Shown piece by piece: positions 1 to 64,000 of a DNA stretch of 64,000 nucleotides (positions within the stretch are counted from its first letter, which is position 1; every line of letters starts with the position of its first letter). This stretch comes from Thalassolituus oleivorans MIL-1. Lineage in GTDB: Bacteria; Pseudomonadota; Gammaproteobacteria; Pseudomonadales; Oceanobacteraceae. Location: contig NC_020888.1 in the NCBI RefSeq assembly GCF_000355675.1, positions 1,151,001 to 1,215,000 on the forward strand, given 5' to 3'. Under the pieces are notes generated by a model. The model was not told where the DNA came from and did not search any database. It was given only the letters and a program-made list of their open reading frames with translations. Both the position numbers and the translations under genes were made by a program.

Positions 1-791
1 GTAATACTTACGCCATTAATGGGGGCACCAGTGGCGGCGTTGAATACACGGCTGCTTGGATCAAAGCGGGTTGAGTCGCTAACAATATCCGTGCTGTCCG
101 CAGCATCCTGATAGGTTGCTACTACGGTTTGGCCAGATTTTACCGACAAAACACAGTTATACGATTGGCTGGTATTGCTCGCAACAGTCGTTGGCAATAC
201 ACCAGCAAATTTTCCAGTATTATTACCTGTTTCCGTTAGGCGAATGGTTTCGGTATCAGAACCATCACTGGAGGAAATTGTAATAACAATTTGGTCGGGA
301 CGAACAGGGTTGATATTTTTGTCGCCCTCAGTCACTAAAATAAATAGGGGTTCGCCTACTTTATAACCAAATTGATCGTCACTCAGGCTGTAGTTGCCTG
401 GCAAGCTATGACTCGTACCGCTTAAATCGGTAAAGCCAGTTAAAGAGGTGTAGTTACCGGCACTATCAGAGCATTCGCTATCGGTTAAATAGGTGTCGTT
501 GCTAGTACCGGTATCGTCGTAATGGCCAAGTGAGATTTCAGCAGGCGTCGGAGCAATCGGACCTGGATTAATTTCCTGAGTCGTTAAGCTCACTGACGCT
601 GCTTTCGTAAAATCAACACCGGCTACCTGATACGATGCCACTGCAGTATTTTCAATTTCCGTATTGGCAGGCGTGACCGCAGCGAATGCATTATTCGCTG
701 TCGTCATCGATAGCATACCCATTCCAGTCAGCAATACTGCCGCTCTGACAGTTGTCAGGAGTGATTTGCTGTGGGTATTGAACAGAGTCAT
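1..791 (-). CDS. Exported repeat-type surface protein, 3' end outside window
   Basis: The frame is open from the ATG at 791-789 to the left edge, so only the first 263 residues are visible. An N-terminal basic and hydrophobic stretch ending near NNAFA-AVTP is a signal peptide, so the protein is exported. The mature start (TPANTEIENTAVASYQVAG) resembles the amino ends of the DUF11-type proteins encoded just upstream. Further in, a beta-rich stretch (around ISSSDGSDTETIRLTETG) resembles modules of large secreted beta-sandwich proteins. It begins 13 bases after the preceding stop, so it is very likely the fifth gene of the same operon. No function can be assigned. Being last and possibly very long, it could be the structural or anchoring member, but that is inference. 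Confidence 0.8.
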   Translation of the reverse strand, partial: MTLFNTHSKSLLTTVRAAVLLTGMGMLSMTTANNAFAAVTPANTEIENTAVASYQVAGVDFTKAASVSLTTQEINPGPIAPTPAEISLGHYDDTGTSNDTYLTDSECSDSAGNYTSLTGFTDLSGTSHSLPGNYSLSDDQFGYKVGEPLFILVTEGDKNINPVRPDQIVITISSSDGSDTETIRLTETGNNTGKFAGVLPTTVASNTSQSYNCVLSVKSGQTVVATYQDAADSTDIVSDSTRFDPSSRVFNAATGAPINGVSI

Positions 792-804
792 CGTGTCAGT
801 TTCT

Positions 805-1917
805 TCAGTTAATAGTTACTTGAAAAACAATCACGTTGGCTTCTTCCGCGGCTACTTCGCCTAGGTTGGCCGTGATTACGCCACTGCTTTCCGTAACGTT
901 TGCGGCATCGGCGGCTGCCGGTGTTGCAAGGTCGTCGTAGCTAACTAACAGAGAGTCTGCAACGTAGGTAGTGTCAGTCGGCAATGTATCGGTAATGATG
1001 ACATTGGTTGCTGATGCACTACCTGTGTTTACGATGCGAATGGTGTACTTAACCACAGCGCCAGGGATGGCTTTAGGGTTGGTCGTGCCATTAATCGGAT
1101 CAGAGATAACAACCGATGTTTTCGTTAAGTTATCAATTCCGCCGTCACTGTTTAGGTTAGGGAATGCCAATTTTAAAACGTCGCTTAACACTTCTGAGTT
1201 GTCAGCATCCGCAGGGGTTGCACCGTTGGCATAAACCACTTCAATGGTGGTCGCGCCGTTAGCGATTGCTGCATCGTCTGTGCTGCCGTTGCTTGGATCG
1301 TTGTCGTCCGTATCTAGGTTGTAGGTTGTTCCATTAATAGTGGAAGCAACGCCATTAACCGTTAGATCTGTGATCGCAACGTCACCATCAACACCGGTGA
1401 TATTTTCTTTTGGTAAAACAACGAAAATAGTGACTGAATCGTCCGCAGGGATTTCATCTGTCACTGTGATCGCCGTGTCGCCGGCATCAAGTTGACCGTC
1501 ACCATTAACATCAACGTAATAGGTATAGGTACCCGTTAGGTCGATGGTATCGGTATAGTCATTGCCGTTGGCGTTTACCGTTGTTCCGGTTGCGTTTGCT
1601 GCTGCAACGGCAAACGACGTCGGCGCGTTACCAGTGTTGTTTACCACGAAAGCTGCAACGATAACGTTGTCAGTTTCTAATGATGTTTGGTTTGCATCAG
1701 TATTTAAACGTGCCAAATCAAAGTCGACTTTAATATCGACATTGAATTTATCTTCAGCAGTGACCGCAGTTTGGTCTATGCCGTTGATTTGGTAGTTAAG
1801 GGTTGCAGTGTTGGTAACTTCCGTACCTGCAGCAGTACCTGCTGCATGTACGTTGACTGCCAATCCGCTTAACGTCCCCAGTAATACTGGGGCAATCAGT
1901 TTTGAATATTTATTCAT
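805..1917 (-). CDS. Exported DUF11-type surface protein (370 aa)
   Basis: Residues 1-26 form a signal peptide (cleavage near VHA-AGT). The mature protein opens with GTEVTNTATLNYQINGIDQT, the start typical of secreted proteins with DUF11/isopeptide-type beta-sandwich domains. A dockerin- or EF-hand-like loop (DVNGDGQLDAGD, near residue 140) suggests calcium binding. The C-terminal third is a DUF11 module starting near SVVISDPINGTTNPKAIPGA and ending in FQVTIN. The same lead-in (SDP.NG.TNPKAIPGA) is in the tail of the broken gene at 3419-8097. The gene sits 19 bases after the 152-residue DUF11 protein gene and 13 before the next. Function unknown; a structural cell-surface or adhesive role is inferred. 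No sorting signal or membrane anchor is visible. Confidence 0.85.
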   Translation of the reverse strand: MNKYSKLIAPVLLGTLSGLAVNVHAAGTAAGTEVTNTATLNYQINGIDQTAVTAEDKFNVDIKVDFDLARLNTDANQTSLETDNVIVAAFVVNNTGNAPTSFAVAAANATGTTVNANGNDYTDTIDLTGTYTYYVDVNGDGQLDAGDTAITVTDEIPADDSVTIFVVLPKENITGVDGDVAITDLTVNGVASTINGTTYNLDTDDNDPSNGSTDDAAIANGATTIEVVYANGATPADADNSEVLSDVLKLAFPNLNSDGGIDNLTKTSVVISDPINGTTNPKAIPGAVVKYTIRIVNTGSASATNVIITDTLPTDTTYVADSLLVSYDDLATPAAADAANVTESSGVITANLGEVAAEEANVIVFQVTIN

Positions 1918-1936
1918 AAGTAGCTCCCACTAGGTA

Positions 1937-2395
1937 TTAATTAACGCGAACCTTAAACTCAACCGAACCACTTTTTCCGGCAGCAACTGCTTGCTGTAGG
2001 ACCCAACGGATTTGGTTGATATCTTGGGCTCGAGCTGGGCGTAATTGCCCATCCTCATCCACTTTCAAATCTTGCATACGAGCGAACAGCTCACCGTCTA
2101 CCGAGTAGGTGATGGTTGCAGCTTGACCGTTTGCACTATTTGCCACGTACGTGGTGTTTTCGGGCACAGGGTTATTAATCACTACGCCACTAACGGCTTC
2201 ACTGCCTGTGTTGGTGTAAGTGATCCGGTAGCCGATTTTATCGCCAGGGGCGATGGTTCCAGCATCCTGCCATTCTTCCACAACACTGCCATCGGCTTGA
2301 GTCACAGGTGCAACCAGAAACACTTCCGTGTTCAAGTTAACCTGAGCAAAAACGGATAACGGCAGTAGTAACAGCAAAGTCGTTAATAAGCGCAT
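1937..2395 (-). CDS. Small exported DUF11 single-domain protein (152 aa)
   Basis: A short signal peptide (MRLLTTLLLLLPLSVFA) is followed by one DUF11-like domain filling the rest of the protein, with the characteristic pattern PGDKIGYRITYTNTGSEAVS, then INNPVPENTTYVANSA, and a final EFKVRVN strand. It has no extra domain, so it may be a minimal subunit or cap of whatever the larger paralogues build (inference). The start ATG at 2395 has an upstream AAGAGG. It lies 14 bases after the gene at 2410-3408 and 19 before the one at 805-1917, consistent with one transcript. Exact role unknown. Confidence 0.82.
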   Translation of the reverse strand: MRLLTTLLLLLPLSVFAQVNLNTEVFLVAPVTQADGSVVEEWQDAGTIAPGDKIGYRITYTNTGSEAVSGVVINNPVPENTTYVANSANGQAATITYSVDGELFARMQDLKVDEDGQLRPARAQDINQIRWVLQQAVAAGKSGSVEFKVRVN

Positions 2396-2409
2396 GTTGT
2401 GCCTCTTTA

Positions 2410-3408
2410 TTATTTGATTTCAGCTTGTAACTGGATCACATAAGACGTGCCGCTAGTGACAGTACCGAGTGTTACGGTGACTGCACCTGCTGTTACATTG
2501 CTATTATCTGTAACATCGTCAGCATCTGTCTGTGCTGCAGCGTCCAACGTTAGGGTACCCGCAACGTAGGTCATGTTGGTTGGGATAGCATCAGTGATAA
2601 CTAGGTTATCAACGTCACCACCAACAACTTCAACATCGATTTGGTACGTTACGACAGTGCCTGGAACGTCAGTTGTGCCACCGAATGGATCAACGCGACC
2701 TGCGATTGTTTTCGATATATTAACGGTAGCGGTCGTTGGTTCTGCACCAATAGTGAAGGTTGCTGAAGCAGTATCCGTTACGTTGTTACCGACTACGGCG
2801 TCGCTAACACCAGTGCCTTCGCCGACTAACAAATCACCCGGTGCAGCAGTCGATGCTCCTGGAGTATCAGAGGTCGCTTCCAATTGAATTTTGGCGGTAT
2901 CACCAATGGTGGTTGCGCCAGCAGGAATATCAACCACCACAAAAATAGTCTTTGCTGGGTTAGATGAATTCGCATCTAAGTTGATAGAGCTACCCGACGT
3001 TAGCAATTGATCGCCAGCACTGAATACGCCATCACCGTCGGTATCAACGTAAACTTTGATATTTTCTGCGTCGAATTGGTCGCCTGCCAAGTTAGTAGCA
3101 TCGAGTGCAAATGCTTCACTACCGTTACCCGTGTTAGTGACGGTATAAGTCAGGACTTGTGCGGTATCGCCTGCATTAGTCGTTACTGGGGTAACGTTTT
3201 CTGCGGTTACGTTAACGCTGATCAGTTCTAATACTGTTAATTCAGCCGCATCACTGGTCGTTACGCCTGTTGTACCGGTCGCTGGATCATCAAAGGTCGC
3301 AACGGCGGTGTTAGTGATTTTAGTACCGGCTGGTGTGCCGATCGCCCATGTGGCCGAAGCCGATATAATCCCTGCGAATAGCAAGGCGCCTTTTACGATG
3401 GTCTTCAT
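2410..3408 (-). CDS. Exported DUF11-type surface protein (332 aa)
   Basis: The signal peptide ends near ATWA-IGTPAGTKITNTAVATF. The body has the same plan as the 370-residue protein at 805-1917: an amino-terminal beta domain, a calcium-loop-like motif (DTDGDGVFSAGD, about residue 125), and a C-terminal DUF11 module from VNISKTIAGRVDPFGGTTDV to the last strand VIQLQAEIK. The two are clearly paralogues that have diverged strongly. The ATG at 3408 follows an AAGGAG that overlaps the TAA of the upstream broken gene, so its translation was probably coupled to that gene. The upstream gene no longer reads through, so expression of this protein may depend on independent initiation. Function unknown; surface structural role inferred. 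Confidence 0.85.
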   Translation of the reverse strand: MKTIVKGALLFAGIISASATWAIGTPAGTKITNTAVATFDDPATGTTGVTTSDAAELTVLELISVNVTAENVTPVTTNAGDTAQVLTYTVTNTGNGSEAFALDATNLAGDQFDAENIKVYVDTDGDGVFSAGDQLLTSGSSINLDANSSNPAKTIFVVVDIPAGATTIGDTAKIQLEATSDTPGASTAAPGDLLVGEGTGVSDAVVGNNVTDTASATFTIGAEPTTATVNISKTIAGRVDPFGGTTDVPGTVVTYQIDVEVVGGDVDNLVITDAIPTNMTYVAGTLTLDAAAQTDADDVTDNSNVTAGAVTVTLGTVTSGTSYVIQLQAEIK

Positions 3409-3991
3409 GGAATGCTCCTTATTGGACCTTTACTTTATAAATGAGAGTGAATTGCGGCGAGCCGCCTCCAACACTGCCTGGCATAGTGCCTTTCGGAGTA
3501 ATACGTATGTCCGTTACTAACGGATCAAATCCATCGGCATCGGGATTAGGTATATAGGTAAAACTGGTACCGCCGTTATTGGAGAAATCAATGTCATCGG
3601 TAGCAGAATCTAAACTGGTAAATGTTAAAGTAAGAGTCGACGCCGGTGTCCCATCAGCTAATTCAATAGGACTACCATTAGCGAAATTACCCACAAATAA
3701 CGGAGTATTTGCGGCGAGGTGATCAATTAACTGAATGCTATCGGGATCACTTTCGCCTTCACCTTGATTGATGATATTTAATTGATATGCGACCTCTGCA
3801 CCTGGAATCGCTTTTGGGTTAGTGCTGCCATTTAACGGGTCGGATAATACGTTCATGGTTTTTGTCAGAATTAATTCTGGCGGTAAACGCAAGCTGATCG
3901 TTTGGGTGCGATTATGGAATACCGTACCTTCGAAGCCTTCGTTGGCTTCTACAGTAATGGTCCACTCGCCACCATTAGCAGTCGTTGGTAC

Positions 3992-4037
3992 TAAATATGG
4001 GTATTCGTAGGTATTAAATATGGGTATTCGTAGGTAT
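3992..4037. repeat. Perfect 23-bp tandem duplication causing a frameshift
   Basis: Bases 3992-4014 and 4015-4037 are identical 23-mers placed head to tail. As 23 is not a multiple of three, the second copy throws the minus-strand frame into an early TAG. With one copy deleted the protein reads NTYEYPYLVPTTANGGEWTI and continues without a stop into the downstream DUF11 segment. The perfect identity means the event is recent or an assembly artefact, and replication slippage could reverse it. Confidence 0.93.
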
Positions 4038-4795
4038 TAATTGCACCGCTACTGGCCACAGGAGAGAGGGTTGCTTCAGATATCGGCAGGTCGCCAGTGG
4101 TGTTCGCAACGGTAAGTAATGCGCCGTTAATGTCGTAGTAACCGAACGGATCAGATACCTGACTACGGAAATAAATTTGCTGGCCGCGATCAATACTTGT
4201 TAGTTCATTTCCAGCAGGGTATGGCGCATCAAATACAGAAATGGAATTAACGTTAATGACTGTATTAGAAGTTAGTAGTACGGCGGCAGGGGTACCGCTA
4301 TGCGACGAATAAACATTCAAGTTGCGATAAGTTGGAAACGCTTGGGAGCCGCCGTTACGTGATTGGCTGATAACGAGTTCAAGTAAATCACCGGCTTCCA
4401 AGGTAACGGGATTGCTAATCGCCAAATCGAATTGGAAACTACGAATCGTATCTTGCCCCGAATTATTACCAGCACCGATTAAATCAATGGCTTGAGACGC
4501 GGACGCAATATTTGTAGTAGCCCCTGAACGCTTTCTACGCAGGGTAGCAGTGACTGTATGATTGAATGTGTTATTTACAAACGTTCCGCTAGTCGCTGAG
4601 TTTTGTAGAAATAGCTGAACTGGAATAGAGGAGTTGTAATTCAGACTCACCGATGTTTGTAAGGCCGGGCTGATAGCCCACGTATTACTCTGATCATCAT
4701 TAATGGTGACAAAGTTTTCTTCCGTGCTTGCGATACGTGTAAGCGAACTATCGCTATGCAAATATAAAGGCTTATTACCTGATCCATCGATAACA

Positions 4796-6393
4796 TTATT
4801 CACCGTCAGTGTCGGCGACGAAAATGTATAGCTTTGGCCGTTGTTGCCCGCGACTGCTGTGTTGGTAACGCTGTTACCGTTCTGAGCACCGCTAGACAAG
4901 ATGGCTTCAATAACGACTGTCACGCTACTCGCGGCACTAATACTGATATTGTCGATTTGAACGAGGCCACTGCTATTGCTTCCTGCCGGTGCAATCTCAC
5001 TGTTGTTGATACTTCCTGCAGGGATGGTTACTAACGTGTAGCTGCTAATCAACGCGGGCATATTGTCAGTTAACGACAAGTTGGTTGCATTGAAGTTGCT
5101 GCTGTTTTTCAAAGTGATGGTATAGCGCAGGGTATCGCCAGGCTCCAGTAACCCACCATTCAGATCGGTAACCGTTTTGGTACTTGTCGACAAATTAGCG
5201 TCTTGCAGAATAACCGCTAGGTCATCGCTGTTGTCGCTACTATCGTTATCGAAGTTGCTGCCGCTTAACGTTGCCGAGCCAACGGTGGTTGCTTGAGTTG
5301 TATTTGTAGTGCCAATTTGTATAGCCAGCGGAGTAGAGGAAGCACCGTTATTGATACTTTGTGCATAAGTACAAACCACTTCAGTCAGTGTGGAAGTACA
5401 AGTCCAGTCCGTGCCACTAGCGCTAATAAATGTAGCGCCATCATTGAGGGGAATACGAATTTCGCTACCAATAGGTGCTGTTGATGGACCATCGTTGCGC
5501 GCAGTAAATGAATAATTAATGTTGGCGCCACGAGATACTTTCGCTGGCGCCGTGGTAAGCAGATGCAAATCAGATACTAATTCGTTGGGAACACTGATGA
5601 TCTCAGCGGTCAAAAATACTTTGTCTTGACCAGATGAATAAGTAGTAGAGACTGATGTTGCGCCGGGAGTTAGATAGCTGCCAATTTGGTATGTGTCGAT
5701 ATCAACGCCACTGGTAGCAGCCGCAACTGTATTAGAGTAGGAGTTGAACTGATTACCAGCTGGGTTATTGGCGTCGGTTAAGCTGTTGCCTTCAAATATT
5801 AATGCTTCACTGAACCCGCCGGTGCTTTGTGAGTTACCCGCATCACCTTCCCAAGTAATGTGAGCATGCTGACCACCTAAAGTCGCAGCATTCTGTGCAA
5901 TAACAAAATTATTAGGCGATAGGGTAATCGAACTGCCGGTGAAACTTTTGAAACCGTCATATAAATTCACAACGCGCAAAGGCTCTGACGCGTTTTCATA
6001 AATAGCGAGTATCGACCAGCCACCGTATACGACAGCGTTATTACAATAAGTACTGCTAGTATCGAAGGTGAGACCTGTAACTGTATAAGTGCCGCCAGTA
6101 GCGCTAATGCGGCTAGTAATATCCGCGCGTGCACTATAAAAGGTCTGGTTACCTGACGATTCATTATAGGTGTAGCCTGCGGTAACTGCGGAGCCATTCA
6201 AGTTGACCGAGTTATCCGTTGAACCTGAGCCAGACCAATACAAATAAGCCGCTTTGATGGTGCTACCAGACGGAATGGTCAAGCTCGCACTTGAGCTTGT
6301 GAGTGCGTTACATTCGTTGCTGCTTGAACGCATTGAGTTGCCGGTTAATTTAAACGACAAATTTCCAGCCAAGCTTGAACGTAATACGATTTC
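4796..6393 (-). repeat. Second copy of the ~535-residue intragenic repeat unit
   Basis: This begins at EIVLRSSLAGNLSF and ends near SYTFSSPTLTV. It matches the upstream unit at 6394-8010 motif for motif (AYLYWSGSGS, VTGLTF, YGGW, HAHITWEGD, GNQFNSYSN, TYSSGQDKVFL, LTDNMPA.ISS). Translation similarity is high but far from identical, so the duplication is old, unlike the 23-bp duplication. Confidence 0.85.
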
Positions 6394-8010
6394 CCCGTTG
6401 GATGCAGTGCTAGCCACAGACACGGTTGGCGCCGTAATCGTATAGGTGGTTGTGCTGTTACCAATAATTGCGCTGTTAGTTATATTGGTCCCTTGGGCCG
6501 CAGAACTTGAAACAATAGCGTCAATGACGACTTCTTCTGTCCCTTGAGCCGCAATCATTAAGTTATCAATAATGACGACACCCGCACTATTGGTGCCAGT
6601 CGGTGCTGCAGTACTGTTATTAATACTGTCGACAGGTTGACGAACAACCTCGAAACTACTGATAGCTGCCGGCATATTGTCGGTTAAACGGATGCCTTCA
6701 GCATTGAAGTCGCTTGTATTATTGATATCAATTGTAAAGCGCAGCTTATCCCCTGGCTGAACAGTGCCACCGTTGACGTCCAACACACTCTTTACTGAGG
6801 TCGATCAATTAGGATCAGCAAGCGTTACGGCCATGCTGACACTATTGTCACCCTCATTGTTATCGAAGTTAGAGCCTGCAGCCACGGCCGTTCCTGAAAT
6901 GGTGTTGGTCGTAGCATTGCTGGTGCCAACAACAAGAGTCAGCGCTGGTGCGGTTACGTTGTCGGTAAGTGCTTTGTTGTATGTACAAAGCACTTGGCTG
7001 CTGGTGTTGGTGCATGACCAATCAGTTCCCGTGGCACTGATAAAGGTAACGCCATTATTTAATGGAATCGTTAACGTTGTACCAGTAGGTTCGTCAATCG
7101 GACCGTCGTTCTTCACTGAAAATTGGTAGCTAATATTGCTGCCGCGAGCAACCGCTGTCGTTGGGGCGGTAACCGTTAGTGAAAGATCGCTGACCGGTTC
7201 ATTGGGAATACTGATAATTTCAGCCGAAAGGAAAACTTGGTCTTGGCCCGAGGAATACGTCGTCGCAACCGAACGAGATCCTGCCGTTAAAAAACTGCCA
7301 ATGTTATAGATGTCGAGATCAACCCCAGAAGTCGTGGCGCCAACAGCATTAGAGTATGAGTTAAATTGGTTACCACTTGGGTTGTTCGTACTGGTTAAAC
7401 TGGTTCCGTTGAAAACTAACGACTCGCTAATACCGTTACGAGAATCAGAGTTGCCAGAATCACCTTCCCAAGTGATGTGAGCGTGCTTGCCGCCAAGAGA
7501 CGCAGGGTTTGGGGCTACCACGAAGTTATTTGGTGTCAGGGTAATTGAACTGCCCCAGTAAACGCGGAAACCATCAAATAGATTAACGACTCGCAATGGC
7601 TCAGAGTTATTTTCGTATACCGCTAATAGAGCCCAACCACCATAAGCCCCTTCAGTCGAGCAATAGGCGTCTGCCGTGCTAAAGGTCAAACCGGTTACTG
7701 TATAAGTAGATGTCGAGGCGGAGATACGACCCGTGACGTCGGCTTTGGCGCTGTAATAGGTTTCGTTGTTACCCGTTTCGGTATAACTAACGGCTGCACT
7801 AACGGATGCACCATTTAAACTAACGCTCGTATCGGGCGAGCCAGACCCTGACCAGTAAAGATAAGCCGCTTTTAAGGTACTACCGGTTGGAATCGTCAGT
7901 GTTGCACTTGAGCTGGTAAGTACTCCGCAGCCGTTGGTGCCGCTGCGCATGGTGTTACCGGTCAAGGCGAAAGATAAATTACCAGCAAAGCTTTTGCGCA
8001 GAACGATATC
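6394..8010 (-). repeat. First copy of the ~535-residue intragenic repeat unit
   Basis: This begins at DIVLRKSFAGNLSF just after the signal peptide and ends near TYTITAPTVSV. It carries the nonsense codon at 6805-6807. The second copy (4796-6393) provides the internal control showing that the frame should continue: NLSTSTKTV there against N-stop-STSVKSV here. Confidence 0.85.
6805..6807 (-). other. In-frame TGA nonsense codon inside the giant DUF11 gene
   Basis: On the minus strand the frame reads ADPN, TGA, STSVKSVLDVNGG. The paralogous unit has DANLSTSTKTVTDLNGG, with TTG (Leu) at the same place. Codons before and after the TGA are in the same frame, so this is a point interruption, not a gene boundary. 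The nearest later initiator is a GTG at 6786 with no good ribosome site. Confidence 0.88.
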
Positions 8011-8097
8011 TTGGGCGTAAGAGATTGGTGCGACTAAAAAGCACAATAACAGCACAAGCCCAGAGCAAAATCCGTTTTTAGGCAGGTTGTTTAGCAT

Positions 8098-8708
8098 GTT
8101 TAAAATTTTGGAATTCCGTGTTTTCAAAAAATTAACCTGAACTTTTATCGAAAAAAAAAGTCGCGCCATGTTCATGGCTGGAGATCATAGGGTTTGTAAC
8201 ATCTCGCGTCAATTTACAGCCAATATGTAGCCAAAGTTTTCCATCATGTGGTAAGCGCTTGATTTAGCGATGAATATTCGATATTCGCCGCTTGTATTGA
8301 TAAAACTACTTTATATCTGTTTATTGATCGTTTTTGAGCGATAAAAGAGGGCATAGGTCACATGAAAACATGGAATATCGGACCTAAAGTGACAAAAATT
8401 GTCACTATGTAAATCTTGTGCAAGCGGCGGTATATCTTGGCTATTTTCTTCATTTCACTACCTATGTGTAACGATTGGTTTCCAACGCGGTGAAAGAGTA
8501 ACTGTCTGTCACCTTATATATACGCTGTAAACATCTTGTTAGATGCGCATAGTGCAATGATTTTTAGCTGGAGCAGGGTGCCCTTAAAAGATTGCAGCAA
8601 TGTGAATGTATGATTTTTTTGATTAGCGTGACATTTTGGTCTCAACAGAGGGCTTTGGTTTAGAGGGTGCTATCAGTGGGGTATCAGTTAACAGACTAGA
8701 GTAGATAC
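8098..8708. other. Intergenic region upstream of the DUF11 operon
   Basis: About 610 bases carry no convincing gene. The stretch is AT-rich and must hold the minus-strand promoter of the DUF11 operon. One short perfect inverted repeat (8389-8405) stands out. No small protein or structured RNA was recognised. Confidence 0.6.
8389..8405. promoter_or_regulatory. Perfect short inverted repeat, possible operator
   Basis: The sequence GTGACAAAAATTGTCAC has 7-base arms and a 3-base centre, about 290 bases upstream of the DUF11 operon start. The symmetry and AT-rich centre suit a dimeric regulator. The regulator is unknown and the distance is large for a classical operator. Confidence 0.35.
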
Positions 8709-8737
8709 AAAAAAACCGGTTATTGAACCGGTTTTTT
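8709..8737. terminator. Bidirectional intrinsic terminator
   Basis: An A-run, a stem AACCGGTT...AACCGGTT with a short loop, and a T-run. It lies 21 bases past the porin stop codon on the minus strand and gives a canonical U-tract in both directions. Confidence 0.9.
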
Positions 8738-8758
8738 CAAGGTAGCCTCTATTACTGC

Positions 8759-9877
8759 TTAGAAGCTATATTTTGCCGATACTTGCAGACGAGACATATC
8801 GCCATTGGCACCATTATCGATTTCACGCGTTGCCATACTGTACTCAACGCCGTAAGTGATAGGTTCGACAGGGTTGTACATCAAGTTTACGCGCACGCTA
8901 GAGATGTCGGTGGTTGATGTTGTTGGGGCAGCGCTATCGTAATCGGCCGTCAGCATGGAGTACATAGCAGTAGAGCGCAGTTTGCTGGTCCAGTGATGGC
9001 GATAAGCGATGAAAGCGGCGGTGGTTTTACTGGCTTTCAAATCTCCGTTCACCAAATTGGCATCGGTAACCGCGCCTAGGCCAACATAACGGCCAACACC
9101 GGTACCGCTAGTGAGGCTGAGTTTGAGGTCGTCGCCGCCGATCATTATTTTACCAGAAACATTGATACCAAAGCCCATTGCTGTGGTGCTATCAACATTG
9201 TTTACCGCATCTTCGTACGACAGTTGGCGCACCAAAGCGGCTACTGCAAAATTGCTATTGCCAGACTTTATATTATAGCGAGCAACAAAATCAGGCAGCA
9301 TGCCATCATCGCTTACGGCACCATCAACGGTGGTTTCTGGGTTCTCAATGGCTAGATCAAAATCGCCCATCGTGTAGCGGAATTGAGTTTGGCGAACGAA
9401 TACGGAGGATTCACTTGGCCCTAAGAAATCGACGGTTTCTGGTAGTGCTCCAGTATTCATAAAGGTCGTCCACGTCTGACCAGCGGTCAGGCCATCGTAC
9501 TTGAAGAAGGCATGACGTAGTCGTGGATTGTATGAGTTAGATACAACCTCGGTGCCACCTGGGCTGGAGAGAAAGTCCATCTCAATAAATCCGGTGACAG
9601 TTTCGCCGTCTTCAAGGGTAGTGACTGTTTTCATATTCAGGCGAGTTGATTTGGCACTGTAATCTAGATCCGCGCCTTCATCTTGACCGCCCACTGGGAT
9701 GGTCGATGGAACATAGAAATCACGGCCAATGTTTGCTGGCGCTATATCACCATCAGAATAGGTGCTTAGCATGGCATCCATTTTAATGAAGCCGCCGAAG
9801 CTGAACTCGGTATTGGCAGCGTTGACCGCCATTGGCAGTGCCGCAGTGGCCAGTAAAACCATAGGTAATTTGCGCAT
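8759..9877 (-). CDS. DcaP-like outer membrane porin
   Basis: A 372-residue outer-membrane beta-barrel of the DcaP type, a trimeric channel family for small acidic or aromatic substrates. The start is ATG 9877: it has TAGGAG upstream and opens directly into a signal peptide (MRKLPMVLLATAALPMAVNA); an in-frame ATG at 9961 would put 28 residues ahead of it. Family signs are the first strand FSFGGFIKMDAMLSTYSDG, the segment AKSTRLNMKT, the central RQTQFRY and the terminal phenylalanine (VSAKYSF) typical of barrel proteins. No N-terminal coiled coil, which some DcaP members have, is visible. It is divergent from acs; a role in uptake of an organic acid fits the neighbourhood but is inference. Confidence 0.85.
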   Translation of the reverse strand: MRKLPMVLLATAALPMAVNAANTEFSFGGFIKMDAMLSTYSDGDIAPANIGRDFYVPSTIPVGGQDEGADLDYSAKSTRLNMKTVTTLEDGETVTGFIEMDFLSSPGGTEVVSNSYNPRLRHAFFKYDGLTAGQTWTTFMNTGALPETVDFLGPSESSVFVRQTQFRYTMGDFDLAIENPETTVDGAVSDDGMLPDFVARYNIKSGNSNFAVAALVRQLSYEDAVNNVDSTTAMGFGINVSGKIMIGGDDLKLSLTSGTGVGRYVGLGAVTDANLVNGDLKASKTTAAFIAYRHHWTSKLRSTAMYSMLTADYDSAAPTTSTTDISSVRVNLMYNPVEPITYGVEYSMATREIDNGANGDMSRLQVSAKYSF

Positions 9878-10240
9878 GCTTGTTCTCCTAATTTTTGTAT
9901 TGTGCAGAGCCACTATGGTGCACAAATTCTGTGCAATGAAATTAGCCAAAGGTCGAAGCACTCATCCTGACTGAGCAAATACTTTAGTTCTGGTTAGGTG
10001 AAACACCTGTTCAGTTTGCTGGAATCGAACCAAAGTGACGATGAATCGCCCCTAATGACAGTACTTTCCTGACTTTGTAGTATTCTCTGACTAGTAACTC
10101 ACTGCGCGATCTCTATTTGGGTTGAATAGACCATTGTCTAATTCAGCCTTGGTCCTAGTGCGACCAATATGGAGGTAGAACATTAAACGACGTCAGCTGT
10201 CGAGCTGGTTGAGCGTGATACGAATGACGGGAGAACAATA
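9878..10240. promoter_or_regulatory. Divergent promoter region between porin and acs
   Basis: These 363 bases hold no gene and must contain both promoters. Small symmetries are visible (AGGTGAAACACCT near 9994-10006; CAGCTGTCGAGCTG near 10195). In related bacteria acs is activated by CrbR, so a CrbR site is expected here, but I cannot point to a defined one. Confidence 0.5.
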
Positions 10241-12190
10241 ATGAGTGACGACAAGATTTATGAGGTTAAGCCTGAGTTTGCCAACTCAGCTTGGATCGAC
10301 AACGACAAGTATTTGCAGATGTATCAGCAATCGGTCATTAATCCTGATGGCTTCTGGCGCGAGGAAGCCAGTAAGCGTATTGATTGGATTAAACCTTTCA
10401 CCAAAGTGCGTAACGTTTCTTTCGATGATCACAAAGTCGATATCCGTTGGTTTGAAGACGGTACGCTCAACGCCTCTGCTAACTGTCTAGATCGCCATCT
10501 TGAAACACGCGCCGATCAAACCGCCATTATTTGGGAGGGTGACGACCCGAGTGATAGTAAAAACATCACCTATCGCGAATTGCATGAGCAAGTATCGCGC
10601 TTTGCCAACGCGCTACGCGGGCAGGGCGTACGTAAGGGCGATGTTGTTTGTATTTATATGCCGATGATTCCTGAAGCTGCCGTTGCAATGTTGGCGTGTA
10701 CTCGTATTGGGGCTATCCATTCGGTGGTATTTGGTGGTTTTTCACCAGATGCATTAGCGGGTCGTATTGAAGACAGTAATTCAAAAATTGTGATTACCGC
10801 TGATGAAGGCGTACGTGCAGGTAAAAAAGTTGCGCTGAAGGCCAATGTCGATGAAGCATTGACGCATCCAGCGATCAAATCATTAGAAAAAGTGATTGTG
10901 GTAAAACGCACTGGCGGCCCAGTGGCTTGGCATGCTGCGCGCGATGTTTGGTATGAAGACTTAATGGCGTTGGCATCCCCTAATTGTCCGCCAGAAGAAA
11001 TGAATGCCGAAGACCCGCTCTTTATTTTGTATACGTCAGGCTCCACCGGTAAACCAAAGGGTGTATTGCACACGACGGGCGGTTACATGGTTTGGGCGTC
11101 TATTACCCATCAGTACGTATTTGATTACCATGATGGTGATGTCTACTGGTGTACCGCGGATGTTGGCTGGGTAACCGGCCACACTTATCTGCTTTATGGG
11201 CCATTGGCGAATGGTGGTATTACCTTGATGTCGGAAGGTGTGCCGAATTATCCAAGCATTAATCGAATTTCGCAGATTATTGATAAACACCAAGTGAACA
11301 TTCTCTATACCGCGCCGACCGCGATTCGTTCACTGATGGCGGAAGGTACGGCTGCGGTCGAGAACACTAGTCGTAAGAGCCTGCGTCTGTTGGGTTCGGT
11401 TGGTGAACCGATCAATCCAGAAGCTTGGGAATGGTATTACCGCACAATGGGCGACGAGCGTTGCCCTGTGGTGGATACTTGGTGGCAAACCGAAACCGGT
11501 GGCATCATGATTACGCCGCTGCCGGGCGCTACGGCTGCTAAACCAGGCTCGGCAACTCGCCCATTCTTTGGTGTGCAGCCTGCGTTAGTGGATAGCGGCG
11601 GTATGATTCTAGATGGCGCTACTGACGGTAACTTAGTGATTGTTGATAGTTGGCCTGGCCAAGCACGCAGTGTTTATGGCGACCACGAACGCTTTGTTCA
11701 GACCTATTTTTCGACCTTTCGTGGTATGTACTTTACCGGTGACGGAGCCCGCCGTGATGCGGATGGCTACTATTGGATTACGGGTCGCGTAGACGATGTG
11801 ATTAACGTATCTGGCCACCGCATGGGCACTGCAGAAGTTGAGAGTTCGTTAGTGGCGCATCCTAAGGTTGCTGAGGCCGCTGTGGTGGGTTACCCCCACG
11901 ATATCAAAGGCCAAGGCATTTATGTGTATGTCACATTAAATTCCGGCGAAGAAGCTAGCGATGAATTGGTGAAAGAATTGCGTAACTGGGTGCGTGCTGA
12001 AATTGGCCCAGTGGCGACACCTGATTTAATTCAGATTACACCTGGATTACCGAAAACGCGTTCAGGCAAAATCATGCGTCGAATTTTGCGCAAAATTGCA
12101 GCCAACGAACATGACGCGCTGGGTGACATTTCAACGCTGGCAGATCCTGCTGTTGTTGAAACTTTGATTGAAGAGCGGCTAAACCGTTAA
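10241..12190 (+). CDS. acs: Acetyl-CoA synthetase
   Basis: AMP-forming acetate:CoA ligase (acetate + ATP + CoA to acetyl-CoA) for growth on acetate. At 649 residues it has the usual length. Visible motifs are the P-loop-like [19 protein letters not shown], the hinge region [21 protein letters not shown], and the C-terminal [11 protein letters not shown], whose lysine is the acetylation-regulated catalytic residue in this family. The ATG has GGGAGAA upstream. It is followed by the response regulator CrbR and the sensor CrbS, which control acs in Vibrio and Pseudomonas, so regulation by that pair is likely. Confidence 0.97.
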
Positions 12191-12205
12191 GGTTTGGTTA
12201 CTAAC

Positions 12206-12230
12206 GCCGTCGAGCTTGCTCGGCGGCTTT
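12206..12230 (+). terminator. Probable terminator after acs
   Basis: A 9-bp stem GCCGTCGAG/CTCGGCGGC (one G-U pair) with loop CTTG is followed by only a short T-run. It begins 16 bases after the acs stop. It may reduce rather than block read-through into the regulator gene. Confidence 0.6.
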
Positions 12231-12310
12231 AGTGTTTCTAGACTAAAGTAATAGCAGACAGTAAGACACAACAATAACAAGGCGATGGAACAGCCAAACA
12301 GGAGGCAGTG

Positions 12311-13000
12311 ATGCAACTGGCCCAAAAAATTATTATTGCGGATGACCATCCGTTATTTCGCACCGCTATGCAGCAAGCTGTAAAACAGTTGTTGCCCGAT
12401 GTGTTGATTGAGCAGGCAGAATCGCTACCCGAGTTACAGCACTTAATCGAACTGCATAAAGATGCAGATTTGGTGCTGCTGGATTTGCAAATGCCCGGTG
12501 CCCACGGTTACTCAGGGCTAGTGTATATGCGTTCCCATTATCCTGAAATACCTGTCATTGTCGTTTCGGCTTGTGAAGATCCAGCGATTATGTGTCAGGC
12601 CATTGACCACGAAGCCGCTGGTTATATTGCTAAGTCTTCGTCACTTGATGAGATTTCTCGGGCAATTGGTTTGGTATTGCAAGGTGATATTTATTTACCT
12701 GAGAAAGCACGCCGTCATCAGCATCACCCGAATCCATTAGCGATGGACTTAGCGGTGCGTTTGGCGACGTTAACTCCGCAGCAATTCCGTGTGTTAACTA
12801 TGATGGCTGACGGTATGCTGAATAAGCAGATTGCTTATGATTTAGAAGTTAGTGAAGCGACCATTAAAGCTCATGTGACTGCTATTTTTCGCAAGCTTGG
12901 TGTGCGTACTCGTACGCAAGCAGTTATTGCCGTACAAAGTTTAGATATCGAAAAACCAGAAGGACGTATAGCGGCATCGTCATCACACGTTGATGCTTAA
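12311..13000 (+). CDS. crbR: LuxR-type response regulator of the acetate switch (CrbR-like)
   Basis: A 229-residue two-component regulator. Receiver domain at residues 1-125, with acidic pair DDHP near the start and phospho-acceptor in LLDLQMPG (about residue 57). LuxR helix-turn-helix at about 155-215 (LTPQQFRVLTMMADG, NKQIAYDLEVSEATIKAHV). ATG 12311 is preferred over GTG 12308 because GGAGG at 12301-12305 is then correctly spaced. Between acs and a convergent SSS-type hybrid kinase, this matches the CrbS/CrbR system that switches on acs when acetate is to be consumed. The regulatory assignment rests on context and family knowledge. Confidence 0.88.
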   Translation: MQLAQKIIIADDHPLFRTAMQQAVKQLLPDVLIEQAESLPELQHLIELHKDADLVLLDLQMPGAHGYSGLVYMRSHYPEIPVIVVSACEDPAIMCQAIDHEAAGYIAKSSSLDEISRAIGLVLQGDIYLPEKARRHQHHPNPLAMDLAVRLATLTPQQFRVLTMMADGMLNKQIAYDLEVSEATIKAHVTAIFRKLGVRTRTQAVIAVQSLDIEKPEGRIAASSSHVDA

Positions 13001-13036
13001 TTCGCTTTATTCAATGATTTCTGTCGTTTTCCAAGC

Positions 13037-13064
13037 ACGCTTGCTGAGTTAACTCAGTAAGCGT
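13037..13064. repeat. 28-bp near-perfect palindrome over the crbS stop codon
   Basis: ACGCTTGCTGAG and its complement CTCAGTAAGCGT flank a TTAA centre with one mismatched pair. It overlaps the TAA of the kinase gene (13051-13049) and lies between two convergent genes. No T-run follows on either strand, so it is not a standard intrinsic terminator; it could be an RNA 3'-end hairpin. Confidence 0.55.
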
Positions 13065-16000
13065 CGCATCAAGGCTCGTAATGCCGCTGGGCGAACGGGC
13101 TTGCTTAAAAAATAGAACCCTAATGCCTTCGCTTGATCGGCTATTTCTGGACGAGGATCGGCAGTAATCAAAATTCCAGGAATGTCCGGGTTATTCATTT
13201 TTGCACGTATGCCCATCATGACATCTAGCCCTGTTGATTCGTGGTCGAGCTGATAATCTGCCAGCATAATTCGTGGTTCGAATGGGATATTTTGTGCTTC
13301 CGTTTCGTTTTGACATGCATGTAAATCGCATTCCCAGCTGCTGAGTAGAGCAGTCATACCCGCTAATACAGCCTCGTCGTTATCAATACAAAAGGTTGGT
13401 ATGCCACTAAAGTTGCCGGTGTTATTCAGTACGATATCGCTTTTATCAACTTTTTGTTCTTGAGCTGGAGTTAGAGGTAATTCAATGCGGAAACAGGTGC
13501 CGCGTCCCACTCGGGATGACACGCTGACTGAATGCTCCATTCTACGCGACATACGATCAACAATAGCGAGTCCTAGCCCCAGACCTTTAGTGTCTTGGCG
13601 TCCTTGATTGAGGCGTTTAAATTCGCCGAATATTTCAATTAATTTGTCTTGTGGTATGCCAAGACCAGTATCCCAAACCTCTAATAAAAGATGCTCTCCA
13701 CGTACTCTACAGCCTAATAAGATGCCACCCTTGTTGGTATAGCGCACAGCATTGCTTAAGAAGTTCTGAATGATTCTGCGCAGCCAATGCGCGTCACTAA
13801 TCACCCAATGCTTGCATTCGCGCACATGCAGCTTTAAGCCTTGATCGGCAGCAAGCGCAGTGAACTCATCGCGTAATGGCCGTAATACCGCGGCTAAGCT
13901 TATCGGCTTTAAGTTCGGCTCCATTGCCCCTGAATCGAGCTTTGATATTTCAACCAGCAATGACAGAACGTCCTCGGCAGATTGTAAAGCACCCTCTAAA
14001 TGCTTTAGTAGACCTTGCTGTTCGGTCGTTAAACGTTGCTGCGACAGCGTCGATGCAAACAGCTTTGCGGCATTTAATGGCTGCATTAAATCGTGGCCTG
14101 TCGCCGCTAAGAAACGCGTTTTGCTTTGGTTTGCATCAATTAATTGTGAGGTCAGATCGTCTAATTCTTGCGTTCGTTTTTCAACCCGTCTTTCTAAGGT
14201 TATGTTGGTTTCACGCAACGCCTGCTCTGCTTTTCGATGAGCTGTTATATCGGTAAAACTGGTAACGAAACCGCCATCAGGCATGGGGTGGCCTTGCATA
14301 GAAACGACGATGCCGTGGGGCAGAGAACGTTCAAAATGATGTGCGGATAATGTTTTTAAGTAATCCATACGTCGCTTAACTTGATCGGTTACTGCGCCTT
14401 CGCCACAAAAGCCGCGCATGGCGTTATAGGCGATGACTTCTTTGATGGGTTTTCCAATTTGAATAAAGCCTTTCGGGTATTCAAATAATTCTAAGTAGCG
14501 GCGATTCCAAGCGACTAAATTAAGGTTACGGTCAATGACACTGACCCCTTGATGGAGGTTTTCTAATGCAGCCTGTAATTGTTCACGGCTGAGTGTAAAT
14601 GCCTGACTTGCTTCACTGGCTAAGAAAGCCAAATCGCGAATTTGAATTTGCTCTCCGCCTAGTAGGGTCGAAAAAATAACCCGCGCCGATGATGAGCCAA
14701 CAACGGACGCTAGTAGCTCTTCAGCATCGTGTAAGAGATCATCAGATGCCATGGCATGGTCGTACTGAATACCATGACGAGCTTGATATAAGGTGAAGAA
14801 ACCATCGGTTTTTTGATACCCCAAAATGCGTTCAAGTACCACGCGTACATCATCGACTTTGCAATTAAACGATGATGTATGTTTGCGTTGATTGGAGCTG
14901 CGTACGCTGGTGAAATCACTAGCAAGCATACGTTCGCGAACGGATGCGTTAGTGACCACCGAGAAAAAGACAAATAGAGTGCAATTGACTAGTAAACTTA
15001 AAATTACGGTAAAACTGAAGTCGTCCATGTCGAAGCCAAACATATTGTTAGGCACGATAGAGTCGATTCCGCTAGGTGCGAATAGCTGTTGACTCAGTAC
15101 CGGCCAAAGCAACATTTGGAACCAAATAAAAGTACCGCCAAGTAAGCCCGCGACTGCGCCTTGACGATTGGCTCCTTGCCATATCAAGCCGCCAAATAGA
15201 GCTGGCGCAAATTGTGCGATGGCAGCGAACGACAATAAGCCTATTGCGGCGAGAGATTCAAACTCCCCGGCGATTCGATAAAATAAATACGAAACCCCGA
15301 TTAGTCCGATAATAACAACACGACGCACGGTTAGAACTAATCGCTGCACACCTGCTGGTTGCTGATTTTCTTGTTGTTGCCCATGGCGAAAGAAGGCGGG
15401 TAATACCAGTTCATTCGATACCATGGTACTGACGGCAATCGTGGCGACAATGATCATGCCGGTAGCGGCACTGCCGCCGCCGATAAAGGCAATAATCGCG
15501 AGTGCATCTTGGCCCATAGAAACGGGCAAACTGAGCACATAGGTATCCGGTGAAAAGCCTAAATCTTGCATAAATAAATGCCCCGTTAACGCAATCGGGG
15601 CAACAAATAACATCATGATGGCTAAATACAGCGGGAATAACCAACGCGCCGTTTGAATATGGTTGGTGTTTTCGTTTTCGACAACGGCGACTTGAAACTG
15701 CCGTGGTAAACACACAATGGCAAAACCGGCGAGCACGCTTTGTAAGATAAAGGACACTGAGACCATATTGCTTTGTAGTAGCGGATGATCGCTGGCCGTT
15801 TCTCGAGTTAATTTCAATATCTCTTCAGGGCTCTCGAATACCGAGGTCATAACCCAAATGCCAACCCCAACAAAGGCCAGTAATTTGACCAGAGACTCAA
15901 ATGCCACCGCTAAAATCATGCCCGGATGTTGCTCACTGGCGTCGATATCGCGAGTACCAAATATAATGACGAATAGAGCCATGACGACGCTGATGTAGAA

Positions 16001-16495
16001 ACCAGTGTCTTGCCAGATAGAGCCAGGAATACCGTAATCCAGCCCTAAAGGCTGGGTGAGTAACTCAAACGTCGTGGAAATTGCTTTTAGCTGCAGCGCG
16101 ATATAAGGAACGACCCCCATAACGGCAACGAGTGTGACTATGACGGCGAGGGTGTGATCGCGACCGTAGCGCGTGGCAATAAAGTCGGCAATTGAGGTTA
16201 GACGTTTTTCTTTGGTGATACGCACAATGCGTTCGAGTAGATTCCAAAAAAGCAGTAGAAATACGATGGGCCCGACGTAAATCGCTAAAAAAATCCAACC
16301 GCTGGATGCCGCTTGCCCAACCGCTCCATAGAAGGTCCATGATGTGCAATACACGGCCAGTGATAAGCTATAAACCAAGCCACTGCCATGTAAGGGTTTA
16401 CCTTGATGGGCGCGCCGGTCGCCGTACCAAGCAATCACAAAGAGCACGGCAATATAACAAATGGAGATTGTAATTAGCTGACTAACGGGAATCAT
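13049..16495 (-). CDS. crbS: SSS-transporter hybrid sensor histidine kinase (CrbS-like)
   Basis: A 1,148-residue sensor. Residues 1 to about 510 are a sodium/solute-symporter-type membrane domain, about 640-745 a PAS-like domain (LENLHQGVSVIDRNL), then a coiled linker, HisKA with phospho-histidine in AATGHDLMQPLN (about residue 801), HATPase (NFLSNAVRYT, DTGLGIP, GLGLGLAIV) and a C-terminal receiver (ADYQLDHESTG, Asp near 1077). This is the architecture of CrbS, which senses or couples to acetate availability and phosphorylates CrbR. The ATG has AAGGAT upstream. It faces the acs-crbR pair and is divergent from the DUF485-ActP operon. Whether its membrane domain transports anything is not evident. 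Confidence 0.9.
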   Translation of the reverse strand: MIPVSQLITISICYIAVLFVIAWYGDRRAHQGKPLHGSGLVYSLSLAVYCTSWTFYGAVGQAASSGWIFLAIYVGPIVFLLLFWNLLERIVRITKEKRLTSIADFIATRYGRDHTLAVIVTLVAVMGVVPYIALQLKAISTTFELLTQPLGLDYGIPGSIWQDTGFYISVVMALFVIIFGTRDIDASEQHPGMILAVAFESLVKLLAFVGVGIWVMTSVFESPEEILKLTRETASDHPLLQSNMVSVSFILQSVLAGFAIVCLPRQFQVAVVENENTNHIQTARWLFPLYLAIMMLFVAPIALTGHLFMQDLGFSPDTYVLSLPVSMGQDALAIIAFIGGGSAATGMIIVATIAVSTMVSNELVLPAFFRHGQQQENQQPAGVQRLVLTVRRVVIIGLIGVSYLFYRIAGEFESLAAIGLLSFAAIAQFAPALFGGLIWQGANRQGAVAGLLGGTFIWFQMLLWPVLSQQLFAPSGIDSIVPNNMFGFDMDDFSFTVILSLLVNCTLFVFFSVVTNASVRERMLASDFTSVRSSNQRKHTSSFNCKVDDVRVVLERILGYQKTDGFFTLYQARHGIQYDHAMASDDLLHDAEELLASVVGSSSARVIFSTLLGGEQIQIRDLAFLASEASQAFTLSREQLQAALENLHQGVSVIDRNLNLVAWNRRYLELFEYPKGFIQIGKPIKEVIAYNAMRGFCGEGAVTDQVKRRMDYLKTLSAHHFERSLPHGIVVSMQGHPMPDGGFVTSFTDITAHRKAEQALRETNITLERRVEKRTQELDDLTSQLIDANQSKTRFLAATGHDLMQPLNAAKLFASTLSQQRLTTEQQGLLKHLEGALQSAEDVLSLLVEISKLDSGAMEPNLKPISLAAVLRPLRDEFTALAADQGLKLHVRECKHWVISDAHWLRRIIQNFLSNAVRYTNKGGILLGCRVRGEHLLLEVWDTGLGIPQDKLIEIFGEFKRLNQGRQDTKGLGLGLAIVDRMSRRMEHSVSVSSRVGRGTCFRIELPLTPAQEQKVDKSDIVLNNTGNFSGIPTFCIDNDEAVLAGMTALLSSWECDLHACQNETEAQNIPFEPRIMLADYQLDHESTGLDVMMGIRAKMNNPDIPGILITADPRPEIADQAKALGFYFLSKPVRPAALRALMRRLLS

Positions 16496-16743
16496 GTCGA
16501 TCCTTAATGAATATGCATAAGATGGAGTGACGCATCGGCAGCATATTAACTTGTTCTTTTTATTGTCTTTCTTATGCCTCTGAGATTACCACGCGAGCTC
16601 GCGTTGTGTCCGTACAGGCCTAACTCATATTAGACGAAAGTTGTAGATGGTGCTCTGTAGCGCTGATGTTATAAGGTCTGCGACTATGGTCGATCTGGGG
16701 TATGGCAATACTTTCGATACACTGAAGACACGGAGGTGGTGGA

Positions 16744-17100
16744 ATGCAAACAGTGGAAAGTGAATCGAGCAGCTTGATTAGCCAACATCCCGACTATGCA
16801 GCTTGGGTTGCGGGGCAACGTCTATATCGTCGGCGCATGGCGGCGGTACTGGGTGGCAGCTATGCTGTATTTCTTCTCAGTGTCGTATTTTTACCCTGTA
16901 TATTACTAACGCCTGTGAGTGTCAGTAACCCTACCCCTTGGCTAGTGCCCTTTGCTGCATTTTTTATATTGTTGCAGTTCTTGCTTACCGGTATATACGT
17001 CAAGCATGCCAATACGGTGGGGGACGAAGAGCATGAACGCATGCGTTCTGAGTGTTTGCGCCTTAATAACGCCAGTAAATCTGCCGCGGTGAAGTCATGA
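16744..17100 (+). CDS. DUF485 family small membrane protein
   Basis: A 118-residue inner-membrane protein with two predicted membrane segments (about 35-58 and 65-88) and an amino end with HPDYAAWVAGQRLYRRRM, typical of DUF485 partners of acetate permeases (YjcH in E. coli). It has GGAGGT before the ATG, and its stop overlaps the start of the symporter gene by an ATGA arrangement, so the two are translationally coupled. Function in acetate transport is unproven but the pairing is widespread. Confidence 0.85.
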   Translation: MQTVESESSSLISQHPDYAAWVAGQRLYRRRMAAVLGGSYAVFLLSVVFLPCILLTPVSVSNPTPWLVPFAAFFILLQFLLTGIYVKHANTVGDEEHERMRSECLRLNNASKSAAVKS

Positions 17101-18677
17101 AGTGGCTGCTCAGTTTTTTAGTTTTATCGTCAACCGCACAGGTCTTTGCTGACGATAGTCGTGCGGCTATTTTGACCGCGCCTGATCCTCGCTATTTTGT
17201 TTTTTTCTTAATCCCGTTGGGAGTCTTATTGTTGTGGAGCGGTCGCCGAATTCGTACTGCAGCAGAATTTTATGCCTCTGGTCGCGATAACGGTGGTATT
17301 CGTAATGGCTTAGCGATTACCGGCGATTATTTGTCGGCTGCTTCGTTTTTAGGTATTGCCGGAATGATTGCCTTGAGTGGTTATCATGGTTTGCTGTATG
17401 CCGTCGGTTTTTTCGCAGGTTGGCCTCTGATTTTAGTCTTATTCGCTGAACGTTTAAGACGTCTTGGGCGTTTCACTCTTACCGATATTTTGGCGGTGAG
17501 ATTGCAGCGCTCAGCCGTTGCTCGCGTCGCAATGGCTGCGAGTGTGCCGGTTGTGGTGTTGTATTTAGCTGCTCAATTAGTAGCTGCAGGGCATCTGGCT
17601 GCGTATTTATTTTCGTTGCCATACATTGGCAGCGTAGTCGTTATTGGCATATTAACTGCGCTATTAGGTATCGCTGGTGGCTTGTTATTTTCCACTCGCG
17701 CTCAAGTAGTTAAAGCCGTTGTCATGTTATTGACGACACTGTTGTTGGTGGTTATGGGGTTACTGCAAGCGGATGTAGATATCACCACGTTATTTGCCAG
17801 TGATCATAAGCAACAGCCTTTGCTTTTAGCCACGTCGGCATTGCAAGAACAAGGCGCTTTATCGCAACTGAGTCTAGGCGTCGCTTTGCTTTTTGGTACA
17901 GCAGGGCTGCCTCACGTATTAACGCGGTTTTTTTCTGTTGCTGATCCTCGTCGCGCCAGAATGTCGGTATTTTATGCTACCGGATTTATTGGTGGATTCT
18001 ATTTACTGACGTTTGTTGTTGGTTATGCCGCCTTACGTTTATTGGATTTACATCCAGAAATGAACATATCGGTGGCGAATAACGGTGGGAATTTAGTCGC
18101 ATTACAATTGGCGTTAGGAGTAGGAGGTCCGATCTTAACTGGCCTTTTGGCTGCAGTGCTATTTGTGGTACTCATATCGGTGATGACCGCATTGCTCCTC
18201 TCGGGGGCATCGGCTATTTCACACGACTGGTATGCGGTAACGGTCAATCCAGGTCGAAGTTATTATAAACAGCGATTTATTCACAGTAGCTCTGTGGTTG
18301 GTCTGATATTGTTCGCCACTTTAGTCGCCATACTGATGCGTGGGCAAAATGTTGCTTATATTGTCGGTTTGGCCTTCGCCATCGCCGCCAGTGTGAGTTT
18401 TCCTTTGTTAACCTTAGCCTTGTATTGGAAGGGGTTGACGACAAGAGGCGCTGTAATAGGGGGCGGGTTAAGTTTGTCTTTGGTTTTACTGTGTATTGTT
18501 TTTGGCCCAGCGATTTGGGTCGATGGATTTGGTTTTAGTGAGCCAATCTTTGCTTGGTCGAACCCTGCCTTGCTATCGGTCACGATTGGCTTTGTGGCTA
18601 TCGTGTATTTTTCACTTAGTGACCGTTCTGAATTAGGTGCTCATGAGCGCCAGCAGGAATTTTCACAGCTTGATTAA
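17097..18677 (+). CDS. actP: Cation/acetate symporter, ActP-like
   Basis: A 526-residue SSS-family transporter, with a signal-like first segment and about 13 further membrane helices. Family motifs include AAEFYASGRDNGGIRNGLA, GDYLSAASFLGIAGM and, in the middle, GTAGLPHVLTRFFSV. It probably takes up short-chain carboxylates such as acetate with sodium. It forms an operon with DUF485 and is followed after 51 bases by the cNMP/CBS/DUF294 protein. Divergent from crbS, so likely under CrbR control. Substrate assignment is by family and context. Confidence 0.85.
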   Translation: MKWLLSFLVLSSTAQVFADDSRAAILTAPDPRYFVFFLIPLGVLLLWSGRRIRTAAEFYASGRDNGGIRNGLAITGDYLSAASFLGIAGMIALSGYHGLLYAVGFFAGWPLILVLFAERLRRLGRFTLTDILAVRLQRSAVARVAMAASVPVVVLYLAAQLVAAGHLAAYLFSLPYIGSVVVIGILTALLGIAGGLLFSTRAQVVKAVVMLLTTLLLVVMGLLQADVDITTLFASDHKQQPLLLATSALQEQGALSQLSLGVALLFGTAGLPHVLTRFFSVADPRRARMSVFYATGFIGGFYLLTFVVGYAALRLLDLHPEMNISVANNGGNLVALQLALGVGGPILTGLLAAVLFVVLISVMTALLLSGASAISHDWYAVTVNPGRSYYKQRFIHSSSVVGLILFATLVAILMRGQNVAYIVGLAFAIAASVSFPLLTLALYWKGLTTRGAVIGGGLSLSLVLLCIVFGPAIWVDGFGFSEPIFAWSNPALLSVTIGFVAIVYFSLSDRSELGAHERQQEFSQLD

Positions 18678-18728
18678 TCGCTTTAACAAAGCACCATTGC
18701 TGTCATAAATGATCGCTTAGGGAAAAAT

Positions 18729-20528
18729 ATGAGTATTCAAATCAATCTAGATCAACCTCCATTTAGCTTCTTAGCTGAAGAGCAACTGCAATGGTTGATC
18801 AGCCGTTTGGATTTAGTATTTTTCCCAACAGGTGCTGCAATTTTAGATATTGGTCAGGCTTCTCCCGGTTTATTCATTGTATATAAAGGTATCGTCGAAG
18901 AAACCGATGACGACGGACAAGTATTTTCTCAGTACGGTAAAGAAGACTTGTTTGATGTTCGAGCAATACTTGAATCTGCCTGTAAGCATCGCTATGTCGC
19001 GGTGGAAGAAACTCTCTGTTATTTATTGAAGACAGCTGATTTCGTTCAGTTACTAAATACTTCTAGTGATTTTTCAATTTATTTTAAAACGGACTTAGGT
19101 ACTCAGCAATCACTGGTTGAACAACAGGATGGCGATGTATCAGAGTTTATTTTATCGCGTATTGATAGCGATACTATGCGCGCTCCAGTCTATGTTACCG
19201 GTCAAACCAGTCTTGCTCGTGTCGCCGCGATGATGGATGAACAAAAATACGATGCAGTCTTAGTCAAAACGACTGAGGGGGTCGGAATTGTCACCGGTAC
19301 GGATTTATTGCGCGCAGTGCTGCTCGGCGATTCTGATCGTAACGACAAAGTGGGGGATATCGCTCAATTTGGTTTAATTACCGTGGAACAGGGCGATTTT
19401 CTGTTCAACGCTTTAATCAAAATGACGCAGCACCATATTGAACGTGTGGTGGTGATGCACGATGACGTGATAGTTGGCACCCTTGAATTGATGGACATGC
19501 TGAGCGCATTTTCGACCCATTCTCATGTGATTGCTATGCGCATAGAGCAAGCAAAGAACGTTCAAGATTTGGTTGTGGCGGCCGGACGACTCGATGTTTT
19601 GATTCGCAGTTTGTCGGGGCAGGGGGTAAAAATCATCGCTATCATGTCGTTGATTACAACCTTGAATCGGCGGTTAATACAACGTGCTTTTGAATTAGTC
19701 GTGCCGGAGCGATTGCAATCACGCTTTTGTATTCTGGTATTGGGTAGTGAAGGCCGTGGCGAGCAAATTTTAAAGACAGATCAAGACAATGCTGTGATTT
19801 TAAAGGACGACCACGATCGCGAAGCTGTGATGCCGATACTGCATAAACTTCATCAAATATTGTTGGATTTTGGTTATCCACCTTGTCCTGGCGGCGTTAT
19901 GTTTATTAACGACGCATGGATCCATACCGTTGAAGGTTGGCAGCAGCGAGTAGGACGATGGCTGCAAGCATCTACACCTGAGCCGATGATGAATATGGCT
20001 ATTTTTATTGATGCAGAAGTAGTGTGCGGCAACCCTGATCTATTTCGCGGGCTTAAGTCGCATTGGCAAACGCCGGCATTGCGTTCGAGCGTCACATCCG
20101 CTTGGTTCGCTCGTCCCGCATTGCAGTTTGAAACACCACTAACCTTGCTGGGTAAAATTCGCGAAGATCACGGCACGATTGATATTAAAAAAGGGGGGAT
20201 TTTTCCTCTCGTACATGGTGTGCGAGCGCTAGCTTTTGAATACGGAATTTCGGATACCGGTACATTGGATCGTATTGATCGGCTTTTAGCTTTAAATGTA
20301 TTGGATGCTGAAGTCGCCCAAGGGCTTAAAGATGCACTGATCTTATTTTTACGTATTCGTCTACGTCAGCAGCTTGAACGAGAGGTCGAGAATCCGGGCC
20401 TCACCCAGAAGTTGCAGCTTGCGACACTACGCAGTGTCGACCGCAGTTTATTGCGTCATGGTTTGCATCGAGTGAAAAAATTCAAACAGCTATTAGTGAG
20501 TCATTATCACTTGGAAAACTTCGGATGA
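18729..20528 (+). CDS. cNMP-binding/CBS/DUF294 putative nucleotidyltransferase
   Basis: A 599-residue cytoplasmic protein. Cyclic-nucleotide-binding-like domain (about 15-130), CBS pair (about 150-270), DUF294 nucleotidyltransferase domain with LGSEGRGEQ followed by TDQDNA (about 337-355, GlnD-like), and a C-terminal DUF294 partner domain (about 440-590). By analogy with GlnD it may transfer a nucleotide to a protein, but no target is known. It recurs beside SSS symporters and the DnaQ-like exonuclease in acetate loci, hinting at signalling control of transport. Overlaps the exonuclease start by ATGA. Confidence 0.87.
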   Translation: MSIQINLDQPPFSFLAEEQLQWLISRLDLVFFPTGAAILDIGQASPGLFIVYKGIVEETDDDGQVFSQYGKEDLFDVRAILESACKHRYVAVEETLCYLLKTADFVQLLNTSSDFSIYFKTDLGTQQSLVEQQDGDVSEFILSRIDSDTMRAPVYVTGQTSLARVAAMMDEQKYDAVLVKTTEGVGIVTGTDLLRAVLLGDSDRNDKVGDIAQFGLITVEQGDFLFNALIKMTQHHIERVVVMHDDVIVGTLELMDMLSAFSTHSHVIAMRIEQAKNVQDLVVAAGRLDVLIRSLSGQGVKIIAIMSLITTLNRRLIQRAFELVVPERLQSRFCILVLGSEGRGEQILKTDQDNAVILKDDHDREAVMPILHKLHQILLDFGYPPCPGGVMFINDAWIHTVEGWQQRVGRWLQASTPEPMMNMAIFIDAEVVCGNPDLFRGLKSHWQTPALRSSVTSAWFARPALQFETPLTLLGKIREDHGTIDIKKGGIFPLVHGVRALAFEYGISDTGTLDRIDRLLALNVLDAEVAQGLKDALILFLRIRLRQQLEREVENPGLTQKLQLATLRSVDRSLLRHGLHRVKKFKQLLVSHYHLENFG

Positions 20529-21148
20529 TCCCACATTGGCTGCGGCGCAGAATGCCTTGGTATTCGCCACCACCTGCGCGTTGGTCGATCATGGAGGAGC
20601 CGTACAAGGGCGACGAAATAGTCGTGCTCGACTGCGAGACCAGTATGTTCGATCGCAAGAAGGGCGAGTTGCTAAGTGTTGCTGCCGTGGTCGTTAAGGG
20701 TCAGCATATTCAGTTGTCGGATGCCTTAGATCTAACGATTAACTCCAATGCGATTACCGACCCTAATGCTGTCAAAGTTCATTATCTGCGCCGCGAGGAT
20801 CGACTGAATGGTGTCGCGGCAGCAGAAGCTATTGAGAAGTTATTGGATTTTATTGGGAATCGTCCAATTTGCGGTTTTTATATCGAATACGATAGGGCAA
20901 TACTTAACCGATATATTCGGGAGCTATATCATTTTCAACTACCCAATCGATTTATCGAGGTATCGGAACTCTATGTTCGTCAGAAACGGCGCTATATTCC
21001 TGAGCTGGCGTTAGATCTCACCTTTGAAGGACTTGCGAAAGACTTAAATGTGCCTGTTATCGACCGTCATACGGCGCTGGGTGACGTTATATCTACGGCG
21101 TTAATGTGGATAAAGTTGACCAAATTTAACACCAAACGTGATCCTTAG
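20525..21148 (+). CDS. DnaQ-like 3'-5' exonuclease
   Basis: A 207-residue DEDDh-type exonuclease. The first acidic motif is LDCETSM (about residue 36), the second acidic residue lies in GFYIEYDRAILN, and the histidine and last aspartate lie in DRHTALGDVIST. It resembles the epsilon proofreading subunit domain but is too short and differently placed to be dnaQ. It overlaps the DUF294 gene, so it belongs to the acetate-symporter operon. Why an exonuclease travels with this transporter/signalling set is not understood; degradation of a small nucleotide or RNA is a possibility (inference). Confidence 0.87.
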   Translation: MIPHWLRRRMPWYSPPPARWSIMEEPYKGDEIVVLDCETSMFDRKKGELLSVAAVVVKGQHIQLSDALDLTINSNAITDPNAVKVHYLRREDRLNGVAAAEAIEKLLDFIGNRPICGFYIEYDRAILNRYIRELYHFQLPNRFIEVSELYVRQKRRYIPELALDLTFEGLAKDLNVPVIDRHTALGDVISTALMWIKLTKFNTKRDP

Positions 21149-21237
21149 TACGCTTGATTTAGTTCCGTCTCACTTTGCTAAAACCCTGATCTCTTACTAG
21201 AGTTATTGGACTAGTTGTAACTTTTTAGGGATCGGGT

Positions 21238-21930
21238 GTGACCTTACTTAAAAGCGCGCAGTATTCAATCCACTTCCTTGTTAGCTTGGCGTGTGCTGCG
21301 GCTACCTGTGTTGTCCTAGCTCAACCTATTACGTTTACCGTGGTTGATGAAAGTGGAAAGGCGGTGGAGGGGGCCGTGGTGTCTGTACTTGGTTTGCCTG
21401 ATTCTGCGCCAAGACCTCAGGCTAACAGCGCGATCATGGACCAAGTCGATCGGCAGTTCAAACCGCGTGTCTTGCTGGTACAGCAAGGGCAAAATGTGAG
21501 CTTTCCCAACAGCGACAATATTCGCCATCATGTGTACTCGTTTTCAAAACCAAAGCCATTTGAAATCAAACTGTATGCAAATAAACCCGATGAGCCGGTT
21601 TTATTCAACAACGCTGGTGTCGTCGTTCTTGGCTGTAATATTCACGACAACATGCTTGGTTATATTTACGTGGCTGACAGTGCATATGCCCGTATGACCG
21701 ATAATCAGGGCACTGTGACTTTCGATCTTCCTGCTAAATTCAAACAAATTTCCTTATGGCATCAACGTTATTCATTTGATGAGTCCGCCAGAATGATATT
21801 GGGTAATGATGAATTGCAAGCCGCTAAAAGTGACGATTCACACTACACCCTAGTTCTGCCGCTTGCTGTTCCTGCCCCAGAGTTAGAGGCGCCTGCCGCC
21901 AAAGGCTTTGGTAATTCGTTGCGCAGGTAA
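21238..21930 (+). CDS. Periplasmic cupredoxin-like protein
   Basis: A 230-residue exported protein of the kind often labelled methylamine utilisation protein. Signal peptide to about residue 29 (VVLAQ). A carboxypeptidase-regulatory-like beta domain is followed by a cupredoxin fold with a type 1 copper ligand set: His97/98 (NIRHHVYSF), Cys133, His136 and Met139 (LGCNIHDNMLGY). It starts with GTG. It is the first gene of a compact run with an EAL protein, DUF3034 and a truncated globin. It is likely an electron carrier or copper-based sensor in the periplasm (inference). Confidence 0.83.
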   Translation: MTLLKSAQYSIHFLVSLACAAATCVVLAQPITFTVVDESGKAVEGAVVSVLGLPDSAPRPQANSAIMDQVDRQFKPRVLLVQQGQNVSFPNSDNIRHHVYSFSKPKPFEIKLYANKPDEPVLFNNAGVVVLGCNIHDNMLGYIYVADSAYARMTDNQGTVTFDLPAKFKQISLWHQRYSFDESARMILGNDELQAAKSDDSHYTLVLPLAVPAPELEAPAAKGFGNSLRR

Positions 21931-21934
21931 CAGA

Positions 21935-24307
21935 GTGCCAATATTTTTCAATAGTCTGCGAAGTCAGATTCTCGCATTTGCCGCGGGTTTAACCTCGTTA
22001 ACGCTAAGCGCGATATTGCTGGTTGTGTTAGTGAATACTGGCAACGCGACTAAGCTAAGTGTTAACGAAGACATTGACATGGCCGTGGAAGCGTTTCAAG
22101 GCACTATTGATGCACGTAGAGATCAATTGCTAGGCGCAGCGCAAATTTTAGTCTCCGATTTCGGTTTTAAACAAGCGGTTGCTAGCAGTGATTCTGGCAC
22201 CGTTGGAAGCATGCTTGAAAATCATGGCGCGCGTATTAACTCCGACCTGATGTTTCTCAGTGATCTTGACGGGCGTATTATCGCTAGCACTAATAGCGAT
22301 ATTCTCGAAGGCTCCAAATTTGCTTACAAAGCGCCTTTTATGGATGCTCTTCAAGGAGAAATGCGGGCGGATTTTTATGTTCTAGGTGAACATATTTATC
22401 AACTATTGCTGATCCCTGTTAAAGCACCAAGAGTCGTCGCCATTGCGGGTGTCGGCTTTGAAATGAATGAGGATTTAGCCCGAGTACTGGGTAATGGTTC
22501 GGGAGTTGATGTTACTTTTATAGAAAAAACGGATACCGAATCCAATAGTAATCAGTCTTGGGCATATGCCACCACACTACCGTCACTGGAAGCGGTAGGT
22601 GCTGCATTACGTGCACCAGAATCGGTGCAAAGCTTTATCCGTTTACCTTTTGAGACGAGTCAACGTTACGCTAGTCGAATGCTGGATATATCGTCCAATC
22701 AAGAGTCAGCGGTACAAGTTGTACTGACAGAAGATTTAACTCACTTTTATGAAGAATATGAGGAACTCACTAGCCGCATCCTGCAGATTGCGGTTGTTAT
22801 CGTGATATTGGCAATTCTTGGAAGCACACTGATTGCTAATGGGTTAACTGAGCCTCTTAAAGCCTTAGTGATTGCAGCGCAATCTATTGCAAAAGGCGAT
22901 TATCAATTAGTGGCGCCACCGAAGCGCGGCAGTTATGAAATTCAAACCTTGATATCAGCCTTCCGTACCATGAACGTCGATCTCGCCGAACGTGAGAAAA
23001 AAATTGTTTATCAGGCGACCCACGATAGCTTAACGGGCCTATTAAATCGCGACAGTATGTTGGCCTCTATTGAGCGCTTTGTTGAAAAAAACAAACCCTT
23101 CGTGCTAATGGGGATTAATCTTCGCGGCTTTAAATCAATTAATGATTCATTAGGCATTGAGGTTGGTGATACCTGTCTAGTGAATATCGCTCAGCGTATA
23201 AAAGCCACTGCCTTGGATGGTGTATCGGCCCGGCTATCAGCCGATGAATTTTGCTTAATTTTAGCCGCCAGAGAAGATCAAACAGAGAATGATACACGTC
23301 TGATGTGTATGCAAATTCTTAATGCCCTGTCAGCTCCGATGCAGATTAATGGGATTAGCTTGAGCATTGATGCTCGTGCAGGAGCTATTGCCTATCCAGA
23401 GCAAGCAGACACCGCGAAATTATTAGTAAGGCGCGGAAATATAGCGAATGAACATGCTATTGCGATTAATGAGCGTCTCTATGTATACCAAGAAGGGCAG
23501 GATAAAGTTCATCTGCGTAAGTTGAAAATTCTGCGGTCTTTAAAAGAAGCGTTGCAGAAAGACGACGGCCAATTGCAAATGTACTATCAGCCAAAGATGA
23601 ATCTACGTACTGGAGAGGTAGAAAAATCAGAGGCACTAATACGTTGGTTTCATCCAGATGACGGTTTTATTCCCCCTGATTTATTCATTGAATTAGCCGA
23701 ACAAACGGGCTTGATTGGTTTGGTAACTGCTTGGGTTATCAGTCGCGTACTTGACGATCAGGCTCGTCTCAAACGCGATGGTATAGCCATGCAGGTATCT
23801 ATTAATATTTCTGCACAAGATCTGAGCGACGATGGTCTGAAGTTTTTAATTGAACAAAAGTTACAACAAAATAATCTTGAAGCACATGATGTTTGCTTAG
23901 AAATTACTGAGCGAGACATGATGACTGACGTTGATAAATCACTTGCACTGCTTAACTATTTTCGCGAACGCGGCTTTCAGATATCCATGGATGACTATGG
24001 TATTGGCTATTCAGCTTTGTCGAAACTTGCACAAATGCCGCTCAATGAACTAAAAATAGATAAGTGTTTTATTTTGAAATTAGCAACGCAAAAAGACGAT
24101 CAAATTATCGTGCGTAACACCATTACAATGGCGCATGAACTGGGCCTTTCGGTCATTGCCGAAGGGGTTGAAGACCTAGAATCGAAAGACTGGCTGAGGG
24201 AAGCAGGCTGCGATTATATTCAAGGTTATTATCTAGCTCGCCCGATGGCATGTGATGCTTTGGTTAAGTGGTTAGACGAGTTTAAGACTGCAGAGAAAGC
24301 GGAGTAA
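21935..24307 (+). CDS. Membrane GGDEF (degenerate)-EAL c-di-GMP phosphodiesterase
   Basis: About 790 residues. Amino-terminal helix, periplasmic Cache-like sensor domain (about 40-280), second helix (about 280-305), HAMP, GGDEF domain (about 365-530) and EAL domain (about 545-780). The GGDEF active-site loop reads SADEF (near residue 432), so cyclase activity is doubtful. The EAL domain keeps SEALIRW, NISAQDL, EITERDM, MDDYGIGYSAL and IAEGVED, so it probably degrades c-di-GMP. GTG 21935 is chosen five bases after the previous stop, with an AGGT upstream; an overlapping TTG at 21908 is possible. The periplasmic sensor faces the cupredoxin encoded just before it. Confidence 0.87.
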   Translation: MPIFFNSLRSQILAFAAGLTSLTLSAILLVVLVNTGNATKLSVNEDIDMAVEAFQGTIDARRDQLLGAAQILVSDFGFKQAVASSDSGTVGSMLENHGARINSDLMFLSDLDGRIIASTNSDILEGSKFAYKAPFMDALQGEMRADFYVLGEHIYQLLLIPVKAPRVVAIAGVGFEMNEDLARVLGNGSGVDVTFIEKTDTESNSNQSWAYATTLPSLEAVGAALRAPESVQSFIRLPFETSQRYASRMLDISSNQESAVQVVLTEDLTHFYEEYEELTSRILQIAVVIVILAILGSTLIANGLTEPLKALVIAAQSIAKGDYQLVAPPKRGSYEIQTLISAFRTMNVDLAEREKKIVYQATHDSLTGLLNRDSMLASIERFVEKNKPFVLMGINLRGFKSINDSLGIEVGDTCLVNIAQRIKATALDGVSARLSADEFCLILAAREDQTENDTRLMCMQILNALSAPMQINGISLSIDARAGAIAYPEQADTAKLLVRRGNIANEHAIAINERLYVYQEGQDKVHLRKLKILRSLKEALQKDDGQLQMYYQPKMNLRTGEVEKSEALIRWFHPDDGFIPPDLFIELAEQTGLIGLVTAWVISRVLDDQARLKRDGIAMQVSINISAQDLSDDGLKFLIEQKLQQNNLEAHDVCLEITERDMMTDVDKSLALLNYFRERGFQISMDDYGIGYSALSKLAQMPLNELKIDKCFILKLATQKDDQIIVRNTITMAHELGLSVIAEGVEDLESKDWLREAGCDYIQGYYLARPMACDALVKWLDEFKTAEKAE

Positions 24308-24310
24308 ATT

Positions 24311-25174
24311 ATGAAAAATTCATCATATCTAACCAGTGTTCGCACGATGACTAGTGTTGCTGCAGGGTTAATGATGGCGCTATCTACACATGCAGATGGA
24401 CGTTTGATTGCAACCTCGGGAGTAACCCAAGTTGAAGGTAGTGCGGGCGGCGGATTGGTGCCGTGGGCGTTGATTACCGGTTACAGTGAAGAGAATCAAA
24501 CCAGTGTGAGTGCGTTTCATACGCTAACGGATGTACAAGATTTTCGCATGACTGTAGACGGTATAGGCTTCAGCTATGGTAACCGTTTTGAGCTAACCGC
24601 AGCTCAGCAACGTTTTGAACTAAAAGGTACTGCGGTCGATATTAGGCAAGAGATTTACGGTGCTAAGTACAAAATTTCGGGTGATGCTATCTACACCAGC
24701 ATGCCACAGCTAGCGGCCGGTATTCAGTACAAGCGCCTCATTGACGGCGAAATTGCCGATGCTGTCGGCGCCAAAGACAGTGACACGGGTACCGATTTTT
24801 ATGTTTCGGCCACTAAAGTGCATTTAGCAGCATTAGGGGGCTACCACCTGCTCTGGAACGCTACTTTAAGAGCTACTAAAGCCAATCAAATGGGGCTGCT
24901 GGGCTATGGTGGTGACGACAATAATAGTTATAAGTTAGTCCCAGAATTGTCGGCTCTGGTATTACTGGACGAAGGCTTAGCCGTTGGAGCTGAGTATCGA
25001 TATAAACCTGATAATTTATCGGCATTTAAAGAAGATCGATTCGCCGATGTATTCGTTGCTTATTTTCCCAATAAAAATCTTAATCTCACGGTTGCTTGGG
25101 CGGATTTAGGCAGCATAGCAGGGTCAGAAGATCAAAGCGGACTGTATGCTTCTATTACTGGTTATTTTAAATAA
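24311..25174 (+). CDS. DUF3034 family outer-membrane protein
   Basis: A 287-residue exported protein. The signal peptide ends near STHADG; the rest alternates short beta strands, with GRLIATSGVTQVEGSAGGGL at the mature start and a C-terminal strand ending ITGYFK, so an outer-membrane beta-barrel is likely. It matches my recollection of DUF3034. The ATG lies three bases after the EAL gene stop, with GGAG inside the end of that gene, so they are one operon. Function unknown; its constant company with a cupredoxin-like protein, an EAL protein and a truncated globin suggests export or sensing linked to redox state. Confidence 0.78.
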   Translation: MKNSSYLTSVRTMTSVAAGLMMALSTHADGRLIATSGVTQVEGSAGGGLVPWALITGYSEENQTSVSAFHTLTDVQDFRMTVDGIGFSYGNRFELTAAQQRFELKGTAVDIRQEIYGAKYKISGDAIYTSMPQLAAGIQYKRLIDGEIADAVGAKDSDTGTDFYVSATKVHLAALGGYHLLWNATLRATKANQMGLLGYGGDDNNSYKLVPELSALVLLDEGLAVGAEYRYKPDNLSAFKEDRFADVFVAYFPNKNLNLTVAWADLGSIAGSEDQSGLYASITGYFK

Positions 25175-25205
25175 GGCTAGAGCCTTTCTGTTTAAGGAGT
25201 TCATT

Positions 25206-25628
25206 ATGACAATAATCATAAAACAGATGCTTGCCGTTGCCGCCTTGAGTGCGATGGTCTCTTTTGCCCAAGCTGATACCTTGTATGATGATTTAGGTGG
25301 TCAGCAGGGAGTTGCTAATATCGTCGACGACTACATTACGGAAATTTCATTCGACAAAAATATCTATCCCTTCTTTAAGAATACGGATATCGAGCGGTTG
25401 CGGACTAAACTTCAAGAGCAGTTTTGTATGGTGAGTAATGGGCCGTGTGAATACACCGGCGATACCATGGAAGCAGTCCATGCTGGCATGCAGATTGATA
25501 AGAGCCAGTTCAACCGCGTAGTTGAACTCTTGCAAAATGCGATGACCAGCCAAGGTGTATCGTATGCCGATCAAAATCGTTTGATTCAGCGTCTAGCGCC
25601 GATGCGCCCAGCGATTATTCATCGCTAA
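25206..25628 (+). CDS. Exported group 1 truncated haemoglobin
   Basis: A 140-residue protein. Residues 1-24 are a signal peptide (ending SFAQADT), unusual for a globin. The body has group 1 truncated globin features: TLYDDLGGQQGVANIVDDY, the FF pair in IYPFFKN, and the proximal histidine His92 in MEAVHAGMQI. Cys74 and Cys81 could form a disulfide in the periplasm. ATG 25206 with AAGGAG upstream is preferred to an in-frame upstream ATG (25146) that overlaps the DUF3034 gene. Likely binds O2 or NO next to the sensor domain of the EAL protein (inference). Confidence 0.85.
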   Translation: MTIIIKQMLAVAALSAMVSFAQADTLYDDLGGQQGVANIVDDYITEISFDKNIYPFFKNTDIERLRTKLQEQFCMVSNGPCEYTGDTMEAVHAGMQIDKSQFNRVVELLQNAMTSQGVSYADQNRLIQRLAPMRPAIIHR

Positions 25629-25662
25629 CCCCTAATATTGCTCACCGATTCTACTTATATTG

Positions 25663-25689
25663 AGCCGTTGCATGGTCGCAACGGCTTTT
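25663..25689 (+). terminator. Intrinsic terminator of the globin operon
   Basis: A 9-bp perfect stem AGCCGTTGC/GCAACGGCT, loop ATGGTC, then a T-run. It lies 34 bases after the globin stop and closes the operon beginning at 21238. Confidence 0.85.
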
Positions 25690-25841
25690 CATAGATTATT
25701 GGCAGGCAGGCGAGTATGAGCGATATCCATTAGATTGTTCCGACAAAAATCCATACTGTTTTACTCAGGTATCTTGCCCTTAGCGGCATATCGTTTCATA
25801 GTAGTGCTCATCTGTTTATGTTTCTTTACTAGGAGTTAGTC

Positions 25842-26336
25842 ATGGCTACAGTTACTTTGAAAGGCAATCCATTCGAAACCGTCGGCACATTACCAGCGGT
25901 TGGATCTGTTGCTCCTGGGTTTACTCTCAGTGCTGGCGATCTGTCAGATTTAACGTCGGCGAGCTTAGCGGGTAAGCGTGTTGTGTTGAATATTTTCCCA
26001 TCGATTGATACACCAACCTGTGCGACTTCGGTGCGCAAATTTAACGAGCAAGCGGCATCCTTAGATAACGTCGCCGTGGTGTGCGTTTCTGCGGATTTGC
26101 CGTTCGCATTAGGACGCTTTTGCGGTGCTGAGGGTATTGATAACGTTAAGGTTGGCTCTACCTTCCGTTCAAGTTTCGGCGACGATTATGGTGTGAATTT
26201 CGCGACAGGTCCGTTGACCAAGTTGTTGTCTCGTTCGGTTGTGGTCTTGGATACTGACGGTAAGGTTCTGCATACTGAGCAAGTGGCAGAAACTGCTGAT
26301 GAGCCAAACTACAGTGCGGCACTTGCCGTGCTTTAA
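25842..26336 (+). CDS. tpx: Thiol peroxidase Tpx
   Basis: A 164-residue atypical 2-Cys peroxiredoxin that reduces lipid and hydrogen peroxides using thioredoxin. Peroxidatic Cys60 lies in DTPTCATS and resolving Cys94 in GRFCGAEG, the spacing of E. coli Tpx (61/95). Further family motifs are VGSVAPGFTL and the final NYSAALAVL. It has its own terminator at 26361-26386 and a GGAG-type ribosome site, so it is monocistronic. Confidence 0.95.
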   Translation: MATVTLKGNPFETVGTLPAVGSVAPGFTLSAGDLSDLTSASLAGKRVVLNIFPSIDTPTCATSVRKFNEQAASLDNVAVVCVSADLPFALGRFCGAEGIDNVKVGSTFRSSFGDDYGVNFATGPLTKLLSRSVVVLDTDGKVLHTEQVAETADEPNYSAALAVL

Positions 26337-26360
26337 GCGTCAGTGACAATATGGCTTTGA

Positions 26361-26386
26361 AAACAGCGCTTCGGCGCTGTTTTTTT
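26361..26386 (+). terminator. Intrinsic terminator of tpx
   Basis: Stem AACAGCGC/GCGCTGTT with a TTCG-type tetraloop followed by a run of T. It starts 24 bases after the tpx stop. Confidence 0.92.
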
Positions 26387-26447
26387 GCTATTTCGAAAAA
26401 ATAGCTTAATTTAGCTACAGTTTTTCTTGGTTTGGGCTGTTTCACTT

Positions 26448-27326
26448 ATGCGCTTTAAACAACTTATCGTTATTCCCGTGCTAACTGTTCTTACTGCTTG
26501 CTCACCGCAAGGGATAGTGAATGGTATCTCTAAAGTTTACTCCGCTGATGTGGTCCGCGATTTACCTTATGGCCAACTTGAACGGCAGAAATACGATTTA
26601 TATCTGCCTTCAGGAAACGAATCAGATTCACCCACACCAGTTATCGTGTTCTTCTATGGCGGTAGTTGGAATAGTGGCGAGAAGTCGGGTTATGAATTTG
26701 TCGCTCGGCGTTTAACCGCACAGGGTTATATTGTTGCGGTACCCAATTATCGGCTTTATCCCGAAGTAACGTATCCGGATTTTTTGGTTGATTGTGCCGC
26801 TGCAGTGAACGTGATCCATGACGAGTTACAAAGTGCTAAATACCGCGCTCTTAACCCTGAACAAAAATTGATTTTAATGGGGCATAGCGCAGGGGCATAC
26901 AATGCCGCTATGTTGGCTATGGATGATCGTTGGCTGAGTGCAGAAGGTCTAGACCGCATGGACAGTCTGCGCGGTTGGGTCGGGTTGGCAGGGCCTTATG
27001 ACTTATATCCGATTGTGCTAGAAGATGTGAAGCCTGTGTTCTTTTATCCAAATTATCCACCTAATTCGAATCCCATCGAGTTTGTTGAATCGTCTGATTT
27101 ACCAGCGTTAATTTTAGCGCCAGAGAACGATGAACTTATTAGTACTGAGCGCCATAGTTACTCATTTTCCAAGGCTTTAGATAAATTAAATAAGCCACAT
27201 ACCTTGGTAACGGTTAAAGGAACAGGCCATACCAGTTTAATTGGAGCGTTTTCACCAGTGCTGTTTTTTAAGGGCAGTACTATCGAGCCGATAAATACCT
27301 TTATCAAGGAAATTGAGCGCAATTAA
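26448..27326 (+). CDS. Lipoprotein alpha/beta hydrolase (esterase)
   Basis: 292 residues, start ATG 26448. A lipobox (VLTVLTAC) puts the acylated cysteine near residue 18, so it is a membrane-anchored lipoprotein facing the periplasm or surface. The catalytic core has the oxyanion-hole segment VIVFFYGGSWNSG, nucleophile GHSAGAYNA, an aspartate region (LILAPENDELIS) and the final histidine GTGHTSLIG. This matches the carboxylesterase/BD-FAE-like group of alpha/beta hydrolases. Substrate unknown. It is convergent with the symporter gene and shares a bidirectional terminator. Confidence 0.87.
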   Translation: MRFKQLIVIPVLTVLTACSPQGIVNGISKVYSADVVRDLPYGQLERQKYDLYLPSGNESDSPTPVIVFFYGGSWNSGEKSGYEFVARRLTAQGYIVAVPNYRLYPEVTYPDFLVDCAAAVNVIHDELQSAKYRALNPEQKLILMGHSAGAYNAAMLAMDDRWLSAEGLDRMDSLRGWVGLAGPYDLYPIVLEDVKPVFFYPNYPPNSNPIEFVESSDLPALILAPENDELISTERHSYSFSKALDKLNKPHTLVTVKGTGHTSLIGAFSPVLFFKGSTIEPINTFIKEIERN

Positions 27327-27352
27327 AGTTGTTTTAACGGATTTTTCTGACA

Positions 27353-27384
27353 ATAAAAAACCCAGCCGAGGCTGGGTTTTTTAT
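27353..27384. terminator. Bidirectional intrinsic terminator
   Basis: A-run, stem AACCCAGC/GCTGGGTT, T-run, located between convergent genes ending at 27326 (plus) and 27401 (minus). It serves both strands. Confidence 0.92.
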
Positions 27385-27400
27385 TACTCATCACACTGAA

Positions 27401-29176
27401 TTAGTGATCTTGAGCAGATCCTGCACCTTTCGGTACGCGGATATCTTCAACTATCTGACGAATATCATCAGGCACTGGTGCTGTCATACTAGACACTACG
27501 AATGCAGTCACGACGTTGAGTAATGCACCTAGAGCACCGAAGGCTTCTGGTGAGATACCCAAGAACCAGTTGTCTGGCGTGTTAGCAAACATCTCGGTAC
27601 CGGCAACAAAGAACCAGCCTTTGTATGCAAAGATATAAACCAAGGTACTTACTAAGCCGACCAACATACCTGCCACCGCACCATGGTTGTTAATGCGAGT
27701 ACTAAAGATACCCATCATTAACGCAGGGAAGATGGAGGACGCCGCCAAACCGAAGGCAAGTGCCACTACCTGAGCTGCGAAGCCTGGAGGATTCAAGCCT
27801 AGGTAACCTGCCACTAAAATCGCACCAGCCATCGCAATACGTGCAGACATCAACTCATTTTTCTCACTGATATCAGGCATAAACGTGCGCTTCAATAAGT
27901 CGTGAGAAATCGCAGTCGACATCGCCAGCAATAAACCTGCTGCTGTCGATAGTGCCGCTGCTAAGCCACCTGCCGCGACCAGAGCGATTACCCAATTCGG
28001 TAGGTTCGCAATCTCTGGGTTCGCCAGTACCATAATGTCACGGTCAACCTTCACCATTTCGTTACCTTTCCAGCCATACGATTCAGCTTTAGCGGCAAAC
28101 TCTGGGTTCTTGTCGTCGTAATATTGGATACGACCGTCACCATTTTTATCTTCAAACGCTAGCAAGCCAGTATTTTCCCAGTTTTTAAACCAGTCAGGAC
28201 GTGCTGCGTATTCCAAGTTACCGTCGACACTGCCGACTTCACCCATTTGAATGGTGTTGGTTAAGTTCAGGCGAGCCATAGAACCTACTGCAGGCGCAGT
28301 GGTATATAGAATCGCGATGAAGAATAATGCCCAACCCGCAGAAGAACGTGCGTCTGATACTTTTGGTACGGTGAAGAAGCGGATAATAACGTGCGGTAAG
28401 CCAGCAGTACCCATCATGAGAGACAGTGTGTACATCATCATGTTGAGTGTGCCGCCTTTTTGCGCGGTATATTCAGCAAAACCTAAGTCGACCAAAGTTT
28501 GATCCAGCTTTACTAGTAGAGGCGTGCCGTCGGCGGTATCGCTGAGGAAGCCTAACTGTGGAATTGGGTTGTTGGTCAGATTAAGAGAGATAAAGATGGC
28601 GGGTACGGTGTAAGCAAAGATGAGCACACAGTATTGAGCGATCTGAGTGTAGGTTACGCCTTTCATACCGCCGAGTACGGCGTAGAAGAATACTATCCCC
28701 ATACCTGCGTAGAGGCCTGTTGCGTAATCAACATCGAGGAAGCGGGAGAAAGCCACGCCAATCCCTTTCATCTGACCAATTACGTAGGTCAGCGATGCAA
28801 CGATTAAACAGATAACGGCCACGATACGTGCGGTACGTGAGTAGTAGCGATCACCGATGAAATCAGGCACGGTGAATTTACCAAACTTACGCAAGTAAGG
28901 AGCTAAGCAGAGTGCCAATAGCACGTAGCCACCTGTCCAGCCCATTAGGAAGATTGAAGCATCATAGCCTTGGAAGGCGATTAAACCTGCCATAGAGATA
29001 AAGGATGCAGCTGACATCCAATCGGCGGCGGTTGCCATACCGTTGGCGACTGGGTGTACACCGCGACCTGCGGCATAGTATTCACCGGTTGTTCCGGCAC
29101 GAGCCCAAATGGCAATACCAAAGTAGAGGGCGAAAGTTAGGCCCACTACGATATAGGTTAACGTTTGCAGATCCAT
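27401..29176 (-). CDS. Sodium:solute symporter (VC_2705-type, acetate-permease-like)
   Basis: A 591-residue SSS-family transporter with about 13 membrane helices; motifs TGEYYAAGRGVHPVANGMA, DWMSAASFISMAGLI and GTAGLPHVIIRFF. Between two helices is a soluble loop with a canonical EF-hand-like calcium site (DKNGDGRIQYYD, residues 343-354), which I recall as common in this subfamily. The gene follows the DUF4212 gene by 12 bases, its usual small-subunit partner. A monocarboxylate/Na+ substrate is likely but not fixed. It is distinct from the ActP-like gene at 17097-18677, so the genome has at least two such systems. Confidence 0.88.
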   Translation of the reverse strand: MDLQTLTYIVVGLTFALYFGIAIWARAGTTGEYYAAGRGVHPVANGMATAADWMSAASFISMAGLIAFQGYDASIFLMGWTGGYVLLALCLAPYLRKFGKFTVPDFIGDRYYSRTARIVAVICLIVASLTYVIGQMKGIGVAFSRFLDVDYATGLYAGMGIVFFYAVLGGMKGVTYTQIAQYCVLIFAYTVPAIFISLNLTNNPIPQLGFLSDTADGTPLLVKLDQTLVDLGFAEYTAQKGGTLNMMMYTLSLMMGTAGLPHVIIRFFTVPKVSDARSSAGWALFFIAILYTTAPAVGSMARLNLTNTIQMGEVGSVDGNLEYAARPDWFKNWENTGLLAFEDKNGDGRIQYYDDKNPEFAAKAESYGWKGNEMVKVDRDIMVLANPEIANLPNWVIALVAAGGLAAALSTAAGLLLAMSTAISHDLLKRTFMPDISEKNELMSARIAMAGAILVAGYLGLNPPGFAAQVVALAFGLAASSIFPALMMGIFSTRINNHGAVAGMLVGLVSTLVYIFAYKGWFFVAGTEMFANTPDNWFLGISPEAFGALGALLNVVTAFVVSSMTAPVPDDIRQIVEDIRVPKGAGSAQDH

Positions 29177-29188
29177 AGTCAGCTCCTC

Positions 29189-29458
29189 TTATTCGTCGTC
29201 GTCAACGCCAAACTCACGATCGAGTTCGCGCATTTTTTTGGCGTAAATCACTACAATAGCGAGAAACACATAAATGGAACCTTGTTGGGCAAACCAAAAA
29301 CCAAGTCCCACACCGCCGACGGGAATCATGTCCATTAATGGACGCAAAACTATGCCAAACCCGTAAGAAACCAATGCCCAGATAGCCAGTAACGAGAACA
29401 TTAAGTTCAAGTTTCTGCGCCAGTAAGCTTTTTTATCGTCGTCAGACCTGAAAGCCAT
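29189..29458 (-). CDS. DUF4212 small membrane subunit of the symporter
   Basis: An 89-residue protein with two membrane helices (about 18-42 and 50-75), a charged start (DDDKKAYWRRNLNLM) and a terminal acidic tail. This is the DUF4212 type always found upstream of VC_2705-like symporters, here 12 bases before it in the same operon. It probably associates with the transporter as DUF485 does with ActP. Role not established. Confidence 0.87.
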   Translation of the reverse strand: MAFRSDDDKKAYWRRNLNLMFSLLAIWALVSYGFGIVLRPLMDMIPVGGVGLGFWFAQQGSIYVFLAIVVIYAKKMRELDREFGVDDDE

Positions 29459-29612
29459 AACCCAATCCTCTTTTTATTTAATACCTATCCAAACTAGCAG
29501 TAGGTTGGGGGCTGGCGACAGCTAGACCTTGGTAGTACCACACTGATTTCAGGCAGGTTTTTACGAAAATGAGGGATAAATGCACTGACTTTAGTTGCAA
29601 TAGAAGATGAGA

Positions 29613-29645
29613 AAGCGCTCTCGCAGAACGACCACGAGAGCGCTT
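29613..29645 (-). terminator. Hairpin downstream of the di-haem lipoprotein gene
   Basis: Perfect 11-bp inverted repeat AAGCGCTCTCG...CGAGAGCGCTT with an 11-base loop. On the minus strand it begins about 28 bases after the stop of the gene at 29674 and is followed by TTTCTC, a weak U-tract. Confidence 0.65.
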
Positions 29646-29673
29646 GGTACAGCGGGGTTAACTTATAAACTAC

Positions 29674-31965
29674 TTATAGAGTTAACAGATATTGCACGAG
29701 GTCTTGTACTTCATTGGTACTACTTGCACACCAAGGATGGGGAGCATCCGGCATACCGATAGCATCGTCACTACCCAGTTCACCTGGGCCGTATGCCGCG
29801 CGCATGCCTTGATAATCCCAGTAGTAGTTGTCTTTGTCCCAGGGTACTTCTACGAAGTATTTGTGGCGTTTGATGAAGCGGTTACGCTGCTTACCAATTG
29901 GCTTGAGCCAGCTTTCCTTCGACTTAGGCACCCGAAATACATCGCCTTTACGGTTGAGATCTGGATACGTTACTTGATGATCTGGACCACCTAGTTCAGG
30001 GCGCACGGGTTCATGCAAGGTGTAGTACTGGTTGTAGAGTGTCGAACCTGTGGTGCAACGTTCAGGGTTTACCAAGTCTTCTAGGTTGCGAACATGACCG
30101 TCTGATAATAAGCCACGATGTTCGGTCCAGTAGAGATCACGTAGGTAGGCAACACGGATCGACTGAGTTTCTTTCTGATAGATAGTCGGTGCAAAGAAAC
30201 GACCCACTTGATCGAGCGGTATCATTTGCTCGGTTGTGTGGCTTTCTAACGCGTCGGTATGGCAGCTGCCACAATCGCGTGTGTAGGTCTCTTGTCCACG
30301 AGCGACAGCTTCGGCCACCTTTGGATACGACTGCCAGCCGGCACTGACGAATGTGCCCTCTGAAACTTCGGTGCTGGCTTGTTCGCCGAGTAAATTGTTA
30401 TAGGCGAGCCAACGATACATGCCCACATTGCGTAGGTCGTCATCGTTTTCATCTAGCGTGGTCATATAAGCAGTTAACGCTTCTAACCAATCTTTACTCA
30501 TATTGCCTTGGGCGCCATCAGGCTCTTCGGCGTGAATATATGAGCCTTCAAAACCGACGTAGGATTCGGTATGCGAGAGCGAGCGACGGATCGACATATA
30601 ATGAGTCACGTTCGGAATGGCAATCGGCGAGAACTGGTAGTCGTTATCGGTATGGCTTCCTTCGCCTACCTTACGGATGATGTTGTGCTCACCGGCTCCT
30701 GAGGGCATGTAATAAAGAAGCATGTCTTTGGCGACATCCTCATTGCCCGGCGCCCAGCTTGGGCCTTCTTCTTTGTCGTAAATCGCATCAAAGGTCTTAG
30801 TGCTGGTTTGTAATACCGACCACTTCATCGACCACTGCGGATTAGGTAACCCAGGAATGACCTTATTAACATGGTTGCCCGGTGCCTTTTCATAGCTGAC
30901 GCGGTAGCCATGACAGGAAGCACAGTTAAATCCAATCCATTCACCATTACCTGTGTAGGGGTTCGTGGCTTCAGCATAACGATAACCAACATAGCCAGAA
31001 CTACTGGTGTTCCCTTCTTTTTTGCCTTCACTTCCGGCGAGGAAGCCGGGAATCGGCGTCGGCATTGGGTATTCAGTAAAGTACACGTCATCAATGGCTT
31101 CATCTGGGACTTCACCACGAACTTCTGGCACGGCACCAAACAGTAATTTAGGGTCGGCTAAACCGCCAGAAATAGGGTCGGTGGCTTTGCCTTGCATAAT
31201 GGCAGTCCAGTCTAGATTGCGAACATTGTGCGCAAGACCGACGTTGTAATCCCAAGACCAGAAGGCTTCACTTCCAGCTTGTGCCAGTGCATCAAAGCCA
31301 GCGTTGTCGACCGTAACGCTGATCGGAGAGGTGGATTTCACCGCACTAACATCAGATACCACATCGCAATTGTGTATGAAGTTGTCATCGATAATGCGCG
31401 ACGTTTGCGCATCAATCACTAAGTGTGCGTCGCCGGCATGAGTTAACGATTGATTAAACCCGGTGCGTTTTTGAATTTGTACAATTAAATCGCCGCTTAA
31501 TGTGTGCTCGGGTACGCGAAAGCGAATTTCGGTATCGGTCCAGCCTAAGACGTTTTTTGGCCACTCATCGACGACTTCGGTGGTTTCAAAATTGACCTGA
31601 GCGCTCAGGGCCAACTCTTGTTTGTACATAACAAGGTCGGTTTCGAGAATACGTGTATTACCAATCATGATTTTGGAGAAATCAATGTCTGTGCCCGCAC
31701 CAAAGCCGCTACCAATCAGTGTGATCTCGTCGCCCGGTACCAATTGTGGGGCTACTGATTGGCCATTGCTCCAGCGCTCGTTACCGTTGACGAGCAAGCG
31801 TTGAATTTGCGGGGTTGGGAAGTTCGCGGCGGAGGCAGCGCGTTCATCTTCGCGTGCTTGATCAAATTCACATATCTCATCTTGCTCGGGAAACTCCCCG
31901 GGCAAGTCTAAAACACAACCACTGAGTAGCAGTGGCAGTGCCAGAATACTGGTTGAATGCTTCAT
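29674..31965 (-). CDS. Di-haem c-type cytochrome lipoprotein with IPT/TIG-like domain
   Basis: 763 residues. Signal peptide with lipobox LLLSGC (Cys17). Residues about 52-185 look like an IPT/TIG immunoglobulin-like fold (PGDEITLIGSGFGAG ... WTDTEIRFRVPEHTLSGDL). Two haem-binding motifs follow, CASCH (348-352) and CGSCH (565-569), about 217 residues apart. Spacing and size recall MauG/RoxA-type di-haem proteins, including rubber oxygenases, but sequence alone does not prove that. The enzyme would act in the periplasm or on the outer surface, oxidising an organic substrate or acting as a peroxidase. Single gene, divergent from marC. Confidence 0.75.
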   Translation of the reverse strand: MKHSTSILALPLLLSGCVLDLPGEFPEQDEICEFDQAREDERAASAANFPTPQIQRLLVNGNERWSNGQSVAPQLVPGDEITLIGSGFGAGTDIDFSKIMIGNTRILETDLVMYKQELALSAQVNFETTEVVDEWPKNVLGWTDTEIRFRVPEHTLSGDLIVQIQKRTGFNQSLTHAGDAHLVIDAQTSRIIDDNFIHNCDVVSDVSAVKSTSPISVTVDNAGFDALAQAGSEAFWSWDYNVGLAHNVRNLDWTAIMQGKATDPISGGLADPKLLFGAVPEVRGEVPDEAIDDVYFTEYPMPTPIPGFLAGSEGKKEGNTSSSGYVGYRYAEATNPYTGNGEWIGFNCASCHGYRVSYEKAPGNHVNKVIPGLPNPQWSMKWSVLQTSTKTFDAIYDKEEGPSWAPGNEDVAKDMLLYYMPSGAGEHNIIRKVGEGSHTDNDYQFSPIAIPNVTHYMSIRRSLSHTESYVGFEGSYIHAEEPDGAQGNMSKDWLEALTAYMTTLDENDDDLRNVGMYRWLAYNNLLGEQASTEVSEGTFVSAGWQSYPKVAEAVARGQETYTRDCGSCHTDALESHTTEQMIPLDQVGRFFAPTIYQKETQSIRVAYLRDLYWTEHRGLLSDGHVRNLEDLVNPERCTTGSTLYNQYYTLHEPVRPELGGPDHQVTYPDLNRKGDVFRVPKSKESWLKPIGKQRNRFIKRHKYFVEVPWDKDNYYWDYQGMRAAYGPGELGSDDAIGMPDAPHPWCASSTNEVQDLVQYLLTL

Positions 31966-32184
31966 GAGTTATCGTCCGTTATCATTATTTTAATTATGGG
32001 TTTTCATTGGCCAGTGTTCGATTAGGCTGGCAGACTACACTTCATAGACATTTACTTCGTTATGCTTGGCAACAGGGGTCAATCGCCTGACTACAGAAGT
32101 CATGGCCTAAATGACCCTAATCAATTCAAGACTTCTTGCGCCATTTTTTGCGATAACCATAAATTAACTAGAAGGGACGATTTC

Positions 32185-32817
32185 ATGGGGGAGATTGCAG
32201 CGGTTACCTTAGCGACACTCTTTGCGACGGTAAGCCCAATCGATATTTCAGCTATTTTTGCCGCCTTAACGGCAGAAGAAACAGCGAAAGAGCGTCGCCG
32301 TATTGCTCGTCGGGCGGTTGCGATTGCCACCGTTGTTTTGCTGACCTTTGCTTTAGTTGGCGATAGTTTGTTGACCGCTTTGGGAATTTCAATGGCAGCC
32401 TTGCGTACGGGTGGCGGTATTATTTTGCTCTTAATCGGCATTGATATGGTGTTTGCTCGTAGTTCAGGAGCAAATAGCACGACCGAAACTGAAGATGCAG
32501 AAGCATTAGAGCGGCGAGATGTATCGGTATTTCCAATGGCACTGCCGTTAATTGCCGGCCCCGGCAGCATGGGCGCGATTATCTTGATGATGGCTCATGC
32601 CAAGGGGGATGTGTCAGAGCAAATCGTTGTGGTGAGCTGCATACTCGTGATTATGTTAATTACGCTTGGATGCTTATTAGCGGCAACGCAATTACACCGA
32701 ATATTGGGTCTAACCGGTGTTCAGGTCATTACGCGCGTGATGGGCGTATTGCTGTGTGCTTTGGCTGTGCAGTTTATGTTTGATGGTATCGCCGAAAGTG
32801 GTTTATTAAACCACTAA
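32185..32817 (+). CDS. MarC family membrane protein
   Basis: A 210-residue inner-membrane protein with six predicted helices, start ATG 32185 with AGAAGGGA upstream; an earlier in-frame ATG at 32062 would add 41 non-hydrophobic residues. Family features are ATLFATVSPIDISAIFAAL near the start, GGGIILLLIGIDM, and the second-half repeat PLIAGPGSMGAIILM. MarC proteins were once linked to antibiotic resistance, but that role was not upheld; function unknown. The 3' end overlaps the convergent MMPL gene by 12 bases. Confidence 0.88.
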   Translation: MGEIAAVTLATLFATVSPIDISAIFAALTAEETAKERRRIARRAVAIATVVLLTFALVGDSLLTALGISMAALRTGGGIILLLIGIDMVFARSSGANSTTETEDAEALERRDVSVFPMALPLIAGPGSMGAIILMMAHAKGDVSEQIVVVSCILVIMLITLGCLLAATQLHRILGLTGVQVITRVMGVLLCALAVQFMFDGIAESGLLNH

Positions 32818-35136
32818 CGGTGACTCCGGTTTGTGGGTCTTTACTATTTGCCGTTTATCGGTGAGCAACAGCAATGGCGGTAGTAGTAAAAAATCGATCA
32901 GTAACGCAACTGCAATGGTAATTGCGAGTAAAGTGCCCATGGCTCGGCTTGGATTAAAGTGTGAAAATTCCATGACCATAAAGCCACCGATCAAAATCGC
33001 TGACGTAATCAATAGCGCAACACCAACGGTATGAAACGCATAGCGAATGGCATCGGCAGGAGAGTGCTTTAACTGCAATCGTGCGTAATTGTATTTACTT
33101 AAAAAGTGCACAGTATCATCGACCACGATCCCCAAACTCACGCAGGCAACGACAGATGTGGCTGTATCGACTTTGCCGTATAACAATCCCCATAAGCCAT
33201 ACGCTAATATCGCCGGAAATATGTTTGGCACCATGCTAATTAAGCCCAATCGCCAAGAGCGCAATGCCGCAATCATCAACAAAGATATGATAATAAGTGC
33301 GAACCCTGTGCCCTCTAACATAGCGGTTACGTTGCGAAAGGTAAGATTGGCAAAGACAATATCTAACCCCGTTGCTTCGCGAATATGAAGTAGAGGTGCA
33401 TGTGCTTCTGACCAAGCGACAATGTCTTTTTCCATTGCCAAAATATGGCGTGAATCAGATCGCTCTAAACTAACTTGAATACGAGTGGCCGAACGATCAC
33501 TTGTTAATGTGTTATCTAATCCTAACCCGAGTGGTAACGATAGTTCATACAATAGTAAATATTGCGCTGCTGCTTCGTTGCTCTCTGGGGTGCGATACCA
33601 GGCAGGATCATCACCATGTAAATTTTGATTTAACCGCTTAAGCGTATCGCTAATGCTGGTGACTTGCACGACGCCCGTTTGTTGATGTAACCACTGTACC
33701 AAATCATCCAACTGCTGCAGAAATTCAACATCATTAATACCGTTGTCACGTTCGCTATCGGTAACGAAATACAAAACATGCAAACCGCCTAATGATTTTT
33801 CTATGTGATCAATGGTGCGGCGTACTTCAAAACTGGTATCGAAAAATTCATGCCAGCGCTCGGTAATGGTATTGCGACCAGCAAATGTCGCGCTCGCTGC
33901 TACGAGAGCAACCATAGTGATGAATAGTGCTTTATGGTGGCGAATAATGGTATCGGCTAGGCGATCCATTAGTGCTGATTGTTGCTGACTTGAGCGACCT
34001 TTTGGTGTCGGTAATAAAGCTAACACGGCGGGTAAAAAGGTAATGGTCAGGAGCCAGGCTACTAAGACACCTACGGCAATCATATTACCCATGTCCCGAT
34101 ACGGCGGAGAGTCGCTAGTGTTTAAACATAAAACACCAATCATGGTCGTAATACTGGTAATAAATACCGGTGAAAAATTAATACTTAAACTGGTCATTAA
34201 CGCAGATTTTTTGTCGTTCCCCTGACGTAAGTAATAGTAATACGACACTAAAATATGAATCGTATCAGCCACTGCGATCGTCATAATCGCGGTTGGCACA
34301 AAGCCCGTCGGCGGGGTGAGCGTATAGCTTAACCAACCAAATATCCCCATAGTTACGATTACCGACATGCCGATAACCGCCGTCACGAGTAGCATGCCGG
34401 TCACTGTGCGCAGTAATAACAACATGATGGCGAGCATGATGACGTAGGAAATAACTAGTAGTGATTCAATATCTTGTTTAATTGCTTCGCCCATTGTCAC
34501 GTTGGAGGTAACTGACCCTGCCACTTCAATAGAAAAATCTGGATATTGCTGTCGCAACGAATTGGCTAATGCGCGAGCTGCTTTAACGGTTTCTAACGAT
34601 GCCGCGGCACTGTTATTTTCGGGTAAAAATAGTTGCACGTTTATACCGGTTGTCCGTCCATCTTTGGATAATATTTTCGGTACAATATCGGGGTCATTCA
34701 TCGCGCGTTGAGCGAGTACTGAAAGATCCAGCGGTAATTCATCTAGGGTATAAAATTCTGCAATTAAGAGGTCGTCGCCATCGACTTGGGTGTATTGAAA
34801 ATTTTGCAGTGAGTCAACACGCTGGGAGTAGGGGAGTTTCCAGCCCGCTGTGGTTAATGCTTCGATCAGCGCTAATGCGTCTTGCTGAAACAACGTCTGA
34901 TCCGCTTGGCTGCTTGGAGTCGAGACTAAAAAGAATACGTTGTCTTGGCGTGAGAAGCGCTGCTCCATTTCTTCAAAGGCTTTTAACTGCGGATTTTCAG
35001 GACCGAAGTACATACGAAAGTCACTGGTGAATCCTAAACGTGGAATGCCAGCCAGACTGCTCAATATCACGATGGCAATGGCAACGATGACTAGCCAAGG
35101 ATGGGCAATAACCCAATTTAAAAAACGCTCTCTCAT
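32806..35136 (-). CDS. MMPL/RND-superfamily exporter
   Basis: 776 residues with about 12 membrane helices in two repeated halves. Each half has a first helix, a large periplasmic loop (about 40-225 and 415-600) and five more helices. Motifs include FTSDFRMYFGPENPQLKAFEEM at the start of loop one and the GIVVDDTVHFLSKY segment in the second half, whose acidic pair is typical of proton-driven RND transporters of the MMPL/hopanoid-associated type. Substrate is likely a lipid or hydrophobic compound (family-based). No adaptor or outer-membrane factor gene is adjacent. Confidence 0.85.
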   Translation of the reverse strand: MRERFLNWVIAHPWLVIVAIAIVILSSLAGIPRLGFTSDFRMYFGPENPQLKAFEEMEQRFSRQDNVFFLVSTPSSQADQTLFQQDALALIEALTTAGWKLPYSQRVDSLQNFQYTQVDGDDLLIAEFYTLDELPLDLSVLAQRAMNDPDIVPKILSKDGRTTGINVQLFLPENNSAAASLETVKAARALANSLRQQYPDFSIEVAGSVTSNVTMGEAIKQDIESLLVISYVIMLAIMLLLLRTVTGMLLVTAVIGMSVIVTMGIFGWLSYTLTPPTGFVPTAIMTIAVADTIHILVSYYYYLRQGNDKKSALMTSLSINFSPVFITSITTMIGVLCLNTSDSPPYRDMGNMIAVGVLVAWLLTITFLPAVLALLPTPKGRSSQQQSALMDRLADTIIRHHKALFITMVALVAASATFAGRNTITERWHEFFDTSFEVRRTIDHIEKSLGGLHVLYFVTDSERDNGINDVEFLQQLDDLVQWLHQQTGVVQVTSISDTLKRLNQNLHGDDPAWYRTPESNEAAAQYLLLYELSLPLGLGLDNTLTSDRSATRIQVSLERSDSRHILAMEKDIVAWSEAHAPLLHIREATGLDIVFANLTFRNVTAMLEGTGFALIIISLLMIAALRSWRLGLISMVPNIFPAILAYGLWGLLYGKVDTATSVVACVSLGIVVDDTVHFLSKYNYARLQLKHSPADAIRYAFHTVGVALLITSAILIGGFMVMEFSHFNPSRAMGTLLAITIAVALLIDFLLLPPLLLLTDKRQIVKTHKPESPLVV

Positions 35137-35310
35137 TGCGTGTAACTCACATCAAAACGTCGGACTATGCTATGCGACTTCTTAGTATTCGCAAGGTCCG
35201 ATTCGGCGAGGCTGTTGGCTCGTTGGGTGCCGTAATTTGATGACATCACCGTGGTAGGCGCGCAGGATCTACACCGCTATACTCTGAGCATCTATAAATA
35301 AGGTGGTTTT

Positions 35311-36660
35311 ATGACGACGAAAACGATGCGTTGGGACAAGTTACTCTCATCAGCGCGCTTCGGTGAACAGCAAGGTACGTTGGCCATGGATCTTGGTCGT
35401 ACGCCGTTTCACAAAGATTATGATCGTATTATTTTTTCGTCTGCTTTTCGTCGCCTTGATCGAAAGACCCAAGTACATCCGCTTTCTGAAAATGATCACG
35501 TACACAGCCGTCTAACCCACAGTTTAGAAGTCGCTTGCGTTGGTCGCTCTCTGGGGACGCGAGTTGGGCAAGCGTTGGGGAAAGTTTTACCTGATTTTGT
35601 TGATGCCAGCGACATTGGCGCATTAGTGCAGGCAGCTTGCTTGGCTCACGATATTGGCAATCCACCCTACGGCCACACTGGCGAGGACGCTATCCGCCAT
35701 TGGTTTCTTGATCGAGACAATGCCCATTTTCTTGAAGGACTGAGTGAATTAGAGCAAGCGGATTTGCAGACCTTCGAGGGCAATGCTCAAGGTCTACGCA
35801 TCGTAACCCAGGTGGAGTCGCATCGTTTTGACGGCGGCATGCGCCTAACTTACGGAACCTTGGGGGCATTCTTAAAGTACCCGTGGACAGTGGATTATGT
35901 TGTTCGTGGTGAGCGGAAGAAATTTGGTTGTTATCAAACCGAATTACCACTAATGCGCGAAGTAGCAAACGCCCTTGGTCTTATCCAAACCGGTGAAAAT
36001 GCGTGGTGCCGCCATCCTCTCGTGTATTTGCTCGAAGCCGCTGATGATATTTGTTACGGCTTGATTGACCTTGAAGATGGAATAGAAATGGGCCTGTTAA
36101 ATTATCAAGAGGTCGAAGATTTACTGCAGCCTTTGTTAGCGGAACAGTGGCATGAAGCCTTGCAAGAATTAGATAAAGCTGACAACACTCGCCGTCGCTT
36201 GCAAATGTTACGCGGGCAAGCAATGGAGGCCATGGTCAGTGCCGTGAGTTCGGCGTTTGTGCATCAGCACGACAATTTACTGGCCGGAGAGCTGAAGGGC
36301 GATATTATTGATTATTGCCCAGCCAATGTGCAGCAAGTGGTGCATGGTGCTAAAAAACTTGCACGTGAACGTATTTTTAATGACAGTCGCAAGCTTGCGG
36401 TTGAGGTTGGTTCTTATGCCACCTTATCGATTCTGTTGGATGCGTTTTTACGCGCGGTACGTGAATGCGTGCTGGATGGGCAAGCTACCTTTCGCAATAA
36501 ACGTGTACTAGAGTTAATGGGACGTTCGGCGCCAAAGTCGGACTGGACTCTATACCAAGCTTACATGCGCGCATTGGATTTTATTGCTGGTATGACCGAC
36601 AACTACGCGGCAGAGATTGCCCGCCAGTTTTCAGGATATCAGCCACCTAATCGCAACTAA
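35311..36660 (+). CDS. dgt: Deoxyguanosinetriphosphate triphosphohydrolase
   Basis: 449 residues; HD-domain dNTPase that splits dGTP into deoxyguanosine and triphosphate. Amino-terminal signature DYDRIIFSSAFRRLDRKTQV and HSRLTHSLEVACVGR, metal-binding HD in CLAHDIGNPPYGHTGE, and a second Asp in EAADDICYGLIDLEDG. This fits the Dgt subfamily 2 type rather than the E. coli prototype by its start. AAGGTGG precedes the ATG. Stands alone. Confidence 0.93.
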   Translation: MTTKTMRWDKLLSSARFGEQQGTLAMDLGRTPFHKDYDRIIFSSAFRRLDRKTQVHPLSENDHVHSRLTHSLEVACVGRSLGTRVGQALGKVLPDFVDASDIGALVQAACLAHDIGNPPYGHTGEDAIRHWFLDRDNAHFLEGLSELEQADLQTFEGNAQGLRIVTQVESHRFDGGMRLTYGTLGAFLKYPWTVDYVVRGERKKFGCYQTELPLMREVANALGLIQTGENAWCRHPLVYLLEAADDICYGLIDLEDGIEMGLLNYQEVEDLLQPLLAEQWHEALQELDKADNTRRRLQMLRGQAMEAMVSAVSSAFVHQHDNLLAGELKGDIIDYCPANVQQVVHGAKKLARERIFNDSRKLAVEVGSYATLSILLDAFLRAVRECVLDGQATFRNKRVLELMGRSAPKSDWTLYQAYMRALDFIAGMTDNYAAEIARQFSGYQPPNRN

Positions 36661-36780
36661 GTGTTAGTCATATTATTTAACGTGCGCTGTCTTGCTGAAT
36701 CTTGAGCTTAGGCAGATACTCCGCGGATAAATTTCGATGGGTTAGTTTCCCGAGAGTCGACAATTTTTGGAGCTAGGTTC

Positions 36781-38097
36781 GTGAGTGACGCATTTATTAT
36801 TTTTGTTCTAATTCTACTGAGTGGTGTCTTTGCTATCTCAGAGATATCGCTGGCGGCAGCGCGTAAAATCAAGCTGCGTGTAATGGTCGAAGAGGGCAAT
36901 GTACGTGCCGGAGAGGTGCTGGCGTTACAAGAGCAGCCGGGTGCTTTTTTCGCCATGATTCAAATCGCCTTGAACGCGATCGCGATTCTGGGTGGCATCG
37001 TCGGTGAGGCGACACTTACCCCTTATATGGTGCAGTTTGTTGGTATCTTCTACAGTGGCCCTTTACTCGACCAATTAGGATTCATTCTGTCGTTTACGGC
37101 GGTAACGTCACTTTTTATTCTGTTTGCTGATTTGCTGCCTAAGCGTGTTGGTATGACGATTCCTGAGACGGTGGCTATCCGTGTTATTCGTCCTATGCGT
37201 TTTATGATGTTGCTATTAAAACCCTTAGTGGCATTTTTTAATGGCTTGACCAATATTGTTCTGAAATTACTTAAACTGCCGTTGCAACGTGAGGATACCG
37301 TTACCACTGATGACATCGTGGCGATGATGGATGCGGGCGCTGAGCACGGTAGTTTGCAAGAACAGGAATACCATCTTTTAGGCAACGTGTTTGAGCTTGA
37401 AGGCCGCACTGTGCCAACGGCGATGACCACCCGCGAGCATCTAGTTTATTTTGACATTAGCGATAGTAGCGCAGAAATCAGCGCTAAAATTGTAGAGCAT
37501 CCACACAATTGGTTTTTAGTATGCGATGGCTCGTTGGATAGAGTTGTCGGTGCCATTGAGTCGAAGGAAATTCTGCGTCAGGTATTAAAAGGTGAGGCAG
37601 CCTCGATCAGCAACGATTTTATTGAGCGTGATTTGCTGTTCTTGCCTGATACGCTAACGCTTGCAGAAGGATTAAACGCGTTTAAAACAACGGCGAAACC
37701 GTTTGCTGTCGTGCTTAATGAATATGCGTTAGTGGTTGGTATCCTAACGGTAAAAGATTTGATGAACAGTTTTATGGGTAATTTAGTTGTGCCATCCGGC
37801 GAGGATCAAATCATTCAGCGAGATTCAAATTCTTGGTTAGTGGATGGCAGTACACCAGTTGTTGATCTTGCCCGTGCGCTAGAACTTGATACTGATGTTT
37901 TTTTCGATAATAACCAATACGAAACCGTTGCTGGTTTTTTGATTTATCATCTTAAACGTATTCCAAAACGCGCTGATTTTATTGTCTTTATGGGAATTAA
38001 ATTTGAAGCAGTCGATATTGATAATTTGCGAGTAGATCAGCTGTTAGTAACTCGTTTGGATCTCGTCAAACAAAGCGAATCAGGAAGTAAATCCTAG
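36781..38097 (+). CDS. CNNM/CorC-type (YtfL/PaeA-like) membrane protein
   Basis: 438 residues. DUF21/CNNM membrane domain (about 1-175; ILLSGVFAISEISLAAARKIKL, FADLLPKRVGMTIPE), CBS pair (about 205-340) and a C-terminal CorC_HlyC domain (about 345-430; EYETVAGFLIYHLKRIP-like). The E. coli protein of this build, YtfL (PaeA), is linked to polyamine (cadaverine/putrescine) export, while relatives handle divalent metals; which applies is undecided. Start GTG 36781 has GGAG upstream. Convergent with the hydrolase gene; terminator at 38106. Confidence 0.85.
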   Translation: MSDAFIIFVLILLSGVFAISEISLAAARKIKLRVMVEEGNVRAGEVLALQEQPGAFFAMIQIALNAIAILGGIVGEATLTPYMVQFVGIFYSGPLLDQLGFILSFTAVTSLFILFADLLPKRVGMTIPETVAIRVIRPMRFMMLLLKPLVAFFNGLTNIVLKLLKLPLQREDTVTTDDIVAMMDAGAEHGSLQEQEYHLLGNVFELEGRTVPTAMTTREHLVYFDISDSSAEISAKIVEHPHNWFLVCDGSLDRVVGAIESKEILRQVLKGEAASISNDFIERDLLFLPDTLTLAEGLNAFKTTAKPFAVVLNEYALVVGILTVKDLMNSFMGNLVVPSGEDQIIQRDSNSWLVDGSTPVVDLARALELDTDVFFDNNQYETVAGFLIYHLKRIPKRADFIVFMGIKFEAVDIDNLRVDQLLVTRLDLVKQSESGSKS

Positions 38098-38105
38098 AGC
38101 AATCT

Positions 38106-38136
38106 ACAAGGCTTAGTGAATTCAAAGCCTTGTTTT
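38106..38136. terminator. Intrinsic terminator between convergent genes
   Basis: 9-bp stem ACAAGGCTT/AAGCCTTGT followed by TTTT on the plus strand, directly after the CNNM gene stop. Confidence 0.8.
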
Positions 38137-38146
38137 AGAGTTGTGA

Positions 38147-39172
38147 TTACGCTCGGATATTGACGACATTCAATAAGTTTTTTGTTTCTGAGCTGTCATT
38201 AGGAGCCGGTAATGCCAGAACATGATGGTCATCGTGTTCTAGTAACTTCAAGCGTTTCTTCTCGATCTTACGTTGCCAACGTTTCTCTGCTTTTTTAACA
38301 TGCTTGCTGAGCAATTTACTCAACTGCGGTACTAAACCGCTGGGCAAATCATGTCCCATGCCGTGAATAACTCGCATTTTCGATTTACGAATGCCCGCTG
38401 CCGTCGCTAACCCCATACGCACAGGGATGAGTGGATCATCGGAACCATGAATTACCAGCGTTGGCACTTTAATTTTACGCAATAAATGACTGCGATCACC
38501 GGCGGCAGTAATGGCGACTAACTGGCGCTTAAATCCGCTGGGTGTAGAGGTGCGCTCAAAGCTAGTTTCTGCCAGTTGCCGTAATTCTAGTTCGTCCATC
38601 GGGTAGGCTGGGCTGCCGATTAAGCGGTTCATGCGCATGGTATAGCGGATAGATGCTTCTCTATTGAAGGGAGTTGGGCGTCTTGCTAGTTGCAGCAATA
38701 CCTGTAATTTTGGCCCTGGTAAGCTAGGGCTGGTGGCCGACGACATAATCGAAGTCAGACTGCGCACGCGCTTCTTTTGCTTTGCCGCAAGAATCTGAGC
38801 AATCATTCCCCCCATCGAAGCTCCGACGAGATGAGCGCTATCAATTTCTAAGGTATCCATCAAAGCGATTACATCGCGGCTCATGTCTTTTAAGGTATAC
38901 GGTACTTGTGCTTTACGCTTGAACTGGGTCGTTAGCCACGTTTTTACTAAGCTTGGTGTGCCATGGTGATCTAGTGCCGTTGAATCTCCGGTGTCACGAT
39001 TATCAAAGCGGATAACACGAAAACCTTTTTTGACTAGGGCATGACAAAGAGAATCAGGCCAAACGCGCATTTGAGCTCCTAGCCCCATAATCAAAATAAT
39101 GCAGGGATCATCGTCGCTGCCAATGCTTTCGTAGGCCAGTTCAATGCCATCATCGGTTAGTATTCGGCTCAT
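38147..39172 (-). CDS. Alpha/beta hydrolase
   Basis: 341 residues. Fold motifs LIMGLGAQMRVWPD (oxyanion region), FDNRDTGDST, nucleophile elbow VGASMGGMIAQ, acid VIHGSDDPLIP and histidine GMGHDLPSG, as in the aclacinomycin-methylesterase-like hydrolase group. The C-terminus is an unusual lysine/arginine-rich extension (KHVKKAEKRWQRKIEKKRLK). Start ATG 39172 is preferred over 39238 because a TATAAT-like -10 box (39242-39237, minus strand) overlaps the latter, so transcripts would begin downstream of it. Divergent from lepB. Substrate unknown. Confidence 0.85.
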   Translation of the reverse strand: MSRILTDDGIELAYESIGSDDDPCIILIMGLGAQMRVWPDSLCHALVKKGFRVIRFDNRDTGDSTALDHHGTPSLVKTWLTTQFKRKAQVPYTLKDMSRDVIALMDTLEIDSAHLVGASMGGMIAQILAAKQKKRVRSLTSIMSSATSPSLPGPKLQVLLQLARRPTPFNREASIRYTMRMNRLIGSPAYPMDELELRQLAETSFERTSTPSGFKRQLVAITAAGDRSHLLRKIKVPTLVIHGSDDPLIPVRMGLATAAGIRKSKMRVIHGMGHDLPSGLVPQLSKLLSKHVKKAEKRWQRKIEKKRLKLLEHDDHHVLALPAPNDSSETKNLLNVVNIRA

Positions 39173-39267
39173 TTCTTGACTCTCATATACAGTGCTACGC
39201 TCGCGTTGCAGTCTGTCGGCGGTTAGAATGCAGTTCATTATAGAATGTCTGGAATAAGTGACGATTT

Positions 39268-40098
39268 ATGGATATCGATTTTCCCCTGATTTTGATGATA
39301 GCAACTGCGACTACCGGTGCTGTTGCTTTAGTTGATTGGCTTTGGTTGCGGAAGCAGCGTGAAGCAAAGGCAGAGCGGTTGCAGCAAGAGGGGGCTAATG
39401 TCGATGATATTGACAGCGCAAAGGAAGAATCCTTCGTTGTTGAACAGTCAAAGTCCTTCTTCCCAGTGTTAGTCATCGTCTTCGTTCTACGTTCCTTTGT
39501 TGCTGAACCTTTCCAGATACCGTCTGGCTCGATGGAGCCTGGGCTAATTACTGGAGACTTTATTCTAGTGAGTAAGTTTCATTATGGGCTGCGGATGCCA
39601 GTATTTGGTAATACCTTAGTGCCTATTGGTGAACCTGAGCGCGGTGATGTGATGGTGTTTTTTCCACCTAATGATCCACGCTATTTTATCAAGCGGGTGA
39701 TTGGCAAGCCTGGGGATCATATTGAGTATAAAAATCGTCGCTTAACGATTAATGGCGAAAGCGTACCGACCACTGAGCTGGGTGGTGAGCCGTCTTATCG
39801 ACCGACTAAGTATTTAGGGGAAGAGGTACACCCTTCATCGACGGCCACAGTACAGTGGATTCTTGCCCGAGATACGCGCACTCAACAGCCTATTGTTTGG
39901 GCGGGTCCTGAAGGCGAGTGGGACGTACCTGAAGGGCATTACTTTATGATGGGCGATAACCGCGGCAATAGCGGTGATAGCCGCATGTGGGGATTTGTTC
40001 CTGAGAAGAATATTGTGGGCAAGGCAGTGGCGGTTTGGATGCACTGGGAAGGTTGGTCAGATTTGCCTTCGTTCGGGCGTAATCACATTATTCAGTAA
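39268..40098 (+). CDS. lepB: Signal peptidase I
   Basis: 276 residues. Two amino-terminal membrane segments (about 5-25 and 65-80) with a cytoplasmic loop between. Catalytic serine Ser88 in IPSGSMEPGL, catalytic lysine Lys142 in RYFIKRVIG, and the box MGDNRGNSGDSRMWG. It cleaves signal peptides at the periplasmic face of the membrane. Unlike many gammaproteobacteria, it is not between lepA and rnc here, but alone after a divergent hydrolase gene. Confidence 0.96.
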   Translation: MDIDFPLILMIATATTGAVALVDWLWLRKQREAKAERLQQEGANVDDIDSAKEESFVVEQSKSFFPVLVIVFVLRSFVAEPFQIPSGSMEPGLITGDFILVSKFHYGLRMPVFGNTLVPIGEPERGDVMVFFPPNDPRYFIKRVIGKPGDHIEYKNRRLTINGESVPTTELGGEPSYRPTKYLGEEVHPSSTATVQWILARDTRTQQPIVWAGPEGEWDVPEGHYFMMGDNRGNSGDSRMWGFVPEKNIVGKAVAVWMHWEGWSDLPSFGRNHIIQ

Positions 40099-40120
40099 TA
40101 CTTAAATAGGTGCCTTTGCC

Positions 40121-40249
40121 ATGGTTGATTCAGTAACAAAGCCAAAACAAAAGGCACCTTGTACGTTTTGCCAACGCAGCCGTTGGTTAATGGTGGCGAC
40201 TATTCTGGTCGTCATGATGTCGGTAATGTTCCTGAACCTAGGTGCATGA
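40121..40249 (+). CDS. 42-residue single-helix membrane peptide with CxxC motif
   Basis: A short frame starting 22 bases after lepB, with an AGG about 10 bases before ATG. Charged amino end (MVDSVTKPKQKAP), a CTFC pair at residues 14-17, then one hydrophobic helix (LMVATILVVMMSVMFLNLGA) to the stop. The composition (hydrophilic head, full membrane span, stop right after) suggests a real small membrane protein co-transcribed with lepB. I do not recognise it; the CxxC may bind metal or be redox-active. Confidence 0.55.
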   Translation: MVDSVTKPKQKAPCTFCQRSRWLMVATILVVMMSVMFLNLGA

Positions 40250-40392
40250 CCTGTTCACTTCTTTATTTTTCCAGAAAAACTGTCAAAACGCGCCTCTGGC
40301 GCAAAATATTACAAATAGTTCAATTTGCTACTGGATATTTGTAATTAGGCGAATACAATGCCGATCATCCAAAGCCAACGGCATGCTTAAGT

Positions 40393-40758
40393 ATGAATCT
40401 TACGAGACAACTAAAAGGCAAAACACTGGATCTTGTTGACCGCTTTTTACCGGTCAAACCTATCGTGCGCTCTGCCGATGAGCAATGTGTGCTTGATCGC
40501 GAATCCCGCCGTATGCATCTCTATTTTTGTCGTAGCTGTCCGTCTTCTATTGCAGTAAAACGCTACTGCGAACGTCTGGGTTTACGGGTTGTTGAAAAAG
40601 ACGTCGAGCGTGTTAACGCATACCGTAACGAGTTGCTCAATGGTGGCGGTGAACCACGTGTGCCTTGTCTACGCATAGATGGCAACGAATGCAATGACTG
40701 GCTATATAATCCAGATACTATTTTGAAGTATTTGCAGCAGCGTTTTTCCTCGCAATAG
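40393..40758 (+). CDS. Glutaredoxin-like protein
   Basis: 121 residues with a glutaredoxin fold: active-site CRSC (Cys46, Cys49) preceded by LYF, the cis-proline segment RVPCLRID and the end NPDTILKYLQQRF. Residues 1-35 form an extra hydrophilic/amphipathic extension ahead of the thioredoxin-like core. The active-site pair is Cys-Arg-Ser-Cys rather than the common CPYC. Possible partners are unknown; likely cytoplasmic. Stands between the lepB unit and yheT. Confidence 0.8.
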   Translation: MNLTRQLKGKTLDLVDRFLPVKPIVRSADEQCVLDRESRRMHLYFCRSCPSSIAVKRYCERLGLRVVEKDVERVNAYRNELLNGGGEPRVPCLRIDGNECNDWLYNPDTILKYLQQRFSSQ

Positions 40759-40873
40759 ATTTATTGATCTGATCGATCATTCTTGAACCCCGGGCAGGGT
40801 TGAGCGTCTTACGTTACTATCATCTTGTTTGTTTTTACATGCGATGTAACGAAAGCCACTTTTTGGATATGCC

Positions 40874-41878
40874 ATGCCCCTGATAGATTCGAGCTATAGC
40901 CCGCCTTTTGGCTTCTCTAATGGTTTTGTTCAAACCATATTCCCTAATTTATTTCGCCGTCTACGTGATGATTTTTTCGTTCGTGAACGCATACCTACGC
41001 CGGATCAAGACTTTCTCGATTTAGACTGGAGCCGAATGGGTTCCGAGACACTTGTTATTGTTAGTCATGGCTTGACCGGCAGTTCGCGTGGCCATTATGT
41101 GCTCGGCACAGTGCTTGAAGCTAATCGTCATGGATGGGATGCACTTGCTTGGAATTATCGCGGCTGTAGCGGCGAAGTGAATACTCAGTTGCGTTTGTAT
41201 CATAGTGGCGCAACGGATGACCTCGATGTTGTTGTCCAGCACGCATTGGCTCAAGGTTATACTCGTATTCATCTCGTGGGATTTTCTATGGGCGGAAATC
41301 TCAGTCTTTTGTATGCGGGTCGTTCAGCGAATTCGCTACCAAGCGAGATAGAGTCGGTGAGTGCGTTTTCTGTTCCTTGTGATTTAGAAGCGTGTGCATA
41401 TGAATTGGCAAAGCCATCCAATCGAATTTTCATGTCGCGGTTTTTAAAGGAATTGGGTGAAAATCTAAAAGCCAAGGCATCGCAATATCCGACCCACGTT
41501 GATCTCAATGGCTTCGCTAAAATTCGCACATTTGCAGAATACGACGAGCGTTATACCGCGCCCATACACGGTTTTCGTAGTGCAGTGGATTACTGGAATA
41601 AGAGCAGTTGTCTTAGCTATTTAGCCGACATTCGTATTCCGGCTCTTATGGTTAATGCGCAAAATGATCCCTTTCTTCCTGAGCAATGCTACCCGCGTGC
41701 TATTGCTCGCAGCCATGCCAATTTTTACTTTGAAGAACCGACCAGTGGCGGACACGTTGGTTTTATTCAGCGCAATCCTGACCGTGTTTACTGGATGGAA
41801 GGACGAGCGATGGCTTTTATTCGAGAGCAGGGAGGTCACCTTCCAACCCCTGTTCGATTAGCAGAAGAAAGCGTTTAA
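40874..41878 (+). CDS. yheT: YheT-like alpha/beta hydrolase
   Basis: 334 residues. It has the family start PPFGFSNGFVQTIFPNLFR, oxyanion segment VIVSHGLTGSSRGHY, WNYRGCSGE, nucleophile GFSMGGNLSL, acid region VNAQNDPFLP and histidine SGGHVGFI. This is the YheT/EMB8 group (COG0429) of predicted esterases found in most gammaproteobacteria. Natural substrate is unknown. A short hairpin follows. Confidence 0.9.
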   Translation: MPLIDSSYSPPFGFSNGFVQTIFPNLFRRLRDDFFVRERIPTPDQDFLDLDWSRMGSETLVIVSHGLTGSSRGHYVLGTVLEANRHGWDALAWNYRGCSGEVNTQLRLYHSGATDDLDVVVQHALAQGYTRIHLVGFSMGGNLSLLYAGRSANSLPSEIESVSAFSVPCDLEACAYELAKPSNRIFMSRFLKELGENLKAKASQYPTHVDLNGFAKIRTFAEYDERYTAPIHGFRSAVDYWNKSSCLSYLADIRIPALMVNAQNDPFLPEQCYPRAIARSHANFYFEEPTSGGHVGFIQRNPDRVYWMEGRAMAFIREQGGHLPTPVRLAEESV

Positions 41879-41891
41879 CCCGTTGGGAATT

Positions 41892-41918
41892 TGGCACTGT
41901 TACGGCTAAATAGTGCCA
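41892..41918 (+). terminator. Weak hairpin after yheT
   Basis: 7-bp stem TGGCACT/AGTGCCA with a 13-base loop and only GTATTT after it. A possible but weak terminator. Confidence 0.35.
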
Positions 41919-42014
41919 GTATTTAGAAGAATTGTAGGGACTTGTTACTCGGCCTTATCCCTTCGCAGACTTTTAGCTAGAGTTTAGGTAGACGTCTACC
42001 AGATTCTTATTCTC

Positions 42015-44096
42015 ATGCCGATATTACGCCTCGTTATCTTAATGTTTTGCAGTATGTCGGCTTGGGCCAGCATGCCCACAGCTTTGCAGCAAACCACTAT
42101 TGAGTTGGCTTCGGGCGACGTGTATTCGGTGTCGCTTATGGGAAGCAGAGATGACCCCTATTTGCGACTCGATGATGGCCGTTTGTTGGTCGAAGTGAAT
42201 AGCACGCTCTTTTTAGCTAAGTTAGATCGCAGCGGTAAGGTTGTGGCACTACCAACCGAGTTTGGCCGCCTTGCGTCCGCTCCTGAGGCTTCCAACGGTC
42301 CGCAAATTTCCGTCACTCCCAAAGCCAATGCCACTATCAGTGCGGCAGCTCCTCAACATCAACCGTATCGTTATGCTGGTGGCACACATAAGCAGCCGTT
42401 AGTGATTGTCCGCGTAAACTTCGCTAATCAGAGTTGGACTTACAGTGATGCAGAATTCGCCGAGCGAGTATTTGGAAGCAACACTAACAGCGTTCGCGAT
42501 TACTTTTTAGAAAATTCCTACGGTCAATTTGATATCGAACCGGTCGCAGAGCAATCGGGTACGCGCGATGACGGCATTATTACGATGACGCTCACCACGG
42601 ATCACCCCGATTTCGGCAATCAATATGGATCGAGCAGTCAGGCGTTAGTCGCAACCGCCTTGTCCTATGTCGCAAGCGTAGTGAATTTAACGGCCTACGA
42701 TTTGAACGGCGATACTTGGATCGATCCTAATGAAGTCGCGGTTGTGCTCTTGGTATCAGGCTTTGAGCAGGCTTATGCGGGTACTGCATCCTCACATCCA
42801 CGCATATGGGCGCACAAATCTTCGGTTACGGCAGTTAATTCGGGTGGGGTGTGGCTGAGTGAATACGCCATGTTTGGCGAGCAGCATGAACGTCATATGG
42901 CGACAACCGGATTGATTTCTCACGAGTTAGGTCATTTACTCTTCGATCTGCCAGACCTGTACGACTATCTTGGCATTGGTGATGGTATTGGCCGGTGGGG
43001 GTTAATGAGCTACGGCGGTTGGAATAGCGGTGGCGGTGACGCGGGCGATTTTCCATCTCACATGATGGCGTGGAATAAACTATTAGCGGGCTTTGCCGAA
43101 GAAACGGTCGTGACTACCGGTGGTGGCATACTCGATGCGCTAGCGATATCGCCAGATATTATTGAAATCCCGTTAGATGCCTATCGTCATGGTAAGCGGT
43201 TATTGCTTGAGCATCGTTATCAAACTGGCTTTGATGTGAGTGTTCCTGATGAAGGGTTATTGATTTCGCAGATTGATGATAACTTCGGCTTCGGCCCACT
43301 TGCGTCATTAACAACTGATGTCGCTGATCAGTTAGTGTTATTACCGACGTTTGAGCAAAGTGACAGTCTTGTTTTGGGAAGTTCAAAACAGGTGATGAAA
43401 TCTGCTTCGGGCTATCAGCTTTATAGCGACAGTCGCGGAGCTGTAACGCTTGCCAGTTTGTCGACCAATACAAGTGCATCGGTCTCGGTGACCAGTAGTA
43501 TTGATATTCACGGCGATAATATTGGTTATGACGAGTTACCACCAAACGGTTTGTGGGGCTCATATGGCGGTTCAGGCTCAATGGCAATGCCGATAGCCTT
43601 ATCTTCTAGCGTTACCTCTGTCGATGGTATCGACTGGTTTGCGCATGGGCCTGGTGAGGTTACCGTGGGCTTATATCGGAATTTCGATGTATGGTCGCCG
43701 GATGGTGAAGTTGTTCGTCAGAATTACAGCGTAAAGGCAGGTTGGAACCGGTTATTGTTCTCAAGTGCAAAAAAAGTCAGTGCAGGAACTCTCTACCTAC
43801 AAGTTGATAGCGTTACTAATGGCTCTCACGCCCCGATACTTGCTGACACTCAGGGTATGGCAAGTGGCTTAACCTATGTGCGCAGTAACTCTTCCAGTCC
43901 ATTTACGGTTGCGCCGTTTGATGTCAGCGTTCGTGTCTTGGTTAGTGTCAGTGATCTCGGTGCTGATGCGATGGCTCCAAATCTACCTGTAATTGATGCT
44001 AGTAGTTCTTCGTCGAGTTCTTCTGGTGGCGGCGCTTGGGTTTGGTTGTTGTTGATCGTCTTTTTGCCACGGCAAAGGTTATACTGCCGCGTATAG
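42015..44096 (+). CDS. M6 family metalloprotease with GlyGly-CTERM tail
   Basis: 693 residues. Signal peptide (MFCSMSAWAS), propeptide-like region to about 115, catalytic domain with zinc motif HELGHLLFDLPDLYD (His303, Glu304, His307), as in immune inhibitor A/M6 peptidases, then beta-rich domains. The C-terminus is a serine-rich linker (SSSSSSSS), GGG, one hydrophobic helix (AWVWLLLIVFL) and a basic end (PRQRLYCRV), the layout of the GlyGly-CTERM sorting signal. The very next gene is rhombosortase, which cleaves such tails. A secreted, probably surface-attached protease digesting extracellular protein (inference). Confidence 0.9.
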   Translation: MPILRLVILMFCSMSAWASMPTALQQTTIELASGDVYSVSLMGSRDDPYLRLDDGRLLVEVNSTLFLAKLDRSGKVVALPTEFGRLASAPEASNGPQISVTPKANATISAAAPQHQPYRYAGGTHKQPLVIVRVNFANQSWTYSDAEFAERVFGSNTNSVRDYFLENSYGQFDIEPVAEQSGTRDDGIITMTLTTDHPDFGNQYGSSSQALVATALSYVASVVNLTAYDLNGDTWIDPNEVAVVLLVSGFEQAYAGTASSHPRIWAHKSSVTAVNSGGVWLSEYAMFGEQHERHMATTGLISHELGHLLFDLPDLYDYLGIGDGIGRWGLMSYGGWNSGGGDAGDFPSHMMAWNKLLAGFAEETVVTTGGGILDALAISPDIIEIPLDAYRHGKRLLLEHRYQTGFDVSVPDEGLLISQIDDNFGFGPLASLTTDVADQLVLLPTFEQSDSLVLGSSKQVMKSASGYQLYSDSRGAVTLASLSTNTSASVSVTSSIDIHGDNIGYDELPPNGLWGSYGGSGSMAMPIALSSSVTSVDGIDWFAHGPGEVTVGLYRNFDVWSPDGEVVRQNYSVKAGWNRLLFSSAKKVSAGTLYLQVDSVTNGSHAPILADTQGMASGLTYVRSNSSSPFTVAPFDVSVRVLVSVSDLGADAMAPNLPVIDASSSSSSSSGGGAWVWLLLIVFLPRQRLYCRV

Positions 44097-44117
44097 TCTC
44101 AGCGTAGGATCTCGGTT

Positions 44118-44705
44118 TTGAGATCAGTGTTCATCTTTATAGGGTTAGCCCTTGTTTGCCTTTTAATTCAATTCTCTAGTGCAAGCTTTGCTGGTGGATT
44201 GCAATTTGACCGCGCGGCCATTGGTGCTGGGCAGTGGTGGCGAATTATTTCCGGCCATCTGGTTCATCTCTCGCTATATCATCTTCTGCTCAATCTTTGC
44301 GGTTTGGCTTTAGTTGCCTACATCGCGGATCATCGCTATCCACTATTGACGTTGATCGCCATGTTTTGGCTATTATTAGCCGATGGCTTGAGCTTGTACT
44401 GGTTTGCTCCCGATTTGCTTATATACGTAGGGCTTTCAGGAGCTTTGCACGGCGCTTTATTGATCGCCATCTGGTATTCGCCGTTCTACAGTCGTCGCGT
44501 GGTGTGGGTGACTGTTGCGATTGTGATTGGCAAGGTGTTGTGGGAGCAGTCGCCTATGTATGATGACTTGGCTATGGCGTCGTGGTTGGGAGGGCGCGTT
44601 GAGACTAGGGCGCATTTATTTGGGGTTCTAGCGGGGATACTTTGGATTGTCGTCGCGGGTATCCAGCAAGCGGTAAGGAAAGAGCATGACTCAGAAGCAA
44701 GATGA
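44118..44705 (+). CDS. rrtA: Rhombosortase (rhomboid-like GlyGly-CTERM protease)
   Basis: 195 residues, six predicted membrane helices. Serine motif GLSGALHG (GxSG) and a later catalytic-type histidine in RVETRAHLFGVLAG; upstream HLVHLSLYHLLLNLCGLALV matches the short rhombosortase family. These enzymes remove GlyGly-CTERM tails of proteins bound for type II secretion. It starts at TTG 44118 with an AGGAT upstream (GTG 44127 possible), 21 bases after the M6 protease, so substrate and processor are paired. It overlaps the Nudix gene by 20 bases. Confidence 0.9.
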   Translation: MRSVFIFIGLALVCLLIQFSSASFAGGLQFDRAAIGAGQWWRIISGHLVHLSLYHLLLNLCGLALVAYIADHRYPLLTLIAMFWLLLADGLSLYWFAPDLLIYVGLSGALHGALLIAIWYSPFYSRRVVWVTVAIVIGKVLWEQSPMYDDLAMASWLGGRVETRAHLFGVLAGILWIVVAGIQQAVRKEHDSEAR

Positions 44706-45243
44706 CATCAGTCCTTGGCAGATAATATCGTCAAAAACCTACTATCAAAACCCATGGATTAAGATTGACGAATATCAGGTGATTAATCCTGCCGGCAATC
44801 CAGGTATTTATGGCACTGTGTCCTTTAAAAATCGAGCCGTGGGGGTTGTTCCTCTGGCCGAGAATGGCGATACCTGGTTAGTTGGTCAGTACCGTTTCCC
44901 CTTGAGTCAGTATCACTGGGAAATACCGATGGGTGGCTGCCCATTAGACGAAGATCCAGCAGCTTGTGCATTACGGGAACTAAAGGAAGAAACAGGCCTG
45001 ATTGCGAGTGAATTGATGCCGTGCGGTCATGCACATATGAGTAATTGCATCACCAATGAAGAAGGGTTTGTATTTGTGGCGCGCGGCTTAGAGCAAGGCG
45101 AGACGGAAATGGAAGAAACGGAAGTGCTAACAATCCGACGCCTACCGTTTGATGAGGTCTTTGCGATGGTGATGGATGGTCGAATTACCGATGCACTGTC
45201 CGTGCTCGCGATTCAGCGTATACGGCTATTAGGAATGGCTTAA
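44686..45243 (+). CDS. Nudix hydrolase (ADP-ribose pyrophosphatase-like)
   Basis: 185 residues. Nudix box GGCPLDEDPAACALRELK continuing into EETGLI; WEIPMGG just before it and an amino-terminal strand domain as in ADP-ribose/sugar-nucleotide hydrolases (NudF/NudE-like). It likely hydrolyses ADP-ribose or similar nucleoside diphosphate derivatives, Mg-dependent. Start overlaps the rhombosortase 3' end, indicating co-transcription without an obvious functional link. Confidence 0.88.
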   Translation: MTQKQDDISPWQIISSKTYYQNPWIKIDEYQVINPAGNPGIYGTVSFKNRAVGVVPLAENGDTWLVGQYRFPLSQYHWEIPMGGCPLDEDPAACALRELKEETGLIASELMPCGHAHMSNCITNEEGFVFVARGLEQGETEMEETEVLTIRRLPFDEVFAMVMDGRITDALSVLAIQRIRLLGMA

Positions 45244-45251
45244 TTAGCTCA

Positions 45252-45287
45252 CTCGATAGTGACATTATGAGAAATATCACTATCGAG
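45252..45287. terminator. Hairpin between convergent Nudix and AraC genes
   Basis: Perfect 11-bp inverted repeat CTCGATAGTGA/TCACTATCGAG with a 14-base loop. No T-run follows on either strand, so termination strength is uncertain. Confidence 0.55.
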
Positions 45288-45301
45288 CACCGCTATATTG
45301 G

Positions 45302-46348
45302 TCAGTGACCGACCGCCATCGCATGGTGACGATTGTTCTGGCGAAATTGAGCCGGACTTTGATTCACTTCTTTAATAAATATTCGGTCTAGAGTACGACG
45401 ACCCGATAAACCAATTTGCAGAGCGATCTGTTCGATACTGTCTTCAGAAGCAATGAGCATCTGCTTAGCTGTTTCTAATCGCACTTGCGTAACGATTTGC
45501 TTAAGCGACGTATTTTCGCGATGCAAATGACGATTGAGAGTGCGTGCACTGATATGGAAGTAGTTAGCAACTTCTTGCTGATTCGCATTTAAGCGGATTT
45601 TGTCCTGCATGAGCGCTTTACGAATTCTTTCTGCCAAAGACCCCGAACGTGCGAGTTTGCGATATTGTTCTTCAACTTCACGCTTCATCATGCTGAGGAT
45701 GTGAGGGTTTGTTTTGTGTAACCCTTCGTCTAGCCACTTGCTGTGTAGCTGAATGCTGCACTCGTCGGCATTGTATTGCACTGTTGTCCGCCACTGCTGA
45801 CTGTGCTGTTGCTGGTACTGTGTTGCAGGGAACGGCACATTGATGCCGACAACTTCTAACTCTGCTCCACACAACTGACGCATCCAGTTCAGCATAATAC
45901 TGATAATGATTTCAGTACGATGACGCTGACTCGCAAGAAAAGCATTATCGTGAACAGGGAGTTTGATCTTAATGATGTTGTCGCGGGTGCGGGTGACGTT
46001 TACTTCAAGGAGGTCGCTCAGCAAGGGCGAGAACTTCTCCATGTAGTAGAGTGCTTCACGCAATGTGTTGCTGCACAGGAATAAATGCTGCAATTGGCAA
46101 CTACTGTGCGTATTGAACTTATGCGGCGGTTGAACACACAAAGCTTCATTGCCTGTTGTTTGGATCAACTGACCAATGAGTTCATCTGCGTCTTCAATAC
46201 TAATGCGACTGTCCGGATCTTTCAGCTGTTTCAAAACACGCTGGATTCCTTCCGAGGCATCCGGCATCTCTTCAAAAGAGCGTGCTCCGGCATTTTCCAG
46301 CAGAGGCCGGATCAGTGCAGTTGATACGTAACCTTTTTCCATGTTCAT
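45302..46348 (-). CDS. AraC-family transcriptional regulator
   Basis: 348 residues. N-terminal Arabinose-operon-regulator-like domain of the OruR/ArgR-type (AraC_E; about 15-205), then an AraC double helix-turn-helix at about 245-340 (NQQEVANYFHISARTLNRHL, IEQIALQIGLSGRRTLDRIF, NQSPAQFR). Targets unknown. Its upstream gap holds an inverted repeat at 46447-46482 that could be its own operator. The second ATG at 46342 is an alternative start; neither has a clear ribosome site. Confidence 0.87.
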   Translation of the reverse strand: MNMEKGYVSTALIRPLLENAGARSFEEMPDASEGIQRVLKQLKDPDSRISIEDADELIGQLIQTTGNEALCVQPPHKFNTHSSCQLQHLFLCSNTLREALYYMEKFSPLLSDLLEVNVTRTRDNIIKIKLPVHDNAFLASQRHRTEIIISIMLNWMRQLCGAELEVVGINVPFPATQYQQQHSQQWRTTVQYNADECSIQLHSKWLDEGLHKTNPHILSMMKREVEEQYRKLARSGSLAERIRKALMQDKIRLNANQQEVANYFHISARTLNRHLHRENTSLKQIVTQVRLETAKQMLIASEDSIEQIALQIGLSGRRTLDRIFIKEVNQSPAQFRQNNRHHAMAVGH

Positions 46349-46651
46349 AGTGGCAATGTCTGATCAGTGAGTTTGTTGTTATTTTTCTAACTATTCCGTT
46401 AGCAAAAACCAGTCCAGCAAATTAGGCGGCATAAATCAGGCTTTATGGTAACCCTAGGTGCCCATTTTTGTCACCTGTTACCAAATGTAGCACAGCTTTG
46501 ACCCAATTGTGAGAAAGTATGACACCAATTGCTGACAGAAGTTTTCAATTGAAAAAAAAGAGGGATAAGTGGCACGAAAGTGCCCAAGCAAGCTGAAATA
46601 AGGTGTTTTCTTGCGTTGGGCCTTGGTATTTCTAATGATTATGTATTGCTT
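46349..46651. promoter_or_regulatory. 303-bp region upstream of the AraC gene
   Basis: No gene was found. It contains the inverted repeat at 46447-46482, several A-rich tracts near 46550 and presumably the AraC promoter on the minus strand. The preceding outer-membrane gene ends at 46652 with no clear terminator seen. Confidence 0.45.
46447..46482. promoter_or_regulatory. Imperfect inverted repeat, possible operator
   Basis: Left arm GGTAAC-CCT-AGGTG and right arm CACCTGTTACC match over 11 bases with a 3-base bulge, loop 11. It sits about 100-135 bases before the AraC start codon, a normal place for autoregulation; AraC proteins usually prefer direct repeats, so another factor is possible. 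Confidence 0.35.
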
Positions 46652-47332
46652 TTAGAACTCGTATTGCAATCCGAGAGTCAGAAGCTGGAAGCGAGCTCTT
46701 GGAAAAATCTGACTATCTAGCGCCGTAGTCTCCAACTCGGCGCGAATTGTCATGCTTTTATAAGCATTCCATAAAAAACCACCACCAGTAATTAAATCGA
46801 CCGCTGAGGTTTCACTCGATTTTGAGATACGTCGAGTGCTGCTGCCGTCTTCATAGGCCACGATTTCTACTTCATCGTACTTAGCGACCCAAGCGTTTGC
46901 TCCACCTTTGATAAAAAAGTCGATGGTGTCAGTAAGGCCAAAACGGTAGCGCATAGTGATTAGAAAACTACGAGGATGAACCGTACTCAATCCTGTGTAG
47001 GTTGCTGACGCCTGGATATCATCTGTTGCTCCTGCTCGATCAACACTTCCTGATTGAATGTTATTAAAGCGTGGCGCAACGCCATCTCCTGCTGCGCTGA
47101 AATCTGCTACGGGATCATCGAAACCAGCTTCACCCATATCGAGCAACGCAAGTTCCATCGATAGGTTTTCAGTGATGTTCGGACCAATAACGATGCGGAA
47201 GTTTTCGCTGAATTGATCCATGTCCTGCGAATCAGTAATACCAGCGGTAACGCCGACAAAGCCTTCGCCTGCCAAAACTAGCGATGGGATCATGAGAGCA
47301 GCAAGGGCTCCAAGGGTAGCGGTTAAGCGCAT
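46652..47332 (-). CDS. Outer-membrane beta-barrel protein (OmpW-like)
   Basis: 226 residues from ATG 47332 (an ATG at 47344 adds four residues). Signal peptide ending LVLAGEGF. Alternating strands throughout, FFIKGGANAWVAKYDEVEI, a glycine-rich turn and final LLTLGLQYEF ending in Phe, which is the outer-membrane insertion signal. The size fits 8-stranded OmpA/OmpW-like barrels. Function unknown; perhaps a small pore or stress-induced protein. It is upstream of the AraC gene on the same strand but 303 bases away. Confidence 0.8.
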   Translation of the reverse strand: MRLTATLGALAALMIPSLVLAGEGFVGVTAGITDSQDMDQFSENFRIVIGPNITENLSMELALLDMGEAGFDDPVADFSAAGDGVAPRFNNIQSGSVDRAGATDDIQASATYTGLSTVHPRSFLITMRYRFGLTDTIDFFIKGGANAWVAKYDEVEIVAYEDGSSTRRISKSSETSAVDLITGGGFLWNAYKSMTIRAELETTALDSQIFPRARFQLLTLGLQYEF

Positions 47333-47344
47333 GAGAGAATCCAT

Positions 47345-47726
47345 TTTTGTTATTGTTAATGTCAGTCAGTTGGTAGCTTTATGATCGTTTCATAGAGAAC
47401 GCGACACAGTCATTTATTGGCTGCTACAAACTACCGTCTAGTATACTGACTATTATTTCAGTGGTCATAATACCAGCAGGCTAGCCAAGATAAAGCCAAT
47501 CTTTTCATTATGTCGGCAATTGGCTTTAGGATGAGATCTTCCTATTGCTAGGTGAGGCTTTTCTATTGAAGAGTTTGCAAAATTCGTGGCACTCCTAGTA
47601 GGCCAATGTGTCGGTTATATTGTGTCATATTGTCTCCAATTGACCTTTATACGTTGAATCACTGTTTCTTTTATAAAAAAAATTAGATAGCGTGCAAAAC
47701 CACGTGTTCTTATAACTGAAGGTAAT
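47345..47726. promoter_or_regulatory. Divergent intergenic region
   Basis: 382 bases between the outer-membrane barrel gene (minus) and the STAS-like gene (plus). AT-rich; TATACT- and TATAAT-like hexamers are visible, but no site is sure. No small gene or hairpin of note. Confidence 0.4.
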
Positions 47727-48137
47727 ATGTCAATTCGAGACACCGATCAATTACCTAAGCCGATAACGCGTCTTGGTGATGACGGTATTGTGTACCACGA
47801 TCTGACGGATCTAAGCCATTTAAGTGTTGATTTAATGCGCTTTCTTTATGGACAGCGTTTGCGTTTGACGGGAAAGGCAAGGCGTCCTGTTGTGATGTTA
47901 GCGCAACACATTCTAACGGTGGATTTTGAAGTCCAGTTATTTGCGTCTCATCCTCAGATCTTAGAATCAACAGAAGCAGTTGCTATTGTAGGGACTTCTT
48001 TTATGTTGCGTCATTTAACCTCGATGTTTCTGTCTTATCACGCGCCTGGTTATCCAGTGGCATTGTTTGATGAAGTAGGAGAGGCTAAGGAATGGGTTTT
48101 GGGGGGCGTTAAATCGTCGATAAAACCACAAGCCTGA
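47727..48137 (+). CDS. STAS/SEC14-like (DUF7793-type) protein
   Basis: 136 residues, AAGG before ATG. The pattern is a mixed alpha/beta domain with RRPVVMLAQHILTVDFEV in the middle, EAVAIVGTSFMLRHLTSMFL, and a final PVALFDEVGEAKEWVLG, as in STAS/SEC14-like single-domain proteins. Cytoplasmic, no helix. Role unknown; members are thought to bind regulators or lipids. Convergent with the MaoC gene. Confidence 0.6.
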   Translation: MSIRDTDQLPKPITRLGDDGIVYHDLTDLSHLSVDLMRFLYGQRLRLTGKARRPVVMLAQHILTVDFEVQLFASHPQILESTEAVAIVGTSFMLRHLTSMFLSYHAPGYPVALFDEVGEAKEWVLGGVKSSIKPQA

Positions 48138-48153
48138 GTAATTAGGCCTGTGG
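48126..48153. terminator. Hairpin between convergent genes
   Basis: CCACAAGCCT/AGGCCTGTGG, 10 bp with one mismatch and an 8-base loop, spanning the stop codon of the STAS-like gene. No clear T-run. Possible terminator or transcript end. Confidence 0.35.
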
Positions 48154-48175
48154 CTTGAGCACTTCCAAGTTCGGC

Positions 48176-49054
48176 TTATAGCTTAATGATTTGCCCTTTC
48201 ATATGTACTTTTTGGCCTTTGTCATCGCGTAGATCAAAGTTGATGCCAGCGTCGCTTTCGGTGTAGTTAAATTCCACCTTAGACGGTAAAAATACCGGTA
48301 ACTTAAATTCAACACTAATGGTGCAGGCTTCAGAATTTACTTTTTTGTATAAAGCTGCTGCTGCGCGAGCTTTGCTCCACATGCCATGAGCAATATGACC
48401 TTTGAAACCAAATAGTTTTGCTGGAATAGAATGCAAATGAATAGGATTGGTATCGCCTGATACGCGGGCATAACGACGACCTAAGTCAGTAGCTAAAATC
48501 CAACGTTCTTTCATTTGGAAATCAGGCAAGGCTGGACGGGGAGTATTATTTTTTGCTTTCTTAGGAGCGCCAGGTCCTGTAACTCGAGCTAAGTTGGTGC
48601 TTGTGCCTTCCCAAACTAATTCTCCACCAATGCGGACTTCTGTTTGAATGTCGAATTCCAAGCCCTTGCTAGTACGCTCACCCTCAGCAAAAAAGCAACG
48701 AATATCCATCTTCTCATCAACATGAATTGCACGGTGCTGAGTAATACTGTTGCGGATGTGAACCATGCCCATTGGTGTAACCGGAAAAGATTCATGTAGC
48801 ATCATTTCCATATGCAACGGGAACGCGAGGGTATGTGCGTAGGTGATAGGCAATAAATTGGAGTTATCGTCGAAACCACAAACGCGGGCATAGGCAGAAA
48901 CGCGGGCTTGGTTGGTGCGAACATTGTTTTGCACAGCTTCGACTTTGGGTAAATCGGCTTTGCCATTCTTGGTCACTTTCTGGATAACACAACGAGCGTA
49001 CTGACTCAGGTTGCCAGGAGTCGCATTAAATTGCATGTGCGTAGCTTGATTCAT
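48176..49054 (-). CDS. MaoC-like hot-dog hydratase
   Basis: 292 residues, two hot-dog halves. The second holds the hydratase-2 motif RYARVSGDTNPIH (Asp/His catalytic pair) then GHIAHGMWSKARAA. Such (R)-specific enoyl-CoA hydratases supply 3-hydroxyacyl-CoA for polyhydroxyalkanoate synthesis or act on modified fatty acids; some lack activity. Divergent from an AraC regulator, which probably controls it (inference). The C-terminus is basic (MKGQIIKL). Confidence 0.85.
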   Translation of the reverse strand: MNQATHMQFNATPGNLSQYARCVIQKVTKNGKADLPKVEAVQNNVRTNQARVSAYARVCGFDDNSNLLPITYAHTLAFPLHMEMMLHESFPVTPMGMVHIRNSITQHRAIHVDEKMDIRCFFAEGERTSKGLEFDIQTEVRIGGELVWEGTSTNLARVTGPGAPKKAKNNTPRPALPDFQMKERWILATDLGRRYARVSGDTNPIHLHSIPAKLFGFKGHIAHGMWSKARAAAALYKKVNSEACTISVEFKLPVFLPSKVEFNYTESDAGINFDLRDDKGQKVHMKGQIIKL

Positions 49055-49237
49055 AGTGAACAGTCCTTGGGGCGATACAGGCCAAGTTATAACAAGGCAA
49101 ACAGTTTACAATGAACTTGTCTCTGGCCTCATTGGCGCTTAGCCTATGTCGTTTGCGTCACTTTGGTCAATAAGGCTTGCAGCCTTTGCGCTATGTGGCA
49201 GAATTCCACCAATACTCGCAAGGAATATCAATAACTT

Positions 49238-50254
49238 ATGTCTGGCGGAATGGCAGAATTAAGAGACTCAGGCATTATGATTCAGTTAGCTCACCAAGCG
49301 ATGCTGAAGATGGGCTTAGATGTTTCTGAAGTGTGTAAACGACTGGGGATAACTCCAGAGTTGCTGACTGACCGCAATTTGCGTACCCCGCATGAAGCTC
49401 AGGGCTTGTTCTGGAGCGTTATGGAGGAGGTTAGCCAAGATCCAAACATTGGTTTGCATCTCGGTGAAAATATGCCGGTTTATAAAGGTCAGGTGTTGCA
49501 GTATCTGTTTCTTTCTAGCCCTACGTTTGGCGACGGGCTTGCTCGTGCATTCAATTATCAACGTCTACTGAGTGACGCCTCGCAAGCCAGTGTGGAAGTT
49601 CACGACGGTTTGGCATGTATCGTTGTCGACAGTGTGAGCGAATTGTTGGGTTCATTACGTCACTTGAACGAGTGTATGGTGCTTGGTTTGATAGGATTCT
49701 TCCGTTATGTGACGGATGGTGCATTTCGTCCTTCGGCGATCGATTTTTCCCATTCTGCGCCTACTGATACTAGCGAATACGAACGTATATTTGGTTGCCC
49801 TGTACGTTTTTCAGAGCCAGAAACACGCATCCACTTTGACATTCAATTACTCGATTTACCGTCATTGCATGCTGAACCAGAGTTATTGCAGCTGCATGAA
49901 AAGCTTGCCAGTGAACATGTGGCCAAGCTCGAGCGGCAAGATGTGGTCACTCGGGTGTACAAAGTATTTGGTGAGGTATTAGAAACCGGCCAAGTAAATT
50001 TAGAAGACGTAGCATCAAGGTTGAATATTAAATCGCGAACGCTACGCACTCGCTTGGCTGAAGCTGGCACTAACTTCAACCAATTGTTGGCTGACTATCG
50101 TTGTAACTTGGCAAAGAAACTGTTGTCGGGAACGGATGAGAGTATCGACGAAATCGTTTATCTCACGGGCTTTTCGGAACCCAGCACATTTTATCGGGCG
50201 TTTAAGCGCTGGACCAATCAAACTCCTGTCGAATATCGCAATAGCCGCCGCTGA
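49238..50254 (+). CDS. AraC-family transcriptional regulator
   Basis: 338 residues. AraC_E-type sensing domain (about 20-215; RLGITPELLTDRNLRTPHEA, NIGLHLGENM) and AraC helix-turn-helix domain (about 235-335; VNLEDVASRLNIKSRTLRTRL, SIDEIVYLTGFSEPSTFYRAF, TPVEYR). Divergent from the MaoC hydratase with 183 bases between, the usual layout for a regulator and its target. Ligand unknown; AraC_E relatives respond to fatty or aromatic compounds. Confidence 0.88.
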   Translation: MSGGMAELRDSGIMIQLAHQAMLKMGLDVSEVCKRLGITPELLTDRNLRTPHEAQGLFWSVMEEVSQDPNIGLHLGENMPVYKGQVLQYLFLSSPTFGDGLARAFNYQRLLSDASQASVEVHDGLACIVVDSVSELLGSLRHLNECMVLGLIGFFRYVTDGAFRPSAIDFSHSAPTDTSEYERIFGCPVRFSEPETRIHFDIQLLDLPSLHAEPELLQLHEKLASEHVAKLERQDVVTRVYKVFGEVLETGQVNLEDVASRLNIKSRTLRTRLAEAGTNFNQLLADYRCNLAKKLLSGTDESIDEIVYLTGFSEPSTFYRAFKRWTNQTPVEYRNSRR

Positions 50255-50273
50255 TCGGGTTGGCGGTTATTGC
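50238..50273 (+). terminator. Probable terminator overlapping the AraC stop codon
   Basis: 12-bp stem GCAATAGCCGCC/GGCGGTTATTGC with one mismatch, followed by CTTTAATT. The stem overlaps the last codons of the regulator gene. Confidence 0.55.
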
Positions 50274-50412
50274 CTTTAATTGGCTTATGTCGTCTAGCTC
50301 TGCCTTATTATTGAATTTTATTCACTGAAGTGTTCAAAAAATGAACTGGTAGTTCGTAGTGTCTGAGTTCATTGTGGTGACCTACCCAATGGAAAATTCG
50401 CAGGTTGACGTT

Positions 50413-50700
50413 ATGAATAGCTCAAATCAGAACTCGCTCATTAATCCTTTAGTTGATCATGAACTCGCGTTACGAGACTACACGCAATGGCGCAAGTCGT
50501 TAGTTGAAGAGGAGATCATGACCCTAGAAGCGACACTTCAGCTAACGGAGCAAGCGTTGACCGCCGCATACCGAACCTTGTTGGTCATGCGCTACCGTCA
50601 ATTCAATTCGCAGCAATTGTTAGATGCTATTGACGAGCAAGCGATTACTTGGTCGGTCGAATTGCCCCATGAGTATCAACAAGGCGCAATTTGTTACTAG
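50413..50700 (+). CDS. Small uncharacterised protein (95 aa)
   Basis: 95 residues from ATG 50413 (AGGTT upstream; a GTG at 50359 and an ATG at 50389 are alternatives). Highly helical and charged: HELALRDYTQWRKSLVEEEI, then TLQLTEQALTAAYRTLLVMRYRQ. No signal peptide or membrane helix, no cysteine pair. I do not recognise it. It has its own terminator at 50713, supporting a real gene. Confidence 0.55.
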   Translation: MNSSNQNSLINPLVDHELALRDYTQWRKSLVEEEIMTLEATLQLTEQALTAAYRTLLVMRYRQFNSQQLLDAIDEQAITWSVELPHEYQQGAICY

Positions 50701-50712
50701 TTGAAGTTGCAT

Positions 50713-50745
50713 AGGCCACTGAATTTACATCAAGTGGCCTTTTTG
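50713..50745 (+). terminator. Intrinsic terminator
   Basis: 8-bp stem AGGCCACT/AGTGGCCT, 12-base loop, then TTTTT. It begins 12 bases after the small protein stop. Confidence 0.85.
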
Positions 50746-50816
50746 AATAATTTTTGCTCAAGTTTTGCATTTTCTGGTCGATAGACTAACCACAATGCAA
50801 GGCCCGGGAGATACCC

Positions 50817-51908
50817 ATGAGCATACAGTTTAATAATTCACTAAATTCCTATCATTCTCTAACGTCAGGCCATAAGTATTCCGGGCATTCTGCGGATGGC
50901 GCTGCGCGTAAATCTACAACAGAAACGAGCACTGATTCGACAGAAGCTACACAAGCGACTGCGAAAGCGGCTCCAACCGTTGTGCAAGGTCCAAAACAGA
51001 GTGCGCAAGATACCGCTGCTAATATTTTGGCTCACGTCACGGCAGGTATTGAGTCATTACGTGACCAAGGGGCTGGCGAAGAGCGTATTCAACAGCGTAT
51101 TGATGCGGCCCGATCTGGAATATCCAAAGGCTATGCTGATGCCGAGGATATGCTTGATAGCATGGGGTTGCTCGATGACGAGATGAAAGCGCAAATTACC
51201 GCGAGTCGTAAACTGGTCGATGACGGTCTTGATGCCTTGGCGAATCCAGACCAATCGGCACCTGCAGATGTCGCCGCCACTACTGAGACCGATTCTGTTC
51301 TTACTAATCAGGCAGTTACATCTGAACGCAGTGTAAGAGGTAGTTCAAATACCTTGTCGATGCAGGTTGTTACGCGAGATGGCGATAAAGTCACGGTTAA
51401 TTTCAAACATCAGCAAGGCCAATTTAGTGTAAGCAATGGCTCGAATAGTTTGTCCGGCTCTACGTTTTCACAAAACTTCGAATTAGAAGTCGAAGGCTCG
51501 TTAGATCAAGGTGAATTAGATGCGCTTTCTGCCTTGTTTGATGATGTTAAATCGCTAAGTGATAAGTTTTTTGGTGGCGACCTCGGCGCAGCATTAGGAG
51601 AGGCGATGAATTTAGGCTTCGATGGCAATGAGCTTGCGTCGATGAGCTTAGATCTACGTCAGCGCTCATTTTCGTCAGTCAGTCGTGCTTATGCGGCTGG
51701 AGCTCCTTCATTACCAACGCCGAAATTGGATTCGCTGCAATCGCCGTTAGCGCAATATGTCGACGAGTATATCAAAGCGTTAGATAAAGCGAGCCCTCTG
51801 GCAGAGCCACGCACAACACTGCAAGACATGATGCAGCAATGGTTACCGGAAAAACCGGATTACCATATATTGCAAAGCTTTAATGAAGGCCTAAATCGCC
51901 TACTCTGA
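50817..51908 (+). CDS. DUF5610 domain protein
   Basis: 363 residues. Low-complexity Ser/Thr/Ala-rich amino third (about 20-65), then DUF5610-like helical domain (about 65-160: QSAQDTAANILAHVTAGIES, DAARSGISKGYADAEDMLD), a beta-rich middle with TRDGDKVTVNFKHQQG and a helical C-terminus. No signal peptide. DUF5610 proteins are uncharacterised. GGGAG before ATG. Separate transcript from the preceding small gene. The amphipathic repeats hint at a cytoplasmic or secreted structural role; unclear. Confidence 0.75.
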   Translation: MSIQFNNSLNSYHSLTSGHKYSGHSADGAARKSTTETSTDSTEATQATAKAAPTVVQGPKQSAQDTAANILAHVTAGIESLRDQGAGEERIQQRIDAARSGISKGYADAEDMLDSMGLLDDEMKAQITASRKLVDDGLDALANPDQSAPADVAATTETDSVLTNQAVTSERSVRGSSNTLSMQVVTRDGDKVTVNFKHQQGQFSVSNGSNSLSGSTFSQNFELEVEGSLDQGELDALSALFDDVKSLSDKFFGGDLGAALGEAMNLGFDGNELASMSLDLRQRSFSSVSRAYAAGAPSLPTPKLDSLQSPLAQYVDEYIKALDKASPLAEPRTTLQDMMQQWLPEKPDYHILQSFNEGLNRLL

Positions 51909-51975
51909 TTAAGCTTTACCTAATAGTCAGCCCCTTTGCGCAGCGGTATACTCGTACCAGTTGTGGAGGGGTTTA

Positions 51976-52227
51976 ATGACATTTGTATTATTCGGTACTG
52001 ATGGATGCCATCTGTGTGATATTGCTGCTCAATTGGTGGTCGTTGCCGCAGAAGGTATAGAAGTAACTATCTATCAGGAAGATATTGCCGAGTCAGACCT
52101 TCTTGTTGAGCGCTACGGCACAAGAATCCCCGTCATTTTGAACGAACTCACCGAACAAGAATTAAACTGGCCGTTCTCTGCAGAACAGGCTCGTGAATTT
52201 TTGCTCAACAATAACAAGAGGAACTGA
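51976..52227 (+). CDS. Small glutaredoxin-family protein
   Basis: 83 residues. Thioredoxin-like fold with CHLC (residues 11-14, after FGTDG), cis-proline in YGTRIPVIL and WPFSAEQAREFL near the end, as in the DUF836 glutaredoxin-like family. ATG 51976 has GGAGGGG upstream; an earlier frame start would add five residues. The following lipoprotein gene begins 3 bases after its stop, so they are co-transcribed. Likely thiol redox, partner unknown. Confidence 0.85.
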   Translation: MTFVLFGTDGCHLCDIAAQLVVVAAEGIEVTIYQEDIAESDLLVERYGTRIPVILNELTEQELNWPFSAEQAREFLLNNNKRN

Positions 52228-52230
52228 CCC

Positions 52231-52953
52231 GTGAAATTACGTTTCATTCTGGCTGTAATGGCCGCGCTCATTATTCAAGGTTGTGCACAGACACCGTTAT
52301 CGCCAAAAGGTGAGGCTGTCTTCTACGCATTGCAAGCCGATACTATGCTGCGTACTTGGGTTTCTCAATGTCGCGACGTCAGCCCTCGTGCACGTCAAGC
52401 TGGGTTAACGGCTCGTAATAACTGGTGGGAGCGCAATGGTCCATTTGTTGAGGGAGCTGATTTTGGCTTGGCGTACAATATTGTCACCGTGACCGATACT
52501 CGAGCGGATACAGGTGCTCGTTTAGCCATGGCGATGACATGGGAGGTCACCGAGCGTGCTGAAGAAACCGTCACTAAGTTGATGGACAAAGCGGGTGATG
52601 AAGAAGGACGCGAAGAATTGTGTATTAAGATTCTTGGCCAATACAATCAAGGTAAGTGGGATCTACACGGTTCTGACGAAACCTACAATGAATTAGTAAC
52701 GTTACAACGTCGTTCAGTCAATGATGCCGAAATACTGGATTTGCGTCGCGGCATGGTGGAGTTAAAGACTCAGCGTCAATATGGTCGTTCTTTATACGTG
52801 GTTGAAAAGTTATCGAAGCGTGAGGGTTGCCCAAATGCCGAAGTGCAATTGTTGAAAGGCGAATGGCCTTATGAAATTTATGATGTCTCATGTCCTGGTG
52901 CGAATCATTTATTGATGCGCTGTGAGTGGGGCAATTGCTTAGTTTTACAATAA
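52231..52953 (+). CDS. Uncharacterised lipoprotein
   Basis: 240 residues, GTG start with GAGGAA upstream. Signal with lipobox LIIQGC (Cys18). The body has several cysteines (SQCRDVS, EELCIKI, EGCPN, SCPGAN, RCEWGNC), suggesting disulfides in the periplasm. I do not recognise the family. It follows the glutaredoxin-like gene by 3 bases, a possible thiol-handling link (inference). Good terminator after it. Confidence 0.7.
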   Translation: MKLRFILAVMAALIIQGCAQTPLSPKGEAVFYALQADTMLRTWVSQCRDVSPRARQAGLTARNNWWERNGPFVEGADFGLAYNIVTVTDTRADTGARLAMAMTWEVTERAEETVTKLMDKAGDEEGREELCIKILGQYNQGKWDLHGSDETYNELVTLQRRSVNDAEILDLRRGMVELKTQRQYGRSLYVVEKLSKREGCPNAEVQLLKGEWPYEIYDVSCPGANHLLMRCEWGNCLVLQ

Positions 52954-52962
52954 ATAATTGTT

Positions 52963-53000
52963 AAAAAAACCGCTCACAATGTGTTGTGAGCGGTTTTTTT
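52963..53000. terminator. Bidirectional intrinsic terminator
   Basis: A-run, stem ACCGCTCACAA/TTGTGAGCGGT, T-run between the convergent lipoprotein and ComEA-like genes. It serves both. Confidence 0.92.
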
Positions 53001-53007
53001 ATATCTG

Positions 53008-53295
53008 CTATTCGATTGCTAACAGAGCTTTATTCTTTTCTATTGTGGCTGCGCCAATTCCTTTTACGGCCGATAACTCTTCGAAAGAAGAGAATTTTCC
53101 GTGTGCTTCGCGATAAGCGACAATGGCTTCAGCTTTCGCCTTACCTATGCCTTTTAGTTCGCTCAATTGTTCAACGCTGGCGTTGTTAATATTAATTAAA
53201 CTCTGGCTTGGTTCTCCCGCAAGCGTAGGAATAGCAATCGCCATTAAGCAGCTGAGGAAAAAGGTTTTGCAGGCTAATTTGAAGTGATTTTGCAT
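53008..53295 (-). CDS. ComEA-like helix-hairpin-helix periplasmic protein
   Basis: 95 residues from ATG 53295, which has GGAG upstream; the next ATG upstream (53307) lacks one. Signal peptide ends near IPTLAGEPS. The mature part is ININNASVEQLSELKGIGKAKAEAIV and a second hairpin (VKGIGAATIEKN), the DNA-binding helix-hairpin-helix of ComEA, which draws DNA into the periplasm during natural transformation. Gammaproteobacterial copies are short like this. No other competence gene is near. Confidence 0.88.
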   Translation of the reverse strand: MQNHFKLACKTFFLSCLMAIAIPTLAGEPSQSLININNASVEQLSELKGIGKAKAEAIVAYREAHGKFSSFEELSAVKGIGAATIEKNKALLAIE

Positions 53296-53372
53296 AACAT
53301 GCTCCATATGTCATTGGGTTGAGATATAACCCTAAAACCTTAATTACGTTTTGAACATCGGACGTTAGAGTG

Positions 53373-53402
53373 AAAAAAAAGCCGGCAATGCCGGCTTTTT
53401 TT
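53373..53402. terminator. Bidirectional intrinsic terminator after topA
   Basis: A8, stem GCCGGC/GCCGGC with loop AAT, T7. On the minus strand it follows the topA stop by about 50 bases and precedes the ComEA-like gene. Confidence 0.9.
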
Positions 53403-53451
53403 AACACTTTTTTATGATTTGATTATCAGACTCAAATCACTTTGTTGTGGT

Positions 53452-56133
53452 TCAAGTCTTCTTTTTAGCTGGTGCTTTCTTCGCAGCTGCTTTTGGTTTT
53501 GCTGCTGCTTTTTTCTCAGTAATATCCCAGCGACCTTTATCGAAATAAGCGCTCCAACCAGTTGCCTTACCTTCGACTTCAGTCATTACGTACTGCTCTT
53601 TGGTTTTACGACTGTAGCGGATAATTGCAGGGTTACCGTCGCTATCAGTACGCGGAGCATCGAGTAAATAGTGATATTTTTCTGGTATTTGCGCTTGGTA
53701 TGGAATCAATTCAGTGACCAAAGGAGCGCGCGTTTCACGATTTTTTGGGAACTGGCTAGCCGCCAAAAATAGGCCTGCAGCACCATCACGCAGAACATAA
53801 CTATCATCAACTTTCAGACAGCGTAGCTCTGGCATTGGAATTGGATCCATTTTTGGTGGTGCAGCTTCACCATTTTTTAATAACTTACGCGTGTTATTGC
53901 ATTCGTTGTTGGTGCAGCCAAAATACTTACCAAAACGACCAGACTTTAACTGCATTTCAGATCCGCAACGATCACATTCAAGGCGCGGACCATCATAGCC
54001 TTTAATCTTGAACTGACCGTTTTCGACTTCAAAACCGTTACAGTCGGGGTTATTACCGCAAATATGTACTTTACGGTTTTCATCCAATAAATAGCTGTCC
54101 ATCGCCGTGTCGCAAATTTTGCAACGACGCTTGTTCATTAAACGACGGCTTTCGGCTTCTTCATCTTCTTCAGCGGTGATTGCTTCTTCACCTGGAATAA
54201 GATTAAGCGTTTGAGTACAGCGTTCTTTCGGCGGTAAACCATAGCCGGAACAGCCTAAAAACACGCCGGTGCTACCGGTGCGAATTTGCATATGTCGGCC
54301 GCAATTAGGGCAGTCGATATCGGTATCAACGGGGGCGTTTAGGCGCATCCCATTTTCGCCACTAGCGGTATCAAGCTGTGTCCGGAAACCTTGATAAAAC
54401 TCATCGAGTACAGAAGTCCAGTTCACATCGCCATCAGCGATATCATCCAGTTTTTCTTCCATGTTGGCGGTAAAACCAAAATCCATTAGGCCATCAAAAT
54501 TTTCAACTAGCCGACTGGTAACGATATCGCCCATTTTCTCAGCATAAAAACGACGTGCTTTTAGGCTGACATAGCCGCGTTCTTGAATGGTTGAAATAAT
54601 AGAGGCGTAGGTCGAAGGGCGACCAATACCGCGTTTTTCTAGCTCTTTAACCAATGCCGCTTCTGAGAAACGCGGAGATGGTTTAGTGAAATGTTGCTTA
54701 GGTTCTAGCTTGTCTAAGTGCAGAACATCACCTTCGGATACGTCCGGAAGCAATATATCTTCTTCACCTTTACCACCTTGTGATGGCATCGCTTTTAGAT
54801 GGCCGTCAAAACGAATAATGCGACCGCGAGTTTTTAATTCAAACTCGCCAGAAGTCACGGTAACGCTGGTGCTGGTAAAGCGTGCATCTGCCGTTTGACA
54901 GGCAACAAAACGACGCCAAATTAAATCGTATAGGCGCTGGGCATCAGGCTCCATCGAGGCCAAAACACTGGCTTTTGCCGTCACATCAGAAGGTCGTATG
55001 GCTTCGTGAGCCTCTTGAGCACCTTCTTTGCTGCTATAAATACGCGGCTGCTCTGGCAGGTATTCATCACCGAAGTGCTGCTGAATATAATCACGTGCAC
55101 TGGCAACGGCATCTTGGCTCAAATTGGTAGAGTCAGTACGCATGTAGGTAATAAAACCGGCTTCGTACAAACGTTGAGCCAACGTCATAGTTTTCTTAAC
55201 GCTGAAGCCTAAGCGCGTACTAGCGGCCTGCTGCAGGGTAGAGGTAATAAATGGTGCTGCTGGTTTTGAGCTGGTCGGCTTATCTTCGCGTTTGCTAACG
55301 ACAAATGGACCTTTACGGATAAGCTCTAAAGCACTAAGCGTATCTGTTTCATTACTTGGACGAAATTCACCGTTAGCACGACGCGCCACTTGAGTTCGCA
55401 AAATTTCGCCGGAATTGGTATTTAAATCGGCGAACGCTTCCCAGTATTCTTCTGGTACGAAGGCCCGAATTTCTCGTTCACGTTCAACGATCAAACGTAC
55501 GGCAACGGATTGCACGCGACCGGCAGACAGGCCACGGGCGACCTTTGCCCATAGCAGCGGCGACACCATAAAACCCACGACACGATCGAGGAATCGACGT
55601 GCTTGCTGGGCATTAACACGATTCATGTTCAGCTCTGATGGTTTTTCAAACGCTGCTTGAATCGCTTTTTTGGTGATTTCGTTGAATACCACGCGACGGT
55701 ATTGCTTGTCTTTTTCGCCAATAATTTCCCGCAGGTGCCAAGCGATGGCTTCCCCTTCGCGGTCCAAATCCGTTGCGAGATAGATTTGATCGGCATCTTT
55801 TGCGAGGCGTTTTAGTTCTTCCACGACTTTTTCTTTGCCGGGAAGAATTTCATAAGACGCTTTCCAACCGTGCTCTGGATCGATGCCCATGCGGTTAATA
55901 AGCTGGTCTTGTGCCTTTTTCTTTTTGTAAATTTCTTTTTCATCAGGCGACATTTTACGAGTAAGCGCTGCTTGACGAGCACGCTCCTTCGGATCGCTCT
56001 TGCTAGCAGAGCCTGATGTTGGCAGGTCGCGCACGTGACCGACACTGGACTTCACAATGAAATCATTGCCCAGGTACTTATTAATCGTTTTAGCCTTTGC
56101 TGGCGATTCCACGATGACCAGAGATTTGCCCAT
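53452..56133 (-). CDS. topA: DNA topoisomerase I
   Basis: 893 residues. Toprim domain at the start ([32 protein letters not shown]), catalytic tyrosine Tyr330 in [11 protein letters not shown], and C-terminal zinc ribbons ([36 protein letters not shown]) with a lysine/alanine tail ([20 protein letters not shown]). It relaxes negative supercoils. The terminal basic tail is longer than in E. coli and may bind DNA or polymerase. Confidence 0.97.
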
Positions 56134-56384
56134 AGTCCTTTGATTAACCCTTGTTCTGATGATTCAGCGAGCCTAAGAGGCGACACTTTAAAGGCACACC
56201 CCAGGGTGCGGTCAAGTCCGGATGTATATTTCCGATGTTGCAACTTGACCGGCAGTGTGCGGAAAAGTTGCTAAACTTTCACTCAATAGCGACATATATA
56301 TGCCCGATTTTGGTATTGATCGGCTACATTTTTTTATCGCTGACTTGCTAGGAATAGCACATTATTCACGGAGAGGCTTAGTCT

Positions 56385-57173
56385 ATGTCGGCAATTGGAT
56401 TGGTAATCGCGATCGCGGTACCCATCAGTTTAGTCTTGTTTGCCTTCGTTATTTGGGGGCGCAAGCAGCAAGCGAGTAATGCCAAGCGAGAGCAAGCGCG
56501 TCTAGTAAAACAAAAGGCTGATGACTTGTTGGAAGCGCTCGAATTTCTGATATTGGTCGACAATCATCAAGAAATTCAGCAGGTTGTTCTGGATCGAGTC
56601 GTGCAATTGTATGAACGTGCGAATAGTGCGATGCCTAAAGCTGACAAAGATGCACCGGCTGCGCAGGCATTTGATGTTGATGAATATCGTCAGAAAATCA
56701 GCCAAAACCAAAATTTACGTAAGGTGTTCAAAAGTGATCGAGAGTTACGTTATGGTCGTCGACAGTTAACGCGCATATTAAAAACGTTAGGGCCGTTAGC
56801 GAAGGGTAGGGTGATATCTGAAACGGCAATGTTGGAATATCGTCGCTACTTGCGCATGACTATGTTGGAACGTGAGGTTGACACTTACACAGCTCAAGGC
56901 GATGTTGCTGGGCAGCGCGGAGACGTCCTTACGGCTTCGAATTACTACAAGGCCGCAAAAAAATTATTAATAGAGTTTGATTTGCAGTATCCGGAGAAAA
57001 CAGAGCGTATCCGTGAATTAGCTCAGCGCACAGCCGCTTTGTACAATAGCAAAGACAATGTTAATCCAAACGATGCGTTGTCGCGGGCATTGTCGAAAGA
57101 GGAAGCCGCAGAGGCCAGCGGCCAGTTTGGAATTCCAACGGATCCGTCAGCGCAGGCTAAAAAGAAATTCTAA
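56385..57173 (+). CDS. Membrane-anchored protein of unknown function
   Basis: 262 residues, divergent from topA, GGAGAGG before ATG. One amino-terminal membrane helix (about 3-24), then a long charged helical cytoplasmic part (NAKREQARLVKQKADDLLEALEF and further coiled segments) with a TPR-like stretch near 165-215 (GDVAGQRGDVLTASNYYKAA). Proteins with this plan lie beside topA in related genera, but I have no functional name. Likely a scaffold or accessory membrane protein (inference). Confidence 0.65.
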   Translation: MSAIGLVIAIAVPISLVLFAFVIWGRKQQASNAKREQARLVKQKADDLLEALEFLILVDNHQEIQQVVLDRVVQLYERANSAMPKADKDAPAAQAFDVDEYRQKISQNQNLRKVFKSDRELRYGRRQLTRILKTLGPLAKGRVISETAMLEYRRYLRMTMLEREVDTYTAQGDVAGQRGDVLTASNYYKAAKKLLIEFDLQYPEKTERIRELAQRTAALYNSKDNVNPNDALSRALSKEEAAEASGQFGIPTDPSAQAKKKF

Positions 57174-57201
57174 ATAAGGTGGGCCGTGTGCCCTGATCCC
57201 T

Positions 57202-58113
57202 ATGTCACCAAATGACATCGTATCATCTGTTATTTCGCGAACCGCGCCGATTCATCCCTTGCCCGATTGGCAGGGCGCAGGAAGCTGTGATGTCTTGCGC
57301 TTAGATAAGCTAGATGCTTTCGTGAGTGGCAATAAAATTTTTAAATTAATGGGGCATCTGCAAGCATGGCAGGCCTCCGGTCGCAGTGGATTGTTGAGTT
57401 TTGGCGGTGCCTATTCGAATCATCTCCATGCGTTAGCTGCCGTGTGTGCTCAGGCTAATGTGCCGTTGACGCTAATGGTAAGAGGCTTTGCTGAATTGCC
57501 GCTAACACCAACGCTAGTTGATTGCCAAGCTTGGGGAGCGCAGCTGCAGTTCTGTAATCGACGAGAGTATGCGTTGCGCTATGACGAAGCTTACCGACAA
57601 AACCTAGCTCAGCAATGGGATGCATGGGTTATCCCTGAGGGAGGAGATGGGCCTGAGGGGCGTCAGGGGTGTGCTTTAATCGCCGAACGGTCGTCAGGCT
57701 ATGACGAAGTGTGGTTGGCGCTAGGAACTGGCACTACGGCGCTTGGAATAGCCACCAAGTTAGCAGCGCACACCAAACTGGTTGGTGTGAATTGCGTAGC
57801 GGATCAAGGCGAGCAACAAGAACGCTGGCAACGAGAGCTTGGCTCTGGCAAAGACTGGCAAGTGCTAGATGAGTATCACGGTGGTGGTTTTGGTCGCTAC
57901 CCTGATGCGGTAAAACATGTAATTCAGCGCTACGATGCGCTTGAGTTGCCGCTTGATCCGGTTTACACGGCCAAGGTGATCTGGGCCTTAGAGCAAGAAC
58001 AGTCGGCGGGGAGATTATCGAATGTGCGCCGTTTAGTGATTCATACCGGTGGTTTACAAGGGCGGCGAGGCGTGAACCTTAGTCTAATCCCTGCGGCCAG
58101 TTGTCCGGCATGA
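57202..58113 (+). CDS. PLP-dependent D-cysteine desulfhydrase/ACC deaminase-like enzyme
   Basis: 303 residues of the tryptophan synthase beta fold group. PLP lysine Lys45 in SGNKIFKLMG, substrate loop LLSFGGAYSNHLHALAA, phosphate-cup region ALGTGTTALGI and C-terminal IHTGGLQG. D-Cysteine desulfhydrase or 1-aminocyclopropane-1-carboxylate deaminase are the named relatives; the family is common in Pseudomonas-type genomes and the true substrate is often unknown. Convergent with the DUF1853 gene, overlapping it by 35 bases. Confidence 0.83.
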   Translation: MSPNDIVSSVISRTAPIHPLPDWQGAGSCDVLRLDKLDAFVSGNKIFKLMGHLQAWQASGRSGLLSFGGAYSNHLHALAAVCAQANVPLTLMVRGFAELPLTPTLVDCQAWGAQLQFCNRREYALRYDEAYRQNLAQQWDAWVIPEGGDGPEGRQGCALIAERSSGYDEVWLALGTGTTALGIATKLAAHTKLVGVNCVADQGEQQERWQRELGSGKDWQVLDEYHGGGFGRYPDAVKHVIQRYDALELPLDPVYTAKVIWALEQEQSAGRLSNVRRLVIHTGGLQGRRGVNLSLIPAASCPA

Positions 58114-58948
58114 TTAACCAACGTTGTTGTTCTACCCAGCCTTGCTGGCCTTCAACTGCCACAACAGCACAAACGGCAACTGTTAAATATTCAAAGTGGG
58201 CTGTTAAATATCGTATGAGTTCTGCGCGCTCCACTGTTAGTGGGCAACGTACAGGGCTTATCCAATCCGGTTTGGATATTACGTACCAAGGACCTTCGGG
58301 TAATAGCTCTGCAGCATCTTGGTAGTGACACCAGCGACCGCGCCAGTGGCTTGCAGATACTTCTTCGGGAAGACTGCCGTTAAATTCTGGTTTGGCGGGA
58401 TGAAATAAGCAGCCGCGCATCAGCGCTTGCGGTTCAGGGGCGTGCCAGCCCGCAAGTTCTAGTGCTTTCTTTCCCTCGGGCTGCTGCGACAATGCCAGTT
58501 GATGGGAATGGGTATGGGCCAGCTTGTCGGTTAATCGATCACGACGATTCGGCCCGATCCATTCGTTGCGATGCCCTAAGTAAAACTTGAGCGCGAGTTC
58601 GAGGTGCCACTCTTTGTCTGCTTGTCTGAGGAGTAAATCTAGCTCGCCTAGCGTTCGTTCTGGGCCACTAATTTGCAAATTGGCTAGCCAATCTGAACCT
58701 GTGAGTGATAAGGCGCGTTGCCACAGTTGTTCGAACATCAGACCAAGGCGAGTACTGGAAAACTCTGGGGTAAACTCTGCTTCTGCATGGCTGAGTAGCT
58801 GCCAGTCGGCTTGCAACCAGCTAGGGTGTTGCGGAGCCCATGAGCAATCGAGCATGGACGGTCCAAGTACGCTCCACACCATATCGCGCTGAGCTTTACA
58901 CTCGATCGCAAAAAATGGATGCTCTGGATTAAGCGGGGAGGTCAACAA
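58079..58948 (-). CDS. DUF1853 family protein
   Basis: About 289 residues, start TTG 58948 preferred because AGGAG precedes it and upstream residues are cysteine/histidine-rich and atypical; ATG 59044 is the alternative. Contains MVWSVLGPSML, LELALKFYLGHR and WIGPNRRDRLTDKL. DUF1853 may relate to restriction-endonuclease-like folds (E/Q-x-K type in ELALKF), but this is not proven. It is divergent from nadK, as in other gammaproteobacteria. Confidence 0.8.
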   Translation of the reverse strand: MLTSPLNPEHPFFAIECKAQRDMVWSVLGPSMLDCSWAPQHPSWLQADWQLLSHAEAEFTPEFSSTRLGLMFEQLWQRALSLTGSDWLANLQISGPERTLGELDLLLRQADKEWHLELALKFYLGHRNEWIGPNRRDRLTDKLAHTHSHQLALSQQPEGKKALELAGWHAPEPQALMRGCLFHPAKPEFNGSLPEEVSASHWRGRWCHYQDAAELLPEGPWYVISKPDWISPVRCPLTVERAELIRYLTAHFEYLTVAVCAVVAVEGQQGWVEQQRWLIMPDNWPQGLD

Positions 58949-59086
58949 GTGTTTTTCACTCCTGTATGGTATAAAGCGACTAACGTTTTTATGGCAATGC
59001 TTTGCCGTATTCTTGCAGCAGTGCCTAACAAATATAGTGCGCACATTATCATAGCTGCGCCAAAATTGAGGTGATCAGGTTTCGTA

Positions 59087-59971
59087 ATGGAAGAATTTCG
59101 CAATATCGGCATTATCGGTCGATTAAATAGCAATAAAGTAATTGAAACGATTCGCCGTTTGTCGCGTTATATGGTCGATGAAGGCTATCACGTCATATTG
59201 GACGACCGTATTGCCGAAGTGATGCCTGGTCACGGTATGCAAGTGTCCAACGTCAATCTACTGGGTGAAATATGTGATCTGGTGATCGTCGTTGGCGGTG
59301 ATGGCAGTTTGCTTGGTGCAGCGCGTGCGCTAGCGCGCTTCAATACACCAGTGTTGGGTATTAACCGTGGTCGCTTAGGCTTCTTAACTGATATCAGTCC
59401 TGATGACGGTATGTGTGACGCGGTGCAAGCCGTGCTGGATGGCGAATACATCGAAGAGCGTCGCTTTTTGCTTGATGCCGAGATTAAGCGCGATGGTAAT
59501 CCCATCGGTTCTGCTGCGGCATTGAATGATGTCGTTCTGCACCCCGGTAAATCAGCACGTATGATCGCCTTCGATTTGTACATCGAAGGGCAATTTGTTT
59601 ACAACTTACGCTCCGATGGCTTAATCGTATCTACGCCAACAGGATCAACGGCATACTCACTTTCTGGTGGCGGCCCTATCATGCATCCGCGTTTAGATGC
59701 TCTGGTCTTAGTCCCGATGTTTCCACACACCTTATCCAGTCGTCCTATTGTGGTTGACGGTAAGAGTGAAATTAAAATTGTTGTGGATGCCAGCCAAGGT
59801 CTTTATCCAACCGTCAGTTGCGACGGCCAAAGTCATATTCCATGTGCTCCGGGTGATAGCATTACCATTCGGAAAAAGTCGCACAAACTGAAATTGATTC
59901 ATCCCAAAGGGCATAATTTCTACGAAATCTGCCGAACCAAGTTGGGCTGGAGTAGTAATCTCGGAGATTGA
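59087..59971 (+). CDS. nadK: NAD kinase
   Basis: 294 residues; phosphorylates NAD to NADP. The signature GGDGSLLGAAR and NRGRLGFLTDI are near the middle, and STPTGSTAYSLSGGGPI (about 185) forms the ATP/NAD pocket, followed by HTLSSRPIVVDG. ATG 59087 with AGGTG upstream. Overlaps the metallophosphoesterase start region; the two are co-transcribed. Confidence 0.97.
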   Translation: MEEFRNIGIIGRLNSNKVIETIRRLSRYMVDEGYHVILDDRIAEVMPGHGMQVSNVNLLGEICDLVIVVGGDGSLLGAARALARFNTPVLGINRGRLGFLTDISPDDGMCDAVQAVLDGEYIEERRFLLDAEIKRDGNPIGSAAALNDVVLHPGKSARMIAFDLYIEGQFVYNLRSDGLIVSTPTGSTAYSLSGGGPIMHPRLDALVLVPMFPHTLSSRPIVVDGKSEIKIVVDASQGLYPTVSCDGQSHIPCAPGDSITIRKKSHKLKLIHPKGHNFYEICRTKLGWSSNLGD

Positions 59972-59973
59972 GT

Positions 59974-60930
59974 ATGCACCAAGGCTACGATTTGATTGGT
60001 GATATCCATGGCTGTGGACATACGCTGATCGAGTTATTGGAACAAATGGGTTACACCAAGCGCAACGGGGCGTATCAACATCCAAAACGCAAAGTTGTTT
60101 TTGTGGGGGATATCGTCGATCGCGGTCCGAACATTCGGCTCGCCTGTCACGTTGTGCGTGACATGGTGGACAATGGGCACGCCCACATTGTTATGGGCAA
60201 TCACGAATACAACGTCGTGACCTATTGCACCGAGGCACCTCCAGGTATGCGCCAACCGTTCTTGCGCGAACACACCAAGCGCAATGATTTTATGGTGGAG
60301 CAAACGCTCGAACAATTTGCTAATTACCCGCAAGAATTTAACGAGTTTTTAGACTGGTTTATTGATCTGCCTTTGTTTTTAGAGTTTGACCATTTTCGCG
60401 TGGTTCATGCCTGTTGGGACCAAGCTATGATTGATGAATACATAGCGCGGTATGGTGGTAATCAGCTGGCACGTGACATGCTGCCAGAATCAATTAACAC
60501 CGATTCCTTTATCTATCGTTTTCTCGATCGAATGCTACGTGGCACCTCATTGAAATTGCCAGATGGGCGCACTATGACGGCAAAAGACGGCATGAAACGG
60601 CAGTTTTTCCGCACCAAGTTTTGGGCCGATCAACCCGAACGCTATAACGAAGTTGTTTTTCAGCCAGATCCGATTCCGGAAGATTTGCAGCATGCGCTGC
60701 TTAGCGAAGATGAGAAAAAGCAATTGTTGTATTACGGCCCAGAAGAAAAGCCGTTGTTTATTGGTCACTATTGGATGGCGGGTTTGCCAGCTCCAATTGT
60801 GCCCAATATCGCCTGTATTGATTACAGTGCAGTGAAATATGGGCGTTTAGTTGCTTATAGAATGGATACTGAGCATGCGCTGCAAAAGAGCAAGTTCACT
60901 TGGGTTCGAGTGGAAAAAAGCGAGCGCTAA
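59974..60930 (+). CDS. Calcineurin-like metallophosphoesterase
   Basis: 318 residues, ATG 59974 with GGAG about 8 bases upstream. Metal-binding motifs GDIHG (near residue 10), GDIVDRGPN, MGNHEYN and late histidine GHYWMAG are as in diadenosine tetraphosphatase/PP1-like bacterial phosphatases. The target is not established. It follows nadK by 2 bases and overlaps the rhomboid gene start by one base (TAATG), so this is one operon. Confidence 0.88.
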   Translation: MHQGYDLIGDIHGCGHTLIELLEQMGYTKRNGAYQHPKRKVVFVGDIVDRGPNIRLACHVVRDMVDNGHAHIVMGNHEYNVVTYCTEAPPGMRQPFLREHTKRNDFMVEQTLEQFANYPQEFNEFLDWFIDLPLFLEFDHFRVVHACWDQAMIDEYIARYGGNQLARDMLPESINTDSFIYRFLDRMLRGTSLKLPDGRTMTAKDGMKRQFFRTKFWADQPERYNEVVFQPDPIPEDLQHALLSEDEKKQLLYYGPEEKPLFIGHYWMAGLPAPIVPNIACIDYSAVKYGRLVAYRMDTEHALQKSKFTWVRVEKSER

Positions 60931-61772
60931 TGGAACCATTGTTGATACTGAAAGCGCCTCTAGGACTTGATTTAAGTCCAGTGACGCAGCGATTGTGGGC
61001 CGAGAAAATCGTACACCGAGTGATTGAAATTGAAGGGGAGCAATGTTTATTTATTGCTGATCCACGGCAATTTCCATTGGTAAAAGGTTTTATCGATGAT
61101 TGGCACAATGGCGTACGCGTCGAAGAGCCAAAAGAATCGGTTAGCGTTGGCATCTTTGCCGGTGTAATGTCGGCGCTGCAAACCCCTGTAACATTGGCCT
61201 TAGTCATATTATTACCACTAGTGTACTTGGCGATGCAGTTTTCGCCTTTTTGGCATGAGTGGGTGTCTGCTGGGCAAACCCTTTGGCCAGAGCAACGTTA
61301 TGCGCTAGCGAGTTATGTCGATATGGGGCTATGGTCGTTGTGGCGTCCGACTTTGTTGCATTTCAGTTTGTTGCATCTACTTAACAATACTTTTTGGTGC
61401 TGGGTCTTAGGTCGCGCATTAGAAAGGCGAGGTGAATGGATTGCCTTGATAGCGTTAATTGCTGTTTGCGGATTGGCGGGTAATATTTTGCAGTGGTGGT
61501 ACCAAGGACCGGCATTTGGCGGAATTTCTGGCGTGGTTTACGGCCTAGTCGGCTGGGTCGGTTTACGTCAGCGCCGCTATCAAATAGCTTACGGAATTCC
61601 TCCGGCACTGATGACCGTGATGGTGGTGATCATGGCAGTAACCATAGCTGCAGAAACAATTGAACCGGGTTTAACTGGAATAGCCAATGGTGGCCATTTA
61701 GGCGGTTTATTAGCGGGTTTAATGTTGGGTTGGCTTTGGCCGGTCAAAAAACGAGGTAAACATGACGCTTGA
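60930..61772 (+). CDS. Rhomboid family intramembrane serine protease
   Basis: 280 residues from ATG 60930. Amino-terminal soluble domain (about 1-75), then six to seven helices. Catalytic serine in FGGISGVVYGLVGW and histidine in ANGGHLGGLLAGLM. GlpG-like architecture. Substrates unknown. Distinct from the rhombosortase at 44118. In an operon with the metallophosphoesterase and yeaC. Confidence 0.9.
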   Translation: MEPLLILKAPLGLDLSPVTQRLWAEKIVHRVIEIEGEQCLFIADPRQFPLVKGFIDDWHNGVRVEEPKESVSVGIFAGVMSALQTPVTLALVILLPLVYLAMQFSPFWHEWVSAGQTLWPEQRYALASYVDMGLWSLWRPTLLHFSLLHLLNNTFWCWVLGRALERRGEWIALIALIAVCGLAGNILQWWYQGPAFGGISGVVYGLVGWVGLRQRRYQIAYGIPPALMTVMVVIMAVTIAAETIEPGLTGIANGGHLGGLLAGLMLGWLWPVKKRGKHDA

Positions 61773-62007
61773 ACAATTAATTAAAGCACTGACTCCTGAG
61801 GTGTATGAAAATCTGAAAAATGCTGTGGCAACGGGTAAGTGGCCGGATGGCAGGCTGTTAGTTGAAGGCCAGCGTGAGTTATGTATGGAAGCCATTATGC
61901 ACTATGAAGTGACTCACAATGTGCCGGAAGAGCTGCGTGTTGGTTATATGGAAAGCCAGTGCAAATCCTCAAAAGATGATGATACGCAAACATTGACTCT
62001 GCAATGA
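61762..62007 (+). CDS. yeaC: DUF1315 (YeaC) family protein
   Basis: 81 residues; YeaC-like pattern LTPEVYENLKNAVATGKWPD, GQRELCMEAIMHYE and VPEELRVGYM. Uncharacterised, conserved across gammaproteobacteria. It overlaps the rhomboid gene by 11 bases, as part of the same transcript, and precedes the DUF2797 gene. Confidence 0.88.
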   Translation: MTLEQLIKALTPEVYENLKNAVATGKWPDGRLLVEGQRELCMEAIMHYEVTHNVPEELRVGYMESQCKSSKDDDTQTLTLQ

Positions 62008-62032
62008 TGACAGCGCATTAAGGTAAAACACG

Positions 62033-62854
62033 ATGGAAATTACAGGGCACCTAGACAAAATGCGGGTGCAGCCGGGAGAGCCGCTAACCTATCAAATGGT
62101 TTTAGATGAACATCTAGTCGATCTTAATCAATACTTAGGCAAAGCGATTACTATTACTTGGACAGGTGCTATTAAATGTTGCCATTGTGGGCGCAGTACC
62201 AACAAGAGTTTCAATCAGGGTTATTGCTATCCGTGCTTTACTAAATTAGCGCAATGCGATTCCTGCATGATGAGCCCTGAAAAATGTCATTTTCATATGG
62301 GAACTTGTCGAGAGCCGCAATGGGCTGAAAAAATATGTTTTAACGATCATATTGTTTACCTTGCTAATTCTAGCGGCATTAAAGTTGGCATTACGCGTAT
62401 GAAAAATATGCCATCGCGCTGGTTAGATCAGGGAGCCTCTCAGGCTTTGCCTATTGCTAGGGTAGCGAACAGACGTTTATCTGGATTGATTGAAGATACC
62501 TTGCGCAAGCAAGTGGCTGATAAAACTAGCTGGCAAGCTATGTTGAAAACTGAAGCGCCGGCTGTGGATCTTGAAGCTACCAGAGATGCGCTACGTGAAC
62601 AGTTCTCTGCGGAGCTTGCGGCTATTGAATTAGACGCAGGGCCAGGCTCTGTGAGTTGGTTAGGCAGTGAAACGGTAAGACAATTTAACTACCCAGTACT
62701 GCAGTATCCAACTAAGGTTGTTAGCCATAATCTAGATAAAACACCCGTTGTTTCCGGGGTGTTACTGGGAATAAAAGGTCAGTATTTAATGTTAGATACT
62801 GGTGTGATTAATTTACGCAAATATACCTCTTACGCCGTTACTTTCAGCGCGTAA
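62033..62854 (+). CDS. DUF2797 zinc-binding protein
   Basis: 273 residues. A cysteine-rich amino half (KCCHCGRS, CYPCF, CDSCMMSPEKCHFHMGTC) likely binds zinc, followed by a segment VYLANSSGIKVGITR that resembles the GIY-YIG nuclease core start. Uncharacterised family next to pepN in many gammaproteobacteria. Nucleic-acid binding is likely from the ribbons but unproven. Confidence 0.85.
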   Translation: MEITGHLDKMRVQPGEPLTYQMVLDEHLVDLNQYLGKAITITWTGAIKCCHCGRSTNKSFNQGYCYPCFTKLAQCDSCMMSPEKCHFHMGTCREPQWAEKICFNDHIVYLANSSGIKVGITRMKNMPSRWLDQGASQALPIARVANRRLSGLIEDTLRKQVADKTSWQAMLKTEAPAVDLEATRDALREQFSAELAAIELDAGPGSVSWLGSETVRQFNYPVLQYPTKVVSHNLDKTPVVSGVLLGIKGQYLMLDTGVINLRKYTSYAVTFSA

Positions 62855-62873
62855 GATAAGCATCGAGGTCGAT

Positions 62874-64000
62874 ATGCGAGACGCACAGCCAAAAGCGATT
62901 CAACTGAGTGATTATCGTGCTCCGAATTATCAAGTCGAGACGACTCATCTGCGTTTCGAGTTATTTAATGATTACACCATAGTGCACAGTAAGTTAGAGC
63001 TTGTGCGCCATCAAGCTGATGCGACCTCTTTGCACCTTGATGGTCAAGAGTTGGAACTCATTTCAATTGAATTAGATGGCCAGCCTTTGACGGCAGAACG
63101 TTATGTGTTGGGTGAAGAGTCAATGGAGATTCATGGCTTGGGTGAGCGTCATACCTTGGCTATCGTGACTCGCATATATCCAGCTAAAAATACCGCGCTC
63201 GAAGGTTTGTATCGTTCTGGCGGAATGTACTGCACCCAGTGCGAGGCCGAAGGTTTTCGTCGCATAACTTATTACCCAGATCGTCCAGATGTGATGTCGG
63301 TATTTACTACTGAAATTATTGCTGATGCTGAGCAATTTCCCGTTTTACTATCGAATGGGAATCCTGTGAGTGAAACCGTCAGTGATGGCAAACGTCATGC
63401 AGTATGGTTAGATCCTCACAAAAAACCGGCGTATTTATTTGCGCTGGTGGCCGGTGATTTGAAAGTAAAAGAAGATCGCTTTACCACCATGAGTGGTCGT
63501 GACGTGGTGCTCAAGATTTTTGTTGAACCACAGAATATTGATAAAACCGATTACGCCATTGATGCATTGCAGCGCTCTATGCGTTGGGATGAAGAGGTTT
63601 ACGGGCGTGAATACGATCTTGATATTTTTATGATCGTTGCTGTTGATGATTTCAATATGGGCGCGATGGAAAATAAAGGGCTTAATGTCTTTAACTCGTC
63701 GTGCGTATTGGCCAATCCTGCAACGGCTACCGATGCGGCTTATCAACGTATAGAGTCCATTGTTGCGCATGAATACTTTCACAATTGGTCGGGCAACCGC
63801 GTGACCTGTCGTGATTGGTTTCAATTAAGTTTGAAAGAAGGTTTTACTGTTTTCCGTGATGCCGGTTTCTCTGCCGATATGAATTCTGCCACTGTAAAAC
63901 GGGTAGAAGACGCGAAAATTATGCGTACGGTGCAATTCGCTGAAGATGGCGGCCCTATGGCGCATCCAGTGCAGCCTGATGCGTATATCGAAATCTCCAA
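62874..64000 (+). CDS. pepN: Aminopeptidase N (5' part, continues past window)
   Basis: First 375 codons of an M1 zinc aminopeptidase. Substrate motif GAMEN at 263-267 and zinc motif HEYFH at 299-303, followed by FQLSLKEGFTVFRDAGFS with the third ligand glutamate; the spacing is that of E. coli PepN. Cleaves N-terminal residues in protein turnover, cytoplasmic. The frame is open to the right edge. Confidence 0.95.
   Translation, partial: MRDAQPKAIQLSDYRAPNYQVETTHLRFELFNDYTIVHSKLELVRHQADATSLHLDGQELELISIELDGQPLTAERYVLGEESMEIHGLGERHTLAIVTRIYPAKNTALEGLYRSGGMYCTQCEAEGFRRITYYPDRPDVMSVFTTEIIADAEQFPVLLSNGNPVSETVSDGKRHAVWLDPHKKPAYLFALVAGDLKVKEDRFTTMSGRDVVLKIFVEPQNIDKTDYAIDALQRSMRWDEEVYGREYDLDIFMIVAVDDFNMGAMENKGLNVFNSSCVLANPATATDAAYQRIESIVAHEYFHNWSGNRVTCRDWFQLSLKEGFTVFRDAGFSADMNSATVKRVEDAKIMRTVQFAEDGGPMAHPVQPDAYIEIS

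Follow-up and report, generated by a model that had tools for sequence, protein, structure and literature searches.

Thalassolituus oleivorans MIL-1 carries a perfect 23-bp tandem duplication inside a giant gene for an exported-looking protein, which raises the question of whether such a duplication is a switch, an assembly error or a mark of gene loss. The MIL-1 genome is a single contig of 3,920,328 bases, and the stretch of it analysed here (64,000 nucleotides, positions 1,151,001 to 1,215,000) is referred to as the window. The features concerned are listed in Table 1.

Table 1. Features of the duplicated region, gene 1 and the genes downstream of it (window positions)
Feature	Position	Strand	Remarks
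23-bp unit 1	3992-4014	.	first copy
23-bp unit 2	4015-4037	.	identical to unit 1; period-23 identity extends to 4040
Left 13-bp imperfect repeat	3982-3994	.	possible slippage seed (putative role)
Right 13-bp imperfect repeat	4028-4040	.	putative role
Gene 1, N-terminal piece	6805-8175	-	456 aa; signal-like N-terminus, DUF3344-like 280-residue domain, DUF11
Gene 1, middle piece	3991-6804	-	937 open codons, DUF11; frame shared with N-terminal piece
Gene 1, C-terminal piece	3419-4036	-	shifted frame; 205 open codons and stop
Gene 2	2410-3408	-	332 aa, open
Gene 3	1937-2395	-	152 aa, DUF11, open
Gene 4	805-1917	-	370 aa, DUF11, open
Gene 5, start	1-791	-	DUF11 and OmpA domains; about 1,950 aa in relatives

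The duplication and the reading frames of gene 1

The initial annotation described two identical adjacent 23-mers, and the two units indeed match letter for letter. The period-23 identity holds over 26 positions, giving an array of 49 bp (3992-4040). With a score threshold of 50 or more, Tandem Repeats Finder reported a single array in the window, 3982-4040, of 2.6 copies including the imperfect part. In a scan of periods 4 to 399 that required one full unit or more and 14 or more matched positions in a row, this was also the window's single perfect head-to-tail duplication, and it is therefore not attributed to chance. The two 13-bp stretches at its boundaries agree in 11 of 13 bases. Perfect tandem duplications with a unit of at least 15 bp were found at five sites in a 524-kb sample of the chromosome (18, 21, 21, 23 and 30 bp), the 18-bp site being a multi-copy array. 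Of the four sites besides the 23-bp one, two, with 18- and 21-bp units, lie within predicted ORFs and keep the frame; the remaining two lie outside any predicted ORF of at least 60 aa. Such duplications are not unique in this sample, and the 23-bp one alone breaks a frame. Outside the window, at G000:C1:953453-953577, an 18-bp unit is present in several perfect copies within a 1,218-aa ORF and preserves its frame.

Gene 1, which encodes a giant DUF11 protein, is read from the minus strand (8175 to 3419). Its N-terminal piece ends at an in-frame TGA (6805-6807) upstream of the duplication, and its middle piece ends at a TAG (3991-3993) inside the duplicated region. Codons start at 0 mod 3 in the middle piece and at 1 mod 3 in the C-terminal piece, an offset that equals one 23-bp unit (-23 mod 3 = 1). 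When aligned with the relatives' proteins, the last part of the middle piece and the first part of the C-terminal piece fall on the same columns. This indicates that the duplication frameshifts the giant gene, as had been proposed. The further proposal, that deletion of one copy restores a continuous protein, stands for the two frames, which do join, but not for the protein as a whole: the TGA, absent from that first account, interrupts gene 1 independently and still truncates it. Translation of gene 1 would stop after 456 aa, leaving a product that keeps the signal sequence and lacks the middle and C-terminal parts.

The DUF11 profile (PF01345) matched the middle piece at 56.9 bits and the C-terminal end of the N-terminal piece at 40.1 bits, against a curated Pfam cut-off of 24.6; it had no match in the C-terminal piece of gene 1. 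Judged by eye, the N-terminal piece begins with a hydrophobic, signal-like stretch, and no signal sequence was seen on the middle or C-terminal piece. The DUF11 matches and this N-terminus agree with the earlier description of a giant, exported-looking DUF11 protein. The 280-residue domain after the signal was modelled as all-beta, with a mean pLDDT of 90.5. Two of 17 aligned copies of this domain matched DUF3344, and the window's own copy had no Pfam match at E 0.1. A sequence search of solved structures found no such domain, and every one of the 50 matches shown in a fold search had a TM-score below 0.4; with no convincing solved relative for the domain, no function is drawn from it. Gene 1 thus resembles DUF11 repeat proteins (PF01345, TIGR01451) with a DUF3344-like domain in the above-threshold DUF11 matches of its N-terminal and middle pieces, and differs from them in that its own domain copy lacks both a Pfam match and a convincing solved relative. 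In MIL-1 and its genus relatives, gene 1 contains two related stretches of the 280-residue domain (window 7174-8013 and within the middle piece, 3991-6804). Several shorter orthologues in the family (about 1,030 aa) contain a single stretch.

The five-gene cluster in MIL-1 and its relatives

The genes downstream of gene 1 are spaced by 10 to 19 bases. Genes 2 to 4 remain open in MIL-1, and gene 5 is split by an in-frame TAG at G000:C1:1147427-1147429 (L042:3427-3429), 3.57 kb left of the window. The gene order of the cluster is kept in seven of the nine relatives whose regions were compared. In G006 the contig ends within gene 1; in G009 gene 1 stands alone, and the gene-5 match is on another contig. 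The cluster encodes the giant DUF11 protein, three small proteins of similar type and a protein of about 1,950 aa with DUF11 and OmpA domains, and it is widespread in the family sample. A role in the cell envelope, and nothing more specific, can be proposed from three features: the signal-like N-terminus, the DUF11 repeats and, in gene 5, the OmpA domain.

A search with part of the middle piece of gene 1 found matches in 23 of 55 genomes, MIL-1 included, and 22 of these belong to the same family. Within the family, 22 of 34 genomes have gene-1 matches and 26 of 34 have long gene-5 matches. The best gene-1 match falls within a single open frame of 1,023 aa or more in 20 of the 22 family genomes (MIL-1 counted), the exceptions being MIL-1 and G031. 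Gene 5 is free of stops in 25 of the 26 family genomes with a long match (MIL-1 counted), and the exception is MIL-1. Four genus members have gene-1 open frames of 1,568 to 1,610 aa, and the duplicated region is present once, in a single open frame, in four genus relatives. No perfect tandem duplication with a period of 10 to 40 was found in gene 1 of any of the eight relatives examined. These comparisons uphold the view that the duplication is recent. The compared relatives are about 50-58% identical to MIL-1 in gene 1, a distance at which the lesions cannot be closely dated. A conspecific strain, T. oleivorans R6-15 (CP006829), is recorded at 96.92% nucleotide identity (PMC4149008).

Damage to gene 1 was also found elsewhere in the genus. 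In Thalassolituus marinus IMCC1826 (L067:5091-7603), the gene-1 orthologue lies in two frames, and about 167 residues are missing between its pieces in comparison with T. alkanivorans; gene 5 of this strain is open (1,955 aa). The break is apparently independent of the MIL-1 lesions. The gene-1 pieces used as queries had no match in G002 (99% complete), G007 (95%) or G005 (80%), and the gene-5 matches listed for these genomes cover the OmpA-like part alone. The cluster was not found in three of the nine genus genomes.

Rarity and age of the damage

The frequency of split genes was estimated by comparing ORFs of at least 150 aa, from 370 kb of the relative G003 and 283 kb of the relative G004, with the 524-kb MIL-1 sample. 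For G003, 214 of 280 ORFs had a best match of at least 40% identity, of which 205 were whole, 3 split and 6 partial. The corresponding figures for G004 were 180 of 213, with 170 whole, 4 split and 6 partial. Unmatched ORFs and those with a best match under 40% identity (20 for G003, 11 for G004) were left out of these counts, and further broken genes may be present among the six partial matches of each comparison. In the reverse direction, MIL-1 ORFs were split in 2 of 226 cases in G003 and in 0 of 182 in G004.

The genes split in MIL-1 are gene 1, gene 5 and a GGDEF-domain gene with an in-frame TAG. A fourth split, seen against G004 (G000:C1:1075023-1075943), was judged spurious and assigned to an over-long start in the relative. 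The GGDEF (diguanylate cyclase) gene is located outside the window at G000:C1:1118840-1120093 (L109:7840-9093), with its TAG at 1119554-1119556, and is whole in both G003 (422 aa) and G004 (423 aa). Genes 1 and 5 account for 4.3% of the coding length that was matched, and the chance that at least three of four lesions fall in them is 0.0003. Because the duplication was the starting point of the analysis, the chance that at least two of the other three lesions fall there, about 0.005, is the fairer figure.

The age of the damage was assessed from the MIL-1 branch relative to the G003-G004 distance, with 138 genes as controls. Ranked among these controls, the three pieces of gene 1 stand at 75, 107 and 24 and the two of gene 5 at 101 and 82. 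The value for the middle piece of gene 1 slightly exceeds the upper quartile of the controls (1.07 vs 1.03), a weak hint of earlier relaxation. Since the pieces are not clearly accelerated relative to the controls, either the damage is of recent date or the pieces remain in use. Long-standing decay was also considered, and is not clearly supported by these branch lengths.

Readings of the damage

It is likely that the duplication arose by slippage at the 13-bp imperfect repeats, and that a conserved five-gene cluster has recently taken three inactivating lesions, of which the duplication is one. These lesions are the TGA and the extra 23 bp in gene 1, together with the gene-5 TAG. Originally, the two 13-bp stretches would have been 23 bp apart; if a nascent strand slipped from one back to the other, a 23-bp unit would be copied a second time. 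The anatomy of the repeats thus points to replication slippage as the route. Little further decay has followed: all pieces of genes 1 and 5 are open, and their branch lengths are ordinary. The same open pieces and ordinary branch lengths also fit genes that are still in use, and the open state of genes 2 to 4 likewise speaks against recent loss. The five-gene cluster is most likely non-functional in MIL-1, and recent gene loss of an ordinary kind fits the locus better than an on/off switch does. It resembles a recent bacterial pseudogene in a surface-protein operon, in which few lesions lie in otherwise open genes and relatives keep whole orthologues. It differs in that loss of function is here deduced, and in that a perfect tandem duplication could in principle be lost again. 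MIL-1, the type strain and a prominent marine oil degrader, is probably without an outer-surface system that its relatives keep, and work on surface, attachment or phages in this strain may be atypical of the genus. A literature search returned no paper naming both Thalassolituus and DUF11 and nothing specific to the locus; in the available portions of PMC6304351 and PMC4292784, matches on locus-related subjects are confined to the reference lists.

A broader proposal, possible although doubtful, is that hydrocarbon-degrading Thalassolituus and their kin have lost the DUF11/OmpA cluster repeatedly under selection, with the slippage duplication as one selected knock-out. Recurrent loss would comprise the three hits in MIL-1, the frame-breaking deletion in T. 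marinus and the three genus genomes in which no cluster was found. The selective pressure could be escape from phages that use the structure as a receptor, or a burden that the structure imposes in culture or while the cells grow on oil.

An assembly artefact had been raised from the beginning. An assembly or sequencing error, with a true gene of one copy and stops that are base errors, is unlikely. Spurious pseudogenes made by assembly are described as common in the available part of PMC11017572, and the MIL-1 assembly used Phrap on a subset of the reads, with finishing by in-house software (PMC3630401); the ordinary branch lengths would fit intact genes as well. However, the genome was sequenced at 294x coverage with an error rate below 1 in 100,000, and its 100-base Illumina reads can span the 49-bp array (PMC3630401). 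Three errors would be needed in one cluster, yet 205 of 214 compared genes are whole. The 11-of-13 half-repeat at the boundaries of the duplication, moreover, is what slippage predicts.

The duplication had also been taken as a candidate phase switch, in which slippage gain or loss of one 23-bp copy would toggle the exported protein. The idea is tempting: the repeat is perfect, its unit is not a multiple of three, the protein is giant and looks exported, and the copy number does alter the reading frame, as in a contingency locus. There is also a precedent, since tandem duplications in reading frames cause phase variation in pneumococcal capsule genes (Waite et al. 2001, 2003, as cited in the available part of PMC4022640). 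The same part of that source gives an expected reversion of at most about 10^-5, with insertions of up to nine bases. The likeness to the capsule genes lies in a short spontaneous duplication in the reading frame of a surface-related gene; the difference is that MIL-1 has two further, non-repeat lesions that are independent of copy number. Lying downstream of the signal sequence and upstream of the duplication, the TGA cuts gene 1 short at either copy number, and the TAG breaks gene 5 regardless of it. Because of these two stops, the phase switch is set aside as very unlikely. The repeat is not kept in relatives either, as all eight examined lack it.

It is extremely unlikely that the pieces still work, as separate polypeptides or through stop-codon readthrough: all of them are open and none is clearly accelerated, but inspection by eye showed no signal sequence on the middle or C-terminal piece, and readthrough would leave the frame break uncured. 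A suppressor tRNA or recoding was considered as well. None of the 48 tRNA matches in MIL-1 has a stop-reading anticodon, in a list that is incomplete, as it holds no isoleucine tRNA and 22 first-look candidates are unscored; the genome paper counts 49 tRNAs (PMC3630401). Other MIL-1 genes end on these two codons exactly where their G003 counterparts end, 26 on TAG and 40 on TGA.
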